Of a stretch of 35,613 nt of DNA, positions 1 to 35,613 are shown one piece after another (the stretch's first letter is position 1; every line of letters begins with the position of its first letter). Location: NCBI GenBank assembly GCA_016929445.1, contig JAFGIU010000038.1:1-35613 (forward strand), read 5' to 3'. Under the pieces are notes generated by a model. It searched no databases, was not told the origin of the DNA, and saw only the letters and a list, made by a program, of their open reading frames with translations. The position numbers and the translations under genes were made by a program. The DNA is from Candidatus Omnitrophota bacterium. Its GTDB lineage: Bacteria; Omnitrophota; Gorgyraeia; JAFGIU01.

Positions 1-96
1 ACCCGAGGCGCTCGCCCCGCTCTGCCGGCCGCTCAGGGCCATACCGGCGACAACCAAAAGCCCCACCACCCCCAATGCAATCATCGACTTCTTCAC
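1..96 (-). CDS. Exported protein, N-terminal fragment (cut by window edge)
   Basis: A reading frame opens with GTG at 96-94 and stays open to base 1, giving 32 codons. The peptide begins MKKSMIALGVVGLLVVAG: a two-lysine n-region, a hydrophobic core, then a small-residue Ser/Gly/Ala-rich stretch, so it reads as a Sec signal peptide. A purine-rich ribosome-binding site (AAGGGGGAG) lies a few bases upstream, in the 12-bp gap after the def stop codon, so it is probably the next gene of the pepA-folE-def run. The mature protein is outside the window and no function can be given. An in-frame ATG at 84 is an alternative start. Confidence 0.6.
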   Translation of the reverse strand, partial: MKKSMIALGVVGLLVVAGMALSGRQSGASASG

Positions 97-108
97 TCGT
101 CTCCCCCT

Positions 109-639
109 TTACAAAGCCGGGCCTTCCGCAGGCTCCGCCCCCTCCTCTGGTTTCTGATACTTCCGCAGCGCCAGATACCTGCGCCACCATCGCAAGCGGT
201 CCACAAACAAAATTCCGTCCAGATGATCCAACTCATGCAAAATAATCCGCGCTTCAAAGCCCGTGATCTTCTCGTCAACAGGCTCACCGCTCAGACTTTG
301 CGCCAACAGGTGGATCTGTCTGGGGCGTCTCACACTGCCCCAGACCCCGGGAAAACTCAAACACCCCTCATCACCCCACTCCAACCCTCCTGAAATCTCA
401 GTGACTATTGGATTTATCAGAGCCCGGGGATGGGCCTCAGGGTTGACGCAAGAGGCATCGTAAACCAAAAGTCTCTTATCAATTCCCACTTGTGGAGCAG
501 CCAAACCCACGCCTTCATTCCGGTGCATTACCTGGACCATGGCTTGGGCCAGCTCAAGCACTTCCTCGTTCATTTTCTCAATAGGAAGCGCCACCCTCTT
601 GAGAATACTGTCCGGGTAATAACGCAGTCGGAGGGTCAT
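109..639 (-). CDS. def: Peptide deformylase
   Basis: This enzyme removes the formyl group from the N-terminal methionine of new proteins in the cytoplasm. The 176-aa product shows all three family motifs in order: GVGLAAPQVG (motif 1), EGCLSFPG (motif 2, with the metal-binding Cys) and HELDHLDG (motif 3, the HExxH metal site). The length is normal for the family. It starts with ATG 13 bp after the folE stop codon; no strong Shine-Dalgarno is visible, so translation may depend on coupling to folE. The C-terminal tail after motif 3 is rich in Glu, Pro and Ala and is not conserved. Identification is secure from the motifs. Confidence 0.96.
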   Translation of the reverse strand: MTLRLRYYPDSILKRVALPIEKMNEEVLELAQAMVQVMHRNEGVGLAAPQVGIDKRLLVYDASCVNPEAHPRALINPIVTEISGGLEWGDEGCLSFPGVWGSVRRPRQIHLLAQSLSGEPVDEKITGFEARIILHELDHLDGILFVDRLRWWRRYLALRKYQKPEEGAEPAEGPAL

Positions 640-652
640 GATTAAAACAGGC

Positions 653-1243
653 CTATCTTTTCAAGAGTTCCATTAGCTCCATACGCGTCTTGGAGTCGGT
701 CCGGAAACTACCCAGCATGGCACTGGTGGTCATTGCCGCGTTTTGCTTTTGCACGCCCCGCATCATCATACACAAATGATGCGCCTCCATGACCACGGCC
801 ACACCCCTGGGATGAATCTTCTCCTGCAAAGCCTCGGCAATTTGATTGGTCAGACGCTCCTGGACTTGCAGGCGCCGGGCAAACATGTCCACGATGCGCG
901 GAATTTTACTCAAACCCACCACGGAGTCCTTGGGAATATAGGCCACGTGGCACTTCCCGAAAAAAGGCAGGAGATGGTGTTCGCAAAGACTGTAGAAGTC
1001 AATGTCCTTAACCAGGACCATCTCGTCGTGCCGCACTGTAAACATCGCGCTGTTGATGACCTCCTCCACATTCTGGTGATACCCGGAGGTAAGAAAGCGC
1101 AGCGCCTTGAGCACGCGATAGGGCGTCCGCACCAGACCTTCGCGATCCGGCGTTTCCCCCATCCACTCCAGCAGCTCGCGCACCAGGCCTTCTTTTTCCT
1201 CGATCTGCGCGGACTCTATTTCGGCAATCTGAGTTTCGTCCAT
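653..1243 (-). CDS. folE: GTP cyclohydrolase I
   Basis: It converts GTP to 7,8-dihydroneopterin triphosphate, the first step of folate/pterin synthesis. The 196-aa protein has the family signatures: [16 protein letters not shown] near the start, [20 protein letters not shown] with the zinc Cys and His, and [12 protein letters not shown] with the second zinc Cys. It ends with the typical [12 protein letters not shown] block. The ATG directly abuts the pepA stop codon (TAA then ATG, no gap), so the two are probably translationally coupled. The first ~20 residues are Glu/Ile-rich and variable in the family. Length and motifs agree with the zinc-dependent FolE1 type. Confidence 0.97.
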
Positions 1244-2764
1244 TTAGACTTTCCTTCCGGCCAAGTGCTGCATCCAGTCCAGGAGAAGCCGCACTCCGAA
1301 ACCGGTGGCCCCTTTGGCCGCGGTCGGTTTGCCCTTTTCGGTCCAGCCTGTGCCTGCAATATCAAGATGGGCCCAGCGGTAATCCTGAACAAAGTTCTGC
1401 AGGAAAGCTGCAGCCGTGATCGCGCCTGCGTCCCGCCCGCCGATATTTTTGAGGTCTGCGGCATCGCCTTTAATCATCTGGCCGTATTCCGGCCAGAGCG
1501 GCATCGGCCATACCCGGTCCCCGGTTCGAGTCCCGGCAGCAACCAGCTGATCCACCAGTTTGGTGTCCTGAGAAAAAAGACCCGCAGCTTCGTTTCCCAA
1601 GGCAACCACACAGGCCCCGGTCAAAGTAGCCAGATCCACGACCACATCGGGCTTGTACTTTCCTATATAAGAGAGCGCATCCGCAAGAACCAAGCGCCCC
1701 TCGGCATCGGTATTGAGGACTTCCACGGTCTTGCCGCTATGGGTCCGCAGAATATCACCGGGACGGATAGCCGAACCACTGGGCATGTTTTCGGCACAGG
1801 CCATTACACCCACCACCCTCAAGGGGAGCTTGAGCGCGGCCAATGCACGCATGGTGCCCAACACAGCCACCGCACCCGACTTGTCAAAACGCATCCACTC
1901 CATTCCCTGGCCGGGCTTGAGGCTGATGCCGCCCGAATCAAAGGTAATCCCTTTGCCCACCAGGCCCACGGTGGGACCCAGGCGCCGGGCAGGACGGTAA
2001 TCGAGGACAATCAGTTGGGGCGGCTGCTCACTGCCCGCGCCCACTCCGAGAATCCCCCCCATGCCCAGCTTCTTGAGTTCTGACGGACCGAGGACCGTGC
2101 AATGCAAGGAAGGAAAATCGCGGCCGGCCTTCCGGGCCAGGGAGGCCAGGTAAGCGGGATTGGCCTTGTTTCCGGGTTGGTTGTTGGTATCCCGGGTCCA
2201 GCACACAGCCTCGCCCACTGTTCTCGCATAGGCCGCTGCCTTCTGCAGGCCGGGCAAGCTGCGTCCGGAAGCCGCCCAGAGGGTAACCTGATCCGGAGCC
2301 GCATGCTTTCCCGCGTCTTCCAGATACTCGGTGAATTTGTAGGTTGCCAAAAGAAAAGTCTCCACCGCGATCTCGGTGCGCGCCTTTTCATCCAAGGCCT
2401 TTTGACCGGGGAGTTCCAGAACAAAACCCACACGGCTCAGGCCCTTCTGCGCAGCCCAGCGGGCACCAAGAGCCACGGCCAGCCGGAAACTTCCGGCATT
2501 CAACTCCTTCACAGGCCCTGCGCCCACGGCGAGCAAGCGGCGTGCGGCAACTCCTTGGGGCAGGTGCACGAGCAGAGTCTCTCCGGCTGCCCCCCGAAAC
2601 TCCGAAGCCTTTTCCACCGATCCTGCAGCCTGCCGGGCCACAGCGGCCATCTCAGAAACCCCTTGTTTCTTGGCCCACTTAAGCAACTGGCCCTCAGGGA
2701 CCACGACAATCACCAGATCCTGTGCTGCTTGAGTCCAATTTCCGGCTTTGACTTGAAATTTCAT
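1244..2764 (-). CDS. pepA: Leucyl aminopeptidase (M17 family)
   Basis: A cytosolic metallo-aminopeptidase that removes N-terminal residues from peptides; PepA homologues can also bind DNA. The 506-aa protein has a variable N-terminal domain (about residues 1-190) and the catalytic M17 domain. The latter shows VGKGITFDSGGISLKP, with Lys and Asp ligands, and the signature NTDAEGRLVLADAL with the Asp/Glu metal ligands and catalytic Arg. A Shine-Dalgarno (GAGGA) sits about 4 bp before the ATG. The gene follows the SNase lipoprotein after an 82-bp gap and runs directly into folE. The catalytic residues all appear present. Confidence 0.95.
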   Translation of the reverse strand: MKFQVKAGNWTQAAQDLVIVVVPEGQLLKWAKKQGVSEMAAVARQAAGSVEKASEFRGAAGETLLVHLPQGVAARRLLAVGAGPVKELNAGSFRLAVALGARWAAQKGLSRVGFVLELPGQKALDEKARTEIAVETFLLATYKFTEYLEDAGKHAAPDQVTLWAASGRSLPGLQKAAAYARTVGEAVCWTRDTNNQPGNKANPAYLASLARKAGRDFPSLHCTVLGPSELKKLGMGGILGVGAGSEQPPQLIVLDYRPARRLGPTVGLVGKGITFDSGGISLKPGQGMEWMRFDKSGAVAVLGTMRALAALKLPLRVVGVMACAENMPSGSAIRPGDILRTHSGKTVEVLNTDAEGRLVLADALSYIGKYKPDVVVDLATLTGACVVALGNEAAGLFSQDTKLVDQLVAAGTRTGDRVWPMPLWPEYGQMIKGDAADLKNIGGRDAGAITAAAFLQNFVQDYRWAHLDIAGTGWTEKGKPTAAKGATGFGVRLLLDWMQHLAGRKV

Positions 2765-2846
2765 GGGTCCTCAGATTCCTTTCTAGGTCAGTGATGGGAA
2801 GGCTAAGTGATTTAGATTACCGCGATCCGGGGCCGATGCCAAGGGT

Positions 2847-3317
2847 TCAGCCGGAAGGCCCCCAAATCCCCTTGCGCTCTTGCCGGGCCTGGTTTTGCAG
2901 GCCGGCCAGCTCGTCCACATATTTGGTATTGGGCGCAAGCGTGAATACCTCCCCCAAACCCGAACGCACCATCTCGCCGTTGATCCACAGATCCCCCAGA
3001 TACACATAAGCCAGGAGCCGTCCATACTTGTCCTTCTTTTCCACGTCATATTCCAGGCGCACTCGACAGCCCTCCACCAAATCACGGTTCAGAGCCGTCG
3101 CAGCCTCAGCAAAGGGTTCCGGGTCATAAATCCACTGGCCCCCCCGCTTCTTGCGCACCTCCGGAGTATTAATGCCCAGATAGCGCACATGCTGTCCGGT
3201 GGAGAGTTCCACCGTATCCCCGTCGATGACGCGCGAAACCACGGCCTCGGTGGGATAGGGGCTGGAGGCGCAGCCGATGAGAAGGCTGAGAAGTAAGAGG
3301 GTTAAGAGGGTTCTCAT
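2847..3317 (-). CDS. Thermonuclease (SNase)-family lipoprotein
   Basis: The product is 156 aa from the ATG at 3317. It begins MRTLLTLLLLSLLIGCASS, a lipoprotein signal peptide with lipobox LIGC, so the protein should be lipidated and face outside the inner membrane. The rest is a staphylococcal-nuclease domain: RVIDGDTVEL, RYLGINTPE, the acidic EPFAEAA segment and KYGRLLAYVY match the calcium- and phosphate-binding Asp, Arg, Glu and Arg positions of the family. The frame is open 18 codons further upstream into pilB, but the lipoprotein signal and an AAGG motif overlapping the pilB stop codon favour 3317. A role in degrading external DNA or RNA is likely from the family; the physiological substrate is unknown. 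Confidence 0.88.
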   Translation of the reverse strand: MRTLLTLLLLSLLIGCASSPYPTEAVVSRVIDGDTVELSTGQHVRYLGINTPEVRKKRGGQWIYDPEPFAEAATALNRDLVEGCRVRLEYDVEKKDKYGRLLAYVYLGDLWINGEMVRSGLGEVFTLAPNTKYVDELAGLQNQARQERKGIWGPSG

Positions 3318-3330
3318 GCGGATGAACACC

Positions 3331-5025
3331 TTAGATATCTTCAATTTGGCTGACGCGCTGGATCTCCTCAAGCGAAGTCAAGCCCTGCCGGACCTTGGCC
3401 AAGCCCTCGTCACGCAGAGAAGGGCAACCCGCGGATCGAGCTTCCTGGGCAATCCTGTCCGCAGGCACATGATCCATGATCAAACGGCGGATGGACTCGG
3501 TTACAGGGAGAATCTCGTAAATCCCCGTGCGTCCCCGGTACCCTGTGTTGCGGCACTCCGCACAACCCTTTCCCCGGAATACGGAACTCCCCGCGATTTC
3601 AGGCATGCCATAGCGCGAAGCCTCTTCCTGTGAAACCGTGTGGGGCTCGCGGCAGTGCTCGCAGATCAAGCGCACCAGCCGCTGGGCCATAAAGGCCTGA
3701 ACTGAAGAGGACACCAAATAGGGCTCCAATCCCATATCCAAAAGCCGGGTCACCGCCCCGGCCGCGCTATTGGTGTGCAAAGTGGAAAACACCAAGTGAC
3801 CGGTCAAGGCCACACGAATGGCGATCTCGGCAGTTTCCAGATCGCGAACCTCTCCGACCATCATGACATCCGGATCGTGCCTCAACATGGCACGCAGAGT
3901 GTGGGCAAAACTCAGACCGATCTGAGGCTGCACCTGCACCTGGCTGATCCCGCGCAACTGGTATTCAATCGGGTCCTCGATGGTGACAATCTTTTTGTCC
4001 TGGGTGTTGATCTTCGACAGGCAGGCGTACAAAGTAGTGGACTTGCCGCTTCCGGTCGGCCCGGTCACAAACAGAATACCGTGGGGCTTCACAATCAGCT
4101 CTTCAATGATACCCAGATCCCGCTCGGAAAACCCCAAGTGGGCAAGATCATAGAGCATGACCCGGCTCAGGACGCGGATCACCAAGCTCTCGCCGCAGGG
4201 CGTAGGCAAGGTCGAAATACGCAGGTCCAGCTCCTCACCGCCGACGCGCACTTGGGTGCGGCCGTCCTGCGGCAAGCGGCGTTCGGCAATGTTCAAATTG
4301 GCCATGATTTTGATGCGCGATGCAATGGCCGATTGAAAATGCCTCACTTCCGGAGGCACTGCGGTCTCGTGCAACACGCCGTCAATCCGGAATCGAATGC
4401 GCAATTCATTTTCGTAAGGCTCCATGTGGATATCTGTGGCGCGTTCCTTGTAGGCCTGTAAAAAGATCTGATTGACGAAGCGCACAACCGAAGCGTTCTC
4501 AACCATGTCCTCCAAATTATCGCCGGAGACATCGGCCTCGACCCGGGGGGCATCCTCGCGTTGAGACATTTCTTCGATTGTGCCCGCGCCCAGGCCGTAC
4601 CAGTCCTCAATCGCCTCGCGTATTTCCTCTTCCTCGGCCAATACAGGCTGGACTTCACAGCCCAAAAGAAGGCGCACATCATCCAGAGCATGCATGTCCA
4701 ATGGATTGGCCACCGCCACTTGGAGACGCTTGCCTTCCAGTCCTAAAGGCACAAGGCTGTACCGGCTGGCCAGCCGCGCCGGCACTTTATTGAGCACTTG
4801 CGGACTCACGGAGAGGTCCTTGAGGCGCACAAACTGCACGCCCAGGTCTTTGGCAAGAAGCGGGAGGGACTCGTCTTTGGGCACCAATCCCTGGGCGGCC
4901 AGAACATCGGCCAGAGCGCGGCCGCTCTGTTCGCACTCACGCCAGGCAGAGGCCAAATCTTCGCGCGTGATGCGGCCCTGTGCCACCAGAACTTCGCCAA
5001 GTTTTTGGGATTGACCACTTTGCAT
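3331..5025 (-). CDS. PilB/GspE-type secretion or pilus assembly ATPase
   Basis: This is the cytoplasmic hexameric ATPase that powers type IV pilus or type II secretion assembly. From the ATG at 5025 it is 564 aa, the usual PilB/GspE length. An N-terminal MshEN-type domain (residues about 8-145) begins KLGEVLVAQGRIT. The ATPase domain has Walker A GPTGSGKST (322-330), the Asp box, Walker B around MMVGEVRD (388-395), the His box HLVFSTLHTN (410-419) and a zinc-type tetracysteine (C455/C458 and C488/C491). The frame stays open to 5145, but those extra codons lie in a MITE-like repeat; ATGs at 5100 and 5079 are alternatives and none has a clear Shine-Dalgarno. No other pilus genes are present, so pilB cannot be told from gspE. 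Confidence 0.9.
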   Translation of the reverse strand: MQSGQSQKLGEVLVAQGRITREDLASAWRECEQSGRALADVLAAQGLVPKDESLPLLAKDLGVQFVRLKDLSVSPQVLNKVPARLASRYSLVPLGLEGKRLQVAVANPLDMHALDDVRLLLGCEVQPVLAEEEEIREAIEDWYGLGAGTIEEMSQREDAPRVEADVSGDNLEDMVENASVVRFVNQIFLQAYKERATDIHMEPYENELRIRFRIDGVLHETAVPPEVRHFQSAIASRIKIMANLNIAERRLPQDGRTQVRVGGEELDLRISTLPTPCGESLVIRVLSRVMLYDLAHLGFSERDLGIIEELIVKPHGILFVTGPTGSGKSTTLYACLSKINTQDKKIVTIEDPIEYQLRGISQVQVQPQIGLSFAHTLRAMLRHDPDVMMVGEVRDLETAEIAIRVALTGHLVFSTLHTNSAAGAVTRLLDMGLEPYLVSSSVQAFMAQRLVRLICEHCREPHTVSQEEASRYGMPEIAGSSVFRGKGCAECRNTGYRGRTGIYEILPVTESIRRLIMDHVPADRIAQEARSAGCPSLRDEGLAKVRQGLTSLEEIQRVSQIEDI

Positions 5026-5094
5026 GGGTATAGTTTCGTTGCTGGGGGAGCTGGGGTCAAGAGGATTGGGGTCCGTCATCAGAACCGCAGAGTC

Positions 5095-5179
5095 CGTCAT
5101 GGCGAGCCGAGCCTTGCGCGCGGCGCGGCCATCTTTGCGGAACATAGATCACCACGTCGCTTCGCTCCTCGTGATGACG
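5095..5179. repeat. MITE-like inverted-end repeat, copy A
   Basis: An ~85-bp element with inverted ends (cgtcatggcgag at the left, ctcctcgtgatgacg at the right) and an internal block atctttgcgga ... acatagatc. The same ends and block recur at 32608-32683 and 32743-32829. Degenerate end fragments extend on both sides (ccgtcatcag near 5073 and aggatgac near 5200). It fills the gap between the fabF stop codon and pilB and overlaps the possible N-terminal codons of pilB. No transposase of its own is visible. Confidence 0.75.
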
Positions 5180-5213
5180 AAATACGCTTCGCTCCATCAG
5201 GATGACAAGCGCG

Positions 5214-6452
5214 CTAAATCTTCTTGAACAACAAGCTCGCGTTGTGCCCGCCAAAGCCCAGGGAATTGGTCATTGCAACCTTCACCTGGACCTCGCGCGC
5301 TTCATTGGGCACATAGTCCAGATCACAATCCGGATCCGGGGTCTCGTAATTCATGGTGCCATGAATTTTCCCGTGGTACAGGCTGAGTGTTGTGGCCACG
5401 GACTCCACCCCGCCGGCCGCGCCCAGGAGATGGCCGGTCATTGACTTGGTAGAGTTGACCATCAATTTTTTGGCGTGATCCGCGAAGACACGCTTAATGG
5501 CCAAAGTCTCGGTCTTGTCATTGAGCGCCGTAGAGGTTCCGTGCGCGTTAATGTACTGGACATCTTGCGCATTGACCCCTGCAGAGCTGAGAGCCAGCTC
5601 CATTGCCCGGGCTGCGCCCTCGCCGTCCGGGGACGGGGCTGTCATATTGTAGGCATCGCCTGTTAAGCCATAGCCCGCGATCTCGGCGTAAATGCGCGCG
5701 CCCCGGGCCGCGGCCCGCTCATACTCCTCGAGCACGACGATCCCGCTCCCCTCCCCCATCACAAAACCGTCCCGGTCCCGGTCAAAAGGACGCGAGGCTC
5801 TTTGAGGCTCCTCGTTACGCGTGGACAGCGCCTTCAGCGCACAAAAACCGCCGATCCCCAGCTCGGTAATGCAGCTCTCGGTCCCCCCCGCAATCATGAC
5901 ATCCGCCTCTCCGCGCTGGACAATGCGGAAAGCGTCTCCAATCGCGTGATTGCCGCTGGCACAGGCCGTTGCCACACAGGAGTTGGGCCCTTTCATGCCC
6001 AGACTGATCCCGATCTGGCCGGGCGCCATATTGACAATCATCATGGGAATCAAAAAAGGAGAGATGCGGCCGGGCCCGCGTTCAAGCATCACCGAATGTT
6101 GCTTTTCGATGCAGCCGAGCGCCCCGATGCCGGAGCCCACCAAAACGCCGAGACGGTAGGGGTCTTCTTTCTCCACCTCAATGCCCGAGTCCTTTAGCGC
6201 CGTATGGCTGGCATAAACCGCGAACAGAACAAAACGCTCCATGCGCTTGAGTTCTTTGGGCGATATATATTCCGAAGGATCAAAATCGTTGATCTGGCCG
6301 GCAATCCTTGAATCAAAGAGTCCGGGATCAAACGCAGTGATCGGGCTGATGCCGCTCTTGCCGGCCAGAAGATTCTGCCAGTACTCCTCCACACTCGTGC
6401 CGATAGGCGTGACCACGCCCAAACCCGTAACCACCACTCTTCGATTCGCCAT
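5214..6452 (-). CDS. fabF: Beta-ketoacyl-ACP synthase II
   Basis: It condenses malonyl-ACP with acyl-ACP in fatty-acid elongation. The product is 412 aa from the ATG at 6452, chosen because AAGGAG lies 9 bp upstream and the protein then begins MANRRVVVTGLG. The open frame to 6521 is discarded. The thiolase-fold catalytic triad is complete: C164 in VATACASGNHA, H304 in NAHGTSTALND and H341 in SMTGHLLGAAGG. It lies downstream of acpP, the classic fabG-acpP-fabF order. The stop codon sits at the edge of repeat copy A. It is probably translated from the operon mRNA after the hairpin at 6477-6528. Confidence 0.96.
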   Translation of the reverse strand: MANRRVVVTGLGVVTPIGTSVEEYWQNLLAGKSGISPITAFDPGLFDSRIAGQINDFDPSEYISPKELKRMERFVLFAVYASHTALKDSGIEVEKEDPYRLGVLVGSGIGALGCIEKQHSVMLERGPGRISPFLIPMMIVNMAPGQIGISLGMKGPNSCVATACASGNHAIGDAFRIVQRGEADVMIAGGTESCITELGIGGFCALKALSTRNEEPQRASRPFDRDRDGFVMGEGSGIVVLEEYERAAARGARIYAEIAGYGLTGDAYNMTAPSPDGEGAARAMELALSSAGVNAQDVQYINAHGTSTALNDKTETLAIKRVFADHAKKLMVNSTKSMTGHLLGAAGGVESVATTLSLYHGKIHGTMNYETPDPDCDLDYVPNEAREVQVKVAMTNSLGFGGHNASLLFKKI

Positions 6453-6476
6453 AAAACGCTGCTCCTTGAGATGCCT

Positions 6477-6528
6477 GTTTAAACGCAAACGTCGGATGCT
6501 TCTCAGCTCCGACGTCTGCAACTTAAAC
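6477..6528 (-). ncRNA. Long imperfect mRNA hairpin between acpP and fabF
   Basis: In the 97-bp gap after acpP the transcript can fold into a long imperfect stem. The inner arm CGTCGG pairs with CCGACG around a ~13-nt loop. The stem continues outward through A-T, G-C and G-U pairs, one mismatch and one bulge to a GTTT/AAAC base. No T-run follows, so it does not look like an intrinsic terminator. It may be an RNA-stability or processing structure. The pairing was worked out by eye; no energy was computed. Confidence 0.45.
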
Positions 6529-6549
6529 CAAAACTATAAGAGAATAACC

Positions 6550-6792
6550 CTAGGCTTTTTCTCCAGCCTTTTCGCCAATATACTTGACAGCGTCACCTAC
6601 CGACAGGATCTTCTCAGCATCTTCATCCGGAATTTCAATCCCGAATTCTTCTTCAAAGGCCATGACTAACTCAACGGTGTCGAGTGAATCAGCACCCAAA
6701 TCATCAATAAACGAAGCCTTCTCTACCACCTCGTCGGCCTTGACGCCAAGCTGTTCAGCGATAATCGTCTTGACCTTATCCGCCACTGCCAT
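6550..6792 (-). CDS. acpP: Acyl carrier protein
   Basis: An 80-aa acidic protein that carries growing acyl chains on a phosphopantetheine arm. The attachment site is S36 in [19 protein letters not shown]. The remainder ([19 protein letters not shown]) matches the family, and length is normal. A near-perfect Shine-Dalgarno AAGGAGG lies 7 bp before the ATG, the best in this operon, in keeping with the high ACP level cells need. Unlike its tightly packed neighbours it has wide gaps on both sides (114 bp to fabG, 97 bp to fabF), each holding a long hairpin. Confidence 0.98.
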
Positions 6793-6845
6793 CGGTTACC
6801 CTCCTTGATACAGTGTTTGTTTTCGTCCTCAATCATTCGTCGTGG

Positions 6846-6889
6846 GTCGTTTTTCCTACGGCCTCAAATGCCTCCGCAGAAGAAACGAC
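6846..6889 (-). ncRNA. 16-bp mRNA hairpin between fabG and acpP
   Basis: The transcript strand reads GTCGTTTCTTCTGCGG, then a 12-nt loop, then CCGTAGGAAAAACGAC. Fifteen of sixteen positions can pair, two as G-U, with a single C-A mismatch. The structure lies about 50 bp upstream of the acpP start and is not followed by a T-run, so it is unlikely to be an intrinsic terminator. A barrier to exonucleases or a cleavage site that sets acpP message level is a plausible but untested role. Confidence 0.55.
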
Positions 6890-6906
6890 TGACGCCGAAC
6901 AACATA

Positions 6907-7650
6907 CTACATGGCCAATCCGCCGTCCACCTGGACGACTTGACCCGTAATATACCCTGCAGCCTTCGATACCAGGAAATGCACGCATTCCGCTATATCC
7001 CGCACCTCCCCGTACCGACCCATCGGAATCTGCTTGAGCACGGCCTCCTGCTGCTCTTCGCTCATCGCCGACGTCATATCTGTGGTGATGAAGCCCGGAG
7101 CCACGGCATTGACTGTGATCCCCCTGGAGCCCAATTCCTTGGCTACGCTCTTGGTGAATCCGATCAAACCGGCCTTGCTTGCTGCATAATTCGCCTGCCC
7201 CGCACCCCCCGTCACCCCGATTACAGAAGAGATGTTCACGATCCGGCCATAGCGCTGTTTGATCATGCCTCGAACAACGGCTTTGGTGCAGAGGAAAGCT
7301 CCCTTGAGGTTGGCATCGAGGACCGTGTCCCAGTCCTCTTCCGACATCTTCATCAGGAGTTGATCCCGGGTGATACCGGCATTGTTGACTACTATATGAA
7401 TATTCTTTTCCTTGTCAAGAACCTTGTCCATCAGAGCCCGGGTCTGGCCTGCATTGGAGACATCCGCTGCATCCCCTTCCACAGAAAGACCTTTGGAAGA
7501 TAGCTCCCTTTTCGCCCTTTCCACGGTCTCGGTGGAGCGGGAACAGATCCAAACCCGCGCCCCCGCAGCCGCCAAACGTTCAGCCACGGCAAAGCCGATC
7601 CCTCTGGAAGCCCCGGTCACTAAGGCCACTTGTCCCTCTAAATCCTTCAC
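6907..7650 (-). CDS. fabG: 3-oxoacyl-ACP reductase
   Basis: This NADPH-dependent SDR enzyme reduces 3-ketoacyl-ACP in each elongation cycle. With a GTG start at 7650 it is 247 aa, the normal FabG length, and a strong GAGGAG lies 6 bp upstream. The frame also opens at a GTG at 7689 that overlaps the stop codon of the upstream regulator (GTGA), adding 13 residues; either is possible. Motifs: cofactor loop TGASRGIG, NNAG at 89-92, catalytic S142, Y155 and K159 in the segment from NISS to YAASK, and PGFI after it. It ends VQVDGGLAM, typical of FabG. The gene resumes the standard fab order after three inserted genes. Confidence 0.96.
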   Translation of the reverse strand: MKDLEGQVALVTGASRGIGFAVAERLAAAGARVWICSRSTETVERAKRELSSKGLSVEGDAADVSNAGQTRALMDKVLDKEKNIHIVVNNAGITRDQLLMKMSEEDWDTVLDANLKGAFLCTKAVVRGMIKQRYGRIVNISSVIGVTGGAGQANYAASKAGLIGFTKSVAKELGSRGITVNAVAPGFITTDMTSAMSEEQQEAVLKQIPMGRYGEVRDIAECVHFLVSKAAGYITGQVVQVDGGLAM

Positions 7651-7685
7651 CGCTTGCTCCTCAGTTTCGATTTCAACAGCCGTTT

Positions 7686-8669
7686 TCACAGCATCCCCTC
7701 ATTGTAAAGCTCTTTCATGGCCTCCACGACAACAGGATCAAATTGGGTGCCGGCACAACGATCCAGCTCCTCAATGGCCTCTTGCGGAGTCATGGCCTTT
7801 TTACGGTAGGGACGCACGCTGGTCATGGCATCATAGGCATCCACCACAGCGGCCACGCGCGAGCCCAGAGGAATATCCTCCCCCTTGAGCCCATCCGGAT
7901 ACCCGGTGCCATCGAATTTCTCCTGGTGAAAGCGCACAATCTCGGACATTTCGCGAAGCCCCTCCACCTGAGACAAAATCTGCGCCCCGTCCACCGGATG
8001 GCGCCGCATAATCTCCCACTCCTGTTCATTTAGAGGCCCTTCCTTATGAAGGATCTCCCGGGGCGTGAAGATCTTCCCGATATCGTGCAGGAGAACCCCG
8101 GCCAAAAAGAGCTCGTCGCTTAACCCGCCCAAGTCATGGCCCTTGGCCTGGAGCTTGGACACGATCTTTGCGCCGTAGTTGAGGGTGCGTCCCACGTGTC
8201 CTGCCGTGTAGTGAGGGTCTATCTTTCCCACGATCACCATCAGAGCCTGCACGATTTCCCTGAAAGTCTGTTGGAGTCTTTGGTAGGATTCCCTCAAGTC
8301 TTCGTAGAGTTGGGAGGTGACCTTGCCGATCACCTCCCGCTCCAGGTAAACCAAGTCAAAGGGCTTGGTCACGTAGTCGCTCGCGCCCAGGGATCTCGCC
8401 TCTTCGATGGTAGCCTGTTCCTCGTCCGCGGAAATCACAATAATCTTCAGGGACGAGTCCATTTCATGGGCTTTTTTCAAAACTTCCAGACCGCTCATGC
8501 CCGGCATTTTCAGATCCAAAAACATCAGGTGCGGCCGGCTCCGGTCCACAATGGTGAGAGCCTCCTCCCCACTATGGGCTGTCACGGTTTGGTAACCGCG
8601 CTCACTGAAGAAACCGCTCAAGACCTGCGCAATTTCCTTCTCGTCGTCCACGATTAAAAGCTTGACCAT
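7686..8669 (-). CDS. Response regulator with HD-GYP domain (putative c-di-GMP phosphodiesterase)
   Basis: A 327-aa two-domain regulator. The receiver domain (about 1-120) has the acidic pair D8/D9, phospho-acceptor D52 in FLDLKMPG, S80 and K102. A short helical linker follows, then an HD-GYP domain (about 145-325) with LLHDIGK (H195/D196), RRHPVDG and DGTGYPDG. HD-GYP enzymes hydrolyse cyclic di-GMP. The usual HHE before DGxGYP reads HQE here (H248, Q249, E250), so one metal ligand is replaced and activity may be altered. AGGAG overlapping the upstream synthase stop codon lies 6-7 bp before its ATG, and its own stop codon overlaps a possible fabG start. No histidine kinase gene is nearby. Output inside a fatty-acid operon is unusual. 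Confidence 0.92.
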   Translation of the reverse strand: MVKLLIVDDEKEIAQVLSGFFSERGYQTVTAHSGEEALTIVDRSRPHLMFLDLKMPGMSGLEVLKKAHEMDSSLKIIVISADEEQATIEEARSLGASDYVTKPFDLVYLEREVIGKVTSQLYEDLRESYQRLQQTFREIVQALMVIVGKIDPHYTAGHVGRTLNYGAKIVSKLQAKGHDLGGLSDELFLAGVLLHDIGKIFTPREILHKEGPLNEQEWEIMRRHPVDGAQILSQVEGLREMSEIVRFHQEKFDGTGYPDGLKGEDIPLGSRVAAVVDAYDAMTSVRPYRKKAMTPQEAIEELDRCAGTQFDPVVVEAMKELYNEGML

Positions 8670-8679
8670 TTTCCGTCTC

Positions 8680-9954
8680 CTAACCCGAATATCTCCGTAT
8701 TACCAACGCAGAATTCTTCCCTCCAAAACCAAAAGAGTTCTTCAAAAATAAATTTACCCGGTGCGCGCGCGCTTTGTTGGGCACATAGTCCAGATCGCAC
8801 TCCGGGTCCGGCGTCTGATAGTTGATGGTGGGAGGAACCAAGCCCTCCCCCTCCAGCACCGAAAGCGCTCCTATAAGTTCTACCACGCCTGCGGCCCCAA
8901 TCAAATGCCCAATCATGGATTTTGTGGAACTCACAGGAATCTCGTAGGCCCGCCTGCCCAGCACCTCCTTGAGGATCTGGGTCTCATTCTTGTCGTTGAG
9001 CGGAGTGGATGTGCCGTGGGCGTTCACATAGTCCACTTCCTCCGGCCGGGCTCCGGCATCGGCCAAGGCCTCGCGGATGGCCCGGACAGCCTGGGCGCCC
9101 GTAGGATCCGGGGCGGTCATATGGAAGGCATCGGTCGTGGCTGCCCCGCCCGCAATTTCCGCGTAAATACGGGCTCCGCGCGCGCGCGCGTGTTCCAACT
9201 CTTCCAAAACCAACATGCCCCCTCCTTCCCCAAAAACAAAACCGTCCCGGTCCTTATCAAAAGGCCTGGAAACCGTTTCCGGATCCTCGTTCCGGGTGGA
9301 GAGGGCGCGCAACACGGCAAAGGCTGCCATGATGGGCGGAAAGACCGGCGCATCCGCCCCGCCGGCAAACATGAGATCCGTCTGCCCGGTACGGATATCC
9401 TGAACCGCGGCCTGAATGGCATCCAAAGAACTGGAACAAGCGGTGGCCACCGAATAACTGGGGCCGTGCACGCCCAGCTCCATGCTGATGCGCCCGGCTG
9501 GAGCATCCCCGAAGGAGGCTGTGGCCGTAAACACGTCCACCTTCATGGGGCCTTTGTCCTGGAAATTACAATGCTGCTGCAACATGAGCCCGTGTCCGGC
9601 CATGGCCGTGCCCAGGATCACGCCGATACGATTACGGTCTTCCTTGTCAAGATCCAGACCCGAGTCCTCAAAGGCCTCCCGGGCTGAAGCAATCGCAAAA
9701 TGCGCGGTCCGATCCACCCGGCGCGCAAGTTTGCGGCCCAGCACTTCTTCAGGGTTAAAAAACTCCCCGACCTGCGCAGCGATCTGCACCGGGAGCTCGG
9801 ATTTGTCATAGCCCTGAACCGTGCAAACCGCCCCCTTGCCGGCGCGGACGGCCTTCCAGTAGTCCTCTTTTCCTACGCCATTGGGAGCGACAACCCCGAT
9901 TCCGGTAATCACCACCCTGCGCCGATCCTTTTGCCCTGCCGGCACTTGGCCCAC
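8680..9954 (-). CDS. fabF: Second beta-ketoacyl-ACP synthase (FabF-like)
   Basis: A 424-aa condensing enzyme, paralogous to the one at 5214-6452. The catalytic triad is intact: C173 in VATACSSSLDAI, H313 in NAHGTSTPLND and H350 in SMIGHLIGAAGV. It begins at a GTG that overlaps the upstream GGDEF gene's stop codon (TAGTG), so the two are translationally coupled; an ATG start near the conserved RRRVVITGIG is not available. It lies in the three-gene block between fabD and fabG. Two KAS I/II-type enzymes in one operon could divide chain-length or unsaturated-acid work, as FabB and FabF do in other bacteria. Its real substrate cannot be read from the sequence. Confidence 0.92.
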   Translation of the reverse strand: MGQVPAGQKDRRRVVITGIGVVAPNGVGKEDYWKAVRAGKGAVCTVQGYDKSELPVQIAAQVGEFFNPEEVLGRKLARRVDRTAHFAIASAREAFEDSGLDLDKEDRNRIGVILGTAMAGHGLMLQQHCNFQDKGPMKVDVFTATASFGDAPAGRISMELGVHGPSYSVATACSSSLDAIQAAVQDIRTGQTDLMFAGGADAPVFPPIMAAFAVLRALSTRNEDPETVSRPFDKDRDGFVFGEGGGMLVLEELEHARARGARIYAEIAGGAATTDAFHMTAPDPTGAQAVRAIREALADAGARPEEVDYVNAHGTSTPLNDKNETQILKEVLGRRAYEIPVSSTKSMIGHLIGAAGVVELIGALSVLEGEGLVPPTINYQTPDPECDLDYVPNKARAHRVNLFLKNSFGFGGKNSALVIRRYSG

Positions 9955-10583
9955 TACTCCGCCGCCTCCATGGGTTTGGTCGCTTCGCTGCTCAGGTGCA
10001 CGCAGTTCTTGCCCGCATCCTTGGCCCTATACAAAGCCTCATCCGCCGACTTGACCAGGGTGTCCTTTTTGTAATCCTTGGGCTCGCCGTCATAAGTCGA
10101 AACCCCAATGCTGATCGTCACGGCTTTATCCTCAGCGCGGCTGGATTCCTCCACGCGCGCGCGCAGGCGCTCAGCCGCAATTTTGGCTCCGGTCATGGGA
10201 GTCACCGGCAGCATCACGGCAAACTCCTCGCCCCCGTAACGCGCGGACAAATCAATCCTCCGTGTCCCGTGCCGGATGATATCGCTGATCCGGCGCAACA
10301 ACTTATCCCCGGCCGGATGGCCGTAGGTATCGTTGTACTGTTTGAAGTCATCGATATCGATCATCAGCAGGGAGACAGGCATGCCGTATCGCCGGACCCG
10401 TTCCACTTCCTCATTCAGACGCATATCAAAATAGCGCCGGTCGTGAAGCTGGGTCAGACCGTCTGTAATGGATTGAGTGTAGAGCGAGTTGATGATTCGC
10501 TTGTAGCGCCGCCGGACATAGAAGTACACCACGCCCAGCACCAAAAGGTTGACTGCGACGATCAGGATTGTCAGTTGACCCAC
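9954..10583 (-). CDS. Membrane-anchored GGDEF protein (putative diguanylate cyclase)
   Basis: A 209-aa protein with one N-terminal membrane helix (about residues 3-22, LTILIVAVNLLVLGVVYFYV) followed by Arg/Lys, and a cytoplasmic GGDEF domain (about 38-195). The active-site signature is GGEEF at 117-121, and an inhibitory I-site RxxD (R108-D111) sits exactly five residues before it. SITDGLTQLHDRRYF and IDIDDFKQYND are typical of active diguanylate cyclases, so synthesis of c-di-GMP with product inhibition is likely. There is no sensor domain beyond the anchor. The GTG start abuts the fabD stop codon (TAA then GTG), and its stop codon overlaps the next start, so it is part of the fab operon. 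Confidence 0.93.
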   Translation of the reverse strand: MGQLTILIVAVNLLVLGVVYFYVRRRYKRIINSLYTQSITDGLTQLHDRRYFDMRLNEEVERVRRYGMPVSLLMIDIDDFKQYNDTYGHPAGDKLLRRISDIIRHGTRRIDLSARYGGEEFAVMLPVTPMTGAKIAAERLRARVEESSRAEDKAVTISIGVSTYDGEPKDYKKDTLVKSADEALYRAKDAGKNCVHLSSEATKPMEAAE

Positions 10584-11540
10584 TTAGGCTGCCCCCACTC
10601 CCGCCTGTTGTAGGAGGGATTGTAAGTCGTCAAAGGCATCAACCCCCTTCACATTGATTCCTTTGTCGATACGACGGCAGAGCCCCTGCAGGACCTTTCC
10701 CGGCCCGAGCTCCACCATCAATGCCCCCGGAAAATCAGCAGCCAACTTCTTCACCGTATCCTCCCACAAAGTCGGTGAGGTCAGTTGAGCCACCAACTGC
10801 TTGCGAACGGCCTCCGCACCGGTTACGTGCCCGGCCGTCACATTGGAATAAACCCGGTAGCCCGGCTCTTCGATATTCATCTCCGAAAGATACCCGGCAA
10901 GTCCCTTAGCTGCGGGCTCCATGAGTTTGGAATGAAAGGCCCCGCTCACTTCCAAACGGATCGCACGCCTGGCGCCGGCTTCCTTGGCCGCAGCCTCTGC
11001 CTCTTCAATGCCCTCAACCGAGCCGCTGATCACTACCTGCCCCGGACAATTGAGATTCGCCACCTGCACGCCGGTCTTCCAGCAAATCTTTTCCAGCGCT
11101 TGCGGGTCCAGATTCAGAATGGAGGACATGGCGCCGGGGTTGATCCGGGAGGCTTCATCCATTAAGCGCCCGCGCTCGGCCACCAGTTTAAGGCCTTCCT
11201 CAAATGTAAAACTACCCGCGGCTGCCAAGGCAGAGTACTCACCCAAGGAAAGACCTGCCGCGGCCAAAACATCCCACTGCTGATGCACGTTTTGCTCAAG
11301 CACCACTTCCTGCACCGCGGCCAAAGCCGCCATGGAAACCGCGTAAATCGCAGGCTGGCTCTTTTCAGTGCGCTCAAGCTCTCCGGCAGGGCCGTTGAAA
11401 CAGAGATCCGTCAAAGAATAGCCGAGGATTTTATTGGCTTCGTCCAAGGTGCGGCGTGCCGCGAGAGAGCTCAAGTAGAGCGTTTGCCCCATACCCACGT
11501 ACTGCGCGCCTTGTCCCGGAAAGAGATAAATAAGTTCCAT
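10584..11540 (-). CDS. fabD: Malonyl-CoA:ACP transacylase
   Basis: It loads malonate from CoA onto ACP for fatty-acid elongation. The 318-aa protein has the acyltransferase signatures FPGQGAQYVGMG at the start, nucleophile S98 in GLSLGEYSAL, R123 and catalytic H203 in SGAFHSKLM. The length is normal. AGGAGG overlaps the fabH stop codon and lies ~12 bp before the ATG. It is followed without a gap by the GGDEF gene instead of by fabG, where the usual operon order is broken. Confidence 0.97.
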   Translation of the reverse strand: MELIYLFPGQGAQYVGMGQTLYLSSLAARRTLDEANKILGYSLTDLCFNGPAGELERTEKSQPAIYAVSMAALAAVQEVVLEQNVHQQWDVLAAAGLSLGEYSALAAAGSFTFEEGLKLVAERGRLMDEASRINPGAMSSILNLDPQALEKICWKTGVQVANLNCPGQVVISGSVEGIEEAEAAAKEAGARRAIRLEVSGAFHSKLMEPAAKGLAGYLSEMNIEEPGYRVYSNVTAGHVTGAEAVRKQLVAQLTSPTLWEDTVKKLAADFPGALMVELGPGKVLQGLCRRIDKGINVKGVDAFDDLQSLLQQAGVGAA

Positions 11541-11556
11541 TTGCTGCTAAAACCTC

Positions 11557-12603
11557 CTACATTTCCACAACCATAGCTCCCCAAACCATGCCGCCCCCGA
11601 AAGCCAGCAGCAAGGCCAGGTCCCCTTTTTTGAGATCCCCTGCGCGCACTGCTTCAGCCCAGGCGACCACGGTTGAAGCCGCGGACATATTTCCGTAACG
11701 ATCCACGTTGACGAACACCCGCTCCTCAGGCATGCCCAGGCCCTTGGCCACGGCTTTGAGGATGCGCAGATTTGCCTGGTGAGGCACCAAACGTTTGATA
11801 TCCTCAATGGTGTGGCCGCTCTGTTCCAAAGCCTTTTTGGCCGCATCCACCATATTGCGCACAGCCATCTTGAAAACTTCAGTTCCGTTCATCTTGATGA
11901 AGTGCTCTTTGGAATCAATGTTCTCCTTGGTCTTGGGGAAAAGACTGCCGCCGCCCGGGACCTTGAGCAGATCCGAGGCCGAACCGTCCGAACCCATGAC
12001 CGCACTCAGGATTCCGCCGCTCTCGGCCGGGCCGATCACGCAAGCGCCTGCACCGTCTCCGAAAAGCACACAGGTGGTGCGATCCTCCCAGTCCACGAGC
12101 TGGGAAAGCGCATCCGCGCCGATTACAAGTGCATTGCGGCAAGCGCCCGTGGCCACAAATTGCGCGGCCGCATGCAAGGCAAACACAAAACCTGAACAGG
12201 CCGCGGCCAAGTCAAAGGCCATGGCTGTGGTCGGAATCCCCAGCTCTGCCTGAACCAAACAGGCAGTGGAAGGAAAAGCCATGTCCGGAGTCACCGTGCC
12301 CACAAGCACCAAATCAATTTCCTCAGGGCTGATGCCCGCATCCTTCAGGGCCTGTCTGGAGGCTTCAGCCGCCAAAGAACTCGTGCCTGTGCCTTCCGCC
12401 ATAATGCGCCTTTCCTTGATGCCGGTGCGCGTGCGGATCCACTCATCCGAGGTATCCACAATTTTCTCAAGGTCCTTGTTGGTCAGAACCTTTTCCGGGA
12501 TCGCTGTGCCCAATCCCATAATCCCCACCTTCTTTAAAGTGTCTCTTGTGGGCGCCGGCTGCGCAGAGCCGGCGACTTTCCGAACCGTACTTTCCTGTGA
12601 CAT
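11557..12603 (-). CDS. fabH: Beta-ketoacyl-ACP synthase III
   Basis: It starts fatty-acid synthesis by condensing acyl-CoA with malonyl-ACP. The 348-aa product starts at the ATG at 12603, 5 bp after GGAGG; the TTG at 12615 within that ribosome site is rejected. The triad is C136 in AAACSGFVFAL, H275 in VPHQANLRI and N305 in YGNMSAAST. A 20-residue N-terminal extension rich in Ser, Ala and Pro precedes the conserved KVGIMGLGTAIPE and is not typical. The gene lies 14 bp after plsX, as in many bacteria. Confidence 0.96.
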   Translation of the reverse strand: MSQESTVRKVAGSAQPAPTRDTLKKVGIMGLGTAIPEKVLTNKDLEKIVDTSDEWIRTRTGIKERRIMAEGTGTSSLAAEASRQALKDAGISPEEIDLVLVGTVTPDMAFPSTACLVQAELGIPTTAMAFDLAAACSGFVFALHAAAQFVATGACRNALVIGADALSQLVDWEDRTTCVLFGDGAGACVIGPAESGGILSAVMGSDGSASDLLKVPGGGSLFPKTKENIDSKEHFIKMNGTEVFKMAVRNMVDAAKKALEQSGHTIEDIKRLVPHQANLRILKAVAKGLGMPEERVFVNVDRYGNMSAASTVVAWAEAVRAGDLKKGDLALLLAFGGGMVWGAMVVEM

Positions 12604-12617
12604 AAGAACCTCCAAAC

Positions 12618-13670
12618 TTATCCCTCGCTCAAAAACCGCATCTCTTCCGTAATGACCTTCGCAATTTTTTCATTGAGCCGGTTCGACACCAAATCATGAA
12701 CACCGGCAATCGCATTTCTGACTGCCTTAACCGGGGATCCCCCGTGGCAGATCATCACCGTGCCATTGACGCCCAGCAGCGGCGCACCACCCTTTTCAGC
12801 GTAATCCGTTTGTTCCTTAATATCCTTGAATGCCCCTGCCGCCAGCAGAGCCCCGAGCCTGCGCAAAGGCGTGCGTCCTAATTCCCGCTTCAAGAAATAC
12901 CCAAAGGTTGAGGCCAGGCTCTCCGATACCTTGAGCGCGACATTGCCTGTAAAACCGTCGCAGACAACCACGTCACAATTGCCGTGATACAGATCTTTGC
13001 CGTCAAGATTGCCCGTAAAATTGAGATGGCTGCGGTCGAGAAGCGCATGGACTCCGCGAAGAAGTTCCGTGCCCTTGGACTCTTCTTCACCCACATTGAG
13101 CAGGCCGATGGCAGGGTTGGGCACATTGTTGATAAGCTTCCAGTATTCCGCTCCCATCACAGCGTATTGCAGAAGATGAATGGGTTTAACATCGATGTTG
13201 GAGCCCACGTCAATGAGCAGACTCCATCCGCGGCGCGTGGGGATGGGCACACCGATACCGGGGCGTTCCACACCGGGCAAAAGCCCGAGATTAAGAGAAG
13301 TGGAGCAAACCATGGCCCCGGTATTGCCGGCGGAAAGCACGGCATCGACCTTCCCGTCCTTGAGAAGGCGCACGGCCACGTTCATTGAGGAGTTTTTCTT
13401 ACGGCGCACGGAAGCGGCCGGCGGGTCGTGCATCTCCACGACCTCGTCCGCGTGCAGAATGCTTAGGCGTTTCTCATCTGCAAGACCCTTGGCCAGATAA
13501 GCGCGGATTTTTTTCTCATCGCCCACCAGGGTGATGTGCATATCACGCAGATCCAAAGCCTGCATCGCCGCCCTGACCTCGTAGCCCGGATGAGAGTCCG
13601 TGCCCATTGCATCCACAGCAATACGGACGGTACTGCCGGGCGACTCAGCGCGATTCGGAAGTGAAGTCAT
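12618..13670 (-). CDS. plsX: Phosphate acyltransferase
   Basis: PlsX makes acyl-phosphate from acyl-ACP, linking fatty-acid and phospholipid synthesis. The 350-aa protein shows RIAVDAMGTDSHPG at the start (the family usually has DAMGGD), VLSAGNTGAMV, GVERPGIGVPIPT, DVGSNIDVKP and CDGFTGNVALK. It sits between rpmF and fabH in the conserved yceD-rpmF-plsX-fabH order. The ATG at 13670 has no strong Shine-Dalgarno. The Gly-to-Thr change in the first motif is the only oddity seen. Confidence 0.95.
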   Translation of the reverse strand: MTSLPNRAESPGSTVRIAVDAMGTDSHPGYEVRAAMQALDLRDMHITLVGDEKKIRAYLAKGLADEKRLSILHADEVVEMHDPPAASVRRKKNSSMNVAVRLLKDGKVDAVLSAGNTGAMVCSTSLNLGLLPGVERPGIGVPIPTRRGWSLLIDVGSNIDVKPIHLLQYAVMGAEYWKLINNVPNPAIGLLNVGEEESKGTELLRGVHALLDRSHLNFTGNLDGKDLYHGNCDVVVCDGFTGNVALKVSESLASTFGYFLKRELGRTPLRRLGALLAAGAFKDIKEQTDYAEKGGAPLLGVNGTVMICHGGSPVKAVRNAIAGVHDLVSNRLNEKIAKVITEEMRFLSEG

Positions 13671-13699
13671 ATCGGTTGGAGCTTCCAGGCTCGCCTGAC

Positions 13700-13906
13700 T
13701 CAGGAGGCGTTCCCCTTCTCCAACTCCCGCCGCACTTTCTTGGTGAGGATCTGGCGGCCTTTGTAATTACCCAGCTTGGTGGCGCGATGGCTCATCTTGA
13801 ATTCGCCGGTCTCCGGACTGAACCCCAAAGCCGGGGGCTGGAGTGCGTCGTGAGTGCGCCTTTTGGCTTGCCTTGTACTGGAGTGTCTTCTTTTAGGAAG
13901 TGCCAT
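13700..13906 (-). CDS. rpmF: 50S ribosomal protein L32
   Basis: A 68-aa basic protein starting MALPKRRHSSTRQAKRRTH, the L32 signature, with a C-terminal HRATKLGNYKGRQIL block. The four cysteines of zinc-binding L32 are all absent, so this is the C-minus form. The first 14 bases overlap the end of the upstream yceD/DUF177 gene. A purine-rich AAAGGA lies about 10 bp before the ATG, inside yceD. Its C-terminal extension is Lys/Glu-rich. Identification rests on the N-terminal signature and the gene context. Confidence 0.93.
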   Translation of the reverse strand: MALPKRRHSSTRQAKRRTHDALQPPALGFSPETGEFKMSHRATKLGNYKGRQILTKKVRRELEKGNAS

Positions 13907-14378
13907 GACTCTTTTCCTTTCCCAACTTCAAACCGGAAAGCCCCCGGGGCTCTGTTTCTTCCAGAACACAGGAGCATTCCATCTGATTCAAATCCTGTCC
14001 ACATGTCGGGCACAAGCCCTTACATCCCTCCGAGCAAAGGAGCTGAATTTCGCTGCCGAGCAGCAGCTCCTCGCGCACGGCCTCTAATAAATCAACCTCC
14101 GGGGTTTCCCGGGTATCGTAAACAAACCGGAATTCCCGCTCAAGATGGCGGGAGAATTCTCTGGCGCAGCGATTGCAAGTGCAGGTGGTCTCGCCGCGGA
14201 CCGCGGTCTCAATACTGGCCTCCCCGAACTCTATCTCAATCCGGGCTTCCAATTCAAAGGGGCCGGCAAAAGCGCAAATGCTGGTGTCCATGTCCAGACT
14301 CGGGCCTTCGTAGCGCCTGTGCAGGACCAAACCGCTATTGGGAACCGAGTCAAACTGGATGAGTAATTGAGGATTCAT
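13893..14378 (-). CDS. yceD: YceD/DUF177 family protein
   Basis: A 161-aa protein of the family typically found just before rpmF and linked to rRNA or ribosome metabolism in other bacteria. It has Cys clusters TCTCNRC near residue 65-71 and CSEGCKGLCPTCGQDLN followed by CSC, which suggest zinc binding, and FVYDTRE with acidic EVDLLEAVREELLL between them. The stop codon lies inside rpmF (14-bp overlap). It starts 12 bp after coaD ends, at the ATG at 14378, with a weak ribosome site. The molecular role is not established from sequence. Confidence 0.9.
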   Translation of the reverse strand: MNPQLLIQFDSVPNSGLVLHRRYEGPSLDMDTSICAFAGPFELEARIEIEFGEASIETAVRGETTCTCNRCAREFSRHLEREFRFVYDTRETPEVDLLEAVREELLLGSEIQLLCSEGCKGLCPTCGQDLNQMECSCVLEETEPRGLSGLKLGKEKSHGTS

Positions 14379-14390
14379 ATGCCTGTGGTG

Positions 14391-14897
14391 TTATCGATTC
14401 AACTTCTTTTTGAGCGCTTCTTCCACGTAGCCAGGAACAAAGGCAGCCAGCTCCGCACCCAGGGCCGCAGCCTCCTTGAGGAGCCGGGAGGACAGATGGG
14501 CGTTGGTCTCCGAAGGCATTAAGAAGAGAGTCTCCACGCCGTCATCCAGCTTGCGGTTGGTCGTGGCCATTTGGTATTCGAGCTCAAAATCCGAAATCAT
14601 CCGCATCCCGCGGATCATCACCCGGCTCTCTTGGCTTCGCACAAACTTGACTGCCAGGCCCTCAAAATCAATAACAGAAACCCCGTCCAGGCCTTGCACA
14701 GCCCGGCGAAGAAAGCCCTTGCGCTCTTCCACACTAAAAAGGGGTGCCTTTGAGGGATTGTGGGCCACAGCCACAATGAGCTCGTCAAAAATAAGCCGGG
14801 CTCGCTTGATCAGATCGATGTGGCCATATGTGACTGGATCAAATGTCCCCGGATAGACTGCCCTGTGTCGCGTAACAGGTGATGCCTGTATCCCCAT
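14391..14897 (-). CDS. coaD: Phosphopantetheine adenylyltransferase
   Basis: It adenylates 4'-phosphopantetheine in coenzyme A synthesis, which also supplies the ACP prosthetic group. From the ATG at 14897 it is 168 aa, the usual CoaD length, with AVYPGTFDPVTYGH (nucleotidyltransferase T/HxGH motif, residues 13-26), RGMRMISDFELEYQMA and a C-terminal HLSSRLLKE. The frame is open to 15008, but that part overlaps rsmD deeply and carries no conserved sequence. With this start the gene still overlaps the end of rsmD by 59 bp. The order rsmD-coaD is common. Confidence 0.95.
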   Translation of the reverse strand: MGIQASPVTRHRAVYPGTFDPVTYGHIDLIKRARLIFDELIVAVAHNPSKAPLFSVEERKGFLRRAVQGLDGVSVIDFEGLAVKFVRSQESRVMIRGMRMISDFELEYQMATTNRKLDDGVETLFLMPSETNAHLSSRLLKEAAALGAELAAFVPGYVEEALKKKLNR

Positions 14898-15423
14898 ATC
14901 GGTAATCTCGCGTTTTGACCAAGTTGCCTTCCGATTCCGGAACCACCTCTGCCCAAGCGTGCTGCACTGCCGCGACACCAAGATTTCGTAGGATAGCACA
15001 GGCGCCAATTTGCTGCAAGCTCTTCTTTGCCCAGCCTTTCCGATAAGGAGGATCCATCAGGATGAGATCGAATTGCTCCCCCCGATTTCCGAGTTTGGGG
15101 AGGACAATTTCTGCGGAATGCGGGTGGATTCGGGCGCAACCCAGAGCCTTTTCCCCGAGCACTTTTTGTAAATTCTTGCGAATAAATTGGATGCAACTCG
15201 ATTGGGACTCAACAAAATCCACTGATGCCGCGCCCCGGGACAAGGCCTCCAGTCCCAGGGCCCCGCTCCCCGCGTAGAGCTCCAGGACGCGGCTGCCCTC
15301 GATACGCGGCCCGAGGATGTCAAAGAGCGCCTTGCGCACCCGCGACTCTGTGGGCCGGATCCCCGGCGGCGTTAGAAGGAGCGCGCCCTTGTATTCCCCT
15401 GCTAAAATTCTGAGTGATGCCAT
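14839..15423 (-). CDS. rsmD: 16S rRNA (guanine-N2)-methyltransferase RsmD
   Basis: This enzyme methylates a guanine (G966 in E. coli) of 16S rRNA. The 194-aa protein begins MASLRILAGEYKG and shows RPTESRVRKALFDIL, the SAM-binding VLELYAGSGALGLEALSRGA (46-65) and the catalytic MDPPY (123-127). The last ~20 codons run through the start of coaD in another frame. The ATG is immediately preceded by the GTTTCAC flank of REP cluster 1, so its translation-initiation region lies in repeat-associated sequence and has no clear Shine-Dalgarno. Confidence 0.94.
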   Translation of the reverse strand: MASLRILAGEYKGALLLTPPGIRPTESRVRKALFDILGPRIEGSRVLELYAGSGALGLEALSRGAASVDFVESQSSCIQFIRKNLQKVLGEKALGCARIHPHSAEIVLPKLGNRGEQFDLILMDPPYRKGWAKKSLQQIGACAILRNLGVAAVQHAWAEVVPESEGNLVKTRDYRYGDTGITCYATQGSLSGDI

Positions 15424-15440
15424 GTTTCACGTCCGTTCCA

Positions 15441-15480
15441 CGGTGCCAGGCACCGGTGCCAGGCACCAGTGCCTGACACC
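15441..15480. repeat. REP-like palindrome cluster 1 (recG/rsmD gap)
   Basis: Three tandem near-palindromic units of the type GTGCCAGGCAC: two direct, the last reading GTGCCTGACAC. The left flank at 15423-15440 carries atgtttcac and gttccacgg, shared with other copies. The cluster ends 6 bp from the recG stop codon and fills the whole gap to rsmD. Confidence 0.85.
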
Positions 15481-15486
15481 GAGATG

Positions 15487-17583
15487 CTAGATGGATTCGA
15501 TTTGGGTGTCGCTGCCTTCGAGGATTTGTTTGACGCGCTCGCGCAGCGGACGGTTGGCCTCGCTCTCCAAACGCGGGTCCGCCTCGACTAAAGTTTGGGC
15601 AGCTGCCCTCGCCCATTGCAAATGTTCCTCATCCTCTTGGAGCCGAGCCAAGCGCAACAGCGGCACTCCGTGCTGGCGCGTCCCGAAGAATTCGCCCGGA
15701 CCCCGAATCCGCAGATCCTCTTCCGCAATATCAAATCCGCTGCTAAAACGTGTCATGGCCTCCAGACGCTGCAAACCGACATCTGTCTTAGGTGTGGACA
15801 CGAGCACGCAATAAGACTCCTCCGTGCCTCGCCCCACCCGGCCGCGCAACTGATGCAGCTGGCTGAGTCCAAAACGATCCGCATGCTCAACCACCATGAC
15901 CCCGGCCTGCGGCACGTCCACACCCACCTCCACAATGGTGGTGGCTACCAAAACCTTTGCCTCGCCTGCCTTAAAGCGCGCCATGGCCTCTGCCTTTTCC
16001 CCGGCCTTCATCCGGCCGTGAATGAGCTCCACACCCCAGCGCCCCAAGGGCCCGGCCGCAAGCTTCTTGGCCTCGGCTGTCGCGGACTTGAGATCACCGG
16101 CCTCGGTGTCCTCCACCAAAGGATACACAATATAAACTTGCAAGCCTTCTTTGAGCCGCGCTTCCAAAAGCCCGTCGAGCTTCTCACGCTCCTCTTCCTG
16201 AAGCCATAGCGTCCGCACGGGTTTCCTGCCGGGAGGCAGTTCGTCCAGGGTAATGAGATTCAGATCCCCGTACAGGGTGAGAGCCAAACTGCGCGGGATG
16301 GGCGTGGCGCTCATCACCAGGATATCCGGGCATTCCCCCTTTTCCAAAAGCACGTTGCGCTGCATCACGCCGAACTTGTGCTGCTCGTCCACAATCACGA
16401 GCCCCAGGCGCTTGAACTCCACATCGCTTTGAATGAGGGCATGAGTTCCCACAGCCACCCGGTGCTTGCCCGCTTTGAGGCCGCGTAAAAGCTCCTGCTT
16501 CCGGGCCGCCTGCAAATCCCCTTTGAGGAGCACCACTTCTATTCCCACCGGCTCCAGAAGCTCGCTCAGGGTCTGCGCATGCTGGCGGGCCAGGATCTCG
16601 GTGGGAGCCATGAGCACGGCCTGGAATCCGCCCTGCAGGGCCGTGACCACCGCATAGGCAGCCACCACGGTCTTGCCCGAACCCACATCCCCTTGCAACA
16701 GGCGGTGCATGGGATAGGGCTGGGCCATATCCACTGTGATGTGTTTGAGCGCCCGCTTCTGCGCGCCTGTCAAGGTGAAGGGAAGATTCTCCAAAAAGCG
16801 GCGGGTCAGGTCTCCGTCAACGGTGTGCACCACCCCTTGGGTCTGGCTCTCCAGGCGGTAACGGCGCAAAGCCACGGCCGACTGCAGAACCAGGAACTCC
16901 TCCCGCACCAAACGCTGCCGCGCCTTTTCCCAGGCCTCCTGCGTCATGGGAAAATGGATTTCCCGGATCGCGTACGGGTGCGGAGGCCAACCCTCGCTCT
17001 CATCAAACAATTGCGGGAGCCAGTCTTCGAGCTGCGGCCCGTATTGGGCCAGGGTATTCCACATAATCTGCCGCATGGCGCGCTGGGTCAGATCCTCGGT
17101 CAAAGGGTAGACCGGCACCATACGCCCCATGTGCACCTTGGCACCGGGCCCGTCCGCGGCCTCGATCTCCGGGGCCATCATCTGCACACGGCTTCCGTGC
17201 CGGTCCAGCTTCCCGTAAAAGAAATACTCCCGGCCCCGCTGCAAAATCTCACGCAAATAGTCCTGGTTAAACCACACGGCCACGACCGAACCGCCGGCGT
17301 CGGAAAGCAGGGCCTCGAGCATGGAGCGCCCGTCCTTGAGCCGCCTCGCCTGCACAGAAGACACCGTGGCCCGGAGGGCCTGGGTCTCCCCCGGAGCAGC
17401 CTCAGCCAGGGTCCCCCGCACGCGCCGGTCCTCGTAGCGCCGCGGATAGTAATGGATAAGATCCGAGATCGTCTCCACTCCCAGGCGCTGGAGCAGGGCG
17501 TAGCGGGCCGGCCCCACACCCTTGATGTACTGGACTGCGCTTTCGAGCGGCTGAGATTGGGCTTGCGGTCCGGCTGGGTTCAT
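15487..17583 (-). CDS. recG: ATP-dependent DNA helicase RecG
   Basis: RecG remodels stalled forks and Holliday junctions. The 698-aa protein has an N-terminal HhH-like segment (YIKGVGPARYALLQRLGV, 19-36), the OB/wedge domain (about 55-145), and two helicase domains with Walker A GDVGSGKT (298-305), DEQH (399-402), MSATPIPRSLALTLYGD, the LLxGR-like HGRMK segment and QLHQLRGRVGRG. Length is normal for the family. It starts 79 bp from rpmB, which runs the other way, so the two may share a divergent promoter region. No clear Shine-Dalgarno precedes the ATG. Confidence 0.96.
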   Translation of the reverse strand: MNPAGPQAQSQPLESAVQYIKGVGPARYALLQRLGVETISDLIHYYPRRYEDRRVRGTLAEAAPGETQALRATVSSVQARRLKDGRSMLEALLSDAGGSVVAVWFNQDYLREILQRGREYFFYGKLDRHGSRVQMMAPEIEAADGPGAKVHMGRMVPVYPLTEDLTQRAMRQIMWNTLAQYGPQLEDWLPQLFDESEGWPPHPYAIREIHFPMTQEAWEKARQRLVREEFLVLQSAVALRRYRLESQTQGVVHTVDGDLTRRFLENLPFTLTGAQKRALKHITVDMAQPYPMHRLLQGDVGSGKTVVAAYAVVTALQGGFQAVLMAPTEILARQHAQTLSELLEPVGIEVVLLKGDLQAARKQELLRGLKAGKHRVAVGTHALIQSDVEFKRLGLVIVDEQHKFGVMQRNVLLEKGECPDILVMSATPIPRSLALTLYGDLNLITLDELPPGRKPVRTLWLQEEEREKLDGLLEARLKEGLQVYIVYPLVEDTEAGDLKSATAEAKKLAAGPLGRWGVELIHGRMKAGEKAEAMARFKAGEAKVLVATTIVEVGVDVPQAGVMVVEHADRFGLSQLHQLRGRVGRGTEESYCVLVSTPKTDVGLQRLEAMTRFSSGFDIAEEDLRIRGPGEFFGTRQHGVPLLRLARLQEDEEHLQWARAAAQTLVEADPRLESEANRPLRERVKQILEGSDTQIESI

Positions 17584-17628
17584 GGTAAACTTTCGACTTT
17601 GTTATCCCTCTATGGGACGGTGCCTTAG

Positions 17629-17644
17629 GGCCCTCTTCAGGGCC
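17629..17644 (+). other. Small GC-rich hairpin in the recG/rpmB divergent region
   Basis: GGCCCT and AGGGCC form a perfect 6-bp stem around a CTTC loop, about 18 bp upstream of the rpmB start. It would lie in the rpmB leader and close to any recG promoter. No convincing -35/-10 pair is seen for either gene in the 79-bp region. The role is unknown; a leader element for L28 control is possible. Confidence 0.3.
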
Positions 17645-17662
17645 TCCATCCAGGAGTTTGTA

Positions 17663-17923
17663 ATGGCTAGAATTTGCGACATTTGTGGAAAAACCAGGAT
17701 ACGGGGTCAATCGATCGTCCGCAAGGGTATTCCTAAGAAGAAGGGCGGGATCGGAACCAAGGTCACCGGAATCTCAAGGCGTTGGTTTGTGCCCAATATC
17801 CGTAAGGTCCGGGCAATCATGGACGGAGTGCCCAAGCGCATTTCCATCTGTGCCAAGTGCCTCAAAGCCGGCAAGGTGCAGAAAGTCGTGCACCAACACC
17901 CGGCCCCCCTGGCCCAAGACTAA
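17663..17923 (+). CDS. rpmB: 50S ribosomal protein L28
   Basis: The only plus-strand gene in the window. The product is 86 aa from the ATG at 17663, chosen because AGGAG lies 6 bp upstream and the protein then begins MARICDICGKTRIRG, the L28 signature. RRWFVPNIRKVRA and RISICAKCLKAGKV follow. Two CxxC pairs (C5/C8 and the CAKC pair) mark it as a zinc-binding L28. It is divergent from recG and convergent with the phosphohexomutase gene, whose stop codon is 52 bp away. No intrinsic terminator is seen in that gap. Confidence 0.96.
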   Translation: MARICDICGKTRIRGQSIVRKGIPKKKGGIGTKVTGISRRWFVPNIRKVRAIMDGVPKRISICAKCLKAGKVQKVVHQHPAPLAQD

Positions 17924-17974
17924 AACCTCTGCGAAAATAAGTTCCCGGTGTTCAGCACCACTCGATTCTTGGTG

Positions 17975-19390
17975 TCAAATACCGAGCGCCAACTCTTTAC
18001 CCCAACGCAGCAGTTTGCGCGTGGCAACGGTGCTCGAAGATTCGGCGTAAATCCTCAGAATGGGTTCTGTGCCGGAGAGACGGTAAAGCAACCAGCTCCC
18101 GTCCTTGGCCACCAACTTCACCCCATCAAAAGTTTTCATCTCCGCCACCGGCTTGGTGCCGAGCTTCTCAGGAGGATTGGCCTTAAGCGCTGGCATAAGC
18201 TTGGGCTTGAGTTCTTCAGGGTAGGCAATATCCCAGCGCTCCTGAACAAAAGCGCCGTACTTCTTTTCAACCTCCTCCAAAATCTTAACCACTCCCTTGC
18301 CGCGCACGGCCATGAGTTCCAGCAAAAGCATGGCCAAGACCACCCCGTCGCGCTCCGGGATATAGTTCTTGAGGCCGATACCCCCGGACTCTTCACCGCC
18401 GATCAAGACATCCTCTTCCTGCATGAGCTTGCAGATGTGCTTGAAGCCCACGGGCGTCTCGTGCAAGACCAGCCCTTTGTCCGCGGCAATGCGATCCAGG
18501 AGGCTGGTGTTCGAAAGGGTCTTCACCACCGAGCCGGTCCACTTTTTGTTCTCAGTCAGGTGCAAAAGCAACAGGCTCATGATCTGGCCCGGAGTAATGA
18601 AGCTGCCGTCCGGCCGCAGCGCGCCGATGCGATCCGCGTCGCCGTCCGTGACCACGGCGATATCATAGCGTTTGCGTTTGAGCTCCTCGATGGAGGCTTC
18701 CAGATAGCGCGGAATGGGCTCCGGATGCACACCGCCAAAAAAGGCATCGCGGTCTCCCCTCACCGTCGTGACCTTGCACTTGCCGCCTGCAAGAAATCGC
18801 TCCACCGCATGAGCGCCTGTGCCGTGCATGGAATCCACCAAGACCTTGAACGGACGGCTGCGAATGAGATCCAAATCCACATAGCGCGGAACAAAACGCT
18901 CCCAGTCCTTGTCCAGATTAAGAACCTGGATGAGCTTATTGTGCTTCGCCTCTTCCAAAGAAATCTGCCTGACAGGCTCCTGATCCACCAAGGCCTCGAC
19001 CGCATCGGTGACCTCGGGCGCCACAGGCCCGCCAAAGTCCGCCTTGATCTTGATTCCGGAATATGTATGCGGATTGTGGCTGGCGGTCACAATGATACCG
19101 GCCGTGAGCTTGCGTTTGACAATTGCGTAACTCACCACCGGCGTGGAGCAGGGCGAATCCGACAGCAGGATTTCAATCCCGTTACCCGCCAGCACCTCAG
19201 CGACTGTTTGCGCAAATTCTTCGGAGAGAAAGCGGCGGTCAAAACCCACAACCATGCGCGGAATTTCCGGCAAAGTCTGCTTCTTGTAGTAAAGAGCGAT
19301 GGCCTGGGTCAGGCGCCTTACGTTTTCAAAGGTAAACGGGCCGGCAATAATCGCGCGCCAACCGTCGGTTCCGAATTTGATATCAGACAT
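17975..19390 (-). CDS. Phosphoglucomutase/phosphomannomutase family enzyme
   Basis: An alpha-D-phosphohexomutase that interconverts hexose 1- and 6-phosphates. The 471-aa protein has all four family loops: phosphoserine S104 in TASHNP, the magnesium loop D249GDAD253RIG, sugar-specificity loop GGEESGG and the phosphate-binding RLSGTEPILRIY near the C-terminus. It starts FGTDGWRA. AGGAAGG lies 4 bp before the ATG. The sequence does not separate glucose from mannose specificity. A manC-type gene lies 2.4 kb upstream in the same direction, so supplying mannose 1-phosphate is a reasonable inference. REP cluster 2 separates it from rpe. Confidence 0.93.
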   Translation of the reverse strand: MSDIKFGTDGWRAIIAGPFTFENVRRLTQAIALYYKKQTLPEIPRMVVGFDRRFLSEEFAQTVAEVLAGNGIEILLSDSPCSTPVVSYAIVKRKLTAGIIVTASHNPHTYSGIKIKADFGGPVAPEVTDAVEALVDQEPVRQISLEEAKHNKLIQVLNLDKDWERFVPRYVDLDLIRSRPFKVLVDSMHGTGAHAVERFLAGGKCKVTTVRGDRDAFFGGVHPEPIPRYLEASIEELKRKRYDIAVVTDGDADRIGALRPDGSFITPGQIMSLLLLHLTENKKWTGSVVKTLSNTSLLDRIAADKGLVLHETPVGFKHICKLMQEEDVLIGGEESGGIGLKNYIPERDGVVLAMLLLELMAVRGKGVVKILEEVEKKYGAFVQERWDIAYPEELKPKLMPALKANPPEKLGTKPVAEMKTFDGVKLVAKDGSWLLYRLSGTEPILRIYAESSSTVATRKLLRWGKELALGI

Positions 19391-19416
19391 TTGCCTTCCT
19401 ATGTTTCACAGTTTCA

Positions 19417-19470
19417 CGGTGCCAGGCACTGGTGCCAGGCACCGGTGTCAGGCACCGGTGTCAGGCACCG
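19417..19470. repeat. REP-like palindrome cluster 2 (four units, overlaps rpe end)
   Basis: Four tandem units (GTGCCAGGCAC type, two with GTGTCAGGCAC), one more than in the other clusters, preceded on the left by atgtttcac and gtttcacgg. All four units face the same way; the inverted last unit seen elsewhere is missing. The rpe reading frame runs into it and stops inside at 19448. Confidence 0.85.
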
Positions 19471-20110
19471 AACTGCACCAACTCCGCAGGCGTTGGATCG
19501 GCTCTGCATAATCTGCAGCCCCGAACACATACGTTCCTGCCACCAAGATTTCAGCGCCTGCCCGGGCTGCAAGAGGGCCTGTCTCGTGCGTAATGCCTCC
19601 GTCAATTTCCAGATCCCCCTTAAAGCGCGCGCGGATGGCCGCGACCTTGGGCAGAACCTCCTCCATAAAGGACTGCCCGCCAAAGCCCGGAAACACCGAC
19701 ATCACCAGCACCAGATCCGCCCCCTCCAAGTAAGGGAAGATCGCCTCGGCCGGAGCATCCGGATTCAGAGACACCCCCGCGCGCACACCCAGGGACTTAA
19801 TCTGTTTGAGGACCTCACCCGTGCGCTCCTTACAGACTTCCCAGTGGACCGTGAGCACATCGCTGCCGGCCTTGGCAAAAGGCTCCAGGTATTTCTCCGG
19901 GTTGTCAATCATCAGATGCACATCCAAGGGCAGTTGCGTGTGCGGGCGCATGGCCTTGACAATGACCGGACCCAGCGTCAGGTTATTGACGAAGTGCCCG
20001 TCCATTACATCCACGTGCAGCCAATCCGCACCGGCCTTTTCGCAAGCCTTGATCTCCTCCCCCAGGCGGGAAAAATCACAAGACAGCAGCGAGGGGGCAA
20101 TTCGTATCAT
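19448..20110 (-). CDS. rpe: Ribulose-phosphate 3-epimerase
   Basis: It interconverts ribulose 5-phosphate and xylulose 5-phosphate in the pentose phosphate pathway. The TIM-barrel protein (220 aa) shows IAPSLLSCDF, LHVDVMDGHFV (metal ligand His and catalytic Asp), VHLMI, VMSVFPGFGGQSF and EIDGGI. The ATG overlaps the stop codon of the M16 peptidase gene (ATGA). The last eight codons or so (SVPDTGA and stop) come from REP cluster 2, so the natural C-terminus has been replaced or extended by the repeat. Confidence 0.95.
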   Translation of the reverse strand: MIRIAPSLLSCDFSRLGEEIKACEKAGADWLHVDVMDGHFVNNLTLGPVIVKAMRPHTQLPLDVHLMIDNPEKYLEPFAKAGSDVLTVHWEVCKERTGEVLKQIKSLGVRAGVSLNPDAPAEAIFPYLEGADLVLVMSVFPGFGGQSFMEEVLPKVAAIRARFKGDLEIDGGITHETGPLAARAGAEILVAGTYVFGAADYAEPIQRLRSWCSSVPDTGA

Positions 20111-21375
20111 CGTTTAATCACCTTCTCAATCTTTACACGATCCTTATCCTTAAAGGGTCCCACGGCGCTCAAACAAAGCTTGCTCTGTTTAAAGACCTTC
20201 TTGGCCACGCGAAAGACATCGTCCGGCGTCACTTGAGAGATTTCCGCAAGAATCTCCTGCGGTGTACGGATGCGCCCGTGAGCCAACAAATTCTCACCCA
20301 TCCAAACCATGTGATCCATGGTGTCTTCCAACCCCATCTGGACCTGACCCGTGTAGTAATCGCGCGCGCGCCTGAATTCCGCGTCGCCAATCTTGCGTTT
20401 GGTCATGCGATCCAATTCCTTGAGAATCAAGCCGATGGCCTGGTGCGTCTTGTTGAACTCCACTCCCGCGTGCACCATAAACGCTCCCGTGTCCGCGAAC
20501 ATTTTCAGATGGGTACCGATTTCGTAGGCCAGACCGCGCTTTTCGCGCACTTCCCTAAACAGACGCGAGGACATGTTTGCGCCGAGCACCACATGCAATA
20601 GCGTCAGCGCGTAGCGGTCCGGATCTTGGCGCGACAAACCGGGCAGGCCCATGGCCATATGCGTTTGCTCGGTATTTCCCGCGCACAGCTTGATCCGGAA
20701 CTTGGATTTGTTTGAAGCAGTGGCGCGTATGCCCGGCTTGGTTCCGCCCTTGGCTTTGGCAAAAAACTCTTCGGTTAATTCCACCAGGCCCTGGTGACGC
20801 ACATTGCCGGCTGCGACCACAAAAATATTCTTAGGCGCGTAGTAGCGGTCCCGGAATCCCCGAAGGTCCTTACGCGTAAACGCGCTGACGGTCTTCTCAA
20901 AGCCCGCAATCGGTCGGCCAAGGGACTGGCCCGGCCAGAGCAGAGCATCGAGTTCGTCATAAGCTCGCTGGGAAGGCAAATCGTGATACATACGAATCTC
21001 TTCGATGACCACGCCCTTTTCTCTTTCAATATCCTCAGCCGCAAGGCGGGCATTGAGCACGATATCGCTCAACACATCAACGGCCACAGGCACGCGCGTG
21101 CCCAGGACCTTGGCCAGATAGCAGGTGGCCTCTTCCGCGGTAAAGGCATTGAGTGTGCCCCCCACGCCCTCGACCGCTTGTTTGAGTTCCTCGCATTCGC
21201 GCTTGGACGTGCCTTTGAAAACCGCATGCTCCAAAAAGTGCGACACACCGGCCAGGCGCACGGGCTCATGGCGGGAGCCGATCGCGACCCAAATCCCGAT
21301 GGAGGCCGAAGACATGCCGTAAAGAAAACGGCTGGCGACGGTGATTCCGTTTTTGAGTTTTGTGATTTCGTACAT
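20107..21375 (-). CDS. M16-family zinc peptidase (processing peptidase-like)
   Basis: A 422-aa single-copy M16 (pitrilysin/MPP-beta-like) protein. The inverted zinc motif is H46FLEH50, with the third ligand expected in the EE pair at 125-126, the right distance for the family. NAFTAEEATCYLAKV and a C-terminal M16_C half (FRIKLCAGNTEQTHMAMGLPG) follow, so both halves are present. The ATG at 21375 lies 5 bp after ruvX; the frame is open to 21624, but that stretch is only ruvX in another frame. The natural substrate is unknown. Confidence 0.92.
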   Translation of the reverse strand: MYEITKLKNGITVASRFLYGMSSASIGIWVAIGSRHEPVRLAGVSHFLEHAVFKGTSKRECEELKQAVEGVGGTLNAFTAEEATCYLAKVLGTRVPVAVDVLSDIVLNARLAAEDIEREKGVVIEEIRMYHDLPSQRAYDELDALLWPGQSLGRPIAGFEKTVSAFTRKDLRGFRDRYYAPKNIFVVAAGNVRHQGLVELTEEFFAKAKGGTKPGIRATASNKSKFRIKLCAGNTEQTHMAMGLPGLSRQDPDRYALTLLHVVLGANMSSRLFREVREKRGLAYEIGTHLKMFADTGAFMVHAGVEFNKTHQAIGLILKELDRMTKRKIGDAEFRRARDYYTGQVQMGLEDTMDHMVWMGENLLAHGRIRTPQEILAEISQVTPDDVFRVAKKVFKQSKLCLSAVGPFKDKDRVKIEKVIKR

Positions 21376-21380
21376 TGACT

Positions 21381-21812
21381 CTATGAGGGGTTGGGCCGCG
21401 AATCCAAATAGCTTTGTAAGAGAATTTGCGCGGCGAGTTTGTCCGTAATTTGTTTGCGTTTTTTGCGACCGACATCCGCGGAGAGGAGCACACCCTCGGC
21501 CTGAGCTGAAGTGAGGCGCTCGTCCCACATTTTTACTTTGAAGCCCGAGGCGCGGAGCTCTCCGGCCAAGGCCTCCGCGGATCCGGCCTGCGCTCCCCTG
21601 CTTCCGTCCATATTGAGAGGCCATCCTACCACGAATTCCGCGACCTCGTACTCCCCGGCCAAACGGAGCAACGCCTTCAAAGCCTGCTCCGGAGTCTCAA
21701 CCTGAATACTGGGCAAACCCTGAGCCGTGATGCCCAGCGGATCGCTCACCGCAAGGCCAATGCGTTTGGTCCCCGGATCGATCGCAAGGATACGGTTAGG
21801 CGTATCGACCAA
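21381..21812 (-). CDS. ruvX: Putative pre-16S rRNA nuclease / Holliday junction resolvase-like (YqgF)
   Basis: A 143-aa RNase H-like protein of the YqgF family, implicated in 16S rRNA 5'-end maturation. It has ILAIDPGTKRIGLAVSDPLG with the first catalytic Asp at position 12, VVGWPLNMDGSRG, DERLTSAQAEG and DKLAAQILLQSYLD. The start is a TTG at 21812 with AAGGGG about 8 bp upstream, inside the end of the manC-like gene (17-bp overlap). No ATG is available before the conserved core. Confidence 0.93.
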   Translation of the reverse strand: MVDTPNRILAIDPGTKRIGLAVSDPLGITAQGLPSIQVETPEQALKALLRLAGEYEVAEFVVGWPLNMDGSRGAQAGSAEALAGELRASGFKVKMWDERLTSAQAEGVLLSADVGRKKRKQITDKLAAQILLQSYLDSRPNPS

Positions 21813-22887
21813 GCTTGTTCCCCTTCAGACTCTCCACGATTTCTTTCACGCGGTGGGCTTCGGATTTTTTGCAGACAAGGGTGGCGTCTTCGGTGTGCAC
21901 CACAATCACGTCTTCCAACCCAACCGCAGCAATCAGATGGTCTTGCTCCCCGGCAAACACGCAGCCCTTGCTGTCCAGCGCCAGAGTTGTACCCAAGCCC
22001 ACATTACCGGAACCATCCGCCTTGACCAGACTCTCCAGACTGCGCCACGAGCCCACGTCCACCCAGTCGAGATTCGCCTCCACAGTGAGGACCTTCTTGG
22101 TCTTCTCTAACACGCCTTTGTCTACAGAAACACCCGGCAGAGTCACGTAAAGCGAATCCAGTTTGGCGACAGCACCGCGCTTGCCCCAGATTTTTTGAAG
22201 TTGCGCGCATACTCTGTGCAGCCGGGGCATATGCATGGAAAGAGCCCGTTCGTAGACCCCAACTTTCCAAAAAAAGATTCCGCTGTTCCAGAGGGCCCGG
22301 TTGCGTTCAATAAGGAGTGCGGCTTGCTCGGCCGGCGGTTTCTCCACAAAACGCGCCACCGGCCACACGCCTTTGCGCGCGGTTCCGGCAACGCGTTGCT
22401 TTTTGCTCGGCACGATGTAGCCGTATTCGGGCGTGGGGTATGCGGGCTTCAGGCCCAAGGTAACGAGCGCGTTGTGGTCCGCGGCGGTGCGCGCAGCCAA
22501 GCGCACGACACGCTCGTACTCCCCGAGGCGTCCGATCACGTGATCCGCGGGCGAAGCCCACAAAACAGCCTCGGGATCGCGATGCGCCAGCTCCAGGCCG
22601 GCCAGGGCAAGGGCTGCGGCCGTGTTGCGGCGATAGGGCTCAGCCAAAATATTTTCTCCGGGAAGGCCGAGGCGCTGCTTGCGGATTTGGCGGGCTTGGT
22701 CTTTGTGCGTGACGATGAGAATGCGCGACTTGGGCACAATGCGCGCAATGCGCTGCACTGTTTGGCGCAGGAGTGTTTGGCTGCTGCCGGCAATACGGAT
22801 GAGCTGTTTGGGAAGGTGCTTCCGCGATTGGGGCCAGAGCCGGTGGCCTGAACCTCCTGCCAAAATGACCGCGTAAAGTTGTTTCAT
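21796..22887 (-). CDS. manC: Mannose-1-phosphate guanylyltransferase
   Basis: It makes GDP-mannose from GTP and mannose 1-phosphate for glycan synthesis. The 363-aa protein carries the nucleotidyltransferase signature AGGSGHRLWPQSRKHLPKQ (10-28), SPADHVI, FVEKP and WNSGIFFWKV, plus a C-terminal beta-helix-like region. It is the short form without the phosphomannose-isomerase domain. The usual PKQF reads PKQL here. The ATG overlaps the trpA stop codon (ATGA), so it is coupled to tryptophan genes with no obvious metabolic link. Confidence 0.92.
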   Translation of the reverse strand: MKQLYAVILAGGSGHRLWPQSRKHLPKQLIRIAGSSQTLLRQTVQRIARIVPKSRILIVTHKDQARQIRKQRLGLPGENILAEPYRRNTAAALALAGLELAHRDPEAVLWASPADHVIGRLGEYERVVRLAARTAADHNALVTLGLKPAYPTPEYGYIVPSKKQRVAGTARKGVWPVARFVEKPPAEQAALLIERNRALWNSGIFFWKVGVYERALSMHMPRLHRVCAQLQKIWGKRGAVAKLDSLYVTLPGVSVDKGVLEKTKKVLTVEANLDWVDVGSWRSLESLVKADGSGNVGLGTTLALDSKGCVFAGEQDHLIAAVGLEDVIVVHTEDATLVCKKSEAHRVKEIVESLKGNKLGRYA

Positions 22888-23681
22888 TCCCCGTGCGCTG
22901 CCTTAATGAGCGGCCGCACAAAACGCTTGAGCGCGTTGACTGCTGCGGCTCCCTTTTTGCCTTCCACACTTTTGACGACTGCGCTGCCGACAATGATGCC
23001 GTCCGCGTGACGGCGAAGGCGGCGGACCTGCTCCTGCTTGGACACGCCGAATCCGACGCAGACCGGAAGGCGGCTCTGGTGACGGACGCGGTCGAGTTGG
23101 CCCGTGAGGTCTGCGGGCAGATCGGCGCGTGCGCCTGTGGTGCCTGTGATCGAAACATAATACAGGAAGCCACGGCAGACGCGGTTGATGCGGCGCAGGC
23201 GGTCGGCCGAGCTCGTGGGCGCAGCTAAAAAGATGGTGTCTATGCGCGCGGCGCGGGCTGCCGGGATAAGATCCCCGGCTTCCTCCGGCGGGAGATCCGC
23301 GCAGATCAGGCCGTCCACGCCGGCCGCGCGGGCCTGGCGCATAAAGTGGGCCAGGCCCCGGCGAGCCACGATATTGTAGTAGGTCATCATGACGATCGGG
23401 ATCCCGGAGCGCTTGCGGACTTGCGCGGCCAAGTCCATGGCCTTTTGCGCGGTCATGCCCGCTGCCAGGGCTTGAGTGGAGGCTTTTTGGATGGTGGGGC
23501 CGTCTGCGAGCGGGTCGGAAAACGGAATGCCGATTTCAATGATGTCCGCGCCCTGGTCCTCGAGCGTGCGGATGAGATCCAGACACGTGCGCGTGTTCGG
23601 ATAGCCCGCCGTAAGATACGGAATAAAGGCCGATTGACCGGCCTTCTTGAGTCTCGTAAAAGCCTGCGTGATCCGCGTCAT
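22884..23681 (-). CDS. trpA: Tryptophan synthase alpha subunit
   Basis: It cleaves indole-3-glycerol phosphate and passes indole to TrpB. The 265-aa TIM-barrel has FIPYLTAGYP, catalytic E49 and D60 in IEIGIPFSDPLADGP (the same residue numbers as in Salmonella TrpA), YYNIVARRGLAHF, ADLPPEEA and FLAAPTS. AGGGA lies ~5 bp before the ATG. It follows trpB but is separated from it by REP cluster 3, an unusual break for this pair. No other trp genes are in the window. Confidence 0.96.
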   Translation of the reverse strand: MTRITQAFTRLKKAGQSAFIPYLTAGYPNTRTCLDLIRTLEDQGADIIEIGIPFSDPLADGPTIQKASTQALAAGMTAQKAMDLAAQVRKRSGIPIVMMTYYNIVARRGLAHFMRQARAAGVDGLICADLPPEEAGDLIPAARAARIDTIFLAAPTSSADRLRRINRVCRGFLYYVSITGTTGARADLPADLTGQLDRVRHQSRLPVCVGFGVSKQEQVRRLRRHADGIIVGSAVVKSVEGKKGAAAVNALKRFVRPLIKAAHGE

Positions 23682-23694
23682 ATTTCCCTAATCC

Positions 23695-23735
23695 CGGTGC
23701 CAGGCACCGGTGCCAGGCACCAGTGCCTGACACCG
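23695..23735. repeat. REP-like palindrome cluster 3 (between trpB and trpA)
   Basis: Same three-unit structure as cluster 1: two GTGCCAGGCAC units and one inverted GTGCCTGACAC. Its edge lies 1 bp from the trpB stop codon. The atgtttcac left flank is degenerate here (atatttccc). Confidence 0.85.
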
Positions 23736-23736
23736 T

Positions 23737-24930
23737 TCATAACTCCTCTCCCAACACTTTAGCGATTTGGTTGACGTCCTTGTCCCCCCGTCCTGAAAGG
23801 CATACCGCAATCACCGAGGACTTGGACCACTTCTTGGCCACTTTCTTGAGTTGGTAAATGGCATGCGCGGTCTCCAGCGCCGGGAGAATGCCTTCCGTAC
23901 GCGCCAACAGCTGAAAACCCTCCAGGGCCTGCGCATCGGTCACACCCGCATACTGCGCCCGCCCCGAATCCTTATAAAAGGAATGCTCGGGCCCCACGCC
24001 CGGGTAGTCCAGGCCCGCGCTCACGGAATGCGGAAGCTGAACCTGCCCGTCAGCGTCCTGCAATAAACGGCTCGCGCTGCCATGCAAATACCCTGTGCTA
24101 CCCTTGGCCAAGGTAGCCGAGTGCTTCTGCGTATGCAGCCCATGCCCCGCAGCCTCCACCCCCAGCATCTGTACCTTTTCATCCTTATAAAAGGGATGGA
24201 AGAGGCCGATCGCATTGGAGCCTCCTCCCACACAGGCCACCAAAAGATCCGGCAGCTTGCGTTCAGACCGGAGGATTTGCCTGCGTGCCTCAATGCCGAT
24301 CACGGATTGGTACTCACGCACCATTTCCGGATAGGGATGCGGCCCCACCACCGATCCGATCACGTAGTGCGTGGTGCGCACATGGGTCACCCAGTCGCGA
24401 ATGGCCTCGTTGGTGGCATCCTTGAGCGTGCGGGATCCGGAATCCACAGGAATCACGGTAGCTCCTAACTGCTTCATTTTAAAAACGTTAAGAGACTGTC
24501 TATGGACATCCTCGCGGCCCATGTACACCACGCACTCCAAGCCGAAAAGCGCACAGGTCGTGGCCGTGGCCACCCCATGCTGGCCTGCCCCGGTCTCGGC
24601 AATAATGCGCTTCTTGCCCAGCCGGCGCGCCAACAGAACCTGGCCCAAGGTGTTGTTGAGCTTATGGGCACCCGTATGCAGCAGGTCCTCGCGCTTCAAA
24701 TAAATCTTGGCCCCGCCGAGGGCCTCGGTCAGCCGGCGCGCAAAATAAAGCGGCGTGGGCCGGCCGGCATAATGTTCCAGATAGTGTTTGAGCTCCTTCC
24801 TGAAGGAAGGGTCTTTTTTGAATCGACGGAAGGCGGCCTCCAGTTCATCCAGTGCAACCATGAGGGTCTCCGGCACATACTTGCCGCCGTAGGGGCCGAA
24901 GTGTCCGCGTTTGTCGGGGATTCTGGGCAT
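23737..24930 (-). CDS. trpB: Tryptophan synthase beta subunit
   Basis: The PLP enzyme that condenses indole with serine. The 397-aa protein begins [22 protein letters not shown], the standard TrpB1 start, and has RPTPLYFA, the PLP lysine K90 in [11 protein letters not shown], and a phosphate-binding [10 protein letters not shown]. The C-terminal SGRGDKD is also typical. Length is normal. The ATG has no strong Shine-Dalgarno and follows the four-helix protein gene by 27 bp. Confidence 0.97.
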
Positions 24931-24957
24931 GGGTTGTGTTTGTCCCGCCCGGAAGAG

Positions 24958-25374
24958 TTATACGGAGCTTGGTACCGCCGGTTCGGCAGGCTCAATCATC
25001 CGCAATCTCTTCATCAGGGCGGCAATGCTCGCGCGCGCTCTGCGCACTTGGTCATACAGGGCATGGAATGCTTCCTCCGACAGGTAGCCCATGGCCCTGG
25101 CCACGTGTAAACACGATTGTACCTCAGAAGTTGCCCGCGTGGCTATACTTAGGGCATCGTCCGGCGGCTCCAAGGCCTCCGCATCAAGCGCGTCAGCCAA
25201 ACGGCTCATGAGCGTGACCGAGGCCTCCCGGAGTTGCTCCTTCAGGGGCAGGTTCCGCCCCAGCTGGCCCTGGTGTATCAAATCATAGACCGCAACAGTC
25301 AGAGTCTTGGCTTCCTTCCATGCAGGCATCTCCTCCAAGTTGATCCCGGCCCTCATCTCGATTTTCCGTGGCAT
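24958..25374 (-). CDS. Four-helix bundle protein (S23/IVP family)
   Basis: A 138-aa mostly helical protein of the four-helix-bundle family first described in 23S rRNA intervening sequences (TIGR02436-like). Visible features are PAWKEAKTLTVAVYDLIHQ, LREASVTLMSRLADAL and a final SCLHVARAMGYLSEEAFHALYDQV. The start at 25374 is set by AAGGAGA 7 bp upstream; the longer frame to 25452 runs into REP cluster 4. These proteins occur as free-standing genes of unknown function and near diversity-generating retroelements, but no reverse transcriptase is present here. Confidence 0.72.
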   Translation of the reverse strand: MPRKIEMRAGINLEEMPAWKEAKTLTVAVYDLIHQGQLGRNLPLKEQLREASVTLMSRLADALDAEALEPPDDALSIATRATSEVQSCLHVARAMGYLSEEAFHALYDQVRRARASIAALMKRLRMIEPAEPAVPSSV

Positions 25375-25410
25375 CGTATTCTCTCCTTCTCTATGTTTCG
25401 TTTCGTGTTT

Positions 25411-25450
25411 CGGTGTCAGGCACTGGTGCCAGGCACCGGTGCCTGGCACC
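25411..25450. repeat. REP-like palindrome cluster 4 (overlaps RAYT 3' end)
   Basis: Three units: GTGTCAGGCAC, GTGCCAGGCAC and an inverted GTGCCTGGCAC. A left flank with atgtttcgt and gtttcgg corresponds to the other copies. The RAYT gene runs into it, and its TGA stop codon at 25418-25416 lies in the last unit. Confidence 0.85.
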
Positions 25451-26093
25451 ATTCCTCTTTCACTCTGTCTATGAAGTCCCGGGATCCCAGAAACCGGTTC
25501 TCAATGACTTCGTCCTCTAAATTGCGCTTCCTCGCGAGTCCCTCAATCGTAAACTCGTGGAATCTTCGCCGCACACTCTCAAAATCCTCCGTCTTGCCGT
25601 TTTTCCTGAACCAATCCAGAATGTAATCCCGGTCCAACAGATCATTCTGTTCCTCGCTCATGTACCACCCGTAACTGCTCCAAGGGTACTGTTCAGGCCA
25701 ACGCGTCAGTCCCGACCGGACGGGATTCAGATGGATATAGCGATTCACTTCCAAAGCGTAAGTCTCCTCCTCCACAAGTATGGGCTTGTACCGCCCCTGA
25801 AAAACATGCCCTACCCTTCCATAGGTCCGGTTAACGTATTTCGTATAGGCGGTATGGACGGCTTGCATGGCAAGGTGGATGGGGAAAGCTCCTGCCCTGA
25901 TCATAAGATGGATATGATTCGGCATCAGCGCATAGGCCAAAACCGTGCAGTCATACTTCTTAACATTTTCTCTGAGCAGATTCAGATACTTGAAGTAATC
26001 CCGGTCTGACAGGAATACCGGTTCGCGATTATCACCGCGCGCAATGACATGATAGAGGGCACCTGGGTAATAGATATGATTGGGCCTTCCCAT
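25416..26093 (-). CDS. REP-associated tyrosine transposase (RAYT, IS200-like Y1 family)
   Basis: A single-domain HUH/Y1 transposase of the TnpA_REP type, 225 aa from the ATG at 26093. It begins MGRPNHIYYPGALYHVIARG and has the HUH pair H60/H62 in MPNHIHLM, GHVFQGRYK, and the tyrosine-bearing NRYIHLNPVRSGL (Y119; Y112 is the other nearby Tyr). The C-terminal ~12 codons and the stop codon lie in REP cluster 4, so the enzyme's own gene carries its presumed substrate. The frame opens at 26168, but that part overlaps spoVG; the start at 26093 is 10 bp after the spoVG stop codon. RAYTs in other bacteria act on REP palindromes; that this one handles the six clusters here is an inference. Confidence 0.92.
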   Translation of the reverse strand: MGRPNHIYYPGALYHVIARGDNREPVFLSDRDYFKYLNLLRENVKKYDCTVLAYALMPNHIHLMIRAGAFPIHLAMQAVHTAYTKYVNRTYGRVGHVFQGRYKPILVEEETYALEVNRYIHLNPVRSGLTRWPEQYPWSSYGWYMSEEQNDLLDRDYILDWFRKNGKTEDFESVRRRFHEFTIEGLARKRNLEDEVIENRFLGSRDFIDRVKEEWCQAPVPGTSA

Positions 26094-26103
26094 CGCTTCA
26101 CCG

Positions 26104-26406
26104 CTAATTTGATTCCGCAGGCAAAGGCGACAGCTCTGCCTGATCGGAGTCCTGTTCTGCCTTTTCATAGGCAGCCATGATTGCCTGGTGAAGCCGCGAC
26201 CGGAGGTCTCCCTTGAGAGGCTTGACCTTGTCGTACCAGAGACCGTCCTTTCCCTGTTCGCGGGGCATGCTCACAAACAACCCGTTACGGCTGTGAATAA
26301 GCATGATTCCCTTGACGAGCAATTCCTCGTCAAATTCGACATCCGCAAAGGCCTTGACACGATTCTCGCCCTCGATCCTGTGCAGTCGCACCACATTGAT
26401 TTCCAT
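26104..26406 (-). CDS. spoVG: SpoVG-family regulatory protein
   Basis: A 100-aa nucleic-acid-binding protein of the SpoVG family, known in other bacteria as a regulator of septation, virulence factors and RNA. It starts MEINVVRLHRIEGENRVKAFADVEFD and has LVKGIMLIHSRNGLFVSMPRE, the most conserved family segment, then a helix and an acidic tail. AAAGGAG lies 7 bp before the ATG. It is headed by the promoter at 26485-26512 and is probably cotranscribed with the RAYT gene, which begins 10 bp after its stop codon. It is not evidence for sporulation. Confidence 0.92.
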   Translation of the reverse strand: MEINVVRLHRIEGENRVKAFADVEFDEELLVKGIMLIHSRNGLFVSMPREQGKDGLWYDKVKPLKGDLRSRLHQAIMAAYEKAEQDSDQAELSPLPAESN

Positions 26407-26460
26407 CGTCTTTCTCCTTTCCAGGCAACGTTTGTTTCGCCAAAGATAGTCTTACTGATT

Positions 26461-26474
26461 CCTCGAGATCGAGG
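26461..26474. promoter_or_regulatory. Palindrome at the spoVG transcription start (operator candidate)
   Basis: CCTCGA and TCGAGG are perfect inverted arms separated by GA. The site lies about 10 bp downstream of the -10 box, over the expected first transcribed bases of spoVG, where a repressor could block initiation. It could also be a short RNA stem. No regulator gene is adjacent. Confidence 0.4.
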
Positions 26475-26484
26475 CACAAGAAAA

Positions 26485-26512
26485 AGTCTAACCCAATATA
26501 CTTTTTTGTCAA
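26485..26512 (-). promoter_or_regulatory. Sigma70-type promoter for spoVG-RAYT
   Basis: On the minus strand TTGACA (26512-26507) is followed after 16 bp by TAGACT (26490-26485). The -35 is perfect and the -10 has four of six consensus bases. The leader to the spoVG ATG is about 70 nt. The surrounding 100 bp are AT-rich against a GC-rich background, as expected for a promoter. Confidence 0.65.
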
Positions 26513-26688
26513 TACCTAAACGCATGTAAATTATTTTGCATACGTAAGTTACTGATACTTCGATTATATTAAGTTCCATGAAAGAAAACTTTACTAAGGT
26601 TGGCTCGGAGGGCGCGACTTCTCAATATTACCGAAAAAGTCTTAGATAATACGCAGCTTAGTTTGATGTTTCACGAGGGTGTGTTTCA
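26513..26688. other. AT-rich intergenic region upstream of spoVG
   Basis: About 175 bp between the spoVG promoter and REP cluster 5. It holds a 23-codon plus-strand frame from ATG 26578 with no ribosome-binding site, not called as a gene, and two copies of a gtttcacg-like sequence next to the REP (atgtttcacga, gtgtttcacgg). Nothing else is recognised. Confidence 0.4.
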
Positions 26689-26730
26689 CGGTGCCAGGCA
26701 CCGGTGCCTGGCACCCGTGCCTGACACCGG
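26689..26730. repeat. REP-like palindrome cluster 5 (after giant LamG/DUF2341 gene)
   Basis: Three units: one GTGCCAGGCAC, one inverted GTGCCTGGCAC and one inverted GTGCCTGACAC, so the turn from direct to inverted units comes one unit earlier than in clusters 1, 3, 4 and 6. The flanks atgtttcac and gtttcacgg are present on the left. It ends 6 bp from the stop codon of the giant gene. Confidence 0.85.
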
Positions 26731-26736
26731 TTTTGA

Positions 26737-29700
26737 TTACCACTGTTTGGGGCGTTTGATGCCGTCGGCGGGTACAAAGCCGCCGTGGCGTATATATTTG
26801 GGATTGCCGATGTAGATGTGCGGGTCACCACGGCCGACGCTCGGGGCATCCAGGTCGGACTCCTGGCGAATCAGCAGAATATCGGTCTGCAGGAGGTTCT
26901 CGATCGGTGAAGTCGAATACGCACCGCTGCGCAAGCGGCCGCGGATGTAATACAAGTCCGAAGACCCATTCACGGAGTATAAGGACCAATCTAAGGGCTC
27001 TCTCCACAAGAAAGTGCCTTCCCGGGTGACTAGGCTTGTCCCAAACACACTCTCTCCCACCCCCAAGGGACTCCATGCGCTCCCATTCCAATATTCATAG
27101 CCCATACCCAAAGCCGAAGACTCGTAGTCGTCGAAGAAAATGGTCCCCGAGGTACTTGAATCCACACCTTCAGCTCCCAAGATTACATATCCAACATCAA
27201 CATTGTCATTGTCTATACCAGAAACAGTCTCAGCATTCTCGCCGTCAACAGCAAAACTAAAATAGCCATTATTGGCCCCAGACGCACTCGCCGCATGCCA
27301 TTCCAATTGGATAAGATGCCACTGATTCATATCGAGCAACACCGTACTGCTATATTTGGTGTAACTTCCTCCTGTTGCATCGAGGACTTGAAGAAAGTGA
27401 CCAAAACCCGCAGAGTATTCCATGTTTATTAGAAAGGCATCATCCCAAGGGTTGTTGTACTCCACAACATCGAGGATTGTGAAATAATCTCCGTCTCCCA
27501 TCGCCAAATTATTCGGATGGAACCAAAACCTAGCACGCCAATCGGTTGCCCCAGGCACCTCATCCTTCACCCAAATATTGTTCGTATCGTCAATCACCGC
27601 CTGAAGGCCGTAGTCCCCGGTGTGCGCTGCGGCGGCAGTCACCGAGAGATCCCCGCTGTCCGTCTGGGTTTCATACCAGGAAGACATGTTGCCGCTCTCG
27701 AAACCGTCGCTAAAGGTATTACTGGAAGTCACGCCCACAGTCCGCAGGTCGGTGTTGAGCCCCGTAAACTTGGAGTCCGAACCCAAGAACAAATATTCCC
27801 CCCGGTTACTGGCATCATCGGCTTCAAAGGCCAGCTCCAGATCACGCGAGGTATCGTTCAAGTACTCGGCGGAAGGCGCGCCTTTTACCGCGTCCCATAC
27901 TCGGAACTCGTCGATAACGCCCAAGCAAGGATCTGTCCCGTCGCTCTTATTGCCAATTCTCAAATTGTACGACGATATATCTATGCTGCCGTGATTGGTA
28001 GTCTGTAAACCTTCATTAACGCCATCCAAATAAAGATAGTTCAGATTGTTGTCTGTGTCATAGGTAAGGCGCACATGATGCCAGGCCCCATCGAAGATAT
28101 TGACTTCCGTTGAAGACCAGTTGCTCCAAGTCGCGTTGTTTACGGCAAAAACAATATAGGTGTCCGCTGTGCCGCGTTGCAAATCAAACTGGTCGTCGCC
28201 TTCGGTGGTTGTGAAGAATGTCAGATAATCGTTTGAGGTTCCGGTTAGCTTGTACCAAAAGTCAATTGTCCCGGTTGTGGCTCCGACATGGTCTAACATA
28301 GGAACCTGGAGATACTCCCCGTTGGCATCGATCAGCGCCCCATTCCCCACCTTACCGGCCACAAAGGTGGCATTGGTCACCGTGCCGGCGCCACCCACCT
28401 CCGGGCTGGTCACGTCGCCGCTGGAGTCCAAGGTCGAATACCAGGTCAGGTCGGACGCGTACTCCAGGCCGCCCTCGGCCACCTGCTCCAGACTCGGGTT
28501 GCCCCCGCCGTAAATGCGAAATTCATCGATGATGCCACTGGCTGGGCTGCCTGCAGCGCGGCTCACATGAATCGCTGAATCGAGAGTCAGATTAGCGGAA
28601 TTGTAGTCATCGGTATCATCTGTATGCGGCGGCTCCTGCCCGTTCAGGAATATACGAACTTGCTCGGACGCAGTGGCAGTATCATCCCATTCCACCCGAA
28701 TATGCACCCATTCATCAGCAATCCAGGAATAGTTCGAAGAAGTGATTGTGGTGTTAACTGAAGTCGCATTTGAGTTGATCCAAGATTCCAAGTCATTGTC
28801 CGCCTGCTTGTACAAACGCATGCTGTTGCTGCCGTCGTAGTACATTAAGTATAGATAGTGCAGAGTGTTGTCATTATGGTTGTAATCCGGCTGATACCAA
28901 AACTCGATCGCTCCCTTGGCCTTATTGAAATTCCCGGCATCCGCTCCGGTGATATTGACGCGAAACTCTTCGTTTGCGTCAAAGAGCGCCCCGTTTCCAT
29001 AGCGGCCCGCAACATAGGTCACACCCGCATCCACTGCCCCTGCACTCCCCACATCCGGGCTCGTCACCGCTGTCGAACTCTCCAGAGTTGACGCCCACAA
29101 CAACTCGTCCGCAAAAAACGCCGCGCTCACAGGCTTGCGCGCCACGGTGTAGTCCTTGGCATCGACCAAAGCGCCTTCCACACCATCCACCAAGAATGCC
29201 TGCGGCATCTCCGAATCCCGCCACCCGCGCACCTTGTACACAGGCGTGTGGCGCACGCCCGGGCCGATGTAGGACTCGCTGACCACCAAGTCATCGATGA
29301 ACCACTGATTGTTGACGGAATCCATTCGCAACCGGATCTCGTCGTGGTCGGAGGTGCTGCCTGTGGCCAATCCCGTGGCGCTATACACCAACACCCCGTC
29401 CAGCCACATATCCACGGTTCCGGCTGTGGCGTGGCGCAGCACCCTGGCCTCTATGCAGTACCAACGGCCGGCTTCGATAACGCTGTCACTTCCGGCTGCG
29501 TTCCAAGAGCCGCCATTATAGGTTTCCAAAAGCAGCTCATTTTGACCACTCTTTTCCACGAGCCCGAAGCCGGCGTTGGACCCATCCGAAGTGTCCAACA
29601 AGTACATAAAGACATCACCGTTGTTCTCCCCTGACCACCCCTCATAATCCAGCATGTAGTAGAAACGAACGTAGAGTTCACTGTATGTGCCCGGCCAGTC

Positions 29701-32655
29701 ATAGTCGGCCACTGCAGTACCCGCGCTACCGCCTTGAGTCATCCGGACCGCATACTGCCCGGAATGCACAGTGCCGGTTTCATTCCCCGCAATCGTGGAC
29801 CCGGTATTCCACCCTCCAACCCAGCCATCCCCCCCGTCGGTCAGGTCCGAATCCCCTCCCTCAAACCCGCACAAGCACACCGGGGCCCCATGCGCGGTCA
29901 CCGGCTCCAGCGCCATCACAAGCTCGTCGGAGTCGAACTGGGCGGTATACGCGCCCTCTCCGGCGTTAATATTGGCCGGGCCGATGGGACTGGCACTCAC
30001 AACCACATCGTCAAAATAGAGGATATTTCCGGCTGTGGCTGACCAGGTTCCTCCGAAATACTTGTGATCCGCATCCAGGGCGCCGGTATCAATGCCGGAC
30101 TGCGATAGAACATTCACCCCATCCACCCACAAGTCAACGCTCCCCGCAGATCCGTCCCGCACCACCTTGAATTCAATGCAGTACCACTGTCGGGTGTTGA
30201 GATAACCGTCGCTGCCTGCGGCGTAATAATTATCCACGTCATCCTTAACCTTGAGTTCCAGATTCCCGGCTGCATCTTGTTGGATCATCAGCTGGGTATC
30301 GTCACCGGTGTAACTTGTGTCGTTCAGATTGACCAAGTAAAGAGTGCTGCCGGTACTCAAGGTCTCTGTGTCGATGTAAATATAGAAACGCATATACACA
30401 GTCGACATATTGCCTTCTTTGTCCACGTAAGAAGACTGAGAGGCATCTGTCGTGACCTTCATGGAATAGGCGCCGGAATAAACTTGGGCAGTCGCATTAC
30501 CCACAATTGTGGCCGACCCTGAGGCATTTCCGTCATCCCAACCATCCCCTCCGTTTGACAGATCCGGATCCGCGCCTTCAAAATCACACGCAAACAGCAC
30601 CTCCGCGCCGAGCTCCTCCCGATCATCGAGTTCGTCCCAGGCGGCCCCCTGCCAGAACTCCAACGCATCCGGACTCGTCAGATCGTGGAGGAGACCGGCG
30701 CGCTCCGCAAAGGTGTCCAACTCGGTCTGCGGCCTAAGAAGAATGCACCAGTCAATGGTGCGCCTTCCGTCCACCAGGATGCCGCCCGCAGTGCCGTATT
30801 CATAACAACGCAGGTTTTCGCCGGAAGTGGTGTATTGCCACATCGGGCTATCGGTGGGGGGCGCAAACCGGCGGTTCAGAGGAAGACTCACAAAGACATC
30901 CTGATACCCGCCCGTTCCCTGAAGGACGCAATACTGCTCGGAAGGGTCAAAAGCCGTGTTGGGCGCCCGGGAAGTCTCCCCGGCTCCGTTACCGGAAAGC
31001 AGGTTGGTTTCGAATACTCCCACAGTTGCCGGGTCCACAGTAATGGGTATCCACCAAAAATCATCACTGCCCCCCGCAGTGTCCAAGGTAATGCCGCTGT
31101 GGAAGTCATAATCCGAATGCACGAACACGCCTTCGGGGGTGAAGGTGTATTCCTCCAGAACGGAAACCGCATCCGTCCCGTCAGTCACGTATTGCCAGTT
31201 TGTCGATGAGCTCACGTGCCCTTCAACGCGGATCCTGACCCTCACCGGTGTCGCCTCCAATACGGTGGTTTTCCGGTAATCATCATTTGCAAGACTATAT
31301 GTCACTCCCTCTTCATGAATGAATGGGCTTACAGACCGCACCACTTCATCCGGATTCGCGGCATCTTCATAGAGATCATAAAACATCAAGTATTCATCAC
31401 TCCCTAGTGGATCATCGGTGCGCAGGACAGCCCGGTAGCGGTTGGGGACATCGATCTGGATGGTGGTGTCAGTCTGCGTAACCGTGAGCCACGGCGGCCC
31501 GGATTCCTCGGTGCCCTTGGAATAAAAGGCCGTAATGTTGTTGTTGATCGTGTTGTAGGTGGTGCTTAGCCAATCCTCGGTACGCGCCTCGGTGGAAAAG
31601 CGCAATTCGTCCAGGAAACCGTCGGTATAGGAGGCCCCGCCGAACCACAGGTCATCGTCCGACGGGTAGCAGGTCCCACTGGTCGAACCCGTTGACGTAT
31701 CGGTGTCGCTGCCGTTCAAATAAACACGGGTCGTGTCGCCGTCGCGCACCCCAGCCACATAGTACCAGGTGTCCACAGCAATGGTGCCGGCCGTGCCGTA
31801 GGCATAGACCGAGTCGCTCGAATTGTTGCGGTAGACAAACAAGGGACGGTTTGAATAGTCCTTACTCATGGCCACATAATACGACTGGTAGGGGGCGCCA
31901 TTATGACCCTTAAAAACAATGTCCGCATTTGAGGCCCGAGTGATAGGCAAATTGTCCATGCGGACCCAGCCCTCCACGGTCATATCCCCGGCCGGCGTAA
32001 AATCATCGTGGTCATCGATCTGTATTCCGTCATTGCTGCCGTCCAACTGGATGGCGCCGTCCCCTATCCCGGCCGCATCCGGATTGGAGCCAGTGCCGTC
32101 AATGGTGACACTGTCCGAATCGTGGCCGTTCCGAGTGCTGTCCTTGAAGTCCGTGGCCCCTGTGGTCGTTTCCTGCAAGTGATGCACGAAAAGAAAGCTT
32201 TCATCCCAGGTTTCCTGAACATTCTGCTGATCAGAAGCGTCCGGGTTGCCGTAGTACATATAGATCACCGTGTCGTCGTCACAGTCCAAGACCGGCACCT
32301 TGACCCAGGCCAGCAAGGCGCCCGTTGAACTGGAGTAGCTCTCGATCTCATGCATGAGCTTGTTGCGGTGGGTCGCGTCCGTAAACAAGATGTCCTGCCC
32401 CCCGGATTGGGCCTTGTCGCGCAAGTCCGTGTCCGTTTCCTCGATCATTACCGGGAAGCTATACAGATCAGAGGTCCCGCTGACCCGCGCGTTGTCTATT
32501 GTGATCTTCTTACGGCAACTCCAGTCGGGATGATGCCAGGAGGCGGCCCGAGCGGGGGGCGCAGTCATCGCGAGGAGCGCGCACACAACCGTCATTGCGA
32601 AGAGCGTCGTCATTGCGAGCCCGAAGGGCGCGGCAATCTTTGCGGAACGGGACAT
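26737..32655 (-). CDS. Giant secreted DUF2341/LamG multidomain protein
   Basis: About 1970 aa from the ATG at 32655; the frame stays open to a GTG at 32865. With this start there is a good signal peptide (MSRSAKIAAPFGLAM... ending PPARA, cleavage before ASW). Numbered from 32865, it has a DUF2341 domain (about 115-205, ending YMYYGNPDA), a LamG domain (about 240-450), an unassigned region (450-750), two jelly-roll-like units starting FACDFEGAD (about 755) and CGFEGGDSD (about 996), two further LamG-like modules (about 1254 and 1472), and a C-terminal module (about 1688 onward) that is split by an extra ~210-aa jelly-roll insert. No membrane anchor or sorting signal is seen at the C-terminus. 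Carbohydrate binding or adhesion is likely; no catalytic site was recognised. No clear Shine-Dalgarno marks the start. Confidence 0.85.
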   Translation of the reverse strand: MSRSAKIAAPFGLAMTTLFAMTVVCALLAMTAPPARAASWHHPDWSCRKKITIDNARVSGTSDLYSFPVMIEETDTDLRDKAQSGGQDILFTDATHRNKLMHEIESYSSSTGALLAWVKVPVLDCDDDTVIYMYYGNPDASDQQNVQETWDESFLFVHHLQETTTGATDFKDSTRNGHDSDSVTIDGTGSNPDAAGIGDGAIQLDGSNDGIQIDDHDDFTPAGDMTVEGWVRMDNLPITRASNADIVFKGHNGAPYQSYYVAMSKDYSNRPLFVYRNNSSDSVYAYGTAGTIAVDTWYYVAGVRDGDTTRVYLNGSDTDTSTGSTSGTCYPSDDDLWFGGASYTDGFLDELRFSTEARTEDWLSTTYNTINNNITAFYSKGTEESGPPWLTVTQTDTTIQIDVPNRYRAVLRTDDPLGSDEYLMFYDLYEDAANPDEVVRSVSPFIHEEGVTYSLANDDYRKTTVLEATPVRVRIRVEGHVSSSTNWQYVTDGTDAVSVLEEYTFTPEGVFVHSDYDFHSGITLDTAGGSDDFWWIPITVDPATVGVFETNLLSGNGAGETSRAPNTAFDPSEQYCVLQGTGGYQDVFVSLPLNRRFAPPTDSPMWQYTTSGENLRCYEYGTAGGILVDGRRTIDWCILLRPQTELDTFAERAGLLHDLTSPDALEFWQGAAWDELDDREELGAEVLFACDFEGADPDLSNGGDGWDDGNASGSATIVGNATAQVYSGAYSMKVTTDASQSSYVDKEGNMSTVYMRFYIYIDTETLSTGSTLYLVNLNDTSYTGDDTQLMIQQDAAGNLELKVKDDVDNYYAAGSDGYLNTRQWYCIEFKVVRDGSAGSVDLWVDGVNVLSQSGIDTGALDADHKYFGGTWSATAGNILYFDDVVVSASPIGPANINAGEGAYTAQFDSDELVMALEPVTAHGAPVCLCGFEGGDSDLTDGGDGWVGGWNTGSTIAGNETGTVHSGQYAVRMTQGGSAGTAVADYDWPGTYSELYVRFYYMLDYEGWSGENNGDVFMYLLDTSDGSNAGFGLVEKSGQNELLLETYNGGSWNAAGSDSVIEAGRWYCIEARVLRHATAGTVDMWLDGVLVYSATGLATGSTSDHDEIRLRMDSVNNQWFIDDLVVSESYIGPGVRHTPVYKVRGWRDSEMPQAFLVDGVEGALVDAKDYTVARKPVSAAFFADELLWASTLESSTAVTSPDVGSAGAVDAGVTYVAGRYGNGALFDANEEFRVNITGADAGNFNKAKGAIEFWYQPDYNHNDNTLHYLYLMYYDGSNSMRLYKQADNDLESWINSNATSVNTTITSSNYSWIADEWVHIRVEWDDTATASEQVRIFLNGQEPPHTDDTDDYNSANLTLDSAIHVSRAAGSPASGIIDEFRIYGGGNPSLEQVAEGGLEYASDLTWYSTLDSSGDVTSPEVGGAGTVTNATFVAGKVGNGALIDANGEYLQVPMLDHVGATTGTIDFWYKLTGTSNDYLTFFTTTEGDDQFDLQRGTADTYIVFAVNNATWSNWSSTEVNIFDGAWHHVRLTYDTDNNLNYLYLDGVNEGLQTTNHGSIDISSYNLRIGNKSDGTDPCLGVIDEFRVWDAVKGAPSAEYLNDTSRDLELAFEADDASNRGEYLFLGSDSKFTGLNTDLRTVGVTSSNTFSDGFESGNMSSWYETQTDSGDLSVTAAAAHTGDYGLQAVIDDTNNIWVKDEVPGATDWRARFWFHPNNLAMGDGDYFTILDVVEYNNPWDDAFLINMEYSAGFGHFLQVLDATGGSYTKYSSTVLLDMNQWHLIQLEWHAASASGANNGYFSFAVDGENAETVSGIDNDNVDVGYVILGAEGVDSSTSGTIFFDDYESSALGMGYEYWNGSAWSPLGVGESVFGTSLVTREGTFLWREPLDWSLYSVNGSSDLYYIRGRLRSGAYSTSPIENLLQTDILLIRQESDLDAPSVGRGDPHIYIGNPKYIRHGGFVPADGIKRPKQW
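32564..32605. repeat. Tandem end fragments of the MITE-like repeat
   Basis: Two extra left-end fragments, gtcatcgcgaggagc at 32564 and cgtcattgcgaagagc at 32590, lie next to copy B. On the minus strand they, with copy B, read three times as TTC/CTC-GCR-ATG-AC, coding LAMT, FAMT and LLAMT in the signal peptide of the giant protein. Confidence 0.7.
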
Positions 32656-32683
32656 AGATCGCTTCACTGCGTTCGCGATGACG
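32608..32683. repeat. MITE-like inverted-end repeat, copy B
   Basis: 76-bp copy with ends cgtcattgcgag and gttcgcgatgacg and the internal block caatctttgcgga ... gacatagatc shared with copies A and C. It lies inside the 5' part of the giant LamG reading frame and contains the ATG at 32655 chosen as its start. Confidence 0.8.
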
Positions 32684-32742
32684 GAAGGGGCTGGGCTCGC
32701 AAGGACGGTCCGGACCTTGCCGCGGGGTGACAGCGGGGTCTT

Positions 32743-32829
32743 CGTCATTGCGAGGAGGCCGCAGGCCGACGAAGCAATCTTTGCGGAGCAGCCGGACATA
32801 GATTGCTTCGCCTTCGGCTCGCAATGACG
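32743..32829. repeat. MITE-like inverted-end repeat, copy C
   Basis: 87-bp copy, the best preserved of the three, with inverted ends cgtcattgcgag and ctcgcaatgacg. Inner subterminal arms gaagcaatct and agattgcttc are exactly inverted and make a long hairpin possible. It lies 60 bp from copy B and in the same orientation. It carries no coding sequence of its own. Confidence 0.82.
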
Positions 32830-32869
32830 GTTTGTGGCGATCTTTAGTGGTGTCATAAGGCTCACTTTC

Positions 32870-32890
32870 AGGGACGGTTCTTACGTCCCT
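32870..32890. other. Stem-loop between the two LamG genes
   Basis: Perfect 7-bp arms AGGGACG and CGTCCCT around a 7-nt loop (gttctta). It is not followed by a T-run on either strand, so it is not a clear terminator. It lies between REP cluster 6 and the frame of the downstream giant gene. Confidence 0.4.
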
Positions 32891-32917
32891 CCGAGGGCAT
32901 GTTTCACGCATGTTCCA

Positions 32918-32957
32918 CGGTGTCAGGCACCGGTGTCAGGCACCAGTGCCTGACACC
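32918..32957. repeat. REP-like palindrome cluster 6 (after upstream LamG gene)
   Basis: Three units: two GTGTCAGGCAC and one inverted GTGCCTGACAC. The left flank has atgtttcac and gttccacgg, as in cluster 1. It ends 3 bp from the stop codon of the upstream LamG gene. Confidence 0.85.
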
Positions 32958-32960
32958 AAG

Positions 32961-35613
32961 TCAATCCACATTGATTCCGTCCAGACTCACTCCTTCAAAC
33001 AAGGTCGCGCCGGCGGACTCACCCGTCGAGCCGCCGCCGGCCGGCACCACTTCAAACGTGGTCGAATCCGCGCTTACGTCGGTCAAGTACTGCAGAACCA
33101 TGACGTCGGTGAGAATCGTATCTTCCACCGGATCCACCGTGTAAGAGTCCCCGTTGGCCATGTGGCAGCGCACGTAGTACATACTGCCCGAACCGTTCAC
33201 GGAGTAGCGTTCCCAGTCGGCCGGCTCATTCCAGTGCAGGGCGCCGGAGGCCTTGAACTCGCTCACGCCTTCCACGCTCTCACCCACGCCCAACGCGCTC
33301 CAATCCGAGCCGTTCCAGTACTCCCAAATCACTTCCACTGTGCCGGTGCCCGCGGTGGCGAGCTCCACGTTCATGCCGGTGAATTTGGTATCGCTCGCAA
33401 AGTAAAGATAGTCGCCTCGGCCACTGGTGTCCACGCCGGTGATGTCCAGGGTGTCGTTGACGCCGCCCCTGGAAAGATAATCCGTCACCAGCGGGTCCGA
33501 GTCCGGCGGCAGCACGCGGTCGTAGATGCGGAAGTCATCGATGATGCCGCCGCAACGGCGGGTGCCATCAAAAATCTTCCCGCCGATCCCCAGGTTGTTT
33601 CCGGTCACTGTAATATCGGAAAAGGCAGCCCCGCTAAGCGGTCCTTGGGAAACGCCGTCGATATAGAGGTAGTAAGAATCATTGACCGTATCGTAAGTGA
33701 CGCGAAGGTGGTGCCAGGACTGGTCAAATACGTTCGTGTTCACGGTCCATTGCTCTCCGCCCTCATTGTTGATCTCAAATCCGATGAGGTAATCGTCTGA
33801 GTACCGATCCAGTTTGAATTCATCATCGCCTTCGCTGCTGCTGAAGAAGCGGGCCGTGCCGGAAGGATCGCCAGTACACCTGTACCAAAACTCAATGGTG
33901 CCGGTTTGAGGGTCCAGGTTGCCGGCCATGGGGATCGCCGCATATTCCCCGTCTGAATCGCATAGCATGCCGCTGCCCTTGTACCCTGTGGTAAAGGTGG
34001 CATTGGTCACGCTGCCGCCGGCAACGCCGATATCCGGGAAGCTTACTTCGGTCGCGCTCTCCATGGCACAGTAGAAGGCGGGTGAAGGATACACATCCGC
34101 GCCGCCGCGCGCGATCTGCGTGGGGTCAATGGAGGAGCCGCCGTAAACGCGGAATTCGTCGATCACTCCGTTCGCCTCCTCCGCTCCTGTGGAGGTGTGA
34201 TTACCTATGTACAGCACCGTCGGAGTCGTCATACTTGACGAATTTAAATCGGTCCCAGAGTCAGTATGAACGACCTCCACCCCGTTCACGTAAAACCGCT
34301 GCTGGCTGGCCAAAGGCAACGAATCATCCCATTCCGCCCGGAAATGCACCCATTCCCCGGCACTGTAGCTGTAGTCAGTGCTCCCGACAGACAAGTTGAC
34401 AGAGGTCCCTCCCTGATTGAGTTGCCAGATCATGCTGTTATTACTATGCTTGTACAGGCAGATCCGGTTCGGATTGTCGTACTCAAAGGAAAAGTACGCA
34501 TGATAATTGTTATCTGTGTGATCATGATCAGGCTTATACCAAAATTCAACCACGCCCCCCGCTTTGTGAAAGTCGCTTCCCTCGGTCACTGAAACCGCAA
34601 TGTGCTCGCTGTTCGCATCAAACAAGGCGCCCATTCCGTATCGACCTGTTGCGAAGGTTGAACTATTGACCGTGCCTGCACTCCCCACATCCGGGCTCGT
34701 GACGGCGCCGGCACTTTCGAGGGTGGAATGCCACAGCAGACTGTCCGCCCGCCAGGCCATGGATAGAGGCTTGACGGCCGCGTTGTAATCGGTGCCCAGG
34801 GTCTTGGCCGTGCCTTCCACACTCAGCGTGGCCGGTGCTGTGGGCAGGCGCCAGCCGCGCACCTTAAAGGCCGGGGTGTAGCGCGTGTAGGTGCCGCCGT
34901 CCAAATCGAGGGTCACCTGGTTGGACTGGGTGCCGCTTAAAGGATTAAGGACATACCCCGCGCACCAGCGCGGGTCGTCCGTTCCAACGGCGCTCGTCGC
35001 GCCCAAAGTCCCATTGTTTCCGTTGCCGGAAATGTCCGGCACATTCTGCCCAAAGCCCTGGTCCAGGCGCCAGTAGCCCACCAGCCCCGTACTACCGGGA
35101 TCGATTTGCTTATACATATTGTCTTGGATCTGCTGTTGGGTACGGGCAACATTCCATACACGGATTTCGTCCAACTGGCCTTCCCATGTGTAGCCGGTAC
35201 TGCCCGTACCGATGCCCAAAGCATTATCGCTCTGATTAATCGTGGCTGTCACAGTGATTGTGTCTGTCTGGAGAACACCATTAATGTATAGAAAGCCGGT
35301 ATCACCGGTTTCCGTGCGGTCATATGTTCCAGCTAGGTGCACCCACTCGCCCGTACTGAGACCTGAATCCGCCCGCGCGTATTCGCCTCCGCCGTCATCC
35401 ACGCCATTGATCCCGAATCCAACGACATCCGCCATGGTCGCATTGGAGCTCCCATAGATCCACAGAATATAATTCTTGTTTCCAATATCCTTTTCTACAA
35501 CACGATGCATGGTCGTATCGGCCACGCCGTCCCAGCGCACCCAGGCTTCAACGGTCACGGCGTCCGCGGGTTTGAGCGAGACACTCGAAGGCACGTTGAC
35601 GTATTCGGCGTTC
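32961..35613 (-). CDS. Giant LamG-repeat protein, C-terminal part (cut by window edge)
   Basis: The frame is open to the right edge: the codons before the first GTG (35594) read in-frame NAEYV, continuing a LamG domain, so the start lies outside the window. About 884 codons are seen: a LamG domain (to about 35080), a LamG-like module around 34850-34100, a second around 34080-33500 and a C-terminal module at about 33480-33080. The last three match the C-terminal modules of the downstream giant protein in order and sequence (for example VRGWR, STLES, VTSPDVGSAG, ALFDAN, EYWNGS.W, LGVGES), so the genes are tandem paralogues. It ends with a Gly/Ser/Glu-rich tail and no anchor. A secreted or surface carbohydrate-binding role is inferred from the domains only. 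Confidence 0.85.
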   Translation of the reverse strand, partial: NAEYVNVPSSVSLKPADAVTVEAWVRWDGVADTTMHRVVEKDIGNKNYILWIYGSSNATMADVVGFGINGVDDGGGEYARADSGLSTGEWVHLAGTYDRTETGDTGFLYINGVLQTDTITVTATINQSDNALGIGTGSTGYTWEGQLDEIRVWNVARTQQQIQDNMYKQIDPGSTGLVGYWRLDQGFGQNVPDISGNGNNGTLGATSAVGTDDPRWCAGYVLNPLSGTQSNQVTLDLDGGTYTRYTPAFKVRGWRLPTAPATLSVEGTAKTLGTDYNAAVKPLSMAWRADSLLWHSTLESAGAVTSPDVGSAGTVNSSTFATGRYGMGALFDANSEHIAVSVTEGSDFHKAGGVVEFWYKPDHDHTDNNYHAYFSFEYDNPNRICLYKHSNNSMIWQLNQGGTSVNLSVGSTDYSYSAGEWVHFRAEWDDSLPLASQQRFYVNGVEVVHTDSGTDLNSSSMTTPTVLYIGNHTSTGAEEANGVIDEFRVYGGSSIDPTQIARGGADVYPSPAFYCAMESATEVSFPDIGVAGGSVTNATFTTGYKGSGMLCDSDGEYAAIPMAGNLDPQTGTIEFWYRCTGDPSGTARFFSSSEGDDEFKLDRYSDDYLIGFEINNEGGEQWTVNTNVFDQSWHHLRVTYDTVNDSYYLYIDGVSQGPLSGAAFSDITVTGNNLGIGGKIFDGTRRCGGIIDDFRIYDRVLPPDSDPLVTDYLSRGGVNDTLDITGVDTSGRGDYLYFASDTKFTGMNVELATAGTGTVEVIWEYWNGSDWSALGVGESVEGVSEFKASGALHWNEPADWERYSVNGSGSMYYVRCHMANGDSYTVDPVEDTILTDVMVLQYLTDVSADSTTFEVVPAGGGSTGESAGATLFEGVSLDGINVD

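Follow-up and report, generated by a model that had tools for sequence, protein, structure and literature searches.

The gene for a giant, presumably exported protein of a Candidatus Omnitrophota bacterium has a cluster of palindromic repeats at its 5' end, and the question raised by this locus is whether a mobile repeat has become the export signal of the protein. Such a recruitment was put forward in the original prediction for the window, by which we mean the whole stretch of 35,613 nucleotides analyzed (contig JAFGIU010000038.1 of assembly GCA_016929445.1). Signal peptides evolve fast and are without traceable common origin. If a repeat became a signal peptide again and again, always in one frame and with orthologues that lack it, a tangible origin of new export signals, open to testing, would be at hand.

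Reading frame and repeat copies of the focal gene

On the minus strand, a frame running from 32865 to 26737 is open over 2,042 codons. Its best reading, from the ORF, Pfam and codon scores, is a gene for an exported protein at 26737 to 32655 (minus strand), with 1,972 aa counted from ATG 32655. Pfam matches place a DUF2341 domain (32194 to 32400, minus strand) first in the mature part, and the protein also contains three LamG-type domains and a polysaccharide-lyase-like domain. Reading through the frame revealed no ATG, GTG or TTG between the repeat region and the start of DUF2341, so translation must begin in or before the repeat sequence.

Just before the first domain the frame reads MSRSAKIAAPFGLAMTTLFAMTVVCALLAMTAPPARA, followed by ASWHHPDW. 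Signal peptides throughout this work were judged by a simple heuristic rule set (basic n-region, uncharged hydrophobic h-region, AxA) and not by SignalP; according to translation and this test, MSRSAKIAAPFGLAMTTLFAMTVVCALLAMTAPPARA is a predicted signal peptide of 37 residues followed by A (32545 to 32655, minus strand). Counted from 32655, it showed a net n-region charge of +2, an h-region with a mean KD of 2.6, and ARA before the mature start. In two distant DUF2341 relatives (L060 and L114), a signal peptide stands directly before the same W..W motif. The focal N terminus is probably a Sec signal peptide, as far as such predictions go; its h-region is long when counted from 32655 (∼24 residues) and could have a signal-anchor role.

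Two copies of the repeat lie at this position. Copy A (32743 to 32829) is a complete dimer of head-to-head halves, is bounded by perfect inverted repeats of 11 bp and forms a strong hairpin (−31.1 kcal/mol, z = −7.2). Copy B (32608 to 32683), which matches copy A at 75% over 87 nt, bears CGTC tags at both termini and, as had been predicted, contains ATG 32655, located in its center. Its end at 32619 to 32608 (minus strand) is an exact repeat end, CTCGCAATGACG, which reads LAMT. Two extra tandem ends follow: CGTCATTGCGAA at 32590 to 32601, 18 bp from the end of copy B (TTCGCAATGACG on the minus strand, FAMT, one mismatch), and AGTCATCGCGAG at 32563 to 32574, 27 bp further (CTCGCGATGACT on the minus strand, LAMT, two mismatches), the weakest of the three. 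All three ends share one frame, which then continues into APPARA and the A of the mature start, so that the claim of three in-frame repeat ends held. A further, inward tandem end, CGTCCTTGCGAG on the minus strand, lies on the other side of copy B (32696 to 32707). In all, 12-mer end matches with up to two mismatches numbered 11 in the whole window, with 7 of them clustered at 32563 to 32829.

In the focal signal peptide, the repeat thus accounts for the n-region and the greater part of the h-region. The cleavage region, APPARA before A, is not repeat sequence. No close orthologue of the focal gene was found in its own genome, in 39 relatives, in 384 genomes of the class or in a GTDB contig scan, and its own empty site is therefore missing. 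The relatives found, all distant DUF2341 proteins, were used for the position of the domain. Previously, the focal gene presumably had another signal peptide.

The repeat family and repeat-bearing signal peptides

In the host genome (2.43 Mb, 137 contigs), the repeat stands far above chance: 124 ends were found with up to one mismatch, versus 12 for a reversed control pattern. The best match with a name to a protein of the window, at 43%, came from Candidatus Omnitrophota. The genomes studied are fragmented draft assemblies, and the counts cover stretches around repeats. Copies are laid out as CGTCATTGCGAG..GAAGCAATCT..AGATTGCTTCGC..CTCGCAATGACG, with two palindromic halves joined head to head and CGTC on their outer sides. 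Copies A and B and many others bear such outward tags at both ends; CGTC is present in most genome copies, TGTC variants also occurring. Read outward from the center, the monomer is AGATTGCTTCG..x..CTCGCAATGACG, mostly of 36 or 45 nt, and its LAMT frame encodes R-L-L-R-x(4 or 7)-L-A-M-T. With these lengths, an insertion keeps the reading frame. The stem, ATTGC/GCAAT, begins with A-T pairs and has ∼5 bp of perfect pairing plus a variable inner hairpin; the tail is CT. Exact ends were present in 123 of 292 genomes of the class, with a maximum of 194 in one genome. Rfam gave no match at the repeat. Two Y1_Tnp genes are present in the host genome, and the one in the window adjoins GGTGCCAGGCACC repeats, which are a different repeat family.

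The element is probably a nonautonomous, CGTC-tagged palindromic repeat. For what had been labeled "MITE-like", CGTC-tagged REP monomers and head-to-head dimers are better names. Tandem ends 21 to 27 bp apart were also observed in copies at six other loci (L093, L094, L095, L098, L099 and L100), among them many copies without a signal peptide. Such ends are a trait of the family and did not arise to lengthen the focal signal; the idea that end duplication had been selected to extend the hydrophobic core was rejected in view of the same duplications in noncoding copies.

Several other genes of the host carry the repeat at the signal peptide. One is a Poly_export/SLBB gene (L094), in which the last ATG of a complete repeat copy is the start of a predicted signal peptide, MTRALAALPALALLAAMTMAPAPAEA; its orthologues, many of them in the class, have ordinary signal peptides at that position. 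Several repeats precede MTATDLPCAMTGLLLLTAAFCFVTPAFA in a CBM30-like protein (L101). In a DUF255 thioredoxin (L098), the GTG start and the RR n-region seem to derive from a repeat variant, and a TPR/SH3 protein (L069) contains an exact repeat end within its core. In giant proteins at L098, L099, L102 and L104, in-frame repeat copies lie just 3' of the signal peptides; the in-frame insertion in L099 was examined by comparison with the paralogues at L095 and L093.

Repeat-flanking stretches were also read in eight genomes besides the host. In two of them, G048 and G073, the n- and h-region of 14 ORFs for exported proteins consists of a complete monomer (36 or 45 nt) read in the LAMT frame. Examples of their N termini are MKKE-RLLRPLRVLAMT-ALFLLPSAAFA, MR-TRLLRALCTLAMT-AVFAIPAFA and M-RLLRSPKFIGGLAMT-FLFLPPAFA. 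An identical 39-nt stretch occurs in different genes at L230:3063 and L300:5954, and at L069, L228 and L329 there is only the 12-nt end and no full monomer. For many of the repeat-bearing ORFs, Pfam placed the mature part in an exported family (SBP_bac_1, CBM30, LolA_like, BatD, SPOR, ceramidase and F5_F8_type_C). The membrane segment between LNT_N and CN_hydrolase in an Lnt-like protein (L306) contains a repeat read in the LAMT frame. G048 and G073 belong to one family, different from that of the window.

Repeat-free signal peptides were found in the orthologues of two of the parallel genes, the Poly_export/SLBB gene described above and an SBP_bac_1 transporter protein. The latter bears the repeat as RLLRALRALAMT in G048 and as RLLRPPKFFGGLAMT in G073, and has plain repeat-free signal peptides in seven other genomes (G164, G177, G151, G110, G017, G094 and G000), each of which extends to an identical position before the mature sequence. 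For an S41 protease, a repeat end was present in G048 only. The SBP and S41 gene trees are too poorly resolved to count or separate insertion events, and the independence of the G048 and G073 insertions therefore rests only on their differing monomer variants. A DUF255 gene of G048 was rejected as a parallel case because it has an evident downstream start. Repeats that form predicted signal peptides are general in the class.

Choice of frame and readings of the locus

The frames of repeat ends followed by coding sequence were compared in nine genomes. The frame was chosen from downstream host codons only, and the context was called hydrophobic when KD exceeded 1.0 over the 12 host residues after the repeat; the focal gene is below the codon threshold and thus outside this test. 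The LAMT and RND frames were found 39 times each, and the stop-bearing frame was found 10 times. Hydrophobic host residues followed in 18 of the 39 LAMT cases versus 1 of the 39 RND cases (Fisher p = 7e-6; Mann-Whitney p = 2e-4). The 21 hydrophobic cases comprised 18 in the LAMT frame, 2 in the stop frame and 1 in the RND frame (p = 1e-6 versus equal thirds). Insertions in the interiors of soluble proteins were mostly in the RND frame, such as those at the same site of a putative LeuRS-like protein, assigned by its motifs, in G073 and G220 (L305 and L238), and those in a putative CobB-like protein, assigned likewise, in G048 and G073 (L221 and L309).

The reading that we favor, with a probability of about 0.74, is that REP monomers would be kept in signal peptides because a segment much like a signal peptide is what one of their frames encodes from the outset; the focal gene would be translated from 32655. 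The LAMT frame of the monomer would provide basic residues and then a hydrophobic stretch with an ATG, a combination that may meet the loose needs of a Sec n- and h-region; for this reason, a monomer inserted near the start of a gene whose product is exported would be retained when it falls in that frame. Portions of both the n-region and the h-region, and in some genes the start codon as well, would come from the repeat, whereas the c-region, including AxA, would remain that of the host. Translation of the focal gene would proceed from the ATG of copy B through the three repeat ends into APPARA and the following A. In soluble parts, insertions would survive in the RND frame, each site filtering the frame that it can bear. 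We infer from sequence that the repeat-bearing peptides function as export signals.

To neutral tolerance alone we grant a little under even odds: the repeat would insert at random near gene starts, signal peptides would put up with nearly any hydrophobic filler that is in frame, and LAMT-frame insertions would for that reason escape purging, with nothing being recruited. The soluble interiors, which keep the hydrophilic RND frame, that is, whichever frame the site tolerates, are in agreement with it, as are the orthologues, whose predicted signal peptides would export without the repeat. However, the repeat gives basic residues in several genes, and the start codon in the focal gene and in L094. 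Export would therefore depend on it there, which is the outcome of recruitment even from a neutral origin; such dependence is likely for genes whose start codon, or whose sole basic residues, are repeat-borne. We propose more tentatively, as a doubtful extension of the favored reading, that in some Omnitrophota the CGTC-REP monomer might be a portable, spreading signal-peptide module that, by repeated transposition of an n- and h-region preformed in one frame, builds, replaces and homogenizes the export signals of unrelated secreted proteins, the element gaining a harmless niche.

As for the composition of the focal signal, the third end (LLAMTA) might be an ancestral piece of the signal whose likeness to the repeat is fortuitous, in which case the repeat would be confined to copy B and a single additional end. 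Its two mismatches and the ordinary signal-peptide composition of LLAxTAPPARA are consistent with this, but we consider it rather unlikely: tandem ends at such distances are common in the family, and the probability of a third in-frame end within ∼60 bp by luck is ∼0.001 (a rough hand estimate that uses the density outside the cluster).

Translation could also start further upstream, at GTG 32865 or ATG 32856, since no stop interrupts the frame across copy A as far as 32865, and the hydrophobic segment would then be preceded by a 70-residue repeat-derived extension. N termini bearing RPEs are reported to be expressed in Rickettsia (PMC3733652). Nevertheless, this start is improbable. The mean codon log-odds were −0.06 for positions 32865 to 32656, a value scored as noncoding, rising to 0.08 over the signal peptide and 0.21 over the mature protein; codon usage is thus coding-like only from about the repeat-borne ATG onwards. 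Under the rule set, neither 32856 nor the upstream starts in general yielded a signal-peptide-like N terminus, the n-regions from 32613 and 32595 were without charge, and only 32655 combined a basic n-region, a hydrophobic core and AxA. Moreover, an open repeat frame ahead of an evident downstream start was found in a relative (L212). No good Shine-Dalgarno sequence was found 5' of any candidate start of the focal gene. The most likely start of translation is ATG 32655, in the middle of copy B, and the open frame 5' of it (32656 to 32865, minus strand) is probably an untranslated leader.

Least probable of all, the repeats might be only a 5' leader or regulatory hairpin, with the real start lost (pseudogene or assembly error) and the signal peptide accidental, as the usual intergenic location of such repeats, the strong fold of copy A and a remark by Di Nocera et al. 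(PMC3733652), for whom a large share of N-terminal REPs may lie outside genes, would allow. Against this, the 1,972-aa frame is intact, no downstream start codon exists, signal peptide and first domain adjoin each other just as they do in relatives, and there are many parallels with a frame bias.

The proposed recruitment as an export signal was thus supported by the lack of a later start, the exclusive fit of 32655 to the rules, the rise in codon score, the DUF2341 relatives and the parallels. In this uncultured bacterium and its relatives, a mobile repeat that is normally intergenic has come to lie in frame where genes of exported proteins begin, and appears to spell an export tag. The opposite frame preference in soluble proteins illustrates how protein context filters palindromic selfish DNA. 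For annotation, some N termini resembling repeat junk may be genuine signal peptides, and some of the repeat frames that stay open 5' of genes are not.

Comparison with known systems

A search of the literature revealed no description of REP-derived signal peptides beyond the cases of Delihas (2007; PMC2759123), in which the YAPL/RU-2 element is part of the predicted signal peptide of Yersinia YPO1552, the signal peptides of its relatives being unrelated, and other RU-derived membrane segments are also described. That is one predicted case with a 168-bp element, whereas the present data comprise many genes, a 36- to 45-nt monomer, empty sites in orthologues and a frame bias backed by statistics. 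The kind of event is thus already known, from RPE insertions and the one predicted Yersinia case; for its extent here, for so compact a monomer, and for the empty sites and the frame rule, the literature searched offered no counterpart.

The repeat itself resembles the CGTC-tagged REPs, a group that includes RPE-4 and RPE-6 of Rickettsia and dRS3 of Neisseria (Di Nocera et al. 2013, PMC3733652). In the part of that source available, these elements are defined by a CGTC (or TGTC/CCTC) tag, a stem of 8 to 9 bp, a loop of 4 to 5 nt and a tail near CCA, and signal-peptide use is not among the roles described. The terminal tag, the A-T start of the stem and the head-to-head dimers are alike here, but the stem is shorter (∼5 bp pair perfectly, the variable inner hairpin not counted) and its end does not fit CCA. 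Elements of that group have no dedicated transposase beside them; of the two Y1_Tnp genes here, the one in the window is flanked by the other repeat family. RAYT/Y1 REPtrons share the presence of Y1_Tnp genes, but the one in the window lies beside that other family and not beside the CGTC repeat.

A close likeness is to RPEs, which are palindromic in-frame insertions in Rickettsia genes (reviewed in PMC10969869). RPE-4 and RPE-6 especially are, like the present element, CGTC tagged, palindromic and in frame within genes, with several frames usable (PMC10969869, PMC3733652), and in-frame insertion was also found here in LeuRS-, CobB- and Lnt-like proteins and in giant proteins. In contrast, and on a comparison by description only, one frame recurs here in signal peptides and another in soluble interiors, in a different phylum, to which the story of the Rickettsia RPEs would thereby extend.

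A second repeat family and the Y1_Tnp gene

A second dispersed repeat (GGTGCCAGGCACC) was present in seven copies within the window, including those at 15416-15483, 19392-19472, 23670-23737, 25386-25453, 26664-26731 and 32893-32960. Since two copies flank the Y1_Tnp gene (IS200-like/RAYT-like; 25416-26168), this repeat may be the REP substrate of the window's Y1_Tnp. Immediately downstream of the gene lies a homologue of the 23S rRNA intervening-sequence protein (24958-25452).

Repeat copies at gene starts and in exported or membrane proteins

The start region (MFRKDGRAARKARLAMTDSAVLMTD) of the T2SSE gene (type II secretion/pilus ATPase; 3334-5179) overlaps another repeat copy, and its start codon is probably also repeat-borne. 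Elsewhere in this genome, stretches L098, L099, L102 and L104 encode giant secreted proteins (frames of 1,486 to 2,583 codons) with in-frame copies right after the signal peptide, whereas the paralogues in L095 and L093 lack copies at that position. In a relative, the Lnt-like (apolipoprotein N-acyltransferase) gene at L306:2610-4136 carries the CGTC-tagged repeat, read in its hydrophobic LAMT frame, in a membrane segment between LNT_N and CN_hydrolase.

Insertions within coding sequences

Peptides such as VDSRLRGNDM and VIPAQAGIHLND, in frame within coding sequence at L099:8117-15670 and L080:5076-6413, suggest that genes also carry insertions of a third kind of repeat. In-frame insertions in the hydrophilic RND frame were found in two pairs of orthologous enzymes from different genomes, each pair apparently sharing one interior site: L305 (near 2900) and L238 (near 3051), which by motif we take to be LeuRS-like, and L309 (near 3069) and L221 (near 3064), presumably CobB-like by motif. 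These are intragenic insertions resembling the Rickettsia palindromic element (RPE), outside Rickettsiales.
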